From Sphingomonas hengshuiensis (GTDB taxonomy: Bacteria; Pseudomonadota; Alphaproteobacteria; Sphingomonadales; Sphingomonadaceae): DNA of 64,000 nucleotides. Below the pieces are notes generated by a model. The model was not told where the DNA came from. It did not search any database and saw only the letters and a program-made list of their open reading frames with translations. The DNA lies in contig NZ_CP010836.1 of the NCBI RefSeq assembly GCF_000935025.1, forward strand, positions 4,340,001 to 4,404,000. Direction: 5' to 3'. Position 1 is the stretch's first letter. Each line of letters opens with the position of its first letter. Made by a program: the position numbers and the translations under genes. This document shows positions 1-64,000 of the stretch, piece by piece.

Positions 1-1
1 G

Positions 2-640
2 CTGGCGCGCCTGCCAGGGGTACGGCAGGTCAGCGAAGTCGATCGCGCGCGGCTCGCCGAACTGCTCCGCCCATGGCTCGGCGATGCGGGCCTCGACTCC
101 GACCTGCCGATGCCGGCGATGATCGACGTCGAGGTGCGCGCCGATGCGGTTGCCGCCGTCGAGGCCGCGGCACGGCGGATCGCACCGGGCGCGCGCGTCG
201 ATCGGCATGCGCAATGGCTGTCGCCGGTGCGCAGCTTCATGACGACGATGAGTTGGCTCGCGCTGGGGCTGATGCTGCTGATCGCATCGGCGACTGCGGC
301 AGTCGTCCTGCTCGCGGCGCGCTCCGGGCTGGACACGCACCGCGATACGATCGAAGTCCTGCACATGCTTGGCTCCACCGATGTCCAGATTGCGCGGCTG
401 TTCCAGCGCCGGATCGCGTTCGACACTCTGGTCGGCGGGCTGATCGGCGCCGGCGCGGCGCTGGGGCTGGTGTGGTTCCTCCAGGGGCAGATGCGCGGGC
501 TCGGGTCCGAGATGCTGGGCGGCGTGGCGCTTGCGCAGCGCGACTGGCTGATCCTCCTGCTGCTGCCCTTGGCGTTCGCGCTGCTCGCGACGGTGGCAGC
601 GCGCGTCGCGGTGCTGCGCGCGCTGGCCCGCACGCTGTGA
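2..640 (+). CDS. ftsX: Cell division protein FtsX, C-terminal part (gene starts before the window)
   Basis: Only the last 212 residues are present. FtsX is the permease-like half of the FtsEX complex, which sits in the inner membrane at the division site and controls peptidoglycan hydrolases. The fragment has the tail of the extracytoplasmic loop, then hydrophobic segments at about residues 83-107, 145-167 and 190-210. The second half carries the typical FtsX pattern in which a helix is followed by a loop reading EVLHMLGSTDVQIARLFQRR. The stop overlaps the GTG start of the next gene by four bases (GTGA), so the two are probably co-translated. ftsE should lie just upstream, outside the window. 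Confidence 0.88.
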   Translation: MARLPGVRQVSEVDRARLAELLRPWLGDAGLDSDLPMPAMIDVEVRADAVAAVEAAARRIAPGARVDRHAQWLSPVRSFMTTMSWLALGLMLLIASATAAVVLLAARSGLDTHRDTIEVLHMLGSTDVQIARLFQRRIAFDTLVGGLIGAGAALGLVWFLQGQMRGLGSEMLGGVALAQRDWLILLLLPLAFALLATVAARVAVLRALARTL

Positions 641-1170
641 TCTGGCGCATTCCCCTGTTGGTAGTGCTTGCCTGGCTGCTGGGCTTCGTGGCGTTCATGA
701 TCTCGCTCGGCAAGCCGCTCGACGATCGCAAGACCGACGCGATCGTGGTCGTCACCGGCGGCCCCGGGCGGATCGACCGCGGGCTGGCGATATTGCGCAA
801 GGGCGACGCGCAGCGGATGCTGGTCAGCGGCGTCGACCCCGACGTGACCCCGGTCGAGTTCGCGGTGCAATACAAGATCGAGCGCCCGCTGTTCGGATGC
901 TGCATCGATCTGGGCTGGCAGGCAGTCGACACGCGCTCGAATGCCGACGAGACCCAGCAATGGGTCGAGCGGCACGGGTTCAAATCGGTGCGGCTGGTGA
1001 CCACCGACTGGCATATGCCCCGCGCGCGGATGGAATTGGCCCACGCCCTGGGCTCGACGGTCGAGATTGTCGGTGACGGCGTCCGCAGCACCGCCGGGTT
1101 CGCCGTGCTGTTCCGCGAATATCATAAATATCTGGTCCGGCGCATCGCGCTGCTGGTGGGAGCGGGCTGA
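637..1170 (+). CDS. YdcF/DUF218-family membrane-anchored protein
   Basis: A 177-residue protein with one N-terminal membrane segment (about residues 3-22), followed by a DUF218 fold beginning DAIVVVTGG and ending with the conserved ADETQQW and TTDWHMPRA stretches. The family includes ElyC/SanA-like envelope proteins. The biochemical role is generally unsettled, and nothing here narrows it down. The GTG start is chosen because it overlaps the ftsX stop and directly precedes the hydrophobic segment. plsC starts two bases after its stop, so ftsX, this gene and plsC look like one transcription unit devoted to the envelope. Confidence 0.75.
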   Translation: MIWRIPLLVVLAWLLGFVAFMISLGKPLDDRKTDAIVVVTGGPGRIDRGLAILRKGDAQRMLVSGVDPDVTPVEFAVQYKIERPLFGCCIDLGWQAVDTRSNADETQQWVERHGFKSVRLVTTDWHMPRARMELAHALGSTVEIVGDGVRSTAGFAVLFREYHKYLVRRIALLVGAG

Positions 1171-1171
1171 G

Positions 1172-1855
1172 ATGGTGCGGTTGCGGGCGCTGCTGTTCAC
1201 GGCGGTTTTCTATGGGTTTTCGGTGCCGATCGTGCTGCTGGCGCCGGTGATGGCAGTGTTCGGCGAGCGCGCGTTCCGGCGCTGGGTGCTGTTGTGGACC
1301 GATTTTCACGCCTGGTGCGCCCGCGCTCTGATGGGGATCAGGACGCGCATCGAGGGTGCGCCGCTCGCCACCCCCGCGCTCTATGCGGCGAAGCACCAGA
1401 GCTTCTTCGAGACCTTCGAGCTGATGCGGATGCTGGGCGCGCCGGCGGTGGTGATGCGCCAGGAATATGCGCGCATCCCGATATGGGGCTGGGCGGCCAA
1501 GCGCTATGGCGTGATCGTGATCGATCGCAGCGGTTCCGCCGCCGCACTCCGCCAGATGATGCGCGAGGCAAAGGCCGCGAGCGCGGCGGGGCGATCGGTG
1601 GTGCTCTTTCCCGAGGGCACGCGATCGCCGGTGGGCGAGGCGCCGCCGCTGCGATCCGGGCTGGCCGGGCTGTACCGCGCGATCGGGCTGCCGGTGGTTC
1701 CCGTCGCGCTCGACAGCGGCAAGGTGTGGCCCAAGGACGGGCCGATGCGGCCCGGAATCGTCACCTTCCGCTTCGGCACGCCGATTCCGCCGGGATTGAA
1801 GCGCGACGCGATCGAGACGCAGGTCCACGCCGCGATCAACGTCCTCAATCGCTAA
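1172..1855 (+). CDS. plsC: 1-acyl-sn-glycerol-3-phosphate acyltransferase
   Basis: A 227-residue membrane-associated acyltransferase that would convert lysophosphatidic acid to phosphatidic acid in phospholipid synthesis. A hydrophobic N-terminal helix (residues 5-29) is followed by the catalytic block with His75 in HQSFFE and the acceptor-binding motif FPEGTRS at 146-152. The usual H-x4-D motif reads H-x4-E here, a conservative change in the catalytic dyad. The ATG two bases after the preceding stop is chosen because it directly precedes the hydrophobic helix. It faces tyrA, whose stop lies three bases away on the other strand. Confidence 0.88.
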   Translation: MVRLRALLFTAVFYGFSVPIVLLAPVMAVFGERAFRRWVLLWTDFHAWCARALMGIRTRIEGAPLATPALYAAKHQSFFETFELMRMLGAPAVVMRQEYARIPIWGWAAKRYGVIVIDRSGSAAALRQMMREAKAASAAGRSVVLFPEGTRSPVGEAPPLRSGLAGLYRAIGLPVVPVALDSGKVWPKDGPMRPGIVTFRFGTPIPPGLKRDAIETQVHAAINVLNR

Positions 1856-1857
1856 TA

Positions 1858-2766
1858 TTATTCGTGCGCGCGCCCGAAATCGGGGCGTGCATCGTCCTGT
1901 CCCTGGTCGATGATCGAGCGGCGCACCGCGCGGGTGCGGGTGAACAAGTCGAACAGCTCGTCGCCCTTGCCCCAGCGGATCGCGCGCTGGAGCGCCGTCA
2001 GATCCTCCGAGAAGCGCTGGAGGATCTCCAGAACTGCCTCACGATTGTTCAGGAACACGTCGCGCCACATCGTCGGGTCGGACGCGGCGATGCGCGTGAA
2101 ATCGCGAAAGCCGCCCGCCGAATATTTGATGACTTCGGACTGAGTCACCTGCTCGAGGTCGGATGCCGTGCCGACGATCGTATAGGCGATCAGATGCGGC
2201 ACATGGCTGGTCACGGCGAGGACCAGGTCGTGATGCTGCGGCGTCATGCACTCGACATTGGCGCCCAGTGCCTCCCAAAATGCCTGGACCCGCGCCGTGG
2301 CGGTCTCCGGCGTCTCGCCATCGGGAGTCAGGATGCACCAGCGCCCGCGAAACAGGCTGGCAAAGCCCGATTCGGGGCCGCAATTCTCGGTCCCCGCGAC
2401 CGGATGGCCGGGGACGATCGTCGCGCCCGGCAGCGCCTCGCGCAGCGCGGCCAGCACGCTTGCCTTCGATCCGCCGACATCAGTGACGATCGCATCGGCG
2501 GGCAGATCGGCGGCCAGATCGCGCGCCGCCGCCGCCATCGCGCCGACGGGCACGCACAGGATCACGAGGTCGGCGTCGATCACGGCGGCGCCCGCGGTAT
2601 CGGCGACATCGTCGCACAAGTCGATCCGCCGCGCGACTGCGCGCACCTCGGGATCGGCATCAAAGCCGGTCACGCGCGCGGTGGGCATGGTGGCGCGCAC
2701 CCCGCGCGCGATCGACGAGCCGATCAGCCCCAGCCCGATCACCGTAACACGGGCAAAGGGCAGCAT
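1858..2766 (-). CDS. tyrA: Prephenate/arogenate dehydrogenase
   Basis: A 302-residue NAD(P)-dependent dehydrogenase of tyrosine synthesis. The Rossmann motif GLGLIGSS is at residues 11-18, the HPVAGTE motif containing a conserved His is at about 120, and SHVPHLIAY follows in the helical dimerisation domain. There is no fused chorismate mutase or ACT domain, so this is the short monofunctional form. Whether it prefers prephenate or arogenate cannot be read from the sequence. The start codon overlaps the stop of hisC (ATGA), which places it second in a hisC-tyrA operon. This pairing fits HisC acting also on aromatic amino acids. Confidence 0.9.
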   Translation of the reverse strand: MLPFARVTVIGLGLIGSSIARGVRATMPTARVTGFDADPEVRAVARRIDLCDDVADTAGAAVIDADLVILCVPVGAMAAAARDLAADLPADAIVTDVGGSKASVLAALREALPGATIVPGHPVAGTENCGPESGFASLFRGRWCILTPDGETPETATARVQAFWEALGANVECMTPQHHDLVLAVTSHVPHLIAYTIVGTASDLEQVTQSEVIKYSAGGFRDFTRIAASDPTMWRDVFLNNREAVLEILQRFSEDLTALQRAIRWGKGDELFDLFTRTRAVRRSIIDQGQDDARPDFGRAHE

Positions 2767-3860
2767 CAGGCGCCCACGATCGCGCGCAACGCCGCGGCGA
2801 GCCCGGTAATCTCTTCCTCGGTGCCGATCGTGATGCGCAGCCCGTGCGGCAATCCCTGGCCCGGCAGCCAGCGGACGATATAGCCCGCCGCCATCAGCCC
2901 CTTATACGCGGTCTCGGCGCTGACATCGCCTTCGAACAGCACCAGCACGAAATTGGCCTTGGACGGGACGGCGCGCAGCCCCTTATTACCCATCGCATTG
3001 ACCTGTTCGGCGAACCAGCCGCGCCACTCTGCATTATGCGCGCGGCTATGCTCGACGAAATCCGCCGCGCCCAGTGCCGCGATCGCCGCTTTCTGCGAAC
3101 CGATGGGGAAGGAGAAGGGCGCGCGGATACGGTGCATCGCGTCGATCACCTCGGGCGCGGCATAGCCCCAGCCGACCCGCGCCGAGGCCAGACCGAATAT
3201 CTTCGAGAAGGTGCGCGTCACCAGCACATTGGGCTGCGTCCGGGCCAGCTCGAGCCCGCCATCATCGTCCTCGGGGTTCAGATACTCGGTATAGGCCTGG
3301 TCGAGGACGAGCAGCACGTCGCGGGGCAGCCCGGCGTGGAGGCGCGCGATCTCGCTGCGGGCGGTGTGGGTGCCGGTGGGATTATTGGGATTGGCGACGA
3401 ACACCACGCGCGTGCGATCGGTGACGCGCGCCAGGATAGCGTCGACATCGGTCGCGTAATCGCGATCGGGCGCGACGACCGGCGTAGCGCCGACGCGGCG
3501 TGCGGCGATGTCGTACACGGCGAAACCGTAGCGGACATAGATGATCTCGTCGCCCTGTCCGGCAAAGGCGCCCGCCGCCAGATGCAGCACTTCATCCGAG
3601 CCGGTGCCATAGATGATGCGGTCCGCCTCGACTCCGTAATGCGCCGACAGCGCGTCGCGAAGATCGGCGGCGCTGGCATCGGGATAACGCTCCAGCATCA
3701 TCGCCGATTCGACATAGGCCGCGCGCGCGACGTCCGGCGTGCCGAACGGATTCTCGTTCGAGGACAGCTTGGCGACCTTGCGGCCGTCATCGGTGGTGGA
3801 TCGGCCCGGCACATAGGGGGCGATGTCGAGGATCCAGGGCTTTGCGACGAGTGTGGTCAT
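2766..3860 (-). CDS. hisC: Histidinol-phosphate aminotransferase
   Basis: A 364-residue class I/II PLP aminotransferase. It has the N-terminal KLSSNENPFG motif, NPNNPTG at 157-163 and the PLP lysine K220 in TFSKIFGLASARVGW. It would transaminate imidazole-acetol phosphate in histidine synthesis. Because it is coupled to tyrA rather than to his genes, it may also serve tyrosine and phenylalanine synthesis. The ATG at MTTLVAKPW is preferred over longer in-frame starts because the upstream extension is low-complexity and lacks the HisC fold. Its 5' end is divergent from the amine oxidase gene, leaving about 85 bases for both promoters. Confidence 0.9.
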   Translation of the reverse strand: MTTLVAKPWILDIAPYVPGRSTTDDGRKVAKLSSNENPFGTPDVARAAYVESAMMLERYPDASAADLRDALSAHYGVEADRIIYGTGSDEVLHLAAGAFAGQGDEIIYVRYGFAVYDIAARRVGATPVVAPDRDYATDVDAILARVTDRTRVVFVANPNNPTGTHTARSEIARLHAGLPRDVLLVLDQAYTEYLNPEDDDGGLELARTQPNVLVTRTFSKIFGLASARVGWGYAAPEVIDAMHRIRAPFSFPIGSQKAAIAALGAADFVEHSRAHNAEWRGWFAEQVNAMGNKGLRAVPSKANFVLVLFEGDVSAETAYKGLMAAGYIVRWLPGQGLPHGLRITIGTEEEITGLAAALRAIVGA

Positions 3861-3945
3861 GGCGGCGGGGATTGGCGCAATGGTTACGGGTTGGCAAGGT
3901 CCGCGCCGTAAGGCTGCCCCGAACGGGGCGATTGAGGGAGGGGCG

Positions 3946-5469
3946 ATGCGGGGGAGCAGCACGATCTGGCGCGCGCTTGCGCATGCGCGGGGTGCCGATT
4001 CACCGGCGCCCGTCTCGGTGTCGCGGCGCGCGCTGCTCAAGGCGGTGACCGCAAGCGGGGTCGCAGCGACGCTGCCGCAGCGGGCCTATGCCCTGCCGGA
4101 TGCCGGGCGCGTCGCGATCGTCGGCGGTGGGATTGCGGGGCTGAGCGCGCTGCACCACCTGCGCGCGGCGGGGATCGACGCCCATCTCTACGAAGCGCGC
4201 GGGCGGATGGGCGGGCGGATGTACACGCATCGCACCGCCGAAGGCGTCGCCTTCGAAGCGGGCGCGCAGCTCGTCAATACCGACCATGGCGACATGCACG
4301 CGCTGGCATGCGCCTATGGCGTCGCGCTGATCGATCGCAAGGCCGAGCGGCACCGCACGCTGATTCTGGCCGATGGGCGCGAGATCGGCGATGGCGAGCT
4401 TGCCGATGCGCTCCGCCCGATCGCCGACCAGATCAGCCGCGATGCCGCCCGGATGGCACAGGATTATGCGCGCGTCGCGCCAGCGCTGGATGCGCTGTCG
4501 ATCACCGGCTATCTCGACCGGCACCGCGCGCTGCTCGGCGCCCCCTGGGTCCGCCACCTGCTCGAGGCGACGAGCCGCACCGAATATGGCGTCGAGCCCG
4601 GCCAAGCCTCGGCGATCGAGCTGATCCTCAACCTGCCGACGGTCGAGGGCGACAGCGCCGAGGTGCTGGGCGGGGCCGACGAACGCTTCGTGATCGAAGG
4701 GGGGAGCAGCACGTTGATCGACGCGATCACCGCGCGCCACGCCGCGTGGATCACCACGGGCAAGCAGCTCGCGCGAATCGCGTCCGCCGGCGCGGGCCTG
4801 CGCCTCGCCTTCACCGACGGATCGCGTGTCGATGCGGATCGCGCGATCCTGGCGATCCCCGCGCCGCTGACGCGCCGTGTTCGAGTCGAGGCGCGCTTGC
4901 CGCCGCTGTGGCGGGAATTCATCGCAACGGTCGATCTGGGCCGCAACGAAAAGGTGCAGGCGGCAAGCGGATCGCGGCCCTGGCGCGACGCAATCGGCAC
5001 CGGCGGCGAGCTGTGGCAGACACGCGGCGGCGACGGCTGTGCGCTGGGCTGGGACGGCAGCGTCCACTCCGCCGACGGTGCGCCGGTATGGACGTGGTTC
5101 CTGGGCGGGGACGAAGTCGGCGCGGCAGCCGCGCAAAGCGCCACGGCGCTCGCCCAGCGTTTCGCACGCACCGTCGACCAGGCGATCCCCGGCTTCGCGC
5201 TCGCGGAGGGGCCGGTCGCCCGGACCAACTGGCACGCGCAGCCGCTGACGCTGGGCGGCTATGTCAATTTCCGCCCCGGCCAGCTGACGCGCTTCGCATC
5301 GCTGCTGGGAATCGAATCGGACGATCCGGCGCAGCATCAGGTGCCGCACGCCGGGCCGCTCTATTTCGCGGGCGAGCATCTGTCGGACGCCTATCCCGGC
5401 TATATGAACGGCGCGGCGCAGACCGGACGGATGGCCGCAGAAGCGATCAGCGGACGGTCGGCACGCTGA
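3946..5469 (+). CDS. Tat-exported FAD-dependent amine oxidase
   Basis: A 507-residue flavin monoamine oxidase-like protein. A twin-arginine signal is visible (SRRALLK at 26-32, then an alanine-rich h-region ending in AYA near 49), so the folded flavoprotein is predicted to reach the periplasm. The dinucleotide motif GGGIAGL is near residue 60, followed by the YEARGRMGGRMYT motif. The C-terminal end has the FAD-contacting YFAGEHLSDAYPGYMNGAAQTGRMAAEAI. The start is fixed by a strong GGGAGGGG ribosome-binding site just before the ATG. The amine or amino-acid substrate cannot be inferred. It stands alone between hisC (divergent) and metX. Confidence 0.8.
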   Translation: MRGSSTIWRALAHARGADSPAPVSVSRRALLKAVTASGVAATLPQRAYALPDAGRVAIVGGGIAGLSALHHLRAAGIDAHLYEARGRMGGRMYTHRTAEGVAFEAGAQLVNTDHGDMHALACAYGVALIDRKAERHRTLILADGREIGDGELADALRPIADQISRDAARMAQDYARVAPALDALSITGYLDRHRALLGAPWVRHLLEATSRTEYGVEPGQASAIELILNLPTVEGDSAEVLGGADERFVIEGGSSTLIDAITARHAAWITTGKQLARIASAGAGLRLAFTDGSRVDADRAILAIPAPLTRRVRVEARLPPLWREFIATVDLGRNEKVQAASGSRPWRDAIGTGGELWQTRGGDGCALGWDGSVHSADGAPVWTWFLGGDEVGAAAAQSATALAQRFARTVDQAIPGFALAEGPVARTNWHAQPLTLGGYVNFRPGQLTRFASLLGIESDDPAQHQVPHAGPLYFAGEHLSDAYPGYMNGAAQTGRMAAEAISGRSAR

Positions 5470-5522
5470 CCCAGCGCGCGATGCGGGTTGAACCCGGCGC
5501 CGCCGCCCCGTAACGACGGCGC

Positions 5523-6647
5523 ATGTCCGACGATCAGCGCTTCGGTCTTGCCCGCGTGGCGACGTTGCCGGGGCCGCTCAGGCTCGACGGCGGCGTTCTG
5601 CTGTCGCCGGTGGACATCGCCTATGAAACCTATGGGACGCTGGCGCCCGATGCGGGCAATGCGATTCTGGTCACCCACGCGCTGACCGGCGACCATCATC
5701 TCGCGTCGAACCATCCGGTAACGGGAAAGCCCGGCTGGTGGGCGCGGATGGTCGGGCCCGGCAAGCCGATCGACACGAACCGCTATTTCGTGATCTGCGC
5801 CAATGTGCTGGGCAGTTGCATGGGATCGTCGGGACCGGCGAGCATCAACCCCGCGACCGGCAAGCCCTGGGCGATGGCATTCCCGGTCATCACGATCCGC
5901 GACATGGTGCGCGCGCAGGCGATGCTGCTCGACCATCTCGGCATCGAGCGGCTGTTCGCGATCGTCGGCGGATCGATGGGGGGGATGCAGGCGCTGAGTT
6001 GGACCGCGACCTTCCCGGATCGCGTCGCCTCCGCAGTCATCATCGCCTCCGCCGCGCGGCATTCGGCGCAGAATATCGCGTTCCACGAAGTCGGGCGCCA
6101 GGCGATCATGGCCGATCCGCGCTGGCGCGGGGGCGATTATTATGCGGACAACGATCCCCCGACCTCAGGGCTGGCGGTGGCGCGGATGGCGGCGCACATC
6201 ACCTATTTGTCCGAAGCGGGGCTGACGGCGAAATTCGGCCGCAAGCTCCAGGCGCGCGATGCCAAGACCTTCGGCTTCGACGCCGATTTCCAGGTCGAGA
6301 GCTATCTGCGCCACCAGGGGCTGAGTTTCGTCGATCGGTTCGACGCCAATAGCTATCTCTACATCACCCGCGCGCTCGACTATTTCGATCTTGCGGAGGA
6401 GCATGGCGGGATGCTCGCCACCGCCTTTCGCGGCAGCCCGACGCGCTTCTGCCTCGTCAGCTTCGACACCGACTGGCTCTATCCGACCAGCGAATCGCGC
6501 AGCATCGTCCATGCCCTGAACGCAGCGGGCGCGCCCGCGAGCTTCGTCGAGCTGCGCTCGCCGTTCGGGCACGACGCCTTCCTGCTCGAAAGCCCCGAAC
6601 TGGACCGGGTGATGGGCGGATTCCTGCGCGCGGGAGAAACGCGGTGA
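5523..6647 (+). CDS. metX: Homoserine O-acyltransferase (MetX type)
   Basis: A 374-residue alpha/beta hydrolase that activates homoserine for methionine synthesis. The nucleophile Ser151 lies in GGSMGGMQ, with an Asp in DTDWLYP (about 317) and His350 in GHDAF completing the triad. MetX proteins may use acetyl-CoA or succinyl-CoA; the donor is not decided here. The stop overlaps the next gene's GTG by four bases. metW follows one gene later, the usual metX-metW partnership of alphaproteobacteria. The 53-base upstream gap shows no recognisable SAM riboswitch and no clear Shine-Dalgarno sequence. Confidence 0.92.
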
Positions 6648-7066
6648 CCTATCGGCTTTCTTTCGAGCGCGCCGAGCAGCAACTCGACCTGATCCACGCC
6701 TTCCTCAGCGGCGCCTATTGGTCGGTGGGCATCCCGCGCGACGTGGTCGAGCGGGCGATTGCGGGGTCGTTCTGCGCGGGCATGTTCGATGGCGAGGGCG
6801 AGCAGGTCGGCTTTGCCCGGCTGATCACCGATCGCGCGACCTTCGCCTATCTCGCCGATGTGTTCGTACTCCCTGCGCATCGCGGGCAGGGCCTGGCGCG
6901 GCGGATGATCGAGGGGTTGCAGGGGCATCCCGAGCTTCAGGGGCTGCGGCGCTGGTTGCTCTTCACGCGCGACATGCAGCCGCTCTATGCCAAGCTGGGC
7001 TGGACGCCGATCCCGCATCCCGAACGCTGCATGGAGCGCCATTTCGTGGACCTGTACACCGCATGA
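6644..7066 (+). CDS. GNAT-family N-acetyltransferase
   Basis: A 140-residue single-domain acetyltransferase. The acetyl-CoA motif A is seen as [20 protein letters not shown] (about residues 72-91), followed by the terminal YAKLGWTPI strand of the fold. The acceptor substrate is unknown. It is wedged between metX and metW with GTGA and ATGA overlaps at its two ends, so all three must be translated from one message. That coupling hints at a link to methionine metabolism or detoxification of an analogue, but this is inference only. Confidence 0.85.
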
Positions 7067-7650
7067 GCCTGCGCCCCGACCTTGCGATCATCGCCGCCAA
7101 TGTCGCGCCGGGCAGCCGCGTGCTCGATGTCGGCTGCGGCAATGGCGAGCTGATGGCGGCGCTGCGCGACCAGCGCAATTGCGATGCGCGCGGGCTGGAG
7201 CTGGATGCGGGCGACGTCGCCGAGGCGATGGCCAAGGGGCTGCCGGTGATCCAGGGCGATGCCGATACCGACCTGCCCGACTATCCCGATGCCAGCTTCG
7301 ACTATGCGATCCTCAGCCAGACGCTCCAGACGACGCGGCGGCCCGACTGGGTGCTCGAACAATTGCTGCGGATCGGCGAGCGCGCGTTCGTTTCCTTCCC
7401 GAACTTCGCGCATTGGCGGGTACGCGCGTCGCTGCTGGTGGGGGGGCGGATGCCGGTCACCCGGCTGCTGCCGCTCAAATGGTATGCCACGCCGAACATC
7501 CACCATGTGACGGTCGACGATTTCCGGGCGCTGCTGAAGGAACGCGGGATCATCGTCGAGGGCTATTGGTTCCTGTCGGGGGACCAGCGGACCGGATCGG
7601 CGATGGCCAATCTGTTCGCTGAGCACGCCGTGTTCCTGTTGCGGAGATAA
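7063..7650 (+). CDS. metW: Methionine biosynthesis protein MetW
   Basis: A 195-residue class I SAM-methyltransferase-like protein. The motif VLDVGCGNG (residues 20-28) and the YAILSQTLQTTRRP and SFPNFAHWRVR blocks are characteristic of MetW. MetW is needed with MetX for homoserine acylation in several bacteria. The ATG overlaps the GNAT stop (ATGA). The pirin gene begins one base after its stop, so the message may continue into it. Confidence 0.9.
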   Translation: MSLRPDLAIIAANVAPGSRVLDVGCGNGELMAALRDQRNCDARGLELDAGDVAEAMAKGLPVIQGDADTDLPDYPDASFDYAILSQTLQTTRRPDWVLEQLLRIGERAFVSFPNFAHWRVRASLLVGGRMPVTRLLPLKWYATPNIHHVTVDDFRALLKERGIIVEGYWFLSGDQRTGSAMANLFAEHAVFLLRR

Positions 7651-7651
7651 G

Positions 7652-8506
7652 ATGCGACCCGTCCAGCGCCTGCATTCGGCCTATCGCGACGATATCGGCG
7701 ACCTGGTGACGCGCCGCCCGGTGCCGGGGCCGGGGCTCGACCGGGTGGGGGCGTTCCTGTTCCTCAACCATCACGGGCCGCAAACCTATCCCCCGCACAA
7801 TCGCGGCCTGCCCTTCGGCCCGCACCCGCATCGCGGGTTCGAGACGGTGACCTTCATCCTTGAGGGCGAGCTGGCGCATACCGATTCGGCGGGGCATGAG
7901 AGCATCATCCGCGAGGGCGGGGTCCAGTGGATGACCGCGGGCAGCGGACTGGTCCATGCCGAAATCTCCCCGGATGGCTTCAAGCGGACGGGCGGGCCGC
8001 TGGAGATCCTCCAGCTCTGGGTGAACCTGCCCGCGCGGCTGAAGATGTGCGCGCCGCGCTATGTGGGGGTGCAGGCCGATGCGATTCGGGCGATTCCGGG
8101 CGAGGGCGCGACGGTGCATCTGGTCTCGGGCGCGTATCGCGGCGAGGCCGGCGCGATCGAGTCGCTGACCGGGGTATTCCTGAGCTGGGTGGAAATCGCT
8201 GCCGGTGGGCGCGTTACCTTTGAGGGGCTGCGCGGGCGTGACGTGTTCCTGTACGGCGCGCGCGGGGCGATCGAGGTCGGCGGGACGCTTGTCCCGGCGT
8301 TCACGCTCGCCGAACTGGGCGAGGGCGATGCCGTCACGATTGAAGCGCACGAACCGGCGCTGTTCCTGTTCGGCCATGCCGAGCCGATCGACGAGCCGGT
8401 GGTGGCGCACGGCCCGTTCGTGATGAACAGCGTAGCCGAAATCCACCAGGCCTATGCCGATTACCAGGCGGGCATATTCGGCGTCGCGGAGATCGTTCGG
8501 GGTTAG
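7652..8506 (+). CDS. Pirin-family protein (bicupin)
   Basis: A 284-residue pirin. The metal ligands are seen in the N-terminal cupin as the two histidines of PHPHRGFE and the His and Glu of GLVHAE, and the C-terminal pirin domain follows. Bacterial pirins variously act as quercetinase-like dioxygenases or as redox sensors, so no single function is assigned. The start lies one base beyond metW, suggesting read-through from the methionine cassette. Its stop overlaps by two bases the stop of the convergent lipoprotein gene. Confidence 0.85.
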   Translation: MRPVQRLHSAYRDDIGDLVTRRPVPGPGLDRVGAFLFLNHHGPQTYPPHNRGLPFGPHPHRGFETVTFILEGELAHTDSAGHESIIREGGVQWMTAGSGLVHAEISPDGFKRTGGPLEILQLWVNLPARLKMCAPRYVGVQADAIRAIPGEGATVHLVSGAYRGEAGAIESLTGVFLSWVEIAAGGRVTFEGLRGRDVFLYGARGAIEVGGTLVPAFTLAELGEGDAVTIEAHEPALFLFGHAEPIDEPVVAHGPFVMNSVAEIHQAYADYQAGIFGVAEIVRG

Positions 8507-8958
8507 ATCCCGCGGCCCCAGTTGAGCGTCACCCGGGTGCGGCCCTGATAGCTGTCGACCACGACCATGATGCTGCGCCGGCGTTCCTCCCCGGCTTCAT
8601 ACTTGTTCTCGGACAGCGAACGATGCGCGAGGCCCGATGCGTCGATCTGGCTGCGCGACCAGCCCAGCACTGCCTTTGGCGTGGCCGCGGTGGTGTAGAC
8701 GATCGTCCCCGAGACATGGTTCGGAAGCCCGTCCGGCCCCGAAATGCAGCTGGTGACCTGCGCATCGGCATAGAGGGGCACGAAATCGGGCTTGTTGCTG
8801 CAATCGGTCCCCGCCGCGACCGATGCGGAAATGCCGTTGGCGGCCGCCGCGGCGACGTTCTGCGCGGTCGGGTCTTCGACCGTGTCCGACGACGGCCCGC
8901 CGCCGCAGCCGACAAGCAGCAGCGGCGCGAGAAGCGCGGCGAGGCGGACCGCGATCAG
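8503..8958 (-). CDS. Small lipoprotein of unknown function, probable CTG start
   Basis: The reading frame encodes 151 residues if it starts at the CTG that overlaps the ssb stop (CTGA). The first residues would be [18 protein letters not shown], a compact signal peptide with lipobox LVGC, so the product would be lipid-anchored at an envelope membrane. No ATG, GTG or TTG occurs in frame upstream. The only conventional start is a GTG at 8781, which would delete the signal peptide and the lipobox cysteine. The mature part has two further cysteines and ends in a beta-rich segment ([22 protein letters not shown]). No family was recognised. It is coupled to ssb. Confidence 0.6.
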
Positions 8959-9494
8959 AACGGCACGTCGTCGTCGAGATCGTCGGGGAAGCCGCCTGCA
9001 GGCGCGCTGCTGCGCCCGCCGCCGCTGTTGAAATTGCCGCCGCCGCGGCTCGAGGACTGGCCTGCGAACTCGTCGCCGCCGCCGCCCCAGTCTTCGCCGC
9101 CGCCGGCACTGGCACCACCGCCGCGTGCGCCACCCTGGCCCGGCGCGCCGTCGAGCATCGTCAGCACGCTGTTGAAACCCTGGAGCACGATTTCGGTCGA
9201 GTAACGGTCGTTACCCTGCTGGTCCTGCCATTTGCGCGTCTGGAGCGCGCCCTCGATATAGACCTTGCTGCCCTTGCGCAGATATTTCTCGGCGACGGTG
9301 GCGAGGCCGTCGTTGAAGACCTTCACCGTGTGCCATTCGGTGCGCTCCTTGCGCTCGCCCGAATTGCGGTCCTTCCAGCTTTCGGACGTGGCGATGCGCA
9401 GTTCGACCACCTTGCCGCCGTTCTGGAAACTGCGCGATTCGGGATCGCGGCCCAGATTCCCGACGAGGATAACCTTGTTGACGCTGCCGGCCAT
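8955..9494 (-). CDS. ssb: Single-stranded DNA-binding protein
   Basis: A 179-residue SSB. The OB fold spans roughly residues 1-115 ([19 protein letters not shown] at the start, then the WHTVKVFN and [13 protein letters not shown] strands). A glycine-rich linker leads to the acidic tip DDLDDDVPF, the docking tail for replication and repair partners. The ATG at MAGSVNKV is the conserved family start. The last bases overlap the start of the downstream lipoprotein gene. Confidence 0.95.
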
Positions 9495-9551
9495 TCGAAA
9501 CTCCAGTAAATCGATTGAGCGCGCGATCATCACAGCGCTACAGGAAAGCCC

Positions 9552-9725
9552 ATGGCTGAGATCATTAACCTGAACAAAGCAAGAAAAGCGAGAGCGAAAG
9601 CGGCGGCGGCGACACAGGCCGACGCCAACCGCGCGCGCTTTGGCCGGTCAAAGGCCGAGCGCGCCGCCGAAGACGCCGAACGCGCGCGGGCGCAAAAGCT
9701 GCTCGACGACGCGAAGCGGGATTAG
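9552..9725 (+). CDS. DUF4169-family small basic protein
   Basis: A 57-residue gene with a clean AGGAAAG ribosome-binding site before its ATG. The product begins [17 protein letters not shown] and continues as an Arg/Ala/Glu-rich, probably helical chain ([21 protein letters not shown]). This is the hallmark of the alphaproteobacterial DUF4169 family, whose function is unknown. It lies between divergent ssb and convergent feoB and overlaps the feoB stop by two bases. It is small enough to be missed by length cut-offs. Confidence 0.72.
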
Positions 9726-11581
9726 AGGCCGAGCCCCACTGCGCTCCAATAGGTGATCCCCGCCGCGACATAGGCGAGCGCGAACAGATAGCCGACCATG
9801 AAGGCGGGCCATTTCCAGCCATTGGTCTCGCGCCGGGTCACCGCGATCGTCGAGATGCATTGCGGCGCGAACACGAACCACATCAGGAACGCCAGCGCGG
9901 TCGGCAGCGTCCAATGGGTGCGCAGATTGTCGCGGATCGTCGCCTCGCCCGACGCATCGTCGGGATTATCGACCGCATAGACGGTGCCGATCGCCGCCAC
10001 CGCGACTTCGCGCGCGGCCATTGCCGGGATCAGCGCCAGTGCGATGTCACGGTTGAAGCCGATCGGCGCGACGATCGTCTGGAGCCCGTTGCCGATCCGC
10101 CCCGCGATCGAATAGTCGACGCGCGAAATCCCGCTGCCCTCGGGCGGCTTGGGGAAGCTCAGCAGCGCCCAGAGCACGACCGTCGTCACCAGGATGATCG
10201 TGCCGGCGCGCTTGAGGAAGATCGCCGCGCGCTGCCACAGCCCCAGAGCGACGTCGCCCAGCCGCGGCATCTGGTACTTCGGCATCTCCATCATGAAGCC
10301 GCTGGTCGCGCCCTTGGTCACGGTGCTGCGCAGGACGAGCGCCGCGCCGAACGCACCGGCGATGCCCAGGATATAGAGCGAGAACAGCACCAGCCCCTGA
10401 AGCCCGATCCCGGGCAGCACCGCGCGATCGGGGATCAGCGCCCCGATGATGATCGTATAGACCGGCAGCCGCGCCGAACACGTCATCAGCGGCGCGATCA
10501 GGATCGTCGTCAGCCGGTCCTTCTCGTCCGAAATGGTACGCGTCGCCATGATCCCCGGCACCGCGCAGGCGAAGCTGGACAGCAGCGGGATGAAGGCGCG
10601 ACCCGACAGGCCGACCCCGGCCATCACCCGGTCCATCAGGAAGGCAGCGCGGACCATATACCCGCTCGCCTCCAGCACGAGGATGAAGGCGAACAGGATC
10701 AGAATCTGCGGCAGGAACACCACCACCGCGCCGACCCCGGCAATCACGCCGTCGAGCAGCAGCGAGCGCAGGAAGCCCTGGGGCAACAGGTCCCCGACAC
10801 CCTCGGCGAGCAGCGCCATCCCCGATTCGATCCAGCCGACCGGCGCTTCGGACCAGGCGAACACCGCCTGGAACATGACGAACATCAGCGACAGGAGGAT
10901 GATCGGCCCCGCCACCGGGTGGAGCGCGATCGAATCGAGACGATGGGTCCAGCGGCGCGCGGCGGTCTCCGAAACGGTGACTGCGGTGGCGATCTGGCGG
11001 GCGCGGCGCTGGAGCACGACGATGTCGTGCGGCACGCCCTCGCCCGCACGGACCTTGTGCGGCAGCGAGCGCACCGCTTCGCCCAGCCGGGCCTTCAGAT
11101 CGTCGATCCCGCGGCGGCGGACCGCGACCGTCGAGACCACGGGCACGCCCAGTTCGCGGGCAAGCGCGTCGGCATCGAGCGTCAGCCCGTCGCGCTCGGC
11201 GAGGTCGACCATGTTGAGCGCGACGATGATCGGCAGCCCCAGCGCGATCAGCTGGAGCGTGAAGCGCAGATGGTTGTCGAGGTTCGACGCATCGATCACG
11301 CTGATGATCGCATCGGGCAGCCGCTCGCCCGCCTGGCGCCCGACCAGCACGTCGCGCGTGACCTGTTCATCGGGGCTCGACGGATCGAGGCTATAGGTGC
11401 CGGGCAGATCGATCAGCTCGACCGGGCGACCGTCGGGCAGCGCCATCCGGCCCGAGTGACGCTCGACCGTAACGCCGGGATAATTGCCGACTTTCTGGCG
11501 CGCGCCGGTCAGCGCGTTGAACAGCGCGCTCTTGCCGGCATTGGGGTTGCCGACCAGCGCAACCAGTGGTGCAGCGTTCAT
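9722..11581 (-). CDS. feoB: Ferrous iron transporter B
   Basis: A 619-residue inner-membrane Fe(II) transporter. The N-terminal G domain has GNPNAGKS at 11-18, the switch region NYPGVTVER, DLPGTYS and NMVD. Several membrane helices follow from about residue 240, including the paired Gate segments rich in Gly and Ser. It is shorter than the E. coli protein (about 770) but close to other alphaproteobacterial FeoBs. The start at MNAAPLVALVG is chosen because it is immediately followed by the first beta strand of the G domain. It lies four bases after feoA, and no feoC is seen. Confidence 0.93.
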   Translation of the reverse strand: MNAAPLVALVGNPNAGKSALFNALTGARQKVGNYPGVTVERHSGRMALPDGRPVELIDLPGTYSLDPSSPDEQVTRDVLVGRQAGERLPDAIISVIDASNLDNHLRFTLQLIALGLPIIVALNMVDLAERDGLTLDADALARELGVPVVSTVAVRRRGIDDLKARLGEAVRSLPHKVRAGEGVPHDIVVLQRRARQIATAVTVSETAARRWTHRLDSIALHPVAGPIILLSLMFVMFQAVFAWSEAPVGWIESGMALLAEGVGDLLPQGFLRSLLLDGVIAGVGAVVVFLPQILILFAFILVLEASGYMVRAAFLMDRVMAGVGLSGRAFIPLLSSFACAVPGIMATRTISDEKDRLTTILIAPLMTCSARLPVYTIIIGALIPDRAVLPGIGLQGLVLFSLYILGIAGAFGAALVLRSTVTKGATSGFMMEMPKYQMPRLGDVALGLWQRAAIFLKRAGTIILVTTVVLWALLSFPKPPEGSGISRVDYSIAGRIGNGLQTIVAPIGFNRDIALALIPAMAAREVAVAAIGTVYAVDNPDDASGEATIRDNLRTHWTLPTALAFLMWFVFAPQCISTIAVTRRETNGWKWPAFMVGYLFALAYVAAGITYWSAVGLGL

Positions 11582-11585
11582 CGCG

Positions 11586-11867
11586 TCAGCCGGCGTCGGC
11601 GGGGGCGGTGCGCACGCGGATCGCGGCGGCGACATGCCGACGCAGCGCGACGGTCATCCGCCCGATGCGGCACGCAACCGGGCCGCCACCGAGCAATCCG
11701 GAGCGGTGGAGCATCTCGACCTCGACACCTTCGTCGAGCCCTAGCTCGCGCAGCCGCCGTGCCTCGGGTGGAGTCAGCGCGTGCCATTCGACATCGGTGA
11801 CCCACGCGATATGGGCACGAGGCACCCTGGCAAGCGTAAGAGGGGTGGACGTCGCGACAGCGTTCAT
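11586..11867 (-). CDS. feoA: Ferrous iron transport protein A
   Basis: A 93-residue SH3-like FeoA protein that supports FeoB activity. Its fold is visible from PEARRLRELGLDEGVEVEMLHR through the final VALRRHVAAAIRV strand. The start at MNAVATSTP is preferred; another in-frame ATG six codons upstream is possible. The 5' region carries a partial match to a Fur-type operator (11870-11884), which fits iron control of the feoAB operon. Confidence 0.82.
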   Translation of the reverse strand: MNAVATSTPLTLARVPRAHIAWVTDVEWHALTPPEARRLRELGLDEGVEVEMLHRSGLLGGGPVACRIGRMTVALRRHVAAAIRVRTAPADAG

Positions 11868-11869
11868 GC

Positions 11870-11884
11870 TGCGAGTGATTATCA
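11870..11884 (-). promoter_or_regulatory. Possible Fur-type operator ahead of feoAB
   Basis: The 15-base site lies 3-17 bases before the feoA start. One half matches the 7-1-7 Fur consensus half TGATAAT exactly on the minus strand, while the other half matches about 4 of 7 positions. The position and the regulon fit iron repression, but alphaproteobacteria also use Irr and RirA, so the regulator is uncertain. Confidence 0.35.
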
Positions 11885-11945
11885 ATAACCACCGCGCAGC
11901 GCCAGCCCCCTTGGCTAGGTAAAGCTACGCGACCCGCCGATGCCG

Positions 11946-12611
11946 TCACACCACCGGATAGCGCAGCCGACCGACGAAACGCGACAGGCTCGGGCGATTC
12001 TGGGTGCGCGCAAGAAAGCCCGACTTGGCCTTTTCGAACGCCATGATCCCGTCGATCCGGCGCGCGAGAAAGCCGCGCGTATCGGCCCAATCCTCGCTCT
12101 CGTCGTTCAGGAACACTGCAATCGTCGCGGCATAGATGCTGCCGAGCAGCGCGCGCTTGGTATAATGGTTGTAATCGGTCGCGGTGTCGCCCGCGAGGCG
12201 CCACATCGCATCCGCCGACCGCCAGCCGAGCCGCAGCGCGCGCCGCGCATTTTGCGGCATCGCGAGGATCGCGACGGCACGGCGCAGTGCCTCGCGATTC
12301 GGCGCGGCGATCGCGAGCCGCGCCTCGACCAGCGCCGTGGTCCGCTGGCGAATCTTCATCGCCGCCAGCGTCTCCGGGGGCAGCCGCTCGGCCATCTCGG
12401 CGTCGATGCTGGCGAACCAGGCATCGATCATCTCGACCGCCGCGCCGCCCGAAAAGGCGAGCCGGGCGATGTCGCGCGCGATCCCCATGCCGTCTGCGGT
12501 GGCATCCAGCGCCTGGGCATTCCAGCCGTCGAATGCGGCATTGGCCGCGATCTGCGGCGCAAGCGCGAGGCGGAGTTCGTCGAGCGTGGCGTCTGCGAGA
12601 GCTGGGGTCAT
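11946..12611 (-). CDS. COQ9-family ubiquinone biosynthesis protein
   Basis: A 221-residue helical protein of the COQ9 family, related to TetR folds, which binds lipid and assists the COQ7 hydroxylation step of ubiquinone synthesis. The N-terminal half resembles a degenerate TetR helix bundle, and the C-terminal part carries the family-typical WRSADAMWRLAGDTATDYNHYTKR block. No ubi gene is adjacent. It is transcribed away from the EamA gene, which lies only nine bases upstream on the same strand, so the two may share a message. Confidence 0.82.
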   Translation of the reverse strand: MTPALADATLDELRLALAPQIAANAAFDGWNAQALDATADGMGIARDIARLAFSGGAAVEMIDAWFASIDAEMAERLPPETLAAMKIRQRTTALVEARLAIAAPNREALRRAVAILAMPQNARRALRLGWRSADAMWRLAGDTATDYNHYTKRALLGSIYAATIAVFLNDESEDWADTRGFLARRIDGIMAFEKAKSGFLARTQNRPSLSRFVGRLRYPVV

Positions 12612-12620
12612 GTGCCCGAT

Positions 12621-13565
12621 CTAGGCGCTTGCCCCGCGAGTGCCAAGCGTCGGCGCGCTGCGATGCCCCGCGCGGACGAGGACCAGCGCCGCCGCGACCA
12701 GCACCGCCCCGACCAGATCGGGCAACGTCAGCCGCTCGGCATAGGCGATCCATCCCACGATCGCGGCGACCACCGGCTGGATCAGCAGCGTGATCCCGAC
12801 CACCAGCGGCGACAAATGCCCGAGCGCATAGATCATGCAGCCCTGGCCGATGACCTGGCTGAACAGCGCGAGCCCGAGCAGCGGCAACCAATCGCCCGGC
12901 ACCACGCGCTCGCCCAGCGCGAGGGCGAGGACCAGCAGCGCCGGGATCGTCGCGAACGACGACAGCGCCAGCGCCGGCAGCGGCGTCATCGCGGTGCGCA
13001 CGCGCGCCATGCAGATGAAATAGACGGCGTAGAGCAAGCCGGCGAACAGGCAGAACAGGTCGCCGGCCAGATGGCGCGGCGACAATTCGGCCGAGCGCCC
13101 GAGCAACAGCGCGCCGCCGATCGCCGCGAGCAGCAGCGCCGCCGCCTGCGGACGCGACGGCCACATCCGCGCGACGAGGAACCCGTAGATCGGGTAGATC
13201 AAAGTCGCCGAATTGCCGAACAGCGTCGAATTGGCGAGCGTCGTGCGGACGATGCCGACATGCCAGCTCGCCAGATCGGCGGCGAAGGCGAGCCCGGCCA
13301 CGATCAGCAGCGGCCAATGCCCCCGCGCCGAGCGCAGCGGCCGCTCGCCCATCGCCAGCGCGGCGAAGAGCAGCAGCGGCGTCGCCAGCGCCAGCCGCCA
13401 GAAGCCCGATGCCACCGGCCCGACATCGGCCATCCGCACGAACAGCGGCCCGAAGGCCAGCGCGACATTGGCGACGATCGCGGCGACCAGCGCCACGATC
13501 GGGGCCGCGCCTGGCAGGGCGCTTGGCGGGGCGATAGTTTTCCTTGGCGAAGCGGACTCGTGCAT
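12621..13565 (-). CDS. EamA/DMT-family permease
   Basis: A 314-residue integral membrane protein with about ten hydrophobic helices arranged as two EamA repeats (each about 140 residues). This is the architecture of drug/metabolite transporters that export small metabolites. The substrate cannot be inferred. The start at MHESASP is chosen over an ATG 13 codons upstream, because the longer form would reach towards the OYE promoter and adds nothing conserved. The gene is divergent from the reductase at 13619. Confidence 0.8.
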   Translation of the reverse strand: MHESASPRKTIAPPSALPGAAPIVALVAAIVANVALAFGPLFVRMADVGPVASGFWRLALATPLLLFAALAMGERPLRSARGHWPLLIVAGLAFAADLASWHVGIVRTTLANSTLFGNSATLIYPIYGFLVARMWPSRPQAAALLLAAIGGALLLGRSAELSPRHLAGDLFCLFAGLLYAVYFICMARVRTAMTPLPALALSSFATIPALLVLALALGERVVPGDWLPLLGLALFSQVIGQGCMIYALGHLSPLVVGITLLIQPVVAAIVGWIAYAERLTLPDLVGAVLVAAALVLVRAGHRSAPTLGTRGASA

Positions 13566-13618
13566 GGCGCCCTGTAGCGCCCTATCTCCAGTCGTCACAG
13601 TCAAAGGACCTTTTGCCG

Positions 13619-14704
13619 ATGCCGAGCCTGTTCGATCCGATCCAGCTGGGTGCCGTCGCCGCCCCGAACCGCATCCTGATGGCGCCGCTGACCCGCGGCC
13701 GGTCGACGCGCGAGCATGTCCCCGTGGCGATCATGGCCGATTATTATGCGCAGCGCGCCTCGGCCGGGCTGATCCTGTCCGAGGCGACGGGGATCAGCCG
13801 CGAGGGGCTGGGCTGGCCCTATGCGCCGGGGCTGTGGACCGAGGCGCAGGTGGAGGGATGGAAGCCGGTCGTCGAGGCGGTCCACAAGGCGGGCGGGCGC
13901 ATCTTCGCGCAGCTGTGGCATATGGGCCGGATCGTCCATCCCGATTTCCTCGACGGCGCGGCGCCGCTCTCCTCCTCCGCAACGACCGCGCCGGGCCAGG
14001 CGCACACCTATGCCGGCAAGCAGGACTATGCCCAGGCCCGCGCCGCGACGAAGGACGATATCGCCCGCGTGCTCGACGACTATACGCTGGCAACGCGCAA
14101 CGCGCTCCGCGCCGGGTTCGACGGGGTGCAGCTTCATGCGGCCAATGGCTATCTGATCGACCAGTTCCTGCGCGCCGGCGCCAACCAGCGCGACGACGAC
14201 TATGGCGGCAGCCCCGAGAATCGCGGGCGGCTGCTGCGCGAGGCGGCCTCGCGGCTGATTGCCGAGGCGGGCGCGGGGCGGACCGCGGTGCGCTTTTCGC
14301 CCAATGGCGATTCGCAGGGCGTGACCGACGAGGACCCCGAAGCGGTGTTCGTGCCCGCGGCGCAGTTCCTCTCGGACCAGGGGATCGCGTTCCTCGAACT
14401 GCGCGAACAGGGCCCCGAGGGGACGTTCGGGCGCACCGACCAGCCGCGCGTATCGCCCGCGATCCGCAAGGTGTTCACCGGCCCGCTGGTGCTCAACCAG
14501 GATTATCATGCCGAGACGGCACAGGCCGAACTCGATTCGGGCAATGCCGATGCGATTGCGTTCGGGCGGCCGTTCATCGCCAATCCCGACCTGGTCGAGC
14601 GGCTCCGCACCGGCGCGGCGCTCAACAGCCCCGATGTCGCAACCTTCTACAGCCGCGGCGCCGAGGGCTATACCGACTATCCGGCGCTCGGCGGCACGGC
14701 CTGA
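13619..14704 (+). CDS. Old Yellow Enzyme family FMN oxidoreductase (alkene reductase)
   Basis: A 361-residue TIM-barrel ene-reductase. Family motifs are clear: MAPLTRGRS near the start, QLWHMGRIVHPDF, the substrate-anion pair in HAANGYLIDQF and YGGSPENR. It would reduce activated C=C bonds of enals, enones, nitro-olefins or nitrate esters with NADPH; the physiological substrate is unknown. An AAAGGA ribosome-binding site 11 bases before the ATG supports this start. The last 28 bases overlap the convergent hypothetical gene. Confidence 0.88.
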   Translation: MPSLFDPIQLGAVAAPNRILMAPLTRGRSTREHVPVAIMADYYAQRASAGLILSEATGISREGLGWPYAPGLWTEAQVEGWKPVVEAVHKAGGRIFAQLWHMGRIVHPDFLDGAAPLSSSATTAPGQAHTYAGKQDYAQARAATKDDIARVLDDYTLATRNALRAGFDGVQLHAANGYLIDQFLRAGANQRDDDYGGSPENRGRLLREAASRLIAEAGAGRTAVRFSPNGDSQGVTDEDPEAVFVPAAQFLSDQGIAFLELREQGPEGTFGRTDQPRVSPAIRKVFTGPLVLNQDYHAETAQAELDSGNADAIAFGRPFIANPDLVERLRTGAALNSPDVATFYSRGAEGYTDYPALGGTA

Positions 14705-15135
14705 TCGAGCGTGTCGATCCAGCGAGTCGCGGCGGCGCGTAGCCGGCGCCGCGACTCGTCGGCGAAGAACAGCGGCACCAGCAGCAGCGGCACCCAGGGC
14801 CATAACACCACGCTGAGCCCGAGCGTCACCGCGACCGCGAACGCTGCGATCTGGGTGAATTTCTGGACACGCGCCTTGTTGGCATAGCTTTCGCGAATCG
14901 CGCGCGGCGCCTTATCGTCATACCAAGGCTGGGTCGTGAACAAGGTGTCGCGCGAATCCGCCGGCGCCGTAGCCGCGGGTCGGGAGGGAGCGGGCGCGGG
15001 TGCCCGGTCGGTCCTGCCCCGGCGTTCGCGGGTCTCGGCCATTGGTGGCGTCGCCACCGCGCCGGACCAGGTGTCGATCACCTCCAGCCGCCGCCCGCGC
15101 TCGACCACCTTGTAGCGAGTCGGCGGCGGCCGCAT
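14677..15135 (-). CDS. Hypothetical membrane protein
   Basis: A 152-residue protein of unknown family. The first 30 residues form a short beta-like segment (RYKVVERGRRLEVIDTWSG). A proline/alanine-rich linker follows (about 45-60), then two closely spaced hydrophobic helices near residues 96-126, and a basic C-terminal tail. The N-terminal segment resembles those seen in other sphingomonad hypotheticals. It lies three bases downstream of ribH in the same orientation, so it may be the last gene of the rib transcript. No function is proposed. Confidence 0.6.
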   Translation of the reverse strand: MRPPPTRYKVVERGRRLEVIDTWSGAVATPPMAETRERRGRTDRAPAPAPSRPAATAPADSRDTLFTTQPWYDDKAPRAIRESYANKARVQKFTQIAAFAVAVTLGLSVVLWPWVPLLLVPLFFADESRRRLRAAATRWIDTLDQAVPPSAG

Positions 15136-15138
15136 CGG

Positions 15139-15558
15139 TCAGCTAAAGCGTTCGGCGAGCGCGAGCATCGCCAGCGCCGCCCTGGCCGCCTCGCCGCCCT
15201 TGTCCTTCTGGTCGGGGCGGGCGCGGACCAGCGCCTGTTCCTCATTCTCGACTGTCAGGATGCCGTTGCCTATGGCCACGCCGTCCAGCGCCAGCGCCAT
15301 CAGCCCGCGTGCGCTTTCGCCCGCGACGATCTCGAAATGATAGGTTTCGCCGCGGATCACCACGCCAAGCGCGACATAGGCGTCGAATGCGTCCGAATCG
15401 ACCGCGAGCGAAATCGCGCCCGGAATCTCCAGCGCGCCCGGGACGGTGACGACCTCGACTTCGTGCCCCGCTTCCTCGAGCGCCGCGCGGGCACCCTGGA
15501 GCAGGAGATCGTTCAGATGCGCATAGAAGCGCGCCTCGACCACAAGAATCCGGGCCAT
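15139..15558 (-). CDS. ribH: 6,7-dimethyl-8-ribityllumazine synthase
   Basis: A 139-residue lumazine synthase. Motifs are the N-terminal RFYAHLND (substrate site), PGALEIP and the catalytic His region [12 protein letters not shown]. It joins 5-amino-6-ribitylaminouracil with dihydroxybutanone phosphate and normally assembles as an icosahedral or pentameric shell. The ATG at MARILVVEA starts directly at the first strand and lies four bases after ribB. It is the fourth rib gene in order ribD-ribE-ribB-ribH. Confidence 0.93.
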
Positions 15559-15562
15559 GGTG

Positions 15563-16696
15563 TCAGTCTCCGTCGATCGGGCGTTCGCCGACGATCGACA
15601 GGCCATAGCCGTCGAGTCCGACAAGGGTGTGGTGGGTGTTGGTCAGCAGGATCATGTCGTGGACGCCCAGCTCGGTCAGGATCGTCGCGCCGACGCCGTA
15701 ATCGCGCAGTTCGTCCATGTCCTTCTGCTCGACCATCCCGGCGCGCACCTGGAGCGCGAGCGTGAAATGGTCCTCGCGCCGCTTGTTGATGACGACGATC
15801 ACCCCCGCGCCTTCGCGCGCGATGATTTCCATCGACCGCCGCAACAGCCCGCCGCGATCGCCGCCTTCGCCGAACAGGTCGCTGAACGGCGACAGCGCGT
15901 GCATCCGGACCAGCGTCGGCTTGGCGGGATCGACCTTGCCCTTGACCAGCGCAACCTGCTCGCTGCCGGTCGCCTTGTTCCAAAAGGTGACGGCGGTCCA
16001 GTCGCCGCCCCATTCGCTGACGAACCGCGCCTCGGCACGCTTCTCGACGAGATGATCGTGGCGGCGGCGATAGGCGATCAGGTCGCGGATCGTGCCGATC
16101 TTGAGGTTATGATATTGCGCGAACGACACCAGGTCGTCGAGCCGCGCCATCGTGCCGTCGTCCTTCATGATCTCGCAGATCACGCCCGACGGATTGAGCC
16201 CGGCCAGCCGCGCGACGTCGACCGCCGCCTCGGTATGACCCGCGCGGACCAGCACGCCGCCTTCGCGCGCGATCAGCGGGAAGACATGGCCGGGGGAGAC
16301 CAGCGAATCTGCGCCGTTCGCCGAATCGATCGCCACCGCGACGGTGCGCGCGCGGTCCGCGGCGGAGATGCCCGTCGACACGCCTTCCTTCGCCTCGATC
16401 GAGACGGTGAACGCCGTGCCGTGGCGGGTGCCGTTGGCGCGGGTCATCGGCTCCAGCCCCAGCGTCTCGACGCGCGACGGCGTGAGCGCGAGGCAGATCA
16501 GCCCGCGGCCATAGCGCGCCATGAAGTTGATTGCGTCCGGCGTCGCCATCTGCGCCGGGATCACGAGGTCGCCTTCGTTCTCGCGATCCTCGTCATCGAC
16601 CAGGATGAACATCCGGCCATTGCGCGCCTCGTCGATCAGCTCCTCGGGCGTCGAGAGGAAGCCATGCTTCAAACGGGCGAGTTCAACCTTTTGCAC
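15563..16696 (-). CDS. ribB: 3,4-dihydroxy-2-butanone-4-phosphate synthase with a cysteine-less GTP cyclohydrolase II-like domain
   Basis: A 377-residue two-domain protein. The DHBP synthase half (about 1-205) is intact: [11 protein letters not shown] at 34-44, [10 protein letters not shown] at 91-100 and VRAGHTEA near 150-157. The C-terminal half (about 210-377) aligns with GTP cyclohydrolase II, but no cysteine is present after residue 174, so the zinc-binding cysteines are missing and cyclohydrolase activity is not expected. The GTG start is chosen because GGAGG lies seven bases upstream. It overlaps the end of ribE by 14 bases. A true RibA is presumably encoded elsewhere. Confidence 0.9.
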
Positions 16697-17294
16697 GAAG
16701 CGCCTCCATGCGCTGTAAATAGCGGGCCAGCACGTCGATCTCGAGATTGACGGCGTCGCCGGCGGACAATCCGCCAAGCGTCGTCACTGCGGCGGTATGC
16801 GGGATGATGTTGAGCGCGAAATGGGTGCTGCCGTCGGGCTGGTCGGCGACTTCGTTGACCGTCAGCGAAACGCCGTCGACAGTGATCGATCCCTTGGCCG
16901 CAAGATAGGGGGCCAGCGCGGCGGGCACCGATATGCCGATGCGGCGCGAATCGCCCTCGGGACAGATGCCCAGCACGGTGCCGACACCGTCGACATGGCC
17001 CGTGACGATATGTCCGCCCAGCTCGTCGCCCAGCCGCAGCGCGCGTTCGAGGTTGATCCGGCGCCCTTGCGTCCACTGGTCGCGCGCGGTGCGCGACACA
17101 GTCTCGCCCGACACGTCGAACGCGACCCAGCCCGGCGCTTTGTCGACCACGGTCAGGCATACGCCCGAACAGGCGATCGAGGCGCCCAGGTCGATCGATT
17201 CGACCTCATAGGCAGTGGACACGCGCACGCGCAGGTCGCCCTGGCGCTCGACGGCATCGATCGTGCCGACATCGGTGATGATTCCGGTAAACAT
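16683..17294 (-). CDS. ribE: Riboflavin synthase, alpha subunit
   Basis: A 203-residue protein of two tandem lumazine-binding barrels, starting at the conserved MFTGII. The repeated motifs [11 protein letters not shown] (first barrel) and [13 protein letters not shown] (second barrel) are clear. It dismutates two lumazine molecules into riboflavin and a pyrimidine that is recycled. The start overlaps the ribD stop (ATGA), and its 3' end overlaps ribB. Confidence 0.93.
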
Positions 17295-18247
17295 CAGTTG
17301 GCCGCGTAGACCTCGACGCGGTCGCTGCCAAGCATCTGTGTGTCTGACAGCCGCCACCGCCCATGCGCGCTCGCCAGCGACACGAGCCCGAGGTCGCCGA
17401 GCGCCGGCTTGCCCGCGCCGAGCAGGATCGGCGCACGATAGAGCAGCAGCCGGTCGACCAGCCCGGCGCGGACGAAGGCGGCGGCGGTTTCGGCTCCGCC
17501 CTCGACAAGCAGGTGATCGACATTCTCCAGCGCGGCGATGTCATCGGGGCGCCGCAACGTCCCCGAAGAGGACAGGACCAGCACGCGGGGCGAGCGCGCC
17601 TCCAGCCCCGGCAGCCGCACGTCGAGGGTGGGGCGATCGATCTCCCATGTACCGCGCCCGACGAGGATCGCCTCGTTACGCGCACGCTCGAGATGGGCGT
17701 GGGCGCGCGCCTGGGGGCCCGTGATCCAGCGGCTTTCGCCCGAGGGCAGGGCGATGCGCCCGTCGAGCGAAGTCGCCAGCTTGAGCGTCACAAAGGGGCG
17801 GCCCTGTGCGCGGCGCGTGAGGAAGCCCGCCATCGCCCCGCGCGCCTGCTCCGCGAGAACGCCCGGCTCCACCGCGATGCCGGCATCGCGCAGCCGGGCG
17901 ATGCCGAGCCCGTCGGTGCGCGGGTCGGGGTCGCCGATCGCCACCACCACCTGTCCCACGCCGGCGGCGATCAACAGGTCGGCACAGGCCGGGCCGCGCG
18001 CAGAGTCATGCGCGCAGGGTTCGAGCGTGACGTAGCAGGTGGCGCCGCGCGCCCGGTCGCCCGCCTGGGCCAGCGCCATCGCCTCGGCATGGGGGCGCCC
18101 GCCGGGCTGGGTCCAGCCGCGCCCGACGACGCGGCCATCGGCGACGATCACGCAGCCGACATTGGGATTGGGCGCAGTACGCCCCCGCCCGCGCTGCGAC
18201 AGCGCCAGCGCGGCCGCCATCCAGCGGGCGTGGTTCAGATGCCCCAC
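17294..18247 (-). CDS. ribD: Bifunctional diaminohydroxyphosphoribosylaminopyrimidine deaminase / 5-amino-6-(5-phosphoribosylamino)uracil reductase
   Basis: A 317-residue RibD. The zinc deaminase domain has PHAEAMAL and the EPCAHDSARGPACAD cysteine pair. The reductase domain follows from about residue 150 (RPFVTLKLATSLDGRIALPSGESRWIT) and ends with VEGGAETAAAF. Together they carry out the second and third steps of riboflavin synthesis. The GTG start lies inside the last bases of the upstream hypothetical gene (13-base overlap), and no ATG fits. It is the first rib gene of the cluster. No FMN riboswitch was recognised upstream. Confidence 0.92.
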   Translation of the reverse strand: MGHLNHARWMAAALALSQRGRGRTAPNPNVGCVIVADGRVVGRGWTQPGGRPHAEAMALAQAGDRARGATCYVTLEPCAHDSARGPACADLLIAAGVGQVVVAIGDPDPRTDGLGIARLRDAGIAVEPGVLAEQARGAMAGFLTRRAQGRPFVTLKLATSLDGRIALPSGESRWITGPQARAHAHLERARNEAILVGRGTWEIDRPTLDVRLPGLEARSPRVLVLSSSGTLRRPDDIAALENVDHLLVEGGAETAAAFVRAGLVDRLLLYRAPILLGAGKPALGDLGLVSLASAHGRWRLSDTQMLGSDRVEVYAAN

Positions 18248-18582
18248 TTTTTCAGGCTGTCGTCGACGCGCTTGAATTCTTCCTGGCGCTGTTTCCGGCG
18301 CTTTTCCATCTCGGCCTCGGCGGCGTGCTTCTTGACCTGGTCGATCTTCTGCTGGGCGCGAATCTCGTCGTCGGTGCGGGTCAGCGGCCAGCTTTCGGCG
18401 TAGATGATGTTGCGCTTATACGGGACCGGGATGTTCGAATCCTTGATGAACACCACGATGACGGTGAAGGTCAGCACCATCGACAGCATCATGAACCACA
18501 GCTCATAGGGCTTTCGCTGCGCAAGGAAGACGCGCAGGTCACGGATCGCGCGAAGGGGCGAGATATTCTTGAGAAGGCTCAT
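18235..18582 (-). CDS. Conserved hypothetical membrane protein
   Basis: A 115-residue protein with one membrane helix (about residues 29-47), a short periplasm- or cytosol-facing loop (KDSNIPVPYKRNIIYAESWPLTRTDDE) and a C-terminal coiled-coil-like stretch rich in Lys, Glu and Gln ending in DDSLKKWGI. It is predicted to be a membrane-tethered helical protein, but no function is known. It overlaps ribD by 13 bases and lies 55 bases after tonB, so it may be expressed with either. Confidence 0.65.
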   Translation of the reverse strand: MSLLKNISPLRAIRDLRVFLAQRKPYELWFMMLSMVLTFTVIVVFIKDSNIPVPYKRNIIYAESWPLTRTDDEIRAQQKIDQVKKHAAEAEMEKRRKQRQEEFKRVDDSLKKWGI

Positions 18583-18637
18583 CTGGCGCCCAAGATAAGG
18601 ACGCGGGGGCCGAAGGCAAACCCCCGCGCCGGGCGAC

Positions 18638-19303
18638 TCACTGATTCTCCAGCTCGAAGCGGACGTTCATCACCTTCCAGCTCTCCTCCGGCACGCCGCC
18701 GCGCGTCGCGGGCTTGAAGCGCCATTTGGCCAGCGCCTGGCGCCGGGTCGCCTCGAAGAAGGCGGGGCTGGTCGCGGCAAGCTCGCGCACGTCCTTCACC
18801 CGCCCGTCGGTGCCGATCAGCACGCGGACGCTGACGGTGCCGTTGCGCTCGGCGCGCAGTTCGGCGGCGGGATAGGCGGGCTGGAAGTCCTTGAGGTAGC
18901 GCGGGTCCTGCGCCGAATTGACCAGCGGCGGCAGCGGCGGCGGCGGGTCGAGGACGGTAGTAGGCCCGGTTGGCAGATCGCGCCCGGCAGCCGGCGGATC
19001 GGTGGGCAGGGCGTCGGTGCCGGCGATAATCGGGTCGCGGAACGTCTCGATCTGGGGCTTGGGGATATAGGGCGTGGGATCGGGTGTCGTCGGCTGCTGG
19101 GCCTTGGGCGGCTCCTTCTTCACCTCGGGCGGGTCGAGAGGCAAGGGAACGTTGTCCACGATCAGAGTGGTCGGGGGCTTGGGCTTCAGTATGTCGGGCA
19201 CCGAGTAGATCAGCCCGGCGAGGATCGCGCCGTTGATGGCGAGCGCAGCGCCCAGGCTGACGGTGCGCGATTTGGGGGCGGTATAGCGGGTGTCGGCGTA
19301 CAT
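18638..19303 (-). CDS. tonB: Energy transducer TonB
   Basis: A 221-residue TonB. The N-terminal membrane anchor spans about residues 15-38. A proline-rich periplasmic spacer with PPKAQQP- and [12 protein letters not shown] runs follows, and the C-terminal TonB domain (about 140-221) holds the [30 protein letters not shown] motif. It passes proton-motive energy to outer-membrane TonB-dependent receptors. The ATG is fixed by GGAGAGGAG eight bases upstream. exbB/exbD are not in the window. A recognisable promoter precedes it. Confidence 0.88.
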
Positions 19304-19343
19304 GGCTTGCACTCCTCTCCTAACCGGTCGAGCCGGAAAGGTA

Positions 19344-19372
19344 ATGATACAACGTTACGCACGCGACGTAAA
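19344..19372 (-). promoter_or_regulatory. Predicted sigma-70-type promoter of tonB with an overlapping palindrome
   Basis: On the minus strand TTTACG (19367-19372) and TATCAT (19344-19349) are separated by exactly 17 bases, about 40 bases before the tonB start codon. The -10 box overlaps an imperfect 18-base palindrome (19341-19358, outer arms GTAA and TTAC), a plausible repressor site. The regulator is not identified. Confidence 0.5.
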
Positions 19373-19381
19373 GCGGCGCGG

Positions 19382-20713
19382 TCAAGCCGCCGCGCGGAGC
19401 CGCGCCGAGGCGCGCTCTGCGCCGATCAGCGGCAGCAGCGCCGCCATGTCGGGGCCATGTTCGCGTCCGGTAAGCGCGAGTCGCAGCGGCAGGAACAGCG
19501 CGCGCCCCTTGCGCCCGCTGGCATCCTTGAGCGCGGCGGTGAGCGCGCGCCACGGATCGCCGCTCCAATCGAGCGACTCGGCGAGCTGTGCCGCCTGCGC
19601 CACGAAGCCGCGATCCTCCTCGGCCAGTTCGGGGGGCGTGACGGGGCCTTCGATCACCTGCCACCAGTCCGCCGCCTCGGCGACAGTGGTCAGGTTGGGG
19701 CGGATCGCGTCCCACGCCGCGTCGCCCATTCCGACGGGCAGCCGCTCGGCAACCTGCGCGAAGCCAAGCTGGTGGACGATGCGGCTGCTCAGCGCGGCCA
19801 GCTCAGCCTCGTCGAAGCGCGCCGGGGCGCGGCCGAACTGGGCGAAATCGAATCCGGCGATCAGCGGCGCTGGGTCGGCAAAGGGCTCGACCGGGGCGCT
19901 GGTGCCGATGCGGGCGAGCAGCGCGACCAGCGCCTGCGGCTCGATCCCCGCCTCGCGGAAATGCCCGACGCCGAGCGCGCCGAGGCGTTTCGACAGCTTG
20001 CCCTCGGCGCCGGTCAGCAGCGCTTCATGCGCGAAGTCGGGGGGCGCGGCGCCCATCGCCTGGAACATCTGAAGCTGGAGCGCGGTGTTCGATACGTGAT
20101 CCTCGCCCCGCACCACATGGGTAATACCCATGTCGACATCGTCGATCACGCTGGGCAGCAGATACAGCCACGACCCGTCCGCGCGGCGAATGACGGGATC
20201 ACTCATCGTCGTCGCATCGAAACGCTGGGGGCCGCGAATCAGGTCCTCCCACACGATCGGCACGTGATCGAGGTGGAAGCGCCAATGCGGGCGGCGCCCC
20301 TCGGCTTCGAACGCGGCGCGCTCCGCATCGGTGAGTGTAAGCGCCGTCCGCTCGTAGATTGGCGGCAGCCCGCGCCCAAGCAGCACCTTGCGGCGCAGTT
20401 CCAGCTCGTCGGGGGTTTCATAGGCGGGATAGATCCAGCGCTTCGCGACCAGTTGCTCGAAAACCGCCTCATAGCGATCGAATCGCGCCGACTGGCGTTC
20501 CTCGCCATCGGGAACCAGCCCCAGCCACGCCAGATCGGCGCGGATCGATTCGACGAACCGCTCCTCCGAGCGCGCGCCGTCGGTATCGTCGATCCGCAGC
20601 AGGAACCGTCCGCCATTGGCCCGTGCGAACAGCCAGTTATGCAGCGCCGTTCGGATATTGCCGACGTGCAGCGTGCCGGTGGGGCTGGGGGCGAAGCGGG
20701 TGATGACGGTCAT
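19382..20713 (-). CDS. gltX: Glutamate--tRNA ligase
   Basis: A 443-residue class I synthetase. The HIGH motif reads HVGN in [19 protein letters not shown], and the KMSKS loop is KLSKR in [14 protein letters not shown]. There are no cysteines at all, so this copy lacks the zinc-binding cysteines found in some GluRS proteins. Its length is shorter than the usual 470-490. Alphaproteobacteria often carry two GltX paralogues, and this may be the second one. Whether it charges tRNA-Glu, tRNA-Gln or both cannot be told. It is convergent with nothing, lies 69 bases before tonB's promoter, and is divergent from prs. Confidence 0.9.
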
Positions 20714-20815
20714 GGCCGGGACCTAAGCCCGGCGGGCGGGGGCGGCAATGCCCCTTTGCCTTCGCGCCACACCCCTCTAAGGGACCCAAAACAGCATCAG
20801 CGACGGGACACGCGC

Positions 20816-21751
20816 ATGAAACTACTGGCCGGCAATTCGAACATGCCGCTCGCCAAGGCGATCGCCGATTATCTGGAGATCCCCCTGACCCAGGCGAATG
20901 TCCGCCGCTTCGCCGACGAGGAGATCTTCGTCGAGGTGCTGGACAATGTCCGCGGCGAGGACGTGTTCGTGGTCCAGTCGACCAGCTTCCCGGTCAACGA
21001 CAATCTGATGGAGCTGCTGATCATGGTCGACGCGCTCAAGCGCGCATCGGCCAAGCGGATCACCGCGGTGCTCCCCTATTTCGGCTATGCCCGCCAGGAC
21101 CGGAAGCCAGGGCCCCGCACTCCGATCTCGGCCAAGCTGGTCGCCAATCTGATCACCGTGGCGGGTGCCGACCGCGTGCTGTCGGTCGATCTCCATGCCG
21201 GGCAGATCCAGGGCTTTTTCGATATTCCGACCGACAATCTGTACGGCGCCCCGGTGATGTCCGCCGACATCCGCACGCGCTTTCCCGACAAGCAGTGGAT
21301 GGTGGTGTCGCCCGACGTCGGCGGCGTGGTGCGCGCCCGATCGCTCGCCAAGCGACTCGACAATGCCCCGCTGGCGATCGTCGACAAGCGCCGCGAGCGG
21401 CCCGGCGAATCCGAAGTGATGAACATCATCGGCCAGGTCGAGGGGCGGTTCTGCATCCTGATCGACGATATCGTCGATTCGGCGGGGACGCTCTGCAACG
21501 CCGCCGCCGCGCTCAAGGCGGCGGGGGCGGAGGACGTCATCGCCTATTGCACCCACGGCGTGCTGTCGGGCGGGGCGGTGGCGCGCGTCGACGGGTCGGC
21601 GCTGCGCGAGCTGGTGATCACCGATTCGATCGGCAACCACGCGATCATCGCCGCCAGCGCAAAGATCCGCCACCTGACGATCGCGCCGCTGCTGGCCGAG
21701 GCGGTGCGCCGGATCGCCGACGAAAGCTCGGTCTCCAGCCTGTTCGACTGA
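20816..21751 (+). CDS. prs: Ribose-phosphate pyrophosphokinase
   Basis: A 311-residue PRPP synthetase that makes phosphoribosyl pyrophosphate for nucleotides, histidine and NAD. The N-terminal [24 protein letters not shown], the ATP-site [21 protein letters not shown] and the PRPP-binding signature [17 protein letters not shown] are all intact. The start is the ATG at MKLLAGNSN, the usual N-terminus. The gene is monocistronic by position. Confidence 0.95.
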
Positions 21752-21767
21752 GCCGCGCGGCGCGGCT
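21751..21767 (+). terminator. Stem-loop after prs
   Basis: A 7-base GC stem (AGCCGCG / CGCGGCT) with a 3-base loop immediately follows the prs stop codon. The downstream flank is AAGTTTAGG rather than a clear U-tract, so termination is likely but unproven. The rest of the gap to 21906 shows nothing recognisable. Confidence 0.35.
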
Positions 21768-21906
21768 AAGTTTAGGAAGTTTAGGGTCCGACGGGGTCGC
21801 GCCGGGCCGCGACTCGGGCGCGTGGAAAGGGTGCGGGTGCCGGCCATGTCGGCGACCACAGCACGCGAAATCCTACATTGCCAGATCTACCGTGGAAGCC
21901 ACCCGC

Positions 21907-22656
21907 TCACGCCACCGCTTCCCACAGCAGCGCCACCCCCACGGCGATCATCAGCCAGTAGATCGCCGTGTAGAAGCGCTCGGGCGCGACGCGGCGCACC
22001 AGCCAGACGCCCGCCAGCGTCGATCCGAGCGCGAGCGGGAGCAGCGCGGCGGCGGTGAGCAGATTGGCGCGAGTGAACTGGCCAAGTGCGAAATAAGCAG
22101 GCACTTTCAGCCAGTTAGTCGCCGCGAAATAGAGCGCCGTCGTGCCCACCAGCACGTCGCGCGGCAAATTGCGCGGCAGCACCCAGAGCTGGAACGGCGG
22201 CGCGCCGGCATGCGCGATCTGGCTGGTGAAACCCGATACCAGCCCGAACACCGACCCCATCCATTCGGGCCAGCGCCCGGCAACGCGCGGCGCCGGATGC
22301 CGCGCCACCCATAGCCGGTGCGCGCCGAACAGGATCGAGACCAGCCCCACCGCCGCCATCACCCCCACCGGCGACACCGACGCGGCAAAGGCATAGCCCA
22401 GCCAGATGCCGAGCAGCGACCCCGGCAGCATCCAGCCGATCAGCCGCCAGTCGACGCTGCGGCGGAACGCCCATACCCCCACGGCATCCTGCGCGATCAG
22501 GATCGGGAGCAGGATCGCCGCGGCACGCACCGGATCGACTGCAAAAGCCAGCATCGGCAGCGACAGCGCGCCCATTCCCGCAAACCCGCCCTTGGACAGC
22601 CCGAGCAGGATCACCGCGGGGATGGCGAGCGCATAGAAATGCCAGTCGGAAATCAT
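21907..22656 (-). CDS. TauE/SafE-family (sulfite exporter-like) permease
   Basis: A 249-residue membrane protein with about eight hydrophobic helices. It starts with the family-typical LAIPAVILLGLSKGGFAGMGALSLP and has the second-repeat motif GFTSQIAHAGAPPF. The family exports sulfite, sulfoacetate or related anions, but this member's substrate is unknown. It is divergent from the gene at 22710 across a 53-base gap. Confidence 0.82.
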   Translation of the reverse strand: MISDWHFYALAIPAVILLGLSKGGFAGMGALSLPMLAFAVDPVRAAAILLPILIAQDAVGVWAFRRSVDWRLIGWMLPGSLLGIWLGYAFAASVSPVGVMAAVGLVSILFGAHRLWVARHPAPRVAGRWPEWMGSVFGLVSGFTSQIAHAGAPPFQLWVLPRNLPRDVLVGTTALYFAATNWLKVPAYFALGQFTRANLLTAAALLPLALGSTLAGVWLVRRVAPERFYTAIYWLMIAVGVALLWEAVA

Positions 22657-22709
22657 GCCCCGCGCCGTAGCGGGTTTGCGGCACGCGCCAAACTGCCTAT
22701 CGATAGGCG

Positions 22710-23033
22710 ATGGGGAATGCGCGCACCGGGGGCATCGCCGTGATCTTCGTCGCCGCGCGGACGACGGAGGACGATGCCGGCTATGCCGCCGCCGCCGCGG
22801 CGATGGACGCGCTCGCCGCGCGCCAGCCGGGGTATCGCGGAGTCGATTCGGTGCGCGGCGCGGATGGCGTGGGAATCACGGTCAGCTATTGGGCGGACGA
22901 GGCCAGCGCCGTGGCGTGGCGCGAGCATCCCGAACATGCCGCGATCCGCGATGCCGGACGCGCGCGCTGGTATCTTTGGTATCGGCTCCATGTCGCGACG
23001 ATCGGGCGCAGCTATGACTGGGCGGCGCCGTGA
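22710..23033 (+). CDS. Antibiotic biosynthesis monooxygenase (ABM)-domain protein
   Basis: A 107-residue dimeric ferredoxin-like-fold protein, similar to YqjZ-type ABM proteins. The motif order is AVIFVAARTTEDDAGY, a QPGYRGVDSVRG strand, a VSYWADEASAVAWREHPEH helix and a final WYLWYRLHVATIGRSYDW. The real oxygenase activity is unproven, as many members only bind haem or reactive metabolites. A GTG at 22740 is an alternative start. The stop overlaps the next gene's GTG (GTGA). Confidence 0.72.
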   Translation: MGNARTGGIAVIFVAARTTEDDAGYAAAAAAMDALAARQPGYRGVDSVRGADGVGITVSYWADEASAVAWREHPEHAAIRDAGRARWYLWYRLHVATIGRSYDWAAP

Positions 23034-24340
23034 CCGCCCGCGGGTTCGACCGTACCTTCGCCTTGCTGTTCACCGTGATGCTGGCGATCGCGGCGGGGAA
23101 CACGGCGCTGCAATCGGTGCTGCCCGCGCTGGGCCGGTCGCTGGGCGTCGCGGACAGCGCGGTCGCGGCGGTATTCTCGGTCTCGGCGCTGCTATGGGTG
23201 GTCGCCGCGCCCTATTGGGCCAATCGATCGGACCGCTATGGCCACCGCGCGATGGTGCTGCTGGGCGTGGCGGGCTTCACGCTGTCGCTGCTGCTGTGCG
23301 GGCTGTTCCTGGTGCTGGGGATCAACGGCGTGCTGGCGCCGGTGGCGACCTTCATCGCCTTCATCCTCGCCCGCATGATCTATGGCATTTTCGGCGCCGC
23401 CGCGCCGCCGGCGGTGCAGGCGCTGGTCGCCGGACGCACCAGCCGCGACGAGCGTACCCGCGCGCTGACGCTGATCGCCTCCGCCTTTGGGCTGGGCACG
23501 ATCCTGGGGCCCGCGCTCGCGCCCTATCTGGTGCTGGGCGACCTGTGGCCGGGTGGGCCGGAGATCGGGCTGGCCGGCCCCGCCTTCTTCGCCGCGCTGT
23601 TCGGGCTGATCATCCTGGTCGCCGTGCTGCGGCTGCTTCCGCAGGATGAGAGCCACACGCATGGCGGCGCGGTCGGCTATCCCTCGATCGGCGGGCAGGG
23701 CACCGGCGCCAGCGTCACGGCGACCGTCGGCGACCAGTCGCAGCGGGTGGGATTTTTCGACAAACGCATCCGGGCGTGGATCATCGTCGGGCTTGTGATC
23801 GGCCATGCCCAGGCGATGACGGGGCAGGCGATCGGATTCCTGGTGATCGACCGGCTCGGCGTGTCGCCGATGGACGCGCTGCAACCCACCGGGCTGGTGC
23901 TGATGATGGGCGCGGGCGCAGCGCTGCTGGCGCAATGGGGGCTGATCCCGCTGCTCGACCTCAAGCCGCGCGCGCTGGTGATCGTCGGGGTCGCGGTCGG
24001 CGCGCTGGGCTGTGTCGCGACGGGCAGCGCGACCTCGCTATACGGCATCGCGACGGGCTATGCGCTCGCCTCGCTCGGCTTCGGGTTCGCGCGGCCCGGC
24101 TTCACCGCCGGATCGTCGCTGGCGGTCGGTGCAGAGGGGCAGGGATCGGTCGCGGGCAAGGTGACGTCGATCAACGGCGCCGCGTTCGTGCTGGGGCCGT
24201 CGATCGGCGTCGGGCTGTACGAACTGTGGCGGCCGCTGCCCTATCTGGCTGCGGCCGCCGGACTCGCCTGCCTGCTCGGCTATGCCTGGTTCAGTCTACG
24301 ACCTTCGTCCCCCGCGACTGGAGCATCCCCGGCGCGATGA
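23030..24340 (+). CDS. MFS transporter
   Basis: A 436-residue major facilitator with about twelve hydrophobic helices. The loop 2-3 signature is WANRSDRYGHRAM, and FGLGTILGPALAP is at helix 5, a pattern shared with drug efflux permeases. The insert at about 210-240 is a central cytoplasmic loop. The substrate is unknown. It is translationally coupled to the ABM-domain protein, which suggests that the two act on the same compound. Its last 50 bases overlap the convergent CDC48 gene. Confidence 0.83.
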   Translation: MTARGFDRTFALLFTVMLAIAAGNTALQSVLPALGRSLGVADSAVAAVFSVSALLWVVAAPYWANRSDRYGHRAMVLLGVAGFTLSLLLCGLFLVLGINGVLAPVATFIAFILARMIYGIFGAAAPPAVQALVAGRTSRDERTRALTLIASAFGLGTILGPALAPYLVLGDLWPGGPEIGLAGPAFFAALFGLIILVAVLRLLPQDESHTHGGAVGYPSIGGQGTGASVTATVGDQSQRVGFFDKRIRAWIIVGLVIGHAQAMTGQAIGFLVIDRLGVSPMDALQPTGLVLMMGAGAALLAQWGLIPLLDLKPRALVIVGVAVGALGCVATGSATSLYGIATGYALASLGFGFARPGFTAGSSLAVGAEGQGSVAGKVTSINGAAFVLGPSIGVGLYELWRPLPYLAAAAGLACLLGYAWFSLRPSSPATGASPAR

Positions 24341-26579
24341 AGCCGATCGGCTGGATCGCCATCGCATCCTGTTTGAGCCGGCCCGACATCGCCTGATATT
24401 CGGCCTCCATCTCGGGCGTGACGGTGGCGCGCGATTCCTTCAGCGCGGCTTCGAAATGCGCCATCGTGACTTCGCGAGTCGCCAGCGATTCGCGCAGCGC
24501 GACGAGCCCCGCGCGGCGCACGACATCCTCGAGATCGGCGCCGGTGAAGCGCACCGTCCGCTCGGCCAGCACCGCGATGCTGACGTCGCCCGCGAGCGGC
24601 ATCTTCTCGGTCTGGATACGCAGGATGCGTTCGCGCCCCGCCTGATCGGGGACGCCGACATAGATCAGCTCGTCGAAGCGACCGGGACGCAGCAGCGCCG
24701 GGTCGATCAGGTTCGGGCGATTGGTCGCGCCGATCACGATCACCGATTGCAGCTCCTCCAGCCCGTCCATTTCCGACAGGATGGTGTTGACCACGCGCTC
24801 GGTCGCCTGGGGCTCGCCCATCCCGCCGCCGCGCGCCGGGACCAGCGAATCGAGCTCGTCGATGAAGATCACGCACGGCGCCACCTGGCGCGCACGGGCG
24901 AACAGCCGGGCGATCTGTTGCTCGCTCTCGCCATACCATTTGGACAGCAGGTCGCTGGACTTGGTGGCGATGAAATTGGCCTCCGCCTCGCGCGCGACGG
25001 CCTTTGCGAGCAGCGTCTTGCCGGTGCCGGGCGGGCCATAGAGCAGGAAGCCCTTGGCCGGGCGGATGCCAAGCCGGCGGAACGCGTCGGGGTCCTTGAG
25101 CGGCAGCTCGACGCCTTCCTTGAGCCGCATCTGGGCATCGTCGAGCCCGCCGACATCCTCCCAGCGGACCTGTGGCGCCTGGACCATGACTTCGCGCATC
25201 GCCGAGGGCTGGACGCGCTTGATCGCCTCGAGGAAATCGTCGCGGGTGACCGACAGCGTGTCGAGCACTTCGGGCGGGATGCTGCGATCCTCAAGGTTGA
25301 GCTTCGGCATCAGCCGCCGCACCGCCTCGATCGCCGCCTCGCGCGTCAATGCCGCGAGATCGGCGCCGACAAAGCCATAGGTGGTGCGCGCCAGTTCCTG
25401 CAGATCGACATCGTCCGACAGCGGCATGCCGCGGGTGTGGATGCCGAGAATCTCGCGGCGTCCGCGATCGTCGGGGACGCCGACCACGATCTCGCGGTCG
25501 AACCGGCCCGGCCGCCGCAGCGCCTCGTCGATCGCCTCGGGGCGATTCGTGGCGGCGATGACGACGATGTTCGCGCGCGCCTCCAGCCCGTCCATCAGCG
25601 TAAGCAATTGCGCGACGAGCCGCTTCTCGGCCTCGCCCGAGACCTGGTCGCGCTTGGGCGCGATCGAATCGATTTCGTCGATGAACACGATCGACGGCGC
25701 ATCCTTGGCCGCCGCCTCGAACACCTCGCGCAGCCGCTTTTCCGACTCGCCATAGGCCGATCCCATGATCTCCGGCCCGTTGATCAGGTGGAAATTGGCA
25801 TCGCTTTCATTGGCGACGGCGCGGGCGAGGCGCGTCTTGCCGGTGCCGGGCGGGCCATGGAGCAACACCCCCTTGGGCGGATCGACGCCCAGCCGCTGGA
25901 ACAATTCGGGATAGCGCAGCGGCAGCTCGACCATCTCGCGGAGCTGGTCGATCGTTCCGGCCATGCCGCCGATATCGTCATAGGTGACGTCGGCGCGGCG
26001 GCTGTCGCCTGCCTTTTCATATTCGGTACGCAGCTCGACCTCGGTATTCTCGTCGATATGGACGATGCCCTTGGGCGCCGCCGAGACCACTGCGAGGCGG
26101 ATTTCCTGGAGCGCATAGGCGGGCGCGTTGACGAAGCGCTGGATATTGGGATCGACGACGCGCTGGTGCCCCGCAGTCGCGACGACGTCGCCCTGGACCA
26201 GCGGGCGGCCGTAAAAGGTGCGCTGGAGCGCGGTGGCCGATCCCTGGAGGCGGAGATGCTCCTGCGCGGGGGCGAACACCACGCGAGTCGCGGGTTTGGA
26301 CTGGGCGCGGCGGACCTCGACGAAATCGCCCGAGCCTACGCCGGCATTGGCGCGCTGAAGCCCGTCGATTCGCAGCAGTTCGAGCCCCTCGTCTTCGGCA
26401 TAGGGCAGCACTGCGCGCGCGGGAGTCGCGCGCTTGCCCATGATCTCGATCACATCGCCTTCGGTGATGCCCAGCGCGCCCATCAGCGCGCGCGGGATAT
26501 GCGCGAGCCCGCGCCCGCTGTCCTCGGGCCGCGAATTCGCGACTTGCAGCTTGCGCACCTGCGCTTCGGTGTCGGCCAT
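24291..26579 (-). CDS. CDC48/p97-type AAA ATPase
   Basis: A 762-residue protein with the complete archaeal VAT/eukaryotic Cdc48 layout: an N domain with double-psi barrel (about 1-185), then two AAA modules. D1 has Walker A GPPGTGKT at 242-249 and Walker B FIDEID at about 299-304. D2 has GPPGTGKT at 515-522 and FIDELD at about 572-577, with arginine-finger-bearing [14 protein letters not shown] motifs in both. D2 keeps an aromatic pore loop (KWYGESE). It should be a hexameric unfoldase, but the client and partner (proteasome is absent from most alphaproteobacteria) are unknown. It is orphan in context. Confidence 0.9.
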
Positions 26580-26642
26580 TCAAAATTCCCTAAACGCCTT
26601 AAGCCGGGAACATAGGAACGCCGATCGGGTGCCGCGAGGGGC

Positions 26643-26671
26643 AAAAAAAAGGCGGGCCACTGGGGCCCGCC
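26643..26671 (-). terminator. Strong intrinsic terminator on the minus strand
   Basis: On the minus strand GGCGGGCC, a five-base loop and GGCCCGCC form a perfect 8-base GC stem followed by eight U residues. It lies upstream of the CDC48 start codon with no protein gene on this strand before it, so it most likely ends a non-coding transcript (see the ncRNA entry). It could alternatively attenuate the CDC48 leader. Confidence 0.8.
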
Positions 26672-26740
26672 GGGAAAGGTTTAGGAGAGGATGCCTGAAA
26701 GGCCTGCTCTATGTGCAGTGCGGCGTAGATTTGTGCAAGT
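26643..26740 (-). ncRNA. Candidate trans-acting small RNA (5' end approximate)
   Basis: The region between CDC48 and the LysR gene holds a terminator with no protein-coding source. Reading on the minus strand, the ~100 bases before it contain a single-stranded pyrimidine stretch CAUCCUCUCCUAAACCUUUCCC, complementary to Shine-Dalgarno sequences. The anti-SD motif CCUCUCCU followed by a GC-rich terminator is the design of several alphaproteobacterial sRNAs such as the suhB/MmgR type. A possible promoter (TTGCAA, 17 bases, CGTATT) lies near 26750-26780. Both the promoter match and the RNA's identity are inference. Confidence 0.5.
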
Positions 26741-26874
26741 GCGAAAAATACGTAAAGTGATTGCACGGGTTGCAATCGGTTCCATCCGTAACGATACTGG
26801 GTGCAGAGGCGAGGATGTCATTTGCGGGCCGAAGCGGCTCGCAAAGCGCCTTGCCGCAGTGCACAAGAAAGACG

Positions 26875-27765
26875 ATGCGAAGGCTCCCTCCCCTCACTGC
26901 CATTGAAGCATTTGTCCAGGTGGCGCGGCTCGGGTCGATCAAGGCCGCCGCCGAGGAGCTTGCGCTGTCCTCACCCGCGCTCAGCCGGCGTGTCCAGTCG
27001 CTCGAGCGATTCATCGCCAAGCCGTTGTTCGAACGCCGGCACCAGGCGCTGCGGCTCAACGCCGATGGCGAAGTGCTGCTCGCGCGAATCGCGCCCGCGC
27101 TCGATTCGATGACCGACGCCGTCGAGGCGATGACCAGCGGCGGCGAGCGGCTAAGGCTGCGGCTGGGCGTGCTGCCGCTGTTCGCGACGCAGCGGCTGTT
27201 GCCCAAGCTGCCCGAACTCAAGCGCCGCCACCCGCAGCTCCACCTCGATGTCGACACCGCCGGGCATGGCGTGGCGCGGCTGGGCGACGGGCTCGACGCG
27301 GCGATCGTGATCGCGCGCGACATCGATCCGGGGCTCTATGCGCGCCGGCTGGACCGCAACCGCGTCCATGTCATCGGCGCGCGCGCGCTGCGGGAGGGGC
27401 CCGATCCGGTGGTGCGGCCCGAGCAATTGTCGCGGCTCACCGCTTTGGTCCATCGCGACATGCCCGAGACGTTCACGGCGTGGCGCGCGGCGGCGGGATT
27501 CCCCGACCTGGAGCCGCTGGCGGTCGACCATTTCGACTCGGGCAATTTGATGCTGGAGGCCGCCGCGCAGGGGCTGGGCGTGGCGTTCATGCTCGAATCG
27601 CATTTCGAAGCGGCGCGCGACGATCGGCTCGTCCAGCTGTTCGACCTGACGGTGGAGAGCCATTACAGCTATTGGTTCGTGTGCCGCCCGCGCGCGCTGG
27701 CGCAGCGGCCGGTACGACTGTTCCACGACTGGCTGATCGACGCGCTGGGCGCGGAGAAGGAATAG
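26875..27765 (+). CDS. LysR-family transcriptional regulator
   Basis: A 296-residue LysR regulator. The N-terminal winged helix-turn-helix spans about residues 1-60 (RRLPPLTAIEAFVQVARLGSIKAAAEELALSSPALSRRVQSLE). A substrate-binding domain follows from about 85. The N-terminal pattern (PPLTAIEAFV) resembles GcvA-like members. No effector or target can be assigned. The gene next to it on the other side is CDC48, but the sRNA and a long intergenic gap lie between. The start at the ATG preceded by AAGAAAGA is preferred over upstream in-frame codons. Confidence 0.87.
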   Translation: MRRLPPLTAIEAFVQVARLGSIKAAAEELALSSPALSRRVQSLERFIAKPLFERRHQALRLNADGEVLLARIAPALDSMTDAVEAMTSGGERLRLRLGVLPLFATQRLLPKLPELKRRHPQLHLDVDTAGHGVARLGDGLDAAIVIARDIDPGLYARRLDRNRVHVIGARALREGPDPVVRPEQLSRLTALVHRDMPETFTAWRAAAGFPDLEPLAVDHFDSGNLMLEAAAQGLGVAFMLESHFEAARDDRLVQLFDLTVESHYSYWFVCRPRALAQRPVRLFHDWLIDALGAEKE

Positions 27766-27777
27766 AGAAGGTTTTTT

Positions 27778-27854
27778 CGCGCAAAGACGCAAAGGCGCTA
27801 AGAAGATAGAAACAGGCTGCCGCCCGCATTCTTCTATCTTTGCGTCTTTGCGCG
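27778..27854. repeat. Inverted-repeat element A (hairpin, cgcgcaaagacgcaaa type)
   Basis: A left arm starting CGCGCAAAGACGCAAA and a right arm ending TTTGCGTCTTTGCGCG are reverse complements over 16 bases. Inside these, AGAAGATAGAA pairs with TTCTTCTATCTT. The element follows the LysR stop by 12 bases and could act as a transcription terminator or be a dispersed genomic repeat. Confidence 0.7.
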
Positions 27855-27877
27855 GAATATTCTTCTTAAATTTACAT

Positions 27878-27942
27878 CACACAAAGCCACAAAGGCACGA
27901 AGTAAGGAAAACTTACTCTTCGTGACTTCGTGGCTTTGTGTG
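27878..27942. repeat. Inverted-repeat element B (cacacaaagccac type)
   Basis: The left arm begins CACACAAAGCCAC and the right arm ends GTGGCTTTGTGTG, pairing perfectly for 13 bases. CACGAAG / CTTCGTG and TAAG / CTTA pair further in. It is related in style to element A, only 24 bases away. It ends 26 bases before the stop of the convergent cyclophilin gene, so both may serve as bidirectional terminators. Confidence 0.7.
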
Positions 27943-27968
27943 AGAATCAAAACCTTGTGCTGGCGCCG

Positions 27969-28421
27969 TTACTCGGCGCGCATCGACACGATCTTGCCCG
28001 GCGCGCGAGGCGGCTCGCCCTTGGGGAGCGCGTCGACATGCTCCATGCCCGACACGACTTCGCCCCACACCGTATATTGGCGATCGAGGAACGTCGCGTC
28101 GTCGAGGCAGATGAAGAACTGCGAATTGGCGCTGTTCGGGTCCATCGTGCGCGCCATCGAGCACACGCCGCGGACATGCGGCTCGCCGCTGAATTCGGCG
28201 GCGAGGTTGGGCTCCTTCGAGCCGCTGGTGCCGGTGCCGGTGGGATCGCCGCCCTGCGCCATGAAGCCGTCGATCACGCGGTGGAACACCACGCCGTCGT
28301 AAAAGCCGTCATTCGACAGCTTGGCGATGCGCTCGACATGGTTGGGCGCGAGATCGGCGCGCAGCTTGATCTGCACTTCGCCCGATTCGAGCGTCATGGT
28401 GAGCATAGTGGGGTGGGACAC
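27969..28421 (-). CDS. Peptidyl-prolyl cis-trans isomerase, cyclophilin type
   Basis: A 150-residue single-domain cyclophilin without a signal peptide, so probably cytoplasmic. The catalytic Arg and Phe are in VVFHRVIDGFMAQGGDPTGTG, and the pocket is completed by NSANSQFFICLDDATFLD. The GTG start is preferred because AGGAG lies eight bases upstream; the longer forms contain a low-complexity, arginine-rich stretch. It is divergent from mgtE. Confidence 0.9.
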   Translation of the reverse strand: MSHPTMLTMTLESGEVQIKLRADLAPNHVERIAKLSNDGFYDGVVFHRVIDGFMAQGGDPTGTGTSGSKEPNLAAEFSGEPHVRGVCSMARTMDPNSANSQFFICLDDATFLDRQYTVWGEVVSGMEHVDALPKGEPPRAPGKIVSMRAE

Positions 28422-28528
28422 GATGAGACTCCTCTGATTTTCTCGCCCCCTAGGCGTCCTGCGAGGGAGTTGCAAATCGGCGGCGACGGTGGCAGCGGCA
28501 GGGGCGATCAGATCAGGGAGATCGGACG

Positions 28529-29932
28529 ATGAGCGACACCGAACTCCACGAAGACACGCCCGCGCCCGAGAGCGAGCTGGACGAGGACGACCGGCTCAAG
28601 CCCGAATTCGTCAGCGCGGTGCTGGAGGCCGTCGCGGCAGGCGATGCCGAGGCCGCGCGCGCGCGCGTCGCGCCGCTCCACCCCGCCGACATCGCCGACC
28701 TGGTCGAGCTGACTCCGGCCGAGCTGCGCCCGGCGCTGGCCGCCGCGATCTCCGACCTGATCGACGGCGACGTGCTGGCGGAGATGAACGACTGGGTCCG
28801 CGAGGCGCTGGTCGACGCACTCGAGCCGCACCAGGTCGCGAACATCGCGGCCGAACTCGATACCGACGACGCCGTCGCGATCATCGAGGACATGGATTTC
28901 GAGGACCAGCGCGAGGTGTTGCGCGCGCTCGACCCCGATGACCGTGCCGCGATCGAGGAGGCGCTGAGCTATCCCGAGGAGACCGCGGGCCGGCTGATGC
29001 AGCGCGAGATGATCGCGGTGCCCGAGCATTGGACCGTGGGCAATGTGCTCGATTACCTGCGCGCCGACGAGGAACTGACCACCGACTTTTGGGAAATCTT
29101 CGTCGTCGATCCGGCGCACCGTCCGGTCGGCACCTGCATGCTCTCCTGGATCCTGCGCAGCCCGCGCGCCGTGTCGGTCAGCGACGTGATGAAGCGCGAG
29201 CAGACGCTGATCCCCGCCGACATGGACCAGGAGGAAGTCGCGCTGCGCTTCCAGAAATACGCGCTGATCTCCGCCGCGGTGGTCGACAGCGGCGGGCGGC
29301 TGGTCGGGATGATCACGGTGGACGACGTGGTCCACATCATTTCCGAAGAGGCGGGCGAGGACATCCTCCGCCTGTCGGGCGCGGGCGAGGGCGACATTAA
29401 CGAGCCGGTGCTGCTGACCGTGCGCACCCGGCTGACCTGGCTGTTCGTCAACCTCGGCACCGCGATGCTGGCGGCATCGGTGGTCGGGCTGTTCCAGGGC
29501 GAGATCGCCAAGTTCGCGCTGCTCGCGGTGCTGATGCCGATCGTCTCCGGCATGGGCGGCAATGCCGGCACCCAGACGCTGGCAGTGGTGGTGCGCGCGC
29601 TGGCGACCAACCAGCTTACCGAATCGAACACGCTGCGGATGATTTTCCGCGAGTTCCGTATCGCCGCCGCCAATGGCGCGACGCTGGGGATAGCGATCGG
29701 CACCGGCACGATGCTGATCTATGGCATCCCGGCGCTGGCACTGGTGATCGCCGCGGCGATGGTGATCAACAATCTGATCGCAGGTCTCGCAGGGGTGCTG
29801 ATCCCGGTGACGCTCGACCGGTTGCGGATCGATCCGGCGGTGTCGTCGGCGGTGTTCGTGACGATGATGACCGACGTGATGGGATTCCTGTCGTTCCTCG
29901 GGCTCGCGACGTTGGTCGGCATCGGCGGGTGA
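28529..29932 (+). CDS. mgtE: Magnesium transporter MgtE
   Basis: A 467-residue Mg2+ channel. An acidic, helical N domain (about 20-135) is followed by two CBS domains (about 140-265) and then five hydrophobic helices at the C-terminus, in which PIVSGMGGNAGTQTLAV forms the pore-lining motif. The layout and length match canonical MgtE. The N and CBS domains sense cytosolic Mg2+ and gate the channel. The gene has its own 5' region, shared with the divergent cyclophilin gene. Confidence 0.93.
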   Translation: MSDTELHEDTPAPESELDEDDRLKPEFVSAVLEAVAAGDAEAARARVAPLHPADIADLVELTPAELRPALAAAISDLIDGDVLAEMNDWVREALVDALEPHQVANIAAELDTDDAVAIIEDMDFEDQREVLRALDPDDRAAIEEALSYPEETAGRLMQREMIAVPEHWTVGNVLDYLRADEELTTDFWEIFVVDPAHRPVGTCMLSWILRSPRAVSVSDVMKREQTLIPADMDQEEVALRFQKYALISAAVVDSGGRLVGMITVDDVVHIISEEAGEDILRLSGAGEGDINEPVLLTVRTRLTWLFVNLGTAMLAASVVGLFQGEIAKFALLAVLMPIVSGMGGNAGTQTLAVVVRALATNQLTESNTLRMIFREFRIAAANGATLGIAIGTGTMLIYGIPALALVIAAAMVINNLIAGLAGVLIPVTLDRLRIDPAVSSAVFVTMMTDVMGFLSFLGLATLVGIGG

Positions 29933-29968
29933 CTTGAACGCGAGGCGGCGCGGGGCCAGATCAGGCGC

Positions 29969-30367
29969 GTGCCGCTCCATCTCACCAAGGTCGCCTTTGC
30001 CTGCGACAGCGTCGATTTCCTCCGCGAGCGGCTGGAGGCGCGCGCCGCGACCGGCATGGCGCTGACCACGCGCTATCTGCCCAAGCGCGCCGACGAGATT
30101 GCGGGGGGATCGCTGTTCTGGATCCTCAAGCACCAGCTGATCGGGCGCTCGCCGATCCTCGGCTTCGGCGAGGCGGAGGGCAACCGAATCGCGATCCATC
30201 TCGAGCCGCGGCTGATCCTCGTCCAGGCGCGCCCCAAGCGGGCGCATCAGGGCTGGCGTTATCTGGAAGGCGCCGACGCCCCGCCGGACCTCGACGATGC
30301 AGGCGCGGGGATTGCCGAGATGCCGAGCGCGATGCTCGGCGAGCTGGCGGCGATGGGGCTGTTGTAG
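29969..30367 (+). CDS. DUF1489-family protein
   Basis: A 132-residue protein of the alphaproteobacterial DUF1489 family of unknown function. Family motifs are visible: MPLHLTKVAFACDSVDFL at the start, TRYLPKRADEIAGGSLFWILKHQ in the middle and LILVQARPKRAHQGWRYLEGADAP. Start is GTG. It is 37 bases downstream of mgtE and could be on the same transcript. No function is proposed. Confidence 0.75.
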   Translation: MPLHLTKVAFACDSVDFLRERLEARAATGMALTTRYLPKRADEIAGGSLFWILKHQLIGRSPILGFGEAEGNRIAIHLEPRLILVQARPKRAHQGWRYLEGADAPPDLDDAGAGIAEMPSAMLGELAAMGLL

Positions 30368-30370
30368 GTC

Positions 30371-30439
30371 CCCTGCGCAGGGAGGGCTATCGCATATGGA
30401 TGCGTATGCTCCCCTATTACCGCCGTCATGCTGAACTTG
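30371..30439 (+). repeat. Dispersed repeat, copy 1 (flanks the IS110 element)
   Basis: This 69-base stretch shares CCTGCGCAGG, AGGGC, ATCGCATATG, CGTCATGCT and AACTTG, in the same order and roughly the same spacing, with the reverse complement of 31627-31702. It therefore appears as two inverted copies on either side of the insertion sequence. It overlaps the hairpin repeat at 30431-30507. Confidence 0.55.
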
Positions 30440-30507
30440 TTTCAGCATCCATGGCGCAACAAGCGACGGAAATGCGCGCTGAGGGTTGGATGCTGAAACA
30501 AGTTCAG
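30431..30507. repeat. 21-bp perfect inverted repeat (ctgaacttgtttcagcatcca type)
   Basis: CTGAACTTGTTTCAGCATCCA at 30431-30451 and its exact reverse complement at 30487-30507 are separated by a 35-base loop. Each arm is itself partly palindromic (CTGAAC..GTTTCAG). Such motifs are typical of dispersed intergenic repeats. It ends 15 bases before the transposase stop codon, so the insertion site is beside or within it. Confidence 0.75.
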
Positions 30508-31681
<1,174 letters not shown>

Positions 31682-31702
<21 letters not shown>

Positions 31703-31755
31703 TCCAGAGTCGCGGGCGAATCGCTTGTGGCTCTGGGCTCCCGCTTTCGCGGGAG
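31682..31755. repeat. Hairpin cluster beside msrA
   Basis: Three nested or consecutive palindromes are seen. CCCTGCCTGC pairs with GCAGGCAGGG (31682-31701) without a loop. CCAGAG (31704-31709) pairs with CTCTGG (31731-31736). CTCCCGC pairs with GCGGGAG (31738-31755) with a 4-base loop. The last lies 14 bases after the msrA stop and may terminate it. Confidence 0.65.
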
Positions 31756-31768
31756 AACGGTTCAGGCT

Positions 31769-32425
31769 TTAGTTCGCCAGCTGGGGGAAGGCGTTGCGGA
31801 AGGCTGCGACCTTGGGCTTGTCCCAGCGGACGATATAGGCGTGGGTGGGGTTCCGCCAGAAAAAGTCCTGATGATAGGCCTCGGCCGGGAAGAAGCCGCC
31901 CGCTTCGAGCCTGGTCACGATCGGGCGCGGATAGGCCTTCGCCTTGCCGAGCTGGGCGATATAGGCAGCGGCAACGCGGCGCTGCTCGGCATCCTGCGGG
32001 AAAATGGCGGAGCGATAGCTGGGGCCGCGATCGGGGCCCTGGCGATTGAGCTGGGTCGGATCGTGCGCGACCGAGAAATAGATTCGCAGCAGCGTGCCGT
32101 AGCTGACCTTTTTGGGGTCATAGACGATTCGCACCGCCTCGGCATGGCCGGTCGTCTCGGTCGAAACCTGCGGATAGGTGGCCGTGGCGCGGGTGCCGCC
32201 GGCATAGCCGCTGGTCACCGACTGGACGCCGCGCACCGACTGGAACACCGCCTCCATTCCCCAGAAGCAGCCGCCGGCGAACACCGCCGCCTGTGGCCCG
32301 CCGCCGCCCGGTACGTCCAGCGCGGGTGCCGGAATCGGCACCGCACGCTCGGCACCCGAAGCCCCCTGCCCGAGCAGGAAGGCGGCGACGGCGGCACTCA
32401 CCGCGAGAATCGACCATTTCATCAT
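31769..32425 (-). CDS. msrA: Peptide-methionine (S)-S-oxide reductase, exported
   Basis: A 218-residue MsrA. The catalytic Cys53 lies in GGCFWGMEAVF, and the YSGAG-type strand reads TSGYAGGTRATATYPQVSTETTGHAEAV. The family-typical EAYHQDF block also appears (FPAEAYHQDFFW). The first 24 residues form a hydrophobic signal sequence (MKWSILAVSAAVAAFLLG), so the enzyme probably acts in the periplasm on oxidised proteins. Two consecutive ATGs occur; the first is used. Confidence 0.9.
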   Translation of the reverse strand: MMKWSILAVSAAVAAFLLGQGASGAERAVPIPAPALDVPGGGGPQAAVFAGGCFWGMEAVFQSVRGVQSVTSGYAGGTRATATYPQVSTETTGHAEAVRIVYDPKKVSYGTLLRIYFSVAHDPTQLNRQGPDRGPSYRSAIFPQDAEQRRVAAAYIAQLGKAKAYPRPIVTRLEAGGFFPAEAYHQDFFWRNPTHAYIVRWDKPKVAAFRNAFPQLAN

Positions 32426-32451
32426 GGCCGATAGATCGGATTTTGCGCGGT

Positions 32452-35422
<2,971 letters not shown>

Positions 35423-35526
35423 TGCTGCGCGGAATGCAGCGGCGGGAGGCATACGGCAAGCCCATGTCGTCCCCGGGCATCGCGCCGATTGTTGCCCGAG
35501 GCGGCGCCGCGCCCTATCTGCGGGGC

Positions 35527-36189
35527 ATGACTAGCCCCCCGATGCGCGTCGCAATCGTGCCCGTGACGCCCCTCCAGCAGAATTGCAGCCTGTTATGGTG
35601 CACGCAGACGATGCGCGGCGCCTTTGTCGATCCGGGCGGCGACCTGGACAAGCTGCGCGCGGCGGCGAAGCAGCATGGGGTGGCGATCGAGAAGATCCTG
35701 ATCACGCATGGCCATATCGATCATTGCGGCGCGGCGGGCGAGTTCGCCGCCGAGCTGGGCGTGCCGATCGAGGGCCCGCACGAGGCCGATCGCTTCTGGA
35801 TCGCGCGACTCGAGGATGACGGGCGCAATTATGGCGTGCGCGGCAGGCCGTTCGAGCCCGACCGCTGGCTGCACAATGGCGACCAGGTGACGGTGGGCGC
35901 GCTGGTGCTCGACGTCTATCACTGCCCCGGGCATACGCCGGGGCATGTCGTGTTCCACCACCCCGCGTCGAAGCTGGCAGTGGTCGGCGACGTGCTGTTC
36001 CAGGGATCGATCGGGCGGACCGACTTTCCGCTGGGCAATCACCAGGACCTGCTCGACGCGATCACCGGACGGCTATGGCCGCTGGGCGACGAGACCGTGT
36101 TCGTCCCCGGCCACGGCCCGGCAAGCACCTTCGCGCACGAGCGCCGCACCAATCCCTATGTGAGCGATGCGGCGCTGGCGGGGAGTTAG
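35527..36189 (+). CDS. Metallo-beta-lactamase-fold hydrolase (glyoxalase II-like)
   Basis: A 220-residue MBL-fold protein. The metal motif is THGHIDHCG (about residues 60-68), followed by HCPGHTPGHVVF, GDVLFQGSIGRTD and a C-terminal GHGPASTF. The pattern is that of the YcbL/GloB-like branch, which binds zinc or iron and hydrolyses thioesters such as S-lactoylglutathione, though many members lack a known substrate. The start at MTSPPMRV is chosen, as upstream in-frame ATGs precede low-complexity residues; MRVAIVPV at 35542 is also possible. Confidence 0.8.
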   Translation: MTSPPMRVAIVPVTPLQQNCSLLWCTQTMRGAFVDPGGDLDKLRAAAKQHGVAIEKILITHGHIDHCGAAGEFAAELGVPIEGPHEADRFWIARLEDDGRNYGVRGRPFEPDRWLHNGDQVTVGALVLDVYHCPGHTPGHVVFHHPASKLAVVGDVLFQGSIGRTDFPLGNHQDLLDAITGRLWPLGDETVFVPGHGPASTFAHERRTNPYVSDAALAGS

Positions 36190-36198
36190 CCCGTTTGG

Positions 36199-36220
36199 AA
36201 ATTCGCGAAAGAGCGAATTT
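36199..36220 (+). terminator. AT-flanked stem-loop after the MBL hydrolase
   Basis: AAATTCGC (36199-36206) pairs with GCGAATTT (36213-36220) around a 6-base loop, beginning nine bases after the stop codon. The right arm ends in TTT, so it is a weak candidate intrinsic terminator for the hydrolase gene. Confidence 0.4.
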
Positions 36221-36224
36221 CAGT

Positions 36225-36306
36225 GCGGCACCGGCCCGCTCCCCCGCCCGGCCACCCATAGAATACTGCCGTTGGGTGGCCGGGCGGGGGAGCGGGCCGG
36301 TGCCGC
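36225..36306. repeat. Perfect 34-base inverted repeat between convergent genes
   Basis: Bases 36225-36258 and 36273-36306 are exact reverse complements over all 34 positions, with a 14-base loop. The arms are about 85 percent GC. The structure sits between the stop of the MBL hydrolase and that of the convergent MAPEG gene, 10 bases away. It may be a bidirectional terminator or a dispersed repeat unit. Confidence 0.85.
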
Positions 36307-36316
36307 CCAATGCGCA

Positions 36317-36715
36317 TCAGCGCATGGGATTGCCATATTGATAGGCGAGGAAGATCGCATAGCCCGCGAGCCCGACCATCACGACCATCGTCGTCAGGAT
36401 GCCGATCATCCGCCCCGGTCGCCAGCCGTCCATGCCCACGCCGTGGAGCACGCGTCCGAACAGGAACACCGCCGATACCAGCCACAGCCAGAGCGGGCTG
36501 CCGCCGCCCAGCTCGATCAGCGCGACGAGGATCAGCACGATCGGCGCATATTCGGCGAAGTTGAGCTGCGCCCGCATACGCGCGACCAGCCGGGGATTGC
36601 CGCCGTCGCCGACCAGTATCTTTTCCGCGATCCGAATCTGGCTGACGCGGACGCCCAGCCACAGATTGACGAGCGCCGCAGCGCCTGTCGTCGTCAGCGC
36701 AACCGGTAACAACAT
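36317..36715 (-). CDS. MAPEG-family membrane protein
   Basis: A 132-residue protein with four hydrophobic helices. The family motif is RAQLNFAEYAPIVLILVAL, where the ERxxxN-like E/N-containing helix contacts glutathione in eukaryotic MAPEG enzymes. Bacterial members are microsomal glutathione transferase-like, but the substrate is unknown. It stands alone, and the neighbouring perfect repeat may end its transcription. Confidence 0.78.
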   Translation of the reverse strand: MLLPVALTTTGAAALVNLWLGVRVSQIRIAEKILVGDGGNPRLVARMRAQLNFAEYAPIVLILVALIELGGGSPLWLWLVSAVFLFGRVLHGVGMDGWRPGRMIGILTTMVVMVGLAGYAIFLAYQYGNPMR

Positions 36716-36910
36716 GATGCGATCTCCCCAAAGTCACGGGGTGCCACGTCCGACGCGCGCTTGCAACGCGGACACAATTCGCTATACGCGCGGGCTCGCT
36801 TCGTGACCTGTCCTCTGGTCCGGCGGGCGTTCGGACTCATCCGTCGCTTGCCCGGTGCATCCTGTGGGCGTATCGCGACCTGATTCAAGTGTTGGTATAA
36901 AGGTGCCGAA

Positions 36911-37090
36911 ATGGCCGTTCCCAAGAGAAAGACCTCGCCGTCGCGGCGTGGCATGCGCCGGTCGCACGATGCGCTCCAGGTTGAGTCGTTCCAGGAATGC
37001 TCGAACTGCGGCGAACTGAAGCGTCCGCACCATCTGTGCACGGCGTGCGGCCATTATAACGGCCGCGAGATCGTTTCCGCCGAAGCCTGA
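36911..37090 (+). CDS. rpmF: 50S ribosomal protein L32
   Basis: A 59-residue ribosomal protein, below many length cut-offs. It starts [20 protein letters not shown] and has two CxxC pairs (CSNC and CTAC) forming a zinc ribbon, followed by the GHYNGREIV tail. It is followed 29 bases later by plsX, giving the classic rpmF-plsX-fabH order that couples ribosome and lipid synthesis. The upstream gap (36716-36910) holds nothing else recognisable. Confidence 0.95.
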
Positions 37091-37119
37091 GCCTTTTTAT
37101 CGTTCGGGATCCTGCTGGC

Positions 37120-38151
37120 ATGACCAACCCCTCGCGAATCGCCGTCGATGCAATGGGCGGCGACGAGGGGATCGCTGTCATGCTGGCCGGTGCCGCGCGT
37201 GCGCGCCGCCGGTTCGAGGGGATGGAATTCATCCTTGTCGGCGACGAGGCCCGTATCCGTGCGGGCCTGGAGGCACATCCGAATCTCGCATCCGCGTCGG
37301 AGGTCGTCCACGCGGCCGGCATCGTTGCGTCCGATGAAAAGCCGAGCCAGGCGATTCGCCGCGCCAAGACGACGTCGATGGGAATCGCCATCGACCAGGT
37401 GAAAAAGGGCCGGGCGGGGGCCGCGGTCTCTGCGGGCAACACCGGCGCGCTGATGGCGATGTCGAAGCTCGCGCTGCGCACGATGCCAGGAATCGATCGC
37501 CCCGCGCTCGCCGCGCTGATGCCCAGCCTGGGCGTCAACGACACGGTGATGCTCGACCTGGGCGCCAATACCGAAGTCGATGCGCGCAATCTCGTCCAGT
37601 TCGCAGTGATGGGCGCGGCCTATGCCCGGATCGCGCTCGACCTGGAAAATCCGCGAGTCGCGCTGCTCAACATCGGCACCGAGGAAATGAAGGGCACCGA
37701 CAATATCCGCGAAGCCGCCGCCGAGCTGCGCGCGGCCGAGCATCTGCGGCTGGACTTTACGGGCTTCATCGAAGGCAACAAGCTGTCGCGCGGCGATGTC
37801 GATGTGATCGTGTGCGACGGCTTTTCGGGCAATATCGCGCTCAAGACCGTCGAGGGCACCGCGCGATTCGTCGCCGACCTGCTCAAGCGCGCCTTTAGCA
37901 GCTCGACTCGCTCGAAGATCGGCTTCCTGATCTCCAAGCCCGCGACCGAGCTGCTCCGCCACCATCTCGACCCCAATAATCATAACGGCGCCGTGTTTCT
38001 CGGGCTCAACGGCATCGTCGTGAAAAGTCACGGCGGCGCCAATGAACGCGGCGTCGACACCGCGATCGGGTTTGCAGCCAAGCTGCTGCGCGACGATCTC
38101 AACCGCCGGATCGCCGAGGATCTCGGGAATTTCGAGGCTAAGGCTGCGTGA
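37120..38151 (+). CDS. plsX: Phosphate acyltransferase PlsX
   Basis: A 343-residue PlsX that makes acyl phosphate from acyl-ACP, the first step of glycerolipid synthesis through PlsY. Family motifs include [12 protein letters not shown] at the N-terminus and [14 protein letters not shown]. It starts shortly after rpmF, and its stop overlaps the fabH GTG (GTGA), so the two are coupled. Confidence 0.94.
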
Positions 38152-39119
38152 CGATTCGTTCGGTGATTCTGGGTACCGGTTCGTTCCTTCCGGCCCGGCG
38201 CGTTTCCAACGCCGAGCTGGCGGCACAGGTCGACACGACCGACGAATGGATCGTCGAGCGGACGGGCATCCGCTTCCGCCACATCGCCGGCGCCGATGAG
38301 AGCACCAGCACGCTGGCGACCGCCGCTGCAAAGGCCGCGATCGAAGCCGCAGGCGTGCCCGCCGACACCCTCGACCTGATCGTGCTCGCGACCGCGACGC
38401 CCGACCAGACCTTTCCCGCCACCGCGACTCGGGTGCAGACTGCGCTCGGCATCCTCGATTGCGTCGCGTTCGACGTCGCAGCGGTGTGTTCGGGCTTCCT
38501 CTATGCCGTCCAGGTCGCCGATTCGATGCTGCGCGCGGGCGTGCATCGCCGCGCGCTGGTGATCGGTGCTGAGACGTTCAGCCGCATCCTCGACTGGGAG
38601 GATCGCGCGACCTGCGTGCTGTTCGGCGACGGCGCCGGCGCGATCGTGCTCGAGGCGCAGGACACGGCGGACGAAGGCGGGCGCGGCATCCTGTCGACCA
38701 AGCTCCATGCCGATGGCCGCTATAACGACCTTCTCTATGTCGATGGTGGCCCCTCGACCACCCAGACCGTCGGCAAGCTGCGGATGAAGGGGCGCGAGGT
38801 GTTTCGCCACGCCGTCGTCAATCTGGCGGCGGTGATGGAGGAGTCGCTGGCGGCGGCGGGGCTGGTCTCGGCGGATGTCGACTGGGTCGTGCCGCACCAG
38901 GCCAATGCCCGCATCCTCGACGCGACCGCGCGCAAATTGGGGCTCGCCCCCGAGAAAGTCGTCGTCACGGTCGACCGCCACGCCAACACCTCGGCAGCGT
39001 CGGTCCCGCTCGCACTCGACACCGCGGTGCGCGACGGGCGGATCCAGCAGGGCGACCTGATCGTGCTCGAGGCAATGGGTGGGGGTTTTACCTGGGGTGC
39101 GGCGGTCTTGCGATTCTGA
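38148..39119 (+). CDS. fabH: 3-oxoacyl-[acyl-carrier-protein] synthase III
   Basis: A 323-residue KASIII that condenses acetyl-CoA with malonyl-ACP to start fatty acid synthesis. The catalytic triad is visible: Cys114 in [10 protein letters not shown], His in [10 protein letters not shown] and Asn in RHANTSAAS. The GTG start overlaps plsX. It is followed after 110 bases by ihfA, a gap that could hold a promoter for the second part of this cluster. Confidence 0.94.
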
Positions 39120-39229
39120 TATTCCCCAAAATGGCTGAAATGTTTCGAGACCGTTACGATGCCATTTGCGACGCAAACGCAATCTGATAAGGCACACGCA
39201 ACAACACAGATTAGCTGGAGGTATGAGTG

Positions 39230-39529
39230 ATGGTGGCAGCAGGGACGCTGACCAGGGCCGATCTGGCCGAATCGCTCCACCGCGAAGTGGGACTGTCCCG
39301 CGCGGATGCCTCTCGGCTGGTCGAACAAATCCTCTACCATATGTGCGAGTCGCTTTCGCGCGGCGAGAATGTGAAGATCTCCGGCTTCGGCAGCTTCATC
39401 CTGCGCGACAAGGGCGAGCGCGTCGGGCGCAACCCCAAGACCGGCGTCGAAGTGCCGATCGCACCGCGCCGGGTGCTGACCTTCCGCGCCAGCCAGATGA
39501 TGCGCGACCGCATCGTCGCCGGCGGCTGA
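39230..39529 (+). CDS. ihfA: Integration host factor, alpha subunit
   Basis: A 99-residue HU/IHF-fold DNA-bending protein. The DNA-binding arm and the invariant Pro lie in [20 protein letters not shown], the conserved region that intercalates at bends. The subunit call rests on resemblance to IhfA and on the pheT/rpmF-plsX-fabH-type neighbourhood. The start is ATG 39230 after GGAGG at an 8-base spacing; GTG at 39227 is also possible. merR follows one base after its stop. Confidence 0.92.
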
Positions 39530-39530
39530 G

Positions 39531-39869
39531 ATGGCGGCGCCGGCGCCCCCAAAGGCCGCTGGCGCGCTGCGCACGATCGGCGAGCTTGCCAAGGACATCG
39601 GGCGGCCCCAGCATATCCTGCGCTATTGGGAGACGCGGTTTCCCCAGCTTCGCCCGCTGACCCGCGCGGGCAACCGCCGCTATTACCGGCCCGAGGACGT
39701 CGCGCTGGTCCGGCGAATCGACGATCTGCTCAGCCAGCAGGGCTATACGATTCGCGGCGTGCAGCGGCTGCTCGAGGCAGAACGGGCGCCGCGCGGACGG
39801 GAAAAGTCCAGAGTGGACGCGCTGACCGAGATTCGCGACGTGCTGACCGACGCACTCGAACGCAGCTGA
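39531..39869 (+). CDS. MerR-family transcriptional regulator
   Basis: A 112-residue regulator with an N-terminal MerR winged helix (LRTIGELAKDIGRPQHILRYWETRFPQLRPLTRAGNRRYYRPEDVALVRRID) and a short C-terminal region (about 80-112) that lacks a recognisable ligand-binding domain. It is coupled to ihfA, separated by a single base, as seen in many alphaproteobacteria. Effector unknown. Confidence 0.88.
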   Translation: MAAPAPPKAAGALRTIGELAKDIGRPQHILRYWETRFPQLRPLTRAGNRRYYRPEDVALVRRIDDLLSQQGYTIRGVQRLLEAERAPRGREKSRVDALTEIRDVLTDALERS

Positions 39870-39885
39870 GCCGCGCGCGGCTCAG
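39866..39885. terminator. 20-bp perfect palindrome between merR and sixA-like
   Basis: CTGAGCCGCG directly abuts its reverse complement CGCGGCTCAG, spanning the merR stop codon and the convergent phosphatase stop codon. A stem this strong shared by two convergent genes may terminate both, although no U-tract follows on either side. Confidence 0.45.
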
Positions 39886-40418
39886 GGCGTGTCGGGACCC
39901 AGGCTCGAATCGAGATCGCGCGGGCGGATGAAACGCGCCAGCGCCGCGCTGCCGCCAGATATCGCCTCCCATGCGACATCGCCGAAGCGAAGCTCGGCAA
40001 GGCTGGCGGTCGGGAACTTGGTCTCCACCGCCTCACGCAGCGCCCCGCCGCCATCGGCGAGCAGCAGCACCAGTTCCTCCAGCCCCGGATTATGCCCGAC
40101 CAGGAGCACGCGGTCCGCCCCCTCGGGGAGCTCGTGCACCAGATCGAGCAGCGTCGCCGCCGAGGCGAGATACAGGCGCTGGTCCCATTCGGGGGCAAGA
40201 TCGCGGCCATAGCCGGCAGCGACCTGCGCCAGCGTCTCGATCACGCGCACCGCGGGCGAGGCGGCGACATGATCGAAGCCCAGCCCGAGCGCGCGCATAT
40301 GCCGCCCGACCATCGCGGCGGCGCGCTGCCCCTTGGGATTGAGCGGACGATCGAAATCGCGGGCGACGGGATCGTCCCATCCCGATTTGGCGTGGCGCAG
40401 CAGCGTTAGCGTCTTCAT
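39882..40418 (-). CDS. SixA-like histidine phosphatase
   Basis: A 178-residue histidine phosphatase. The RHG-type catalytic motif is RHAKSGWDD near residue 8, with the second histidine in LVGHNPGLEELVLLL. This short form without extra domains resembles SixA, which dephosphorylates histidine-phosphate relays, but the substrate here is unknown. The ATG at MKTLTLLRHAKSGWDD is chosen since GGGGA lies just upstream; an ATG five codons earlier (40433) overlaps the helicase stop. The end is convergent with merR. Confidence 0.82.
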   Translation of the reverse strand: MKTLTLLRHAKSGWDDPVARDFDRPLNPKGQRAAAMVGRHMRALGLGFDHVAASPAVRVIETLAQVAAGYGRDLAPEWDQRLYLASAATLLDLVHELPEGADRVLLVGHNPGLEELVLLLADGGGALREAVETKFPTASLAELRFGDVAWEAISGGSAALARFIRPRDLDSSLGPDTP

Positions 40419-40432
40419 GCGTCCCCGGTGCA

Positions 40433-43135
40433 TCAGGCGGTTGCGCGCGCCTCATGCCGCATGCGCGCGCCCAAGGAAAGCCGAACTCGCTCGACCGCTT
40501 CGTCCAGCGGCACCCGCGCGACCGGTGTCCCCTCGGGAAAGGCGCGGAGCAGCCGCGACGGCATCGCCGAGGACAGCAGCACGAACGCGCCGCGATCGTC
40601 GGCGCGGCGGATCAGCCGCCCGAACGCCTGCGCCAGCCGCGCGCGGACGATGCGGTCGTCATAGGCGCTGCCGCCCCCCGCCAGCCGCCGCGCCGCATGG
40701 AGCACGCTGGGCTTGGGCCAGGGCACGCCCTCCATCACCACCATCCGCAGCGAATCGCCGGGCACGTCGACGCCGTCGCGCAGCGCGTCGGTGCCGATCA
40801 GCGAGGTTCGCGAATCGTCGCGGAAAATATCGACCAGCGTTCCCGTGTCGATCGGATCGACATGCTGCGCGAGCAGCGGCAGCCCCTCGCGCGCCAGCCG
40901 GTCGGCGATTCGGGCATGGACCGCGCGCAGCCGGCGAATCGCCGTGAACAGCCCGAGCGTACCCCCCTCCGCCGCGACGATCAGCCGGGCATAGGCATTG
41001 GCGAGCGCGGGCAGGTCGCCGCGCTTGATGTCGGTGACGATCAGCACCTCGGCCTGCCCCGCATAGTCGAACGGGCTCGCCGCCTCGAACCGGATCGCGG
41101 GGCGCAGCAAATGGACCGCGCCGCTGCGCGCCTCGGCGACGTCCCAGTCGCCGCCTGCGCGCAGCGTCGCCGAGGTGATCAGCGCGCCCTGGGCGGGGCG
41201 TAGCACGGTTTCGGCAAAGGGCCTGGACGGGTCGAGCCAGTGTCGGTGGAGCCCGACATCATATTCGCGCCCCTCGACGCGATCGACCGCGAGCCAATCG
41301 ACGAATTGCGGGTCCGCCGGGCCGCCGACTCGCGCGATCAGCGCCAGCCACGCGCCGACGGTGTCGGTGCGCCAGCCGAGCGAGGCGATCGCGCCTTCGA
41401 TCCGCGCGCGCGCCGGGCCGTCCATCCAGTCGGGCGAATCGGCGAGCACTGCCTCGAGCCGCCGCCCCAGCGCGATCATCGGGCGGACGAGTGCGTCGAG
41501 CGCCGCCCCCGCCGGCCCCGCCGCCTCGACCAGCGCGGCATCGGGCTCGGCCAATTCGGTCTCCAGCCCATAGCCGGCATCGGCGCTGCCATTGGTGTCG
41601 CGGGCATAGACCAGACCGCGCACCGCCGCGAGCAGCGCCTCGACCGGGCCGAACGGATCGCCCTCCCCCAGCCGCTGGAGCCATTTGTCGCTGGGCAGCG
41701 CCTGCGCGGCGTCGACGGCCTCGGCAATCGCGCGACCGCCCTCATCGTCATAGCTCGCGACGTCGGACAGCCGCGCCGCCAGCCCGCGCCGCCGCCCGCG
41801 CGCGCCGCCCTCCGGACCCAATATCCAGCGGCGAATCTCGATCGCCTCCTGCCCGGTCAGCGCCGCCGCGAACATCGCATCGGCGGCGTCGAACAGATGA
41901 TGCCCCTCGTCGAACACATAGCGGCTGGGCCGCGTCGCCGATTCGTGCCCGCGCGCGGCGTTGACCATCACCAGCGCATGGTTGGCGATCACGACATCGG
42001 CGTCCGCCCCGGCACGCGCCGCGCGCTCGATGAAGCATTTCCGGTAATGCGGGCACCCGGCATAGATGCACTCGCCGCGCCGGTCGGTCAGCGCGGTCGA
42101 TCCGTTGCGGCGGAACAAGGTGGGTAGCCAACCGGGCAAGTCGCCGCCGACCATGTCGCCATCGGCGCTGAACGCCGCCCAGCGCGCCACAAGCTGCGCC
42201 AGCACCGCCGCGCGGCCGGCAAACCCGCCCTGGAGCGCATCCTCCAGATTGAGCAGGCAGACATAGTTCTCGCGGCCCTTGCGCGTCACGATCCGGCGTT
42301 TGCGCTCGTCGGCATCGGGGAACAGCCGTTCGCCTTCGTGCGCGAGCTGGCGTTGCAGCGCCTTGGTGAAGGTCGACACCCATACCGGCCCCTCAGCCTG
42401 CTCCGCCCAGAGCGAGGCGGGGGCGAGATAGCCCAGCGTCTTGCCGATCCCCGTCCCTGCCTCCGCCAGCACGAGGTTGGGCGAATCGCGCATCTCGCGG
42501 GGCGCGAAGGCCGCCGCCGCCGCTGCGGCATAATCGCGCTGGCCCTGGCGACGCTCGGCACCGTCGCCGGTCAGCCGCGCGAGGCGCACGGCGATGTCGG
42601 CATCGTCCAGCGTCACGGTGCGCGGCGCCGGACGCGGGGCGCGCTCCTCCCATTCGGGCAGCTTGGAGAACAGCCAGCGCTCGGCCTTTTCGGGCTTGGC
42701 GAGCCGCTGCGCCAGCGCGGGCGCCCACGCCCAGTGCAGCCGGAACAGCGACTGGAGCGAATGCCACGCCCCCTCGCGCTCGGGCCAGACGCCATCGGCG
42801 ACCGCGAGCAGCCGCTCGGTGGCGTCGCGCAGCAGCCCCGCGACGTCCGCATCGCTGTCGGGCATCGTAAGCCCGGTGGCACGCGCGAGGCCCTTGGGCG
42901 TCGGCACCATGAAACGGGCGGGGTGGAGGAAGGCGAACAGCTCGAGCACGTCGAGCCCCGAAATTTCCGGATGCCCCAGCCGCTGGCCGATCAGCGGCGC
43001 ATTGAGCAGGATGACCGGCGTGTCCGAAGCGATCCGCAACGCCTCCCCCCGGCTGACCGCACGGGTTTCAGTGCCCGTGGCGATCCAGATGCCGCCATGG
43101 CTGGCGTGCAGCGCGGGATAGGGAAGCGGCGTCAT
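40433..43135 (-). CDS. ATP-dependent DNA helicase (DinG/XPD-like, Fe-S)
   Basis: A 900-residue superfamily 2 helicase. Walker A is [13 protein letters not shown], the DEAH-box variant is FDEGHH, and four cysteines that fit a 4Fe-4S cluster appear: one in YVCLLN, then GEC, AGC and RKC. The C-terminal RecA-like part ends with the [20 protein letters not shown] motif. The N-terminal about 200 residues have no clear helicase motif and are unassigned. It likely unwinds R-loops, D-loops or damaged substrates as in DinG, but may be a distinct clade. GTACAGAGGGAGGCG precedes the ATG, a strong ribosome-binding site. Confidence 0.85.
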
Positions 43136-43245
43136 CGCCTCCCTCTGTACACCGTTCGTTCCCGCGTGCCAGTCTCCCGCGTCCCAAATGCGATGCGCCG
43201 CCCGCAATTGCGCTCGCGCCGCGAAAGCGGCAGAGGCAGCGGACC

Positions 43246-44826
43246 ATGACCGACATCACCGAACTCCGCGCCGCAGCGCTCGTCTCCAAGGCCTGGCCCT
43301 ATGAAGAGGCCCGGAAACTGCTCAAGCGCTATCCGGACGGCGCGCCGGCCAAGGGGCATGTGCTGTTCGAGACCGGTTATGGCCCGTCGGGGCTGCCGCA
43401 TATCGGCACGTTCAACGAAGTGCTGCGCACGACGATGGTGCGCCGCGCGTTCGAGACGCTGAGCGATATCCCGACGCGGCTGATCGCGTTCAGCGACGAC
43501 ATGGACGGCCTGCGCAAGGTGCCCGACAATGTGCCCAACAAGGAGATGCTGGCGCAGCATCTTGGCAAGCCGCTGACGCGCATTCCCGATCCGTTCGGCA
43601 CGCATGAGAGCTTTGCGGCGCATAACAACGCGCTGCTGCGCGAATTCCTCGATCGCTTCGGGTTCGACTATGAATTCGTGTCGTCGACCGATTATTATGC
43701 CGACGGGACGTTCGACGCCGCGCTGAAGGGCGTGCTGCGCCATTATCAGGGCATCATGGACGTGATGCTGCCGACACTGCGCGCCGAGCGGCAGGCGACC
43801 TATTCGCCGGTGCTGCCGGTCAGCCCGAAGAGCGGCATCGTCCTCCAGGTGCCGATCGAAGTGCTCGACGCCGAAACGGGGATGATCGCCTTCGTCGATG
43901 AAGGCGAGCGGATCGAACAGTCGATCCTGGGCGGCAAGGCCAAGCTCCAGTGGAAAGTCGACTGGGCGATGCGCTGGGTCGCGCTGGGCGTCGATTACGA
44001 GATGGCGGGCAAGGACCTGATCGATTCGGTGGTCCAGTCGTCCAAGATCGCGCGCGTGCTGGGCGGGCGCCCGCCCGAGGGCTTTAATTACGAGATGTTC
44101 CTCGACGAACGCGGCGAGAAAATCTCCAAGTCCAAGGGCAATGGCCTCAGCCTCGACCAGTGGCTGACCTATGGCCCCGACGAGAGCCTGGCCTTTTACA
44201 TTTATCGCGAACCTAAGAAGGCCAAGGCGCTCCATCTGGGCGTGATTCCGCGCGCGGTGGATGAATATTGGCAGTTCCGGGGGAATTATGCCGAGCAGCC
44301 GATCGCGCAGAAGCTCGGCAACCCCGTGCACCATATCCACAACGGCCCGCCGCCGGCCGAGACGCTGCCGGTGACCTTCGGGCTGCTGCTCAATCTGGTC
44401 GGGGTGATGGGCGAGGCGAGCAAGGCGCAGGTCTGGGGCTATCTTACAAATTATGTCCCGGATGCGACTCCCGAAACCTATCCGGCGCTCGACCGTCTGA
44501 TCGGACATGCGCTTGCCTATGCCCGCGACTTCGTTGCGCCCACGCTGCGCAAGCGCGCGCCCGTGGGCGGCGAAGTCGACGCGCTGCGCCGGCTCGACGC
44601 CGCGCTGGCCGAACTTCCCGCCGATGCCTCGGCAGAGGATATCCAGAACCGCGTCTATGAAATCGGCAAGACCGGCGGATTCGAGACGCTGCGCGACTGG
44701 TTCAAGGCGCTGTACGAGACGCTGCTCGGCTCCGAACAGGGACCGCGCATGGGCAGCTTCATCGCGCTATACGGCATCGCGAACAGCCGCGCGCTGATCG
44801 CCGACGCACTCGCCAAGGCCGAATAG
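43246..44826 (+). CDS. lysK: Lysyl-tRNA synthetase, class I
   Basis: A 526-residue class I lysyl-tRNA synthetase, the archaeal-like form found in alphaproteobacteria, spirochaetes and some others in place of the class II enzyme. The HIGH signature is in [15 protein letters not shown] (about residues 44-58), and the KMSKS loop reads KISKSKGNG at about 293-301. It is divergent from the helicase and followed by nhaA 39 bases downstream. No class II lysS is in the window. Confidence 0.92.
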
Positions 44827-44865
44827 CGGGGTAAGAACGGGGCGCGCTGCCCGCAAGGAGACCAA

Positions 44866-46122
44866 ATGCCGCCTGCCGACCGCCATGCCCCACCCTTGAT
44901 ACACCGCGCGCAATCGATGACACGGGCCTTCCTGCACGGCGAGGCTGCGGGCGGGATCGTGCTGATGGCGGCGGCGGCGCTGGCGATGCTGGTGGCGAAC
45001 GTACCGCATTGGTCCGAAGCCTATTTCCATATGCTCCATTTCGTGACCGGCCCGGTCATCAGCCCCCGCTACGGCCCGATGACGCTGCATTTGTGGATCA
45101 ACGACGCGGCGATGGCGGTATTCTTCCTGCTCGTCGGGCTGGAGATCAAACGCGAGTTCGTCGACGGGCGGCTCAATAGCTGGGAGCGCCGGCGGCTGCC
45201 GGTGCTTGCGGCAGCGGCGGGGATGGCGGTGCCTGCGCTCTTCTATCTGGGCGTGACTCGCGCCTATCCCGAACTCCATGGCGGCTGGGCGATCCCGGCG
45301 GCGACCGACATCGCCTTTGCGATCGGGGTGCTCGCGATCCTGGGGCCACGCGCGCCGACCTCGCTCAAGCTGTTCCTGACCACGGTGGCGATCGTCGACG
45401 ACATGGGCGCGGTGGCAATCATCGCCGTGGGCTATACCGAGGGCATTGATTTCGCTGCGCTCGCCGGGGCGGGAATCGTGCTGGCGGCGATGTTCGCGCT
45501 CAACCGTGCCGGGTCGCAGCGGCTGATCGTCTATCTGCTGCTCGCAGTGCTGCTCTGGTATTTCGTGTTCCTGTCCGGCGTGCATGCCACGATCGCCGGA
45601 GTCGCCGCCGCGATGACCATCCCGATCGTCAAGACCCCCGCGGCGCCCGATGCCGCGCATTCGCCGCTGCACCGGCTCGAACATGGGCTCCACCCCTGGT
45701 CGGCGTTCCTGATCGTGCCGCTGTTCGGCTTTGCCAATGCCGGCGTGTCGCTGGCGGGGCTGTCACCCGCGATCCTGCTCGCGCCGCTCCCGCTGGGCAT
45801 CGCGCTGGGGCTGTTCGCGGGGAAGCAGCTGGGGATATTGGGGGCGATCTGGCTTGCGGTGCGCACCCGCTTTGCCCCCCGTCCGGGCGGGGCAACCTGG
45901 CTGCAAATCTATGGCGTGTCGCTGCTCGCGGGGATCGGCTTCACGATGAGCCTGTTCATCGGCGGGCTGGCGTTTCCCGGGCGGCCCGAACTGGTCGACG
46001 AAGTGAAGATCGGCGTGCTCACCGGGTCGGTGCTCTCGGCGCTGGTCGGATTTGCGGTGCTCCGGTTCGCGCCGATCCGCCCGATGCCCGACCCGCTTGG
46101 CGAAAACCGCATCACCGATTAG
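44866..46122 (+). CDS. nhaA: Na+/H+ antiporter NhaA
   Basis: A 418-residue antiporter with about twelve hydrophobic helices. The ion-binding aspartates appear in the AATDIAFAIG and VAIVDDMGAVAIIA motifs. It exchanges Na+ or Li+ for protons to control pH and sodium. An AAGGAG site five bases before the ATG fixes the start. The downstream 56 bases show nothing recognisable. Confidence 0.93.
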   Translation: MPPADRHAPPLIHRAQSMTRAFLHGEAAGGIVLMAAAALAMLVANVPHWSEAYFHMLHFVTGPVISPRYGPMTLHLWINDAAMAVFFLLVGLEIKREFVDGRLNSWERRRLPVLAAAAGMAVPALFYLGVTRAYPELHGGWAIPAATDIAFAIGVLAILGPRAPTSLKLFLTTVAIVDDMGAVAIIAVGYTEGIDFAALAGAGIVLAAMFALNRAGSQRLIVYLLLAVLLWYFVFLSGVHATIAGVAAAMTIPIVKTPAAPDAAHSPLHRLEHGLHPWSAFLIVPLFGFANAGVSLAGLSPAILLAPLPLGIALGLFAGKQLGILGAIWLAVRTRFAPRPGGATWLQIYGVSLLAGIGFTMSLFIGGLAFPGRPELVDEVKIGVLTGSVLSALVGFAVLRFAPIRPMPDPLGENRITD

Positions 46123-46178
46123 CCTCGGCGGCGTGGCGATGCCCGCCCGCTCGTCGCGGCCGAAAAAAACTCCCCCGC

Positions 46179-46844
46179 TTATCCAATACCCAGCCAGTCG
46201 AGCCCGCCGGGCAGCGGTGCGGCGGAGAAATCCACCTGGAGGACCCGCCGGTGCGCGTGGCCCGAAGCAGCGGCAGAGGCATGTAGGATCGGCGTCGCAT
46301 AGAGCCAGGCATCCCCCGCCGCCGCGAGGCAGGTCGCCGTCCCGCAGCGCGCGACCGCGCCCGCAACCTCGCCTTCGGGGACGCGGCCCAGCCGGTGCGA
46401 TCCGGGCGCGATCAGCAACGGCGCGTTGTCGGCGGGCACGGCATCCAGATGCACCCGCAGCGTGACCATGCCCTCGATCACCGCGAACGGTGGTTCCACG
46501 TGGAGCAATCCCTGCTTCACTGACCAGGGCCCGAAGCCCGGAACATCGACGCGCGTGCGCACCGCGATCGTGCGGTCCTGATGCCAGCCCAGCGCCCAGT
46601 TGTTGCCCTCGCCTTTGTCGAACAGGATCGCGCGGACAGGACGCGCGTCGGCGCCCAGGACCTGCACCGCCGCAGCACCCAGCACATCGGGCGCAAGCAG
46701 TTCCGCCAGCCCCTCTACGCCATGCAACCGCACGCCGCCGCGCGCCACCGGCACCCGAGACGCCAGCGCTTCGAGCGCGGACAGAAAAGGGGCAGCCGCA
46801 CCGGGAAGATGCGCTGCCCCATGGTCTTCAAGCGTAAATGCCAA
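46179..46844 (-). CDS. Phytanoyl-CoA dioxygenase (PhyH)-family protein
   Basis: A 221-residue Fe(II)/2-oxoglutarate-dependent dioxygenase. The facial triad is visible as HQD in WHQDRTIAV, His in ILHASAAA, and the 2-oxoglutarate Arg in [10 protein letters not shown]. Its short length and alanine-rich N-terminus match bacterial PhyH proteins, whose substrates are mostly unknown. It lies two bases after etfA, which suggests co-transcription, with the flavoprotein pair upstream. Confidence 0.78.
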
Positions 46845-46846
46845 GG

Positions 46847-47776
46847 TCAGAGCTTTTCGGTCAGCTCCGGCACCAGCTTGAACAGGTCGCCGACCAGTCC
46901 GATGTCCGCGACCTGGAAGATCGGGGCGTCCTCGTCCTTGTTGATCGCGATGATCGTCTTGCTGTCCTTCATCCCCGCCAGATGCTGGATCGCGCCGGAA
47001 ATGCCGACTGCGATATAGACTTCGGGGGCGACGATCTTGCCGGTCTGGCCGACCTGATAGTCATTGGGGACATAGCCCGCGTCGACCGCCGCGCGCGATG
47101 CACCGACCGCGGCGCCGAGCTTGTCGGCGAGCGGCTCGATCAGCGCGTGGAAATTCTCGCCATTCTGGAGCGCGCGGCCGCCCGACACGATCACCTTGGC
47201 GCTGGTCAGCTCGGGGCGGACCGACTTGGCGATTTCCGCCGAGACGAAGCTGGAGAGCCCGGCATCGCCCGTAGCCGAAACGGCTTCGACCACGCCGCTG
47301 CCGCCGCTGGTCTCTGCCTTGGCAAAGGCCGTGCCGCGCACGGTGAGCACCAGCTTCTTGTCGCTGGTCTGGACGGTGGCAATCGCGTTGCCCGCATAGA
47401 TCGGGCGGGTGAAAGTATCCGGCCCCTCGACCGACAGGATGTCGCTGACCTGCATCACGTCGAGCAGGGCTGCGACGCGCGGCGCGATGTTCTTGCCGTT
47501 GGTCGTCGCGGGGAACAGCACCGCGTCATGGCTGTCCATCAGCGCGGCCACCAGAGGTGCGACATTCTCGGCGAGCGCATGGCCATAGGCCGCGTCGTCG
47601 GCGACATGGACCTTGCCGACGCCCGCGATCTTCGCGGCTTCCTGGGCCACAGCGGCGACGCCTTCGCCCGCGACGAGCAGATGCACTTCACCCAGCTTCG
47701 AAGCAGCGGTGACCACTGCCAAAGTCGCGTCCTTGACGCTCTGATTGTCGTGTTCGACCCAGACCAACGTCTTCAT
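46847..47776 (-). CDS. etfA: Electron transfer flavoprotein, alpha subunit
   Basis: A 309-residue ETF alpha. The FAD-binding C-terminal domain holds the family signature seen here as [87 protein letters not shown], ending with [14 protein letters not shown]. It shuttles electrons from acyl-CoA and choline-type dehydrogenases to the quinone pool. Its start overlaps the etfB stop (ATGA). Confidence 0.94.
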
Positions 47777-48525
47777 TTCGCGACTCCCATGCCCTTGAGC
47801 TTCTCGACCAGCTCGTCGACCGAGCCCACCTTGATGCCCGCGCTGCGCTTGCCGGGCTCGACGACCTTGTGCGTGGTCAGCCGCGGCGTGACGTCGACGC
47901 CGTAATCGGCGACGGTCTTCTTCGCGATCGGCTTGGACTTGGCCTTCATGATGTTGGGCAGTGTCGCATAGCGCGGCTCGTTGAGGCGCAGATCGGTGGT
48001 GACGATCGCGGGGAGCTTGAGATCGACCGTCTCCAGCCCGCCATCGACTTCGCGCGTCACCGCGACGCGCTCGCCGGTCACTTCGACCTTCGACGCGAAG
48101 GTGCCCTGCGGCCAGCCGAGCAGCGCGGCGAGCATCTGGCCGGTCTGGTTGGCGTCATCGTCGATCGCCTGCTTGCCCAGGATGATCAGCCCCGGCTGTT
48201 CCTCCTCGGCGACCTTGGCGAGCAGCTTGGCGACGGCCAGCGGCTCGACTTCGTCCTCGGTCACGATCAGGATGCCGCGATCGGCGCCCATCGCGCGCGC
48301 GGTCAGCAGCACGTCGGTCTCGGCCTTGGGAACGCCGATCGTCACCACCACGACTTCGGTCGCGACGCCCTTTTCCTTCAGGCGCACGGCTTCCTCGATC
48401 GCGATCTCGTCGAACGGGTTCATGCTCATCTTGACGTTGGCGAGGTCGACCCCCGTCCCGTCCGCCTTCACGCGAGGCTTCACATTATAGTCAAGCACCC
48501 GCTTGACCGGCACCAGGACTTTCAT
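47773..48525 (-). CDS. etfB: Electron transfer flavoprotein, beta subunit
   Basis: A 250-residue ETF beta, starting [19 protein letters not shown] with the AMP/adenine-binding pattern in the first half and the signature [47 protein letters not shown] region ([18 protein letters not shown]) in the middle. AAGGAG seven bases before the ATG supports the start. It is the first gene of etfB-etfA, 140 bases from sucC. Confidence 0.94.
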
Positions 48526-48626
48526 CGCTCATCTCCTTGGTAGCTATTTCAGCTACCGCTTACGTCAACGTCAAGCGCAGAAGCGCGCTACCGCCGCACA
48601 ATCCGTCCGGTTCGCCGAGCAACCGT

Positions 48627-48659
48627 CCGGGGCGCGCCAGCGTCGGCGGCGCGCCCCGG
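48627..48659 (-). terminator. GC-rich stem-loop after sucC
   Basis: CCGGGGCGCGCC and GGCGCGCCCCGG are perfect 12-base complements around a 9-base loop, 7 bases past the sucC stop. No U-tract follows, so it may be a stabilising or Rho-dependent 3' structure. The remainder of the 140-base gap shows no other feature. Confidence 0.5.
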
Positions 48660-48665
48660 CAGCGA

Positions 48666-49865
<1,200 letters not shown>

Positions 49866-49933
49866 GGGAGCGCCTTCCTCGAAGATTTGGGCTGCCTAAA
49901 GCACAGCCGCCCCGGCGAATCCACCCCTGGGGA

Positions 49934-50245
49934 TCACCTGCCGAGCCCGACGGCGCACAAAGCCGCTGAGCTTGAGGTGACGCCGAGTATCTCCGCATCG
50001 CCCAAAGCGCGGACGCGGTGGAGGAATTGCTCGACCGATTCGGAGCCCTGCGCCTTGGGCAGGTCTGCGATCCGCATCAATTGCTTCAGCGAGAGCCGGT
50101 CGACCATCCGTTCGGCCATGCACGCCGAAAGCGGGCGGGGGAGCCCGGCGCGGACCAGCCCGGAGCGCAGCCGCGCCTCCGGCACCGCACAGGCGGCGAG
50201 CGGCAGGGCGAGCGCGAGGAGCGCGAGAAGGGGTTTGGGCGTCAT
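49934..50245 (-). CDS. Putative lipoprotein, conserved hypothetical
   Basis: A 103-residue protein. The first 18 residues are a signal peptide (MTPKPLLALLALALPLAAC) with lipobox LAAC. The mature region contains two more cysteines, a repeated LRSGLVRAGLPRPLSACMAERMVDRLSLKQL stretch and ends QAALCAVGLGR-like. Predicted to be envelope-anchored, function unknown. It is divergent from crtZ with a 116-base gap. Confidence 0.62.
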   Translation of the reverse strand: MTPKPLLALLALALPLAACAVPEARLRSGLVRAGLPRPLSACMAERMVDRLSLKQLMRIADLPKAQGSESVEQFLHRVRALGDAEILGVTSSSAALCAVGLGR

Positions 50246-50361
50246 TGCCGCCAGCGCTATCGCCGGCGCCCGCGCGGTGCAATCCGGAGTTGCCGCATCT
50301 GGCCGAACCGTGGACACGCAAAACACCTGACGCGGCGCGCGCCAGCCCCTATATCGCGGCG

Positions 50362-50862
50362 ATGGACATCGTGACCGGCATCCTGATCTTCGTTGCGACC
50401 GTGCTCGGCATGGAGCTGTTCGCCTATGCGGCGCATCGCTGGGTGATGCACGGCCCCGGATGGTTCCTCCACGCCAGCCACCATCGCCCCCGCCCCGGCG
50501 CGTTCGAGTTGAACGACCTGTATGCCGCGATCTTTGCGGTGCCGTCGATCGTGCTGCTGCTCGGCGGAGTGCGGCTGGGTTGGTGGCCGGGTTTTACGTG
50601 GATCGGCGCAGGGATCGCCGCGTACGGCGCGATCTATTTCGGGTTCCACGACGTGATCGTCCACCGCCGGCTGCGCACCGGCTATGTCCCGCGCTCGTCG
50701 TACATGAAGCGGATCGTCCAGGCGCACCGGCTGCACCATGCCGTGGGGACCAAGCACGGCACCGTCAGCTTCGGGTTCCTGTGGGCGCCGCGACCAGAAA
50801 TACTCAAGGCAAAGCTCAAGGCGAGCGGCGTGTTAACCCAGGTTGGCACGAAGGGAGATTGA
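50362..50862 (+). CDS. crtZ: Beta-carotene hydroxylase (CrtZ-type)
   Basis: A 166-residue non-haem diiron membrane hydroxylase. Four membrane-associated helices and the histidine clusters HRWVMH, HASHH, HD..VH and HRLHH match CrtZ, which hydroxylates the beta-ring in zeaxanthin and astaxanthin synthesis. This fits a yellow-pigmented sphingomonad. The other crt genes are not in the window. An upstream start in the same frame would add a non-conserved proline-rich stretch, so the ATG at MDIVTGILI is used. Confidence 0.82.
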
Positions 50863-50896
50863 CGACAGCGCGGCGCGCGCACACATGCTGGCGGCT

Positions 50897-51334
50897 ATGG
50901 AACAGCTCAACCTGTCCGAATCCGAATGGCGCAAGCGTCTTTCGCCCGAACAATTCCATGTGCTGCGCGAAGCGGGCACCGAACGCGCGTTTTCGGGGCG
51001 GTACAACAATAACAAGGCCGACGGCGTCTATCGCTGCGCCGGGTGCCAGCTCGAATTGTTCGACAGCGTCGACAAATATGATTCGGGATCGGGCTGGCCC
51101 AGCTTCACCCAGCCGATCCTGGCCGAGCGCGTGGTCGAACATGCCGATACCAGCCACGGGATGCGCCGCGTCGAGGCGCGCTGCGCCCGGTGCGACGGCC
51201 ATCTCGGCCATGTCTTTCCCGACGGGCCACCGCCCACCGGGCTGCGCTATTGCATGAATTCGGTGAGCCTCGATTTCCGTTCACGTGGCGGAAACCCGAC
51301 CGCAGCTAGCAGCGGCGAGGCAGCCGGCTCCTAA
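50897..51334 (+). CDS. msrB: Peptide-methionine (R)-S-oxide reductase
   Basis: A 145-residue MsrB starting [15 protein letters not shown]. Zinc-binding CxxC pairs are CAGC and CARC, and the catalytic cysteine is in [13 protein letters not shown]. The protein has no signal peptide, in contrast to the exported MsrA, so the two repair enzymes act in different compartments. Another ATG at 50885 adds four residues. It is 34 bases from crtZ and may share its transcript. Confidence 0.88.
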
Positions 51335-51375
51335 TCCTTGTGGGCCGTCGCAATAGGCGGTACCCAAGCCCCCCG

Positions 51376-53502
51376 ATGGCGAACCCCCCGAAACGTTCCA
51401 AGGCCTCCCCGGTGCGCAGCGGCGCCCGGTGGAAGCGTATCGCGCTATGGATTGCGATCAGCGGAGGCGCCGCGGCGCTGGTCGCGGCGATCGCGCTGGC
51501 GATCGCAGTCTATTCGACGCGCGCCTCGCTGCCGAGCTATGACGAGCTGAAATCCTCGCCCAACGGCCAGATGATCCGCGTCCATGCGGTCGACGGCACG
51601 GTGCTGGTGTCGCTCGGGCCGAGCTATGGCGAATGGATCCCGTCCGACCAGATTCCGCAGGTGATGAAGGACGCGATCATCGCGACCGAGGACCGGCGCT
51701 TCGAATCGCATTTCGGCATCGATCCGGTCGGCATCGTCCGCGGCATCCGCGACAGCGTCGCGCGCAAGGGGCGAGTCAGCGCAGTCTCGACGATCACCCA
51801 GCAGCTCGCGCGCAACGTCTTTCTGTCGCTCAAGCGCTCCTATGGCCGCAAGGCGCGCGAGGCGGTGCTGGCGCTCGCGCTGGAGCGCAAATTCAGCAAG
51901 GACCAGATCCTCGAGCTGTACCTCAACAAGGTGTATTTCGGCGGCGGCGCCTATGGCATCGATGCCGCGAGCCGCAAATTCTTCGGCCATTCGGCGACGA
52001 ATCTGAGCCTGGCCGAGGCCGCGGTGATCGCCGGGCTGGTCAAGGCGCCGTCGCATTACTCGCCCAGCGCCGATGCCGAGGCAGCCGTGGATCGCGCCAG
52101 CGTGGTGCTGAGCCTGATGGCCGAGACCGGCAAGATCAGCGAAGCGCAGGCACGCGCCACCGATCCCAAATCGGTCAAACTCGCGCCCGAGCCGCGCCAG
52201 AACAGCGTGCGCTATTTCACCGACTGGGCGCTGCCGCAGCTCGAAGTGCTGATCGACGAAAGCGACGCCCCGCTCGAGGTGTGGACGACGCTCGACCTCA
52301 ACATGCAGCGCGCCGCCGACGAGGCGATCCGGCGCAATGCCCCCGGCGACGCGCAGGGCGCGCTGGTCAGCCTCGACCGCGACGGCGCGGTGCGCGCGAT
52401 GGTGGGCGGCAAGGATTATGTCGCGTCGATCTACAACCGCGCGACTCAGGCGACGCGCCAGCCGGGATCGTCGTTCAAGCTGTTCGTCTATCTCGCCGCG
52501 CTCGAAGCGGGGCATAAGCCCGACGACATCGTCGTCGACGAGCCGGTGACGATCGCCGGCTGGACCCCGCGCAACAATTCGCGCCGCAATTCGGGCGAGA
52601 TCACGCTGCGCACCGCCTTTGCCTATTCGATCAACACGATCGCGGCGAAGCTGGGGCAGGAAGTCGGCTTCGGCACCGTCGCCGACATGGCGCGCCGGTT
52701 CGGCATCACCACGCCGATCAACACCCAGCCGGCGATGGTGCTCGGCACCTCCAACGTCCGGCTGATCGACATGACCCGCGCCTTTGCGTCGGTGGGGCAG
52801 AAGGGCGTGGCGGTCACGCCGTTCGGCATCACCCGCGTGACCGCGAACGGCGCCGTGATCTACAGCCACGAAGTCGACACCAGCCATGTCCTCGTTGCGC
52901 CCTATGTCGCCGCGCAGATGACCGACCTGCTCCAGACCGCAGTCGCGACCGGATCGGGCCGCGCCGCCCAGATCGGGCGCCCGGTGGCGGGCAAGACCGG
53001 CACGACGACGTCGAACAAGGATGGCTGGTTCCTCGGCTTCTCGTCGGGGCTGACCACGGGGGTGTGGATGGGACGCGACGATGCGCGGACGGTCCCCGGG
53101 CTCCAGGGCGGCACTGCGCCTGCGCGTGCCTTTGCCGCATTCATGGGCAAGGCCGTGGCCGGGCGCCCGGTCGAGAATTTCGACACCAAGGTGACGCTGC
53201 CCGAATGGGAGCTCGAACCCGAGGACAATGCCTATTACGCCGCGCCCGACAATGGCGTGTTCGTCGACGAGGACGGCAACCCGGTGCCGCAGCAGGAGCA
53301 ACCCACCGACCCGCGCGGCGCGCCCGCCGAACAAGCGCCGGAGGATCGCATCGACCAGGACTGGATCGACCGGATGACCGGCAATGCCCCGCCCGCAGGA
53401 CAGCCCGCCCCCGGCCGGGCGCCGCGCGATTCGGGTCGCACGGTGATCGTGCCGCCGCCACCGATGGACCGCGCCACGCCACGCCCGCGCGATCTGGAAT
53501 AG
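51376..53502 (+). CDS. Penicillin-binding protein 1A-type bifunctional transglycosylase/transpeptidase
   Basis: A 708-residue class A PBP. An N-terminal membrane segment is near residues 32-52. The GT51 transglycosylase has the catalytic EDRRFESHFGIDPVGIVRGI and the STITQQLARNVFLS strand. The transpeptidase has SSFKLF (SxxK), SIN (SxN) and KTGTTT (KTG), so both activities look intact. A proline-rich C-terminal tail (about 630-708) is poorly conserved and probably flexible. Start is the ATG at MANPPKRS, since a GTG 12 codons upstream is weaker. Confidence 0.9.
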   Translation: MANPPKRSKASPVRSGARWKRIALWIAISGGAAALVAAIALAIAVYSTRASLPSYDELKSSPNGQMIRVHAVDGTVLVSLGPSYGEWIPSDQIPQVMKDAIIATEDRRFESHFGIDPVGIVRGIRDSVARKGRVSAVSTITQQLARNVFLSLKRSYGRKAREAVLALALERKFSKDQILELYLNKVYFGGGAYGIDAASRKFFGHSATNLSLAEAAVIAGLVKAPSHYSPSADAEAAVDRASVVLSLMAETGKISEAQARATDPKSVKLAPEPRQNSVRYFTDWALPQLEVLIDESDAPLEVWTTLDLNMQRAADEAIRRNAPGDAQGALVSLDRDGAVRAMVGGKDYVASIYNRATQATRQPGSSFKLFVYLAALEAGHKPDDIVVDEPVTIAGWTPRNNSRRNSGEITLRTAFAYSINTIAAKLGQEVGFGTVADMARRFGITTPINTQPAMVLGTSNVRLIDMTRAFASVGQKGVAVTPFGITRVTANGAVIYSHEVDTSHVLVAPYVAAQMTDLLQTAVATGSGRAAQIGRPVAGKTGTTTSNKDGWFLGFSSGLTTGVWMGRDDARTVPGLQGGTAPARAFAAFMGKAVAGRPVENFDTKVTLPEWELEPEDNAYYAAPDNGVFVDEDGNPVPQQEQPTDPRGAPAEQAPEDRIDQDWIDRMTGNAPPAGQPAPGRAPRDSGRTVIVPPPPMDRATPRPRDLE

Positions 53503-53504
53503 CT

Positions 53505-54188
53505 TTATTCCGAGTCGGCGGGACGCCCGACCCAGTGCAGCGCGGCGCCCTGTGCGCGCAGCCACGCCCGCGCCTCCGCCGGATCGCCTTCGTAGAGCGC
53601 GTCGACCAGCCGGTGGAACGCGGGCGCATGGTTCATATGGACGCGGTGCGCGACTTCGTGCGCCACGGTTGCGCGGCGGACGAAATCGGGCGCCAGGATC
53701 AGCCGCCAGCTATAGCGGATCGCCCCCGACGCGGCACAACTCCCCCAGCGCCCGCGCGGATCGCCGATCGAGACGCGGGTGACGCCGACGCCGGCGCGCG
53801 CGGCATAATAAGCGGTCTCTTCGCTCAGCACCCGCAATGCCTCGCCGCGCAGCCAGCGCTCGACTCGGCGATCGAGCCCCTCGGCAGGGCCGCCGCACAC
53901 CAGCCGGTCGCCTTCGAGCGTCGGGGTGCGCTTGGCGGTCGCGGACCATGCAATCTCGACCTCGCGCCCGCGAAAGGCGAAACGCGCGCCGGGAACAAAG
54001 GGTTGGGATTGCGGCAGCCGCGCCTGCTGCGCCGCGATCCACTCGCGCTGTTCCTCGGCCCAGGCCAGCGCTTTCTTAAGCGAAGCGCGCGGTGGCAGGG
54101 TGAGCCGTACGCGCCCGTCGCGGGGATCGATCGCCAGCCGCATCCGCCGGGCGCGGGCATGGCGGACGATCTCGACCGCCGGGGTCAC
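53505..54188 (-). CDS. M48/YgjP (DUF45)-family metal-dependent hydrolase
   Basis: A 227-residue YgjP-like protein. The zinc motif HEVAHRVHMNH (HExxH plus a downstream His) lies in the C-terminal half, preceded by SIGDPRGRWGSCAASGAIRYSWRLILAP, the family hallmark. The biochemical role is unclear, though some YgjP members are linked to nucleotide or toxin-related chemistry. Its GTG start overlaps the UPF0260 stop (GTGA), so it is the end of a SCO1-UPF0260-M48 unit. Confidence 0.8.
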   Translation of the reverse strand: MTPAVEIVRHARARRMRLAIDPRDGRVRLTLPPRASLKKALAWAEEQREWIAAQQARLPQSQPFVPGARFAFRGREVEIAWSATAKRTPTLEGDRLVCGGPAEGLDRRVERWLRGEALRVLSEETAYYAARAGVGVTRVSIGDPRGRWGSCAASGAIRYSWRLILAPDFVRRATVAHEVAHRVHMNHAPAFHRLVDALYEGDPAEARAWLRAQGAALHWVGRPADSE

Positions 54189-54619
54189 AGGATACGGTCG
54201 ACCAGATGGTGCTCCAGGTCGCCGACATCGTCCTCGGACACCGTCCAGCCGCGCGTCGACTCGCCCGCGCGGTGCACCGCCTCGCGGTCGCCGCACACCA
54301 GATAATGCCATTCGGGCAACGCCTCGCCCGCCGCGCGCAGCCGATAGGCGCAGGTCGAGGGCAGCCATTCGATGCCGCTGACATTGTTGTTGTTCAGCCG
54401 CACGCACTCGCTGACATAGGCGTGGCGGTGCTTGTAATCGCTGCACATCCCCATCCGCCGATCGAGCAGCCGGCAGGCGACGTTGGTCGGGAGCAATTCG
54501 CCGGTCTCGTCATCCTCGAGCTTGTGGAGGCAGCATTTGCCGCAGCCGTCGCACAACGCCTCCCATTGCGCGCGGTCGAGCTTCGAGAGCGGCTTGGTTT
54601 CCCAGAAACGTTCGCTCAC
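54185..54619 (-). CDS. UPF0260 family cysteine-rich protein (YcgN/YkgJ-like)
   Basis: A 144-residue protein with eight cysteines in the clustered pattern CDGCGKCCLHKL plus distal CRLLD, CSDYK, CVRL and CAYRL. This is the signature of UPF0260, putative iron-sulfur or zinc-binding proteins of unknown function. The GTG start overlaps the SCO1 stop (GTGA). No reaction is proposed. Confidence 0.8.
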   Translation of the reverse strand: MSERFWETKPLSKLDRAQWEALCDGCGKCCLHKLEDDETGELLPTNVACRLLDRRMGMCSDYKHRHAYVSECVRLNNNNVSGIEWLPSTCAYRLRAAGEALPEWHYLVCGDREAVHRAGESTRGWTVSEDDVGDLEHHLVDRIL

Positions 54620-55203
54620 CGGACCCAGTGCCTGACCTGTTCGGCGATCGCGGCGCCGTCCTTGTCGATCGGCAGCGACGCGATCGGCTCGCCCTGCGGC
54701 CCCATCAGGAACGCGACCGCGAGGTGATCGACCAGATAGCCGCCGCCGGCACCCGCGGGCTGTTTCTTGAAATAGACCGCATAATCCTTCGCGACCTTGG
54801 CGATCTGCTCGGGCGTGCCGGTCAGCCCGACGATCCGCGGATGGAAATTGGCGACGAACTGCTTGATCGCCGCCGGCGTGTCGCGCTCCGGATCGACCGT
54901 GATGAAGATCGGCACGACCTTCTGCGCGACCTTCGCATCGGTCCGGTCGAGTTCGCGCATCGCCTGGCCGATCTTCTGCATGTCGGTGGGGCAAACATCG
55001 GGGCAATAGGTATAGCCGAAATAGACGATCCGGTAGCGACCGGCGAAATCGGTATCGCGCACCGTCCGGCCATTCTGGTCGGTCAACGCAAAGGGGCCGC
55101 CGATCCGCGCGCCCGCAAGCGGGGGCTGATCGGCAGCGCCGCCGCACCCGGCAAGCGGCGCCGCGACAAGCGCCAGCGCGGGCGCAAAAAACATCCTATT
55201 CAT
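54616..55203 (-). CDS. SCO1/SenC-family copper chaperone (lipoprotein)
   Basis: A 195-residue SCO protein. The N-terminal signal peptide ends in a lipobox (PLAGC, near residue 20), so it is probably anchored to the inner membrane facing the periplasm. The copper ligands are in the CPDVC motif of YFGYTYCPDVCPTDM and a downstream His (YLVDHLAVAFL), all present. It helps load CuA of cytochrome oxidase or acts as a thiol oxidoreductase. It heads a three-gene coupled unit. Start is the ATG after GGGGGCGCC. Confidence 0.87.
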   Translation of the reverse strand: MNRMFFAPALALVAAPLAGCGGAADQPPLAGARIGGPFALTDQNGRTVRDTDFAGRYRIVYFGYTYCPDVCPTDMQKIGQAMRELDRTDAKVAQKVVPIFITVDPERDTPAAIKQFVANFHPRIVGLTGTPEQIAKVAKDYAVYFKKQPAGAGGGYLVDHLAVAFLMGPQGEPIASLPIDKDGAAIAEQVRHWVR

Positions 55204-55274
55204 GGCGCCCCCAGCCATGATCTGTTATGCTGCGGCTTGCAAGAACAGGGTCCAATAAAGGGTTTCGCTTGATC

Positions 55275-55886
55275 ATGGTGCTCCGTGCGTTCCGACTGGC
55301 GGCCGCCGCCGCGCTGGTGTTTTCCGCCACGCCGGCATTCGCGCAGAAATTTTCCGATGGTTATGAGTTCCTTGAGGCGGTGCGCAAGGCCGACGGGACC
55401 AAGGTCAACAAGTTCCTCCAGGACAAGTCGCTCCGGATCGTCAACACCAAGGACCGCCGCAACGGCCAGGGCGCGCTGCACATCGTCGCCGAACGCCGCG
55501 ACCAGGTCTATCTCCGCGCGCTGCTCCAGGCGGACGATGCCAACCCCAATATCCAGGACCGCGAGGGCAATACCCCGCTGATCGTCGCGGTGAACCAGAG
55601 TTGGGCCGAGGGCGTATCGATCCTCATGAAATATCGCGCGAATATCAACCTTCCCAATGCGGCGGGCGAGAGCCCGCTGATCCGCGCGGTGCTGATCCAT
55701 GACGCGAATATCGTCCGGATGCTGCTCGACGCCGGCGCCAATCCCGATCGCGGCGATTATCGCACCGGTAAGACCGCGCGCGACTATGCCGCCCAGGAAA
55801 CGCGGTTTCCGGCGATTGCGCGGTTGCTGGCAAACGCGCCCAAGGGCGGTGCCGGCGGCACTGCCGCGGCGGGCCCGAAGCTCTAA
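55275..55886 (+). CDS. Secreted ankyrin-repeat protein
   Basis: A 203-residue protein. A signal peptide is seen in residues 1-23 (MVLRAFRLAAAAALVFSATPAFA), followed by about four ankyrin repeats (repeated motifs GQGALHIVAERRD, EGNTPLIVAVNQSW, AGESPLIRAVLIHDAN, and TGKTARDYAAQETRFPA). It should be a periplasmic adapter for protein-protein contacts. No partner is known. It is divergent from SCO1. Confidence 0.82.
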   Translation: MVLRAFRLAAAAALVFSATPAFAQKFSDGYEFLEAVRKADGTKVNKFLQDKSLRIVNTKDRRNGQGALHIVAERRDQVYLRALLQADDANPNIQDREGNTPLIVAVNQSWAEGVSILMKYRANINLPNAAGESPLIRAVLIHDANIVRMLLDAGANPDRGDYRTGKTARDYAAQETRFPAIARLLANAPKGGAGGTAAAGPKL

Positions 55887-55909
55887 CCGCCCGCGTCGCG
55901 CGGCTGCGC

Positions 55910-56407
55910 TCAGAAGACCTGGACGCTTTCGGGATCGAGCAGCGTCAGCACCCGCCGCGCCGCGCGGCGGGCAAAGGCCAGCGTGGTCTTGCGCCGAGTC
56001 GCGCTGGCCAGCGGCACGGTCGCGGCTTCGCGCACCACCGCGGCGTCATAGCGGTCGGCGACCAGAATCCCGGCGCGCGCGGGGAGGAATCCCTCCTGGT
56101 CGAGCGGCCGCAGGTCGAACCCCTGCGGCACCGCCCAGAAGAAGCGGTCGCAATGCGGCAGATATTCGGTCCATTTGGAATCGCCGAGCAGGTCGGCGCG
56201 CGACACCTTGATCTCGACGATCACGATATTGCCGCGCGAATCGAGCGCCATCAGGTCGGCGCGGCGCCCGCCGTCCAGCGGGACCTCGGCAATCGCCACG
56301 CAATCGTGGCGCAGCAGCATGCGGCTTACGCCGCGAGCCACGTCGGCCGCATCAATGGGGGGGAGAGCAGCCGACGTGACCGCGGCCGGGGAGGGCATGG
56401 TGCGCAT
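55910..56407 (-). CDS. mmcB: MmcB-family DNA repair protein
   Basis: A 165-residue MmcB (DUF1052) protein of alphaproteobacteria, linked genetically in Caulobacter to translesion mutagenesis and DNA-damage survival. The C-terminal-like nuclease core is visible as RRADLMALDSRGNIVIVEIKVSRADLLGDSKWTEYLPHCDRFFWAV (D..EIK, a PD-(D/E)xK-like pattern). It is isolated from any imuB/dnaE2 cassette in this window. Confidence 0.82.
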   Translation of the reverse strand: MRTMPSPAAVTSAALPPIDAADVARGVSRMLLRHDCVAIAEVPLDGGRRADLMALDSRGNIVIVEIKVSRADLLGDSKWTEYLPHCDRFFWAVPQGFDLRPLDQEGFLPARAGILVADRYDAAVVREAATVPLASATRRKTTLAFARRAARRVLTLLDPESVQVF

Positions 56408-56457
56408 CCCCGAACGCTAGAACATTGCGAGAACGCGGGAAAGACCCCGCGCGCGCT

Positions 56458-57108
56458 TCAGCGGTAGAAGATGTGGTTGCCGATCGTCGCGACGGTCGCG
56501 CGCTTCCAGCTGGGACGCACATAGCGTGCGTGGAAGTAGAGCGCCTTCTCCGCGGGGCTGTCCCACAGATCCTTCTGCGCGACCTGCGCCACGGCCAGTG
56601 CCTTGCGCCAATGCGCGTTTGCGGGCGGGTTCGGGATCTTGCCGCCGCGCACGAACGAGAACTGACCGGGCTGGGCGACGACCGAGCAGACCGACTTGGG
56701 GAAGCGGCCCGATGTGGTGCGGTTGAGAATGACTTCCGCGACGGCCAGCTGGCCCGCAAGCGGTTCGCCCTTGGCTTCGTAATAGACACCGACGGCAAGG
56801 CAGTTGAGTTCGCTCGTCGGCGATTCGGGCGCGTCCTGCGCTGCCACGACGGCGGAGAGCGTTTCGAAATCCTGGTCTTCCGCGAGCGCTGCCTGGGGCA
56901 GCGGCTGGACGATCTCGCCGTCCTGGGTCGCGGGAAGCGATGCAGCAACCCCTTGCTGCGCGGGAACAACATGGTGTTCCTGGGGGTTTATCGAGTCGAC
57001 CACCGGCTGTTGCACGGCCTGGGTCGGATCGAGCGTGGCAGCATTCGCTAGTGCGCCAGCGCAAAAGGTCAGCGCCGCGAAAGTCGCAGCGCGTGGCAGG
57101 AACTTCAT
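56458..57108 (-). CDS. Cell wall hydrolase (Hydrolase_2/SleB-like)
   Basis: A 216-residue protein with a signal peptide (about residues 1-23). A Gln/Pro-rich linker leads to the Hydrolase_2 domain (about 100-216), which shows NCLAVGVYYEAKGEPLAGQLAVAEVILNR and WKRATVATIGNHIFYR. Family members include the spore cortex-lytic SleB and vegetative cell-wall amidases/lytic enzymes, all acting in the envelope. The next 157 bases (57109-57265) show nothing recognisable. Confidence 0.85.
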   Translation of the reverse strand: MKFLPRAATFAALTFCAGALANAATLDPTQAVQQPVVDSINPQEHHVVPAQQGVAASLPATQDGEIVQPLPQAALAEDQDFETLSAVVAAQDAPESPTSELNCLAVGVYYEAKGEPLAGQLAVAEVILNRTTSGRFPKSVCSVVAQPGQFSFVRGGKIPNPPANAHWRKALAVAQVAQKDLWDSPAEKALYFHARYVRPSWKRATVATIGNHIFYR

Positions 57109-57265
57109 TTGGTTTCAATACTATGCGGTTGGCGTGCGGCGGGCCCCGTGATGCTCTGTGGGCCGCCGGACTTCCCCCCGACTGCGTAACCGTTCGACTT
57201 CACACTTCGATCGGCACAACGCTATTTCAAACGAGCCGCCCCCTTCCCTTCACAGGCGTGCAATG

Positions 57266-57604
57266 TCAACCGGCGCAGATCGTTTCAGCGGCGAACCGTT
57301 CTGCCGCTGCGACGTCCAACTCGACGACCCACAGGTCCCCGTCCTGCGATCGGCGGCGCTGCCAATAGGCGGTGACCTCGCCATCGTCGGCAAGCGTGCG
57401 CGGGCCGGTGGCGATCAGCGCGGGCTGTCCATCGGGCCCCACCCCGCGTTCGAAGAAGCGGGGATTGGCGCCACGCTCCAGCGCGAGCACCAGAATCGCA
57501 CCCGCCGTCGCGTCGCCGCGCGCGAGCACCATCGCCGAGCCGCCCTGTTGATGGACGCGCCGAGTCAGCGCACCGACCAGCACCGCGCTCGTCAGCCGCG
57601 CCAT
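57266..57604 (-). CDS. DUF1491-family protein
   Basis: A 112-residue protein of the alphaproteobacterial DUF1491 family of unknown function. The conserved ends are visible (MARLTSAVLVGALTRRVHQQGGSAMVLARGDATAGAILVL and the final WVVELDVAAAERFAAETI). Its ATG overlaps the thioesterase stop by one base (TGATG), so it ends the hpf-ptsN-thioesterase-DUF1491 run. Confidence 0.8.
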   Translation of the reverse strand: MARLTSAVLVGALTRRVHQQGGSAMVLARGDATAGAILVLALERGANPRFFERGVGPDGQPALIATGPRTLADDGEVTAYWQRRRSQDGDLWVVELDVAAAERFAAETICAG

Positions 57605-58077
57605 CAGGGCAGCCGATAGCCGGGGAGGGTGGCCAGCGGGATGCGCGATCGCATGAAAGTGCCCGTGCCGCGCGCGGCTTCGTCGCCCTGCGCGTCGATC
57701 AGCCGCGCCTCCGCGACGAAGACGCGGCGCTGGCCGCTGATCCAGCGCCCCTCCGCCACCACCGGCCCGGCGACCAAAGGCTTGGTCAGCAGCAGGTTGA
57801 AGGCCGTCGTCAGCAGGAAACGGTCGGTCACGAGGCTGTTCGCGGCATAAAAGGCCGCATCGTCGAGCATCTTGAAATAGCTCGTGCCATGCGCGGCGCC
57901 CGCGGCGTGATAGACGCGCGGATCGATTTCGAACCTAATCCGCGCGACTCCGCTCTCCGGAATCTCGAGCGCCGACTCGAACAGCCGGTTGATCGGCGCC
58001 GCGGCGTACAGCGATTCGAGCGCGCGGAAATGCGCGGCCTCGCCCGTCGCTACCGGCGGTGGCTCAGGCTGCGTCAC
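57604..58077 (-). CDS. PaaI-like thioesterase
   Basis: A 157-residue hotdog-fold protein with the PaaI/YbgC pattern (GAAHGTSYFKMLDDAAFYAANSLV, then FNLLLTKPLVAGPVVAEGRW and VFVAEARLIDAQGDEAARGTGTF). It probably hydrolyses a short or aromatic acyl-CoA thioester. The GTG start is chosen because GGAGG lies four bases upstream, and it overlaps the ptsN end by 14 bases. Confidence 0.83.
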   Translation of the reverse strand: MTQPEPPPVATGEAAHFRALESLYAAAPINRLFESALEIPESGVARIRFEIDPRVYHAAGAAHGTSYFKMLDDAAFYAANSLVTDRFLLTTAFNLLLTKPLVAGPVVAEGRWISGQRRVFVAEARLIDAQGDEAARGTGTFMRSRIPLATLPGYRLP

Positions 58078-58531
58078 GCGCCTCCACACCCGCGAGCAGC
58101 GCGAACACGGCGTCGTTGGACCCCGCGCCGCGCAGCTTGGCCGCGAAATTGCGATCGCGCAGCCGCCGCGAGACGCAGGCAAGCGCCTTGAGATGATCGG
58201 CGCCCGCCCCGCTGGGCGAGACCAGCAGGAACACCAGGTCGACGGGCAATTCGTCGATCGCGCCGAAATCAATCGGGTGATTCAGCCGGGCAAACACCCC
58301 GCACACCTGCTTAAGCCCATCCAGCTTGCCATGCGGAATCGCGATTCCGCCGCCAAACCCCGTCGAGCCCAGCTTTTCGCGCGCGGCCACGCGATCGGTC
58401 ACTGCGCGCGGATCGAGCCCATAGGCCCGTCCCGCGGCAATGCCGAGCTGCTGGAACAGCGTCTTCTTATTGGCGGCGCTCACCCCGGAAAGCACGGCTT
58501 CCGGGACGAGCAGATCGCTGAGTTCAACCAT
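58064..58531 (-). CDS. ptsN: Nitrogen-regulatory PTS system EIIA component
   Basis: A 155-residue EIIA-Ntr. The phosphorylated His lies in IAIPHGKLDGL (about 66). This regulatory phosphocarrier links nitrogen, potassium and carbon status through PtsP and NPr. The usual rpoN-hpf-ptsN order is only partly kept: hpf is upstream, but no rpoN is in the window. Confidence 0.92.
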   Translation of the reverse strand: MVELSDLLVPEAVLSGVSAANKKTLFQQLGIAAGRAYGLDPRAVTDRVAAREKLGSTGFGGGIAIPHGKLDGLKQVCGVFARLNHPIDFGAIDELPVDLVFLLVSPSGAGADHLKALACVSRRLRDRNFAAKLRGAGSNDAVFALLAGVEARDAA

Positions 58532-58588
58532 CGTTCATCCAGTAAAGAGCCCCCCCGGCTCCAGGCATCGCCCTGCCCCCGGCAGCGA

Positions 58589-59173
58589 CTAGGCTTGGAC
58601 GCGATTGGGCTCCACCCAGCCGATCGTCCCGTCGCCGCGGCGATAGACCATATTATAGCTTCCGGTGCCGGTGTTGCGGAACAACAGCGCGTTGGTGTTG
58701 CGCAGATCGAGCATCATCACCGCGTCCGATACCGTCGCCTCGGGCACGTCGACGCGCGTCTCGGCGATGATCAGGGGAGCGTCGGCGGGCTCTTCCTCTT
58801 CGGCGGGCTCCTGGAACAGCGTGTAGCCGGCGTCATACGCGCCTTCCTCAGCCAGCGCGTTGAGCACCCCGGCCTGGCGATCCTTGAGCCGGCGGGTATA
58901 GCGGCGGAGCTGCTTGTCGATGCGGTCCGCGGCGCCGTCGAACGCGCCATTGGCCTCCATCCCGGAATTGGCTGCCTTGAGCACCAGTCCCTGCATCACG
59001 TGCATGATGATGTCGCAGGTAAAGCCATTGTCGTGGGGCCCCTTGCCAAAGGTGACCTGCGACGAGATCGCGCGCGAGAAATATTTGTCGGCGATGCCCT
59101 GAAGTCGATCGGTGACCTGCGTCTTGAGCGCTTCGCCGGTATCGACCTGGTGGCCCGAAACTCGGATATCCAT
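58589..59173 (-). CDS. hpf: Ribosome hibernation promoting factor (long form)
   Basis: A 194-residue long HPF. The N-terminal dsRNA-like domain (about 1-100) and the C-terminal dimerisation tail ending FRNTGTGSYNMVYRRGDGTIGWVEP are both present, so it should make 100S ribosome dimers in stationary phase. Start at MDIRVSGHQV is favoured, because GGAG lies eight bases upstream; another ATG two codons earlier is a poor match. It is 57 bases before ptsN. Confidence 0.9.
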   Translation of the reverse strand: MDIRVSGHQVDTGEALKTQVTDRLQGIADKYFSRAISSQVTFGKGPHDNGFTCDIIMHVMQGLVLKAANSGMEANGAFDGAADRIDKQLRRYTRRLKDRQAGVLNALAEEGAYDAGYTLFQEPAEEEEPADAPLIIAETRVDVPEATVSDAVMMLDLRNTNALLFRNTGTGSYNMVYRRGDGTIGWVEPNRVQA

Positions 59174-59227
59174 GGGCATTTCTCCTACTCTAAAACTATT
59201 GCCGGACTAGCAGGCAACCGCGCGACG

Positions 59228-59920
59228 TCAACTCGACGCGGGCACCCCCCAGAGCGGCTCTTCCAACCCCTTGAGAAAGGCTGCGTGGCGCGCAAGTTCC
59301 ACGTCCGACGCAGCAAAATGCCGCGCGGGCCGGACATGCACCCGCGCCGGCGCCTCTGCAGGCGTCTCGCGCATCACCGGCGTATCGACGGCCAGCCCCA
59401 GCGTGATCTGCCGCCCGCCGGTCAGCTCGACATAGACCTGCGCCAGCAATTGCGCGTCGAGCAGCGCGCCGTGCAGCTGGCGTGCGCTGAGGTCGATCCC
59501 GTAGCGCGAGCAGAGCGCATCGAGCGAGTGCTTCGCGCCGGGATGGCGCGTGCGTGCGATCGTCAGCGTGTCGACCATCCGCGCCATGTCGACCAGCGGT
59601 CGCCCGCATTGGCGCAACTCGCCGTTGAGGAAACCGAAGTCGAAGGTCGCATTGTGCGCGACCAGCGGGCAATCGCCCAGAAACGCGATCAGATCCTCGA
59701 CGACATCGGTGAACAACGGCTTGTCGGCGAGGAAGCGGTCGCTCAGCCCATGGACGTTGAACGCCTCGATCGGGACCGGGCGCTGGGGGTTGATATAGGC
59801 GTGGTAATGGCGGCCGGTCGGCACGCGGTTGACCAGCTCGACACAGCCGATCTCGACCAGCCGGTCGCCGCCCGCGAAGCTGAGCCCCGTCGTTTCGGTA
59901 TCGAACACGATTTCGCGCAT
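59228..59920 (-). CDS. dnaQ: DNA polymerase III epsilon subunit
   Basis: A 230-residue proofreading 3'-5' exonuclease. The DEDDh residues are visible: DTETTG (Exo I), HNATFDFGF (Exo II) and HGALLDAQLLAQVYV (Exo III). The C-terminal 50 residues (about 175-230) may contact the polymerase alpha subunit. It is the first gene of the dnaQ-coaE-aroE-maf-PPSR run read leftwards from the origin side, lying nearest hpf. Confidence 0.9.
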   Translation of the reverse strand: MREIVFDTETTGLSFAGGDRLVEIGCVELVNRVPTGRHYHAYINPQRPVPIEAFNVHGLSDRFLADKPLFTDVVEDLIAFLGDCPLVAHNATFDFGFLNGELRQCGRPLVDMARMVDTLTIARTRHPGAKHSLDALCSRYGIDLSARQLHGALLDAQLLAQVYVELTGGRQITLGLAVDTPVMRETPAEAPARVHVRPARHFAASDVELARHAAFLKGLEEPLWGVPASS

Positions 59921-59927
59921 GCCCGCC

Positions 59928-60521
59928 TTATCCTCCTCCCGGGGCGGAGAGGCAAGCGATCAGCGACGCTACGTGTTCGCGCGTATCCTCCAGGCTGGTG
60001 CCCGTCGGAATCACGTAATCGGCGCGGGCGCGCTTCTCCGCATCGGGCATCTGCCGCGCGACGATCGAGTCGAACCGCGCCTCGGTCATCCCCGGCCGGG
60101 CGAGGACGCGGGCGCGCTGGACCTCGGCGGGGGCCGAGACGACCGCGATCTTGTCGACCGATTGCCACCCGCCGGCCTCGAACAGCAGCGGCACGTCGAG
60201 CACGACCAACGGTGCCGCGGCATTGTCCGCAAGAAATGCGGCGCGCGCGGCGGCGACGGCGGGATGGACCAGCGCCTCGAGCCGGGCAAAGGCCGCAGGA
60301 TCGCCGAACACCGCCTCGCCCAGCATCGTGCGGTCGACGCCCTCGGGCCCGGTGGTATCGGGAAATTCGGCCTCGATCGCCGCGACCAGCGCGCCGCCCG
60401 GCCCCTGGAGCCGATGGACCTCGGCATCGGCGTCGAACACCGGCACCCCCGCCTCGGCAAACATCCGCGCGACGGTCGACTTGCCCATGCCGATCGAGCC
60501 GGTGAGCCCCAGCACGATCAT
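59928..60521 (-). CDS. coaE: Dephospho-CoA kinase
   Basis: A 197-residue P-loop kinase with GLTGSIGMGKS at residues 5-15, the EVHRL lid region and the VVLDVPLLFEAGG block. It makes the last step of coenzyme A synthesis. The start overlaps the aroE stop by 4 bases (ATGA); it ends 7 bases before dnaQ. Confidence 0.93.
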   Translation of the reverse strand: MIVLGLTGSIGMGKSTVARMFAEAGVPVFDADAEVHRLQGPGGALVAAIEAEFPDTTGPEGVDRTMLGEAVFGDPAAFARLEALVHPAVAAARAAFLADNAAAPLVVLDVPLLFEAGGWQSVDKIAVVSAPAEVQRARVLARPGMTEARFDSIVARQMPDAEKRARADYVIPTGTSLEDTREHVASLIACLSAPGGG

Positions 60522-61327
60522 CGCAGCAGCAAGGCGCGCAATGCGTCGTCGCGGTCGCGCGGGGGCTCGGCGCCGAAGAACAGCTCGAACGCCAGCGCGG
60601 CCTGGCCGATCAGCATCTCCAGCCCGTCGACCGTCGCGAGATCGCGCGCGCGCGCCTGCGCCAGCAACGCGGTTTCGAGCGGCGCATAGACCGCGTCATA
60701 GACGACGGCGTCCTCGGGCAACGGCGACAAGTCGATCACCAGCGGCGGCTGGCCCGTCATCCCCAATGCGCTGGCGTTCACGAGCAAATCGGCAGGCGGC
60801 AGCGGCGATCCCAGCGGCACCGCATCGCCCTTCAGCCCGAAATGCGACAGCAACGCCGCGGCCTTGAGCACATTGCGGTTGAGGATCGTCACCCGCGCAA
60901 TGCCGACACGCGACAGCGCGAACAGGATCGCGCGCGCCGCACCGCCCGCGCCGATCACGACGGCATGGCCGCCCTCGAGGTCCATCGCCGAAATCGGGGC
61001 ATAAAATCCCCCGGCATCGGTATTGGTGCCGACCAGCGCGCCATCCTCGGCACGAACGACGGTGTTGATCGCCCCGATCGACTCGCGCACCCCGCCGCGA
61101 TCCTCGACATGGTCGAGCGCGGCCTGTTTGTGCGGGATAGTGATGTTGCACCCGCGCCAGTTCGGGTCGTCGCGGCGCGCGGCGAAATAATCGCCCAGCG
61201 CCTCGGGCAGGACATGCGCCGCACGATATTCGGCCTCGATCCCCAGCGCATCGAGCCAGAATCCGTGGATCGCCGGCGATTTGGAATGCGCGATCGGATC
61301 GCCGATCACTTCTGCATAATGCTTCAT
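60518..61327 (-). CDS. aroE: Shikimate dehydrogenase (NADP+)
   Basis: A 269-residue AroE of the shikimate pathway. Motifs are DPIAHSKSPAIHGFWL near the N-terminus, the NITIPHKQAA lysine motif, AINTVVRAEDGALVGTNTD and the nucleotide-binding VVIGAGGAARAILFAL. Its start overlaps the maf stop (ATGA). Together with tyrA, hisC and aatA this adds to the aromatic amino acid capacity of the window. Confidence 0.92.
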   Translation of the reverse strand: MKHYAEVIGDPIAHSKSPAIHGFWLDALGIEAEYRAAHVLPEALGDYFAARRDDPNWRGCNITIPHKQAALDHVEDRGGVRESIGAINTVVRAEDGALVGTNTDAGGFYAPISAMDLEGGHAVVIGAGGAARAILFALSRVGIARVTILNRNVLKAAALLSHFGLKGDAVPLGSPLPPADLLVNASALGMTGQPPLVIDLSPLPEDAVVYDAVYAPLETALLAQARARDLATVDGLEMLIGQAALAFELFFGAEPPRDRDDALRALLLR

Positions 61328-61920
61328 GCGGTCAGCACTCCACGCACGCGCAGATAATCGAGCAACGGCAGCATCGGCAGTCCCAATATCGTGAAATGGC
61401 TTCCCTCGATGCGGCTGAACAATTGCACCCCCGGACCCTCCATCCGGTAACAGCCGACACAGCCCGCAATCGCCGGCCATTCGGCGTCGAGATAGCCGTC
61501 GATGAACGAGTCCGACAGCGTCCGGACATGCATTCGCGCGCGATCGACATGCCGCCACACCGCGCGACCGCCTTCGGAAATCACCGCCGCGCTGAACAAG
61601 TCATGGTGCCCGCCCGACATCCGCCGCAGATGCTCGCGCGCCTCGTCGCGGCTCGTGGGCTTGTCGAGCAGGCTGCCATCGTCGAGCGCGACGACCGAAT
61701 CGCACCCCAGCACCAATGCGGTCGGATGCATCCCCGACAGCTTGCGCGACTTCAGTTCAGCGAGCGCATCGGACAGGTCGCGCGGGGTGATTCCCCCGGC
61801 GATCAGCGAGTCCTTCGCCGACTCCTCGTCGACCAGCGCCGCCGCGGCTTCATGCGGCACGCCCGCTGCCGACAGCATCGCCCGGCGCGATGCGCTTTGC
61901 GAGGCGAGAACCAACCTCAT
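61324..61920 (-). CDS. maf: Maf-family nucleoside triphosphate pyrophosphatase
   Basis: A 198-residue Maf protein. It begins MRLVLASQSASRRAMLSAAG with the conserved SASRRxxL motif and carries LGCDSVVALDDGSLLDKPTSRDEAREHLRRMSG, the nucleotide pocket. It hydrolyses non-canonical NTPs such as dTTP/UTP or m7GTP. ATG overlaps the PPSR stop (ATGA). Confidence 0.9.
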   Translation of the reverse strand: MRLVLASQSASRRAMLSAAGVPHEAAAALVDEESAKDSLIAGGITPRDLSDALAELKSRKLSGMHPTALVLGCDSVVALDDGSLLDKPTSRDEAREHLRRMSGGHHDLFSAAVISEGGRAVWRHVDRARMHVRTLSDSFIDGYLDAEWPAIAGCVGCYRMEGPGVQLFSRIEGSHFTILGLPMLPLLDYLRVRGVLTA

Positions 61921-62738
61921 GCGTCGCGCGTCCGCAGCGTGCGCTCGTTGCACAGCTGGATGATCGCCGCCGCGGTCTCCTCGATCGAGCGGCGCGTTAC
62001 GTCGATCACCGGCCAGCCATTGTCGGCGAACATCCGCCGGGCAAAGGCGATCTCGCGCTGGACCGACTCCTGGTCGACATAATCGGTCTCGGGGCTCTGG
62101 TTGAGCGACAAGAGCCGGTTGCGCCGGATCTGGACGAGCCGGTCGGCGCTGGTGGTCAGCCCGACGATCAGCGGGTTTTTCAGCGTGTACAATTCGGGTG
62201 GCGGCGGCGATTCGACGACGATCGGGATGTTCGCCGCCTTGTATCCGCGATTGGCGAGATAGATCGAGGTCGGCGTCTTGGACGAGCGCGAGACCCCCGC
62301 CAGCACGATATCGGCTTCCTCCCAATCCTCGGCACCGATGCCGTCGTCATGCGCGATCGTGAACTGAATCGCATCGACGCGCGCGAAATAAGCGGCGTCG
62401 AGGCTATGCTGGCGCCCCGGCCGCGCCTTCGCTTCCTGCCCCAGCAGCCCCGACAGCGCGTGGCTCACCGGATCGAGCGGCGCGATCGCGGGCAGGCCCA
62501 TGGCGCGGCACCGCGTCTCAAGCGTGCGGCGGATGGTGCTGTTGACCAAGGTGAAGATCACCAGCCCCGGATTCTGCGCAATCTCCTGGAGGATGCGCTC
62601 CAGATGCGCCTCGGAGCGGACCATCGGCCAGAAATGCCGCAGCGTCTCGACATCGTCGAACTGCGCCAGCGCAGCCTTGGCGATGTTTTCCAGCGTCTCT
62701 CCGGTGGAATCGGAGAGGAGGTGGAGATGGAGCCGCAC
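61917..62738 (-). CDS. Pyruvate, phosphate dikinase regulatory protein (DUF299, RP001-type)
   Basis: A 273-residue bifunctional kinase/pyrophosphorylase-like protein. The characteristic HLLSDSTGETLENIAKAALAQF at the start and the P-loop-like GVSRSSKTPTSIYLANRGYKAAN are present. PPSR phosphorylates and dephosphorylates PPDK. The GTG start at MRLHLHLLSDS is favoured, since upstream codons are GC-rich and not family-like, but no Shine-Dalgarno is visible. This is the gene that borders the chromosomal origin in many alphaproteobacteria. Confidence 0.87.
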   Translation of the reverse strand: MRLHLHLLSDSTGETLENIAKAALAQFDDVETLRHFWPMVRSEAHLERILQEIAQNPGLVIFTLVNSTIRRTLETRCRAMGLPAIAPLDPVSHALSGLLGQEAKARPGRQHSLDAAYFARVDAIQFTIAHDDGIGAEDWEEADIVLAGVSRSSKTPTSIYLANRGYKAANIPIVVESPPPPELYTLKNPLIVGLTTSADRLVQIRRNRLLSLNQSPETDYVDQESVQREIAFARRMFADNGWPVIDVTRRSIEETAAAIIQLCNERTLRTRDA

Positions 62739-63043
62739 GGCTATGGGGATGGTTCTGTGGAAAACATTGCGGACAGGCGCTAGCGCAACCCGGGCGCGGG
62801 GCCAAGCTTGTGCGAACCGCGGACTCGGTTGGTGAGTCGTCCACAGCGGCATCCCCAATCGGTGCGCAGTGCCCACAGCCTGTGGAAATCGGGGATGACC
62901 GACTCGAATCCGCGGCGTTCTGCGGGCAAGCGGGAGTCAAGTTGTTGGCAGAATGCGGAGGAGCGCATAAACCCCGGGTTCCACGCGCCAACAGACTCCA
63001 ACAATCCTTAGATTCTTCTTTCTATAGAAGTAGGACCCGCGCC
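62739..63043. other. Probable chromosomal replication origin (oriC) between PPSR and hemE
   Basis: A 305-base non-coding gap lies in the position occupied by the origin in Caulobacter and relatives (between hemE and the RP001/DUF299 gene). It contains a near-perfect DnaA box TGTGGAAAA at 62756-62764, weaker boxes TGTGGAAAT (62881-62889) and TCGTCCACA (62837-62845), a CCACAG-C-CTGTGG palindrome (62873-62885), and an AT-rich tract at about 63000-63030 next to hemE that could melt first. Confidence 0.65.
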
Positions 63044-64000
63044 CTGACTGACTCGACTCCCAAGCCGTTGCTCGCAGCCCTTCGCGGCGAACGCCAGCCG
63101 GTCCCCCCGATCTGGCTGATGCGCCAGGCCGGCCGCTATCTCCCCGAATATCGCGCATTGCGGGCCGAGAAGGGCGGATTCCTGGCCCTCGCGCTCGATC
63201 CCGACGCCGCGGCGGAGATCACGCTCCAGCCGATCCGCCGGTTCGGGATGGACGGCGCGATCCTGTTCTCCGACATATTGATGGTGCCCTGGGCGCTGGG
63301 GCAGGAATTATGGTTCGAGGCGGGGGAGGGGCCGCGGCTCGCGCCGACGATCGACGGGCGCGACGCGCTCGATACGCTCGGGCCCGTGGACCCGGCCAAG
63401 CTCCAGCCGATTTACGACACCGTTGCGCGGGTCGCAGCGGCACTGCCGCCCGCGACGACGTTCCTGGGTTTTGCGGGATCGCCCTGGACGGTCGCGACCT
63501 ATATGATCGCAGGCGCAGGGTCGAAGGACCAGGGCAAGGCGCGAGAACTGGCCTATAGCGATCCGGTGACGATGCAGGCGCTGGTCGACCGCATCGTCGA
63601 CCTGACCGTCGACTATCTGGCATTGCAGATCGCATCCGGGGTCGAGGCGGTCCAGCTGTTCGACAGCTGGGCGGGCAGCCTGTCGCCGCGCCAGTTCGAA
63701 CAATGGGTGATCGCGCCCAATGCCGCGATCGTCGCACGGCTGCACGAACGCTGCCCGGGGACGCCGGTGATCGGCTTTCCGAAGGGCGCGGGGGCGAAGC
63801 TGGTCGACTATGTCGCCGGCGTGCGGCCCGATGCGGTCGGGCTCGACGAGACGGTGGACCCGGCCTGGGCCGATGCCGTGCTGCCGGCGGGGTTGCCGGT
63901 GCAGGGTAATCTCGATCCGCTGGCGCTGATGGCCGGGGGAACCGCGCTAGACGACGGAATCGACCGCATCCTGTCGGCGTTCGCCGATCGCCCGCATGTC
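63044..64000 (+). CDS. hemE: Uroporphyrinogen decarboxylase, N-terminal part (gene runs past the window)
   Basis: At least 319 residues of HemE, truncated by the window end. The signature LMRQAGRYLPEYR begins near residue 25, and the active-site Asp is in FSDILMVPWALG. It decarboxylates uroporphyrinogen III to coproporphyrinogen III in haem synthesis. No ATG or GTG fits the conserved N-terminus (TDSTPKPLLAALRGERQ). A CTG at 63044 does, with AGTAGGA eight bases upstream. A TTG at 63068 is an alternative but lacks a ribosome-binding site. Its 5' side is the probable oriC. Confidence 0.85.
   Translation, partial: MTDSTPKPLLAALRGERQPVPPIWLMRQAGRYLPEYRALRAEKGGFLALALDPDAAAEITLQPIRRFGMDGAILFSDILMVPWALGQELWFEAGEGPRLAPTIDGRDALDTLGPVDPAKLQPIYDTVARVAAALPPATTFLGFAGSPWTVATYMIAGAGSKDQGKARELAYSDPVTMQALVDRIVDLTVDYLALQIASGVEAVQLFDSWAGSLSPRQFEQWVIAPNAAIVARLHERCPGTPVIGFPKGAGAKLVDYVAGVRPDAVGLDETVDPAWADAVLPAGLPVQGNLDPLALMAGGTALDDGIDRILSAFADRPHV

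Follow-up and report, generated by a model that had tools for sequence, protein, structure and literature searches.

At the right-hand end of the window, as we call the whole 64,000-nucleotide stretch analyzed here (chromosome bases 4,340,001 to 4,404,000), the PPSR (RP001/COG1806) gene and hemE diverge from a gap at 4.4027 Mb of the chromosome, which is a single contig of 5.19 Mb in a genome with one further contig. The limits of this gap given in an earlier note on the sequence turned out to be exact, with PPSR starting at a GTG codon on the minus strand and hemE starting immediately to the right of the gap (Table 1). By hemE, the closest named relatives are Sphingomonas species (72 to 74% identity over the best segments).

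We then determined how widely this arrangement is kept. PPSR lies divergently beside hemE in 117 of 139 hemE loci (30 from the genus, 29 from the family, and 80 named), with a median gap of 314 bp, and 22 loci have no divergent PPSR. Leaving out loci of the latter kind gave 106 sphingomonad gaps, the one studied here included; removal of 14 near-identical gaps left 92 distinct ones, and 82 distinct gaps of 270 to 360 bp were aligned, those outside that range being dropped.

A CTG codon (63044 to 63046) is the probable start of the hemE gene in the window. Between 17 and 45 codons before the MRQAG motif of its product, the gene has this CTG plus one TTG only, the latter at codon 17 and within the conserved KPLL motif. 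CTG is also the apparent start at loci L049, L056 to L058, L061, L066, L071, and L130, and 16 of the 106 sphingomonad loci show a CTG and no ATG, GTG, or TTG in the same interval.

TABLE 1 Features of the hemE-PPSR gap and its surroundings, with positions counted from the first base of the window
Feature	Position	Strand	Basis
PPSR (RP001/COG1806) gene, GTG start	61917..62738	-	NF003742 PRK05339, E 1.3e-99
Probable oriC gap, PPSR/RP001 to hemE	62739..63043		Gene boundaries; divergent pair conserved in relatives
DnaA-box-like TTTTCCACA, 1 mismatch	62756..62764	-	TGTGGA at this column in 68/82 aligned gaps
Conserved CTAGCG block, lying between the first and second DnaA cores	62780..62785	+	One column in 32/82 gaps, no other column
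GANTC cluster, 9 sites (62822, 62834, 62901, 62906, 62934, 62994, 63011, 63050, 63055)	62822..63059		Counts, shuffles, window scan
DnaA-box-like TCGTCCACA, 2 mismatches	62837..62845	+	TCCACA column in 33/82 aligned gaps
Weak DnaA-box-like GTGCCCACA, 3 mismatches, left arm of inverted pair	62869..62877	+	CCACAG core at 62873; TCCACA column 62872 in 24/82
CCACAG-C-CTGTGG inverted pair of DnaA cores	62873..62885		Sequence, core positions
DnaA-box-like ATTTCCACA, 2 mismatches, right arm of inverted pair	62881..62889	-	TGTGGA column in 40/82
Conserved GTCAA..TTGGCA block	62936..62950	+	GTCAA 54/82, TTGGCA 53/82, one column each
AT-rich 40-mer, least stable in the window jointly with that at 62993; proposed unwinding element	62994..63033		Nearest-neighbour stacking energies
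hemE (uroporphyrinogen decarboxylase), cut by the window end, probable CTG start	63044..64000	+	TIGR01464, E 3.3e-102
parS-like site (1 mismatch), at -28.4 kb from hemE	34677..34692 (G000:C1:4374677-4374692)		Genome motif search

DnaA-box-like sites and conserved blocks in the gap

The elements that the earlier note had listed for the gap, namely, three DnaA-box-like 9-mers (one with a single mismatch), a CCACAG/CTGTGG palindrome, and an AT-rich tract, were all found. The palindrome is an inverted repeat with a one-base spacer, and the tract is real, two overlapping 40-mers sharing the rank of least stable in the whole window. In all, the gap holds four CCACAG/CTGTGG cores, a number reached by none of 2,000 dinucleotide shuffles of the gap, whereas its number of boxes differing from TTATCCACA in no more than 2 positions was matched by 14 of the 2,000; the core count is therefore the stronger statistic. 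A perfect TTATCCACA box is absent from the gap, all 11 copies in the genome lying elsewhere. Among the 30 genus gaps, 14 carry one to four perfect boxes, and the gap studied here belongs to the 16 without; the DnaA-box set of this species is degenerate. The boxes at 62756 and 62881 are the ones whose TGTGGA columns recur in related genomes (Table 1), in line with the conservation that had been proposed as a check.

Other parts of the gap are conserved as well. We know of no protein that binds the CTAGCG block. The GTCAA..TTGGCA block is possibly the -35 region of the hemE promoter, and together with a conserved TAA.CCCCG block near 62968 in the 82-gap alignment, it may constitute that promoter.

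Location of the probable chromosomal origin

The GC skew had been expected to change sign at the gap. The region was supported to within about 75 kb, but not the exact place: the cumulative skew on the contiguous stretch had its minimum at 4.330 Mb, roughly 73 kb off, and a second local minimum at 4.404 Mb. In 20-kb samples, the skew was mostly positive up to 1.5 Mb, mostly negative from 1.6 to 3.5 Mb, and weak or mixed from 3.6 to 4.75 Mb, with a clear change near 1.6 Mb. Copies of the KOPS-like motif GGGNAGGG were predominantly forward on the arc that runs from about 4.40 Mb across zero to 1.6 Mb, and predominantly reverse between about 1.9 and 4.1 Mb; their polarity switches near 4.2 to 4.4 Mb and 1.6 to 1.75 Mb, opposite points of the 5.19-Mb chromosome. 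Polarity and skew samples thus place the origin near 4.2 to 4.4 Mb and the terminus near 1.6 to 1.75 Mb, half a chromosome apart.

At a finer scale, the best polarity split was at 4.335 Mb, with 56 of 78 motifs agreeing, compared with 54 at 4.390 Mb. Eight reverse motifs form a run between 4.441 and 4.466 Mb, on the arm expected to be forward, and the motifs of the left arm within 40 kb are mixed (4 forward and 5 reverse). In five relatives, the expected left/right reversal at hemE within 40 kb was clear in two (G010 and G021), the other three having too few motifs or none. Given the weak skew at the gap, the optima at 4.330 and 4.335 Mb, and the contrary motif run, strand asymmetry supports the region and not the base.

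The genome has only three parS-like sites (up to 1 mismatch), at -28.4, +3.8, and +8.5 kb from hemE. Such sites were present in 59 of the 61 genus members searched, this genome included, and among the matches listed (30 of the 61 genomes, all 30 with sites near hemE), 74 of 75 are no more than 42 kb from hemE, with 69 at 30 kb or less and 47 at 10 kb or less.

Could the gap hold nothing but divergent promoters and chance DnaA-like sites, with replication starting elsewhere, for example, near dnaA? The lack of a perfect DnaA box and the 73 kb between the gap and the skew minimum would favor this, but parS, core conservation, and synteny all point to the gap, and both flanks of dnaA (3.066 Mb) carry KOPS-like motifs in reverse orientation, with a skew near zero to negative. 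We regard an origin elsewhere as very improbable. The place near dnaA itself was rejected; dnaA lies 1.34 Mb from the gap, and the polarity switch is absent around it. This distance agrees with PMC8116508 (partial text), according to which Sphingomonadales have not retained dnaA close to the origin.

The earlier proposal of a probable chromosomal origin is thus borne out by gene position, core statistics, the unstable tract, parS, conserved cores, synteny, and the regional polarity switch. With its divergent hemE/PPSR flanks, several (degenerate) DnaA boxes, AT-rich segment, and nearby parS, the gap is very probably a chromosomal oriC of the hemE-RP001 type, as known from Caulobacter, in a Sphingomonas-like alphaproteobacterium; on these sequence data, we consider its identity as the origin close to certain. 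DnaA would bind to the degenerate boxes with CCACAG cores, above all the leftmost one and the central inverted pair, after which the AT-rich segment beside hemE would unwind and forks would depart both ways; the parS sites within 28.4 kb would then serve to move the new origins apart.

Compared with the Caulobacter origin Cori, the gap shares the flanking hemE-RP001/COG1806 genes, DnaA-type boxes, and an AT-rich stretch (PMC1914354, partial text) but differs in lacking both a CtrA site (TTAA-N7-TTAA, up to 1 mismatch) and the IHF site (WATCAN5WTR, searched in the consensus form only). Among the 106 sphingomonad gaps, CtrA sites at this threshold were found in 11 and were absent from 95, and the IHF consensus occurs in 1. 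Gating of this origin by CtrA was rejected on the basis of the missing sites. Their lack bars the Caulobacter subtype and not the wider hemE-RP001 type, because predicted origins without CtrA sites are described in the available part of PMC1914354.

GANTC sites in and around the origin

A dense cluster of GANTC, the CcrM site, extends through the gap; neither it nor the probable CTG start of hemE had been mentioned in the earlier note. Seven sites lie in the gap and two abutting ones in the first codons of hemE, making nine in 238 bp. Shuffles of the gap contained at most five GANTC, and none of 2,000 reached seven. Elsewhere on the chromosome, 1.08 Mb of sampled sequence had 0.53 sites per 304 bp, and the maximum in a 300-bp window was five (21,390 sampled windows at 50-bp steps); within the 64-kb window, the gap is the sole place with at least six in 300 bp. 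Its density of about 23 sites per kb is about ten times the 2.17 per kb of non-coding DNA (23 kb of bases outside any open reading frame of 100 codons).

The enrichment recurred in the relatives. The 30 genus gaps, the one studied here included, have 178 GANTC against 34.6 expected from composition, the 28 family gaps have 167 against 32.6, and the 48 named sphingomonad gaps have 204 against 56.2; seven palindromes of the same composition, used as controls, reached 0.40 to 1.41, 0.28 to 1.69, and 0.32 to 1.90 times expectation, respectively. The 92 distinct sphingomonad gaps together contain 442 GANTC where 107.2 are expected, and 57 of these gaps have at least four. Outside the sphingomonads, 11 gaps showed a weak excess (29 against 16.9). 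The cluster is real and conserved in number in sphingomonad relatives. The top count among the 106 sphingomonad gaps was 18 sites in 331 bp, in the family relative L102.

Averaged over the 106 loci, GANTC is densest in the bin 200 to 100 bp before hemE, at 2.53 per 100 bp, and falls to 0.04 to 0.41 per 100 bp over the next several hundred bases on each side, with single bins of up to 0.64 per 100 bp further into the PPSR side. In the 82 aligned gaps, 266 of 396 sites, which occupy 93 columns in all, stand at columns common to less than one-fifth of the rows, the best-kept site being that at 62906 (58 rows). The number of sites is thus kept while their positions turn over, unlike those of the DnaA cores. 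Abutting GANTC pairs, considered as a possible conserved module, occur in only 12 of the 92 distinct gaps, and no phasing of the sites was seen.

Beyond the gap, GANTC is also more frequent in a broad zone. In all six genomes compared, its raw density near the origin (about 80 kb) was 1.30 to 1.84 times that of distant samples, whereas the 42 control ratios (seven motifs in six genomes) ranged between 0.66 and 1.24. The ratio of observed to expected GANTC was 0.21 to 0.38 far from the origin and 0.36 to 0.64 near it in all six. The near zone ran from -63 to +21 kb in the genome studied here and about 40 kb to each side in the five relatives, each of which is represented by small samples of 80 kb near and 80 kb far. 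For the genome studied here, the far set comprised 37 of 55 stretches; those left out were L019, L041 (partly masked), L040 (a flank, assigned to the near zone), and 15 others. The ratio of 1.84 belongs to this genome (window positions 1 to 64000 plus L040, set against far samples from that chromosome), and the sign was the same in the five relatives.

The origin position itself is textbook. In literature judged by title and the start of the abstract, we identified no report of a GANTC cluster at a sphingomonad origin or of a GANTC-rich zone around one.

Possible roles of the GANTC cluster

The genome encodes CcrM (375 aa, at C1:443 kb), whose best solved relative is CcrMI (6pbd; E value of 4.4e-162) and which scores 605 bits against the NCBIfam model of Caulobacter CcrM, under the cut-off of 830. 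A cognate methylase, putatively an orphan one, is thus at hand. GcrA is encoded as well and is a candidate reader of half-methylated sites that would delay re-initiation.

We then asked whether the GANTC excess at other alphaproteobacterial origins goes with the methylase. From 142 genomes, 20 without and 40 with a RAMA match were hand-picked by hemE score, completeness, and contig size; a divergent PPSR was present in 8 and 34 of them, respectively, and stretch L242 was shortened to 318 bases. The 34 gaps from genomes with a RAMA domain had 103 GANTC against 58.7 expected (1.75-fold), and the eight from genomes without a detected one, an absence that may also reflect incomplete assemblies, had 19 against 12.1 (1.6-fold). 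With the excess about equal in both groups, dependence on the presence of CcrM is not shown. Nor is a simple trade-off with CtrA, since the excess and the number of CtrA sites were uncorrelated in 53 other alphaproteobacterial gaps (Spearman coefficient of -0.08, P = 0.59).

One reading of the cluster is that it serves transcription, through cell-cycle tuning of the two divergent promoters (hemE and PPSR) by CcrM and GcrA, and that it lies at the origin merely because these promoters do. GcrA is encoded, the densest 100 bp lies 200 to 100 bp before hemE, and GANTC is reported to be richer in intergenic DNA of alphaproteobacteria (PMC8116508 and PMC8725594, partial texts); for Ensifer, genome-wide avoidance of GANTC and an intergenic excess of about twofold are given (PMC8725594, partial text). 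Against this, there are up to 18 sites in one relative's gap and about tenfold the density of other non-coding DNA in the gap studied here, whose sites are spread from 62822 to hemE; in comparison, the 300 bp upstream of ctrA carry one to five or six GANTC in Sphingomonadales and Caulobacterales (PMC8116508, partial text). A role in transcription is a serious possibility, though one that we would place short of probable.

Alternatively, the enrichment could be passive and functionless, a genome-wide avoidance being relaxed near the origin. The weaker avoidance near the origin in six of six genomes and the turnover of most sites favor this reading. Relaxation would, however, bring the gaps to the expectation from composition, yet the three sphingomonad sets lie 3.6- to 5.1-fold above it, and the seven control palindromes reach only 0.28- to 1.90-fold in the same gaps. 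We consider passive enrichment unlikely.

Finally, methylation of the GANTC sites may have a role in initiation. Origin activity, or hemE transcription through the origin, would then depend on whether the sites are fully or half methylated once replication has passed, and an origin packed with CcrM sites may help limit chromosome copying to once per cycle. Such a role is plausible, but a result from Caulobacter and the near-equal GANTC excess with and without a RAMA domain go against it, and we rate it as less likely than not. The origins of Caulobacter and its close relatives contain several GANTC motifs, and in Caulobacter initiation is unchanged by the loss of CcrM, overexpression of which leads to extra chromosomes (PMC3973325, partial text); "several" there compares with nine in 238 bp here. 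In Agrobacterium, CcrM affects ori2, which three GANTC overlap, and not ori1 (PMC11514494, partial text).

Two other systems bear likeness to this arrangement. The E. coli oriC, with Dam, GATC, and SeqA, shares with it an orphan methylase (a putative one here) whose sites cluster in the origin but differs in motif and enzyme, and for CcrM the effect on initiation in Caulobacter was negative (PMC3973325, partial text). Clusters of orphan-methylase motifs at putative origins, conserved within a clade, were described by Blow et al. in 2016 (PMC4752239); the four motifs named in the available part of that paper are GATC, TTAA, CTCGAG, and CTAG (CATG in its text), and GANTC is not among them.

The Caulobacter origin is controlled by CtrA, and a sphingomonad is therefore a better test of CcrM control than Caulobacter. 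CtrA can be dispensable in Sphingomonas melonis (PMC8116508, partial text). It is conceivable, although we would not wager on it, that in sphingomonads the control of initiation has moved from CtrA to methylation, the cluster of CcrM sites in oriC, lying within the GANTC-rich zone of about 80 kb, keeping new origins half-methylated and inactive until the late-cycle action of CcrM. A role of GANTC in initiation timing is put forward as a testable hypothesis, and the cluster and zone offer a handle on whether CcrM methylation controls initiation at any main alphaproteobacterial chromosomal origin. A shift from CtrA to methylation, if real, would give the alphaproteobacteria their own, independently arisen equivalent of sequestration by Dam/SeqA.
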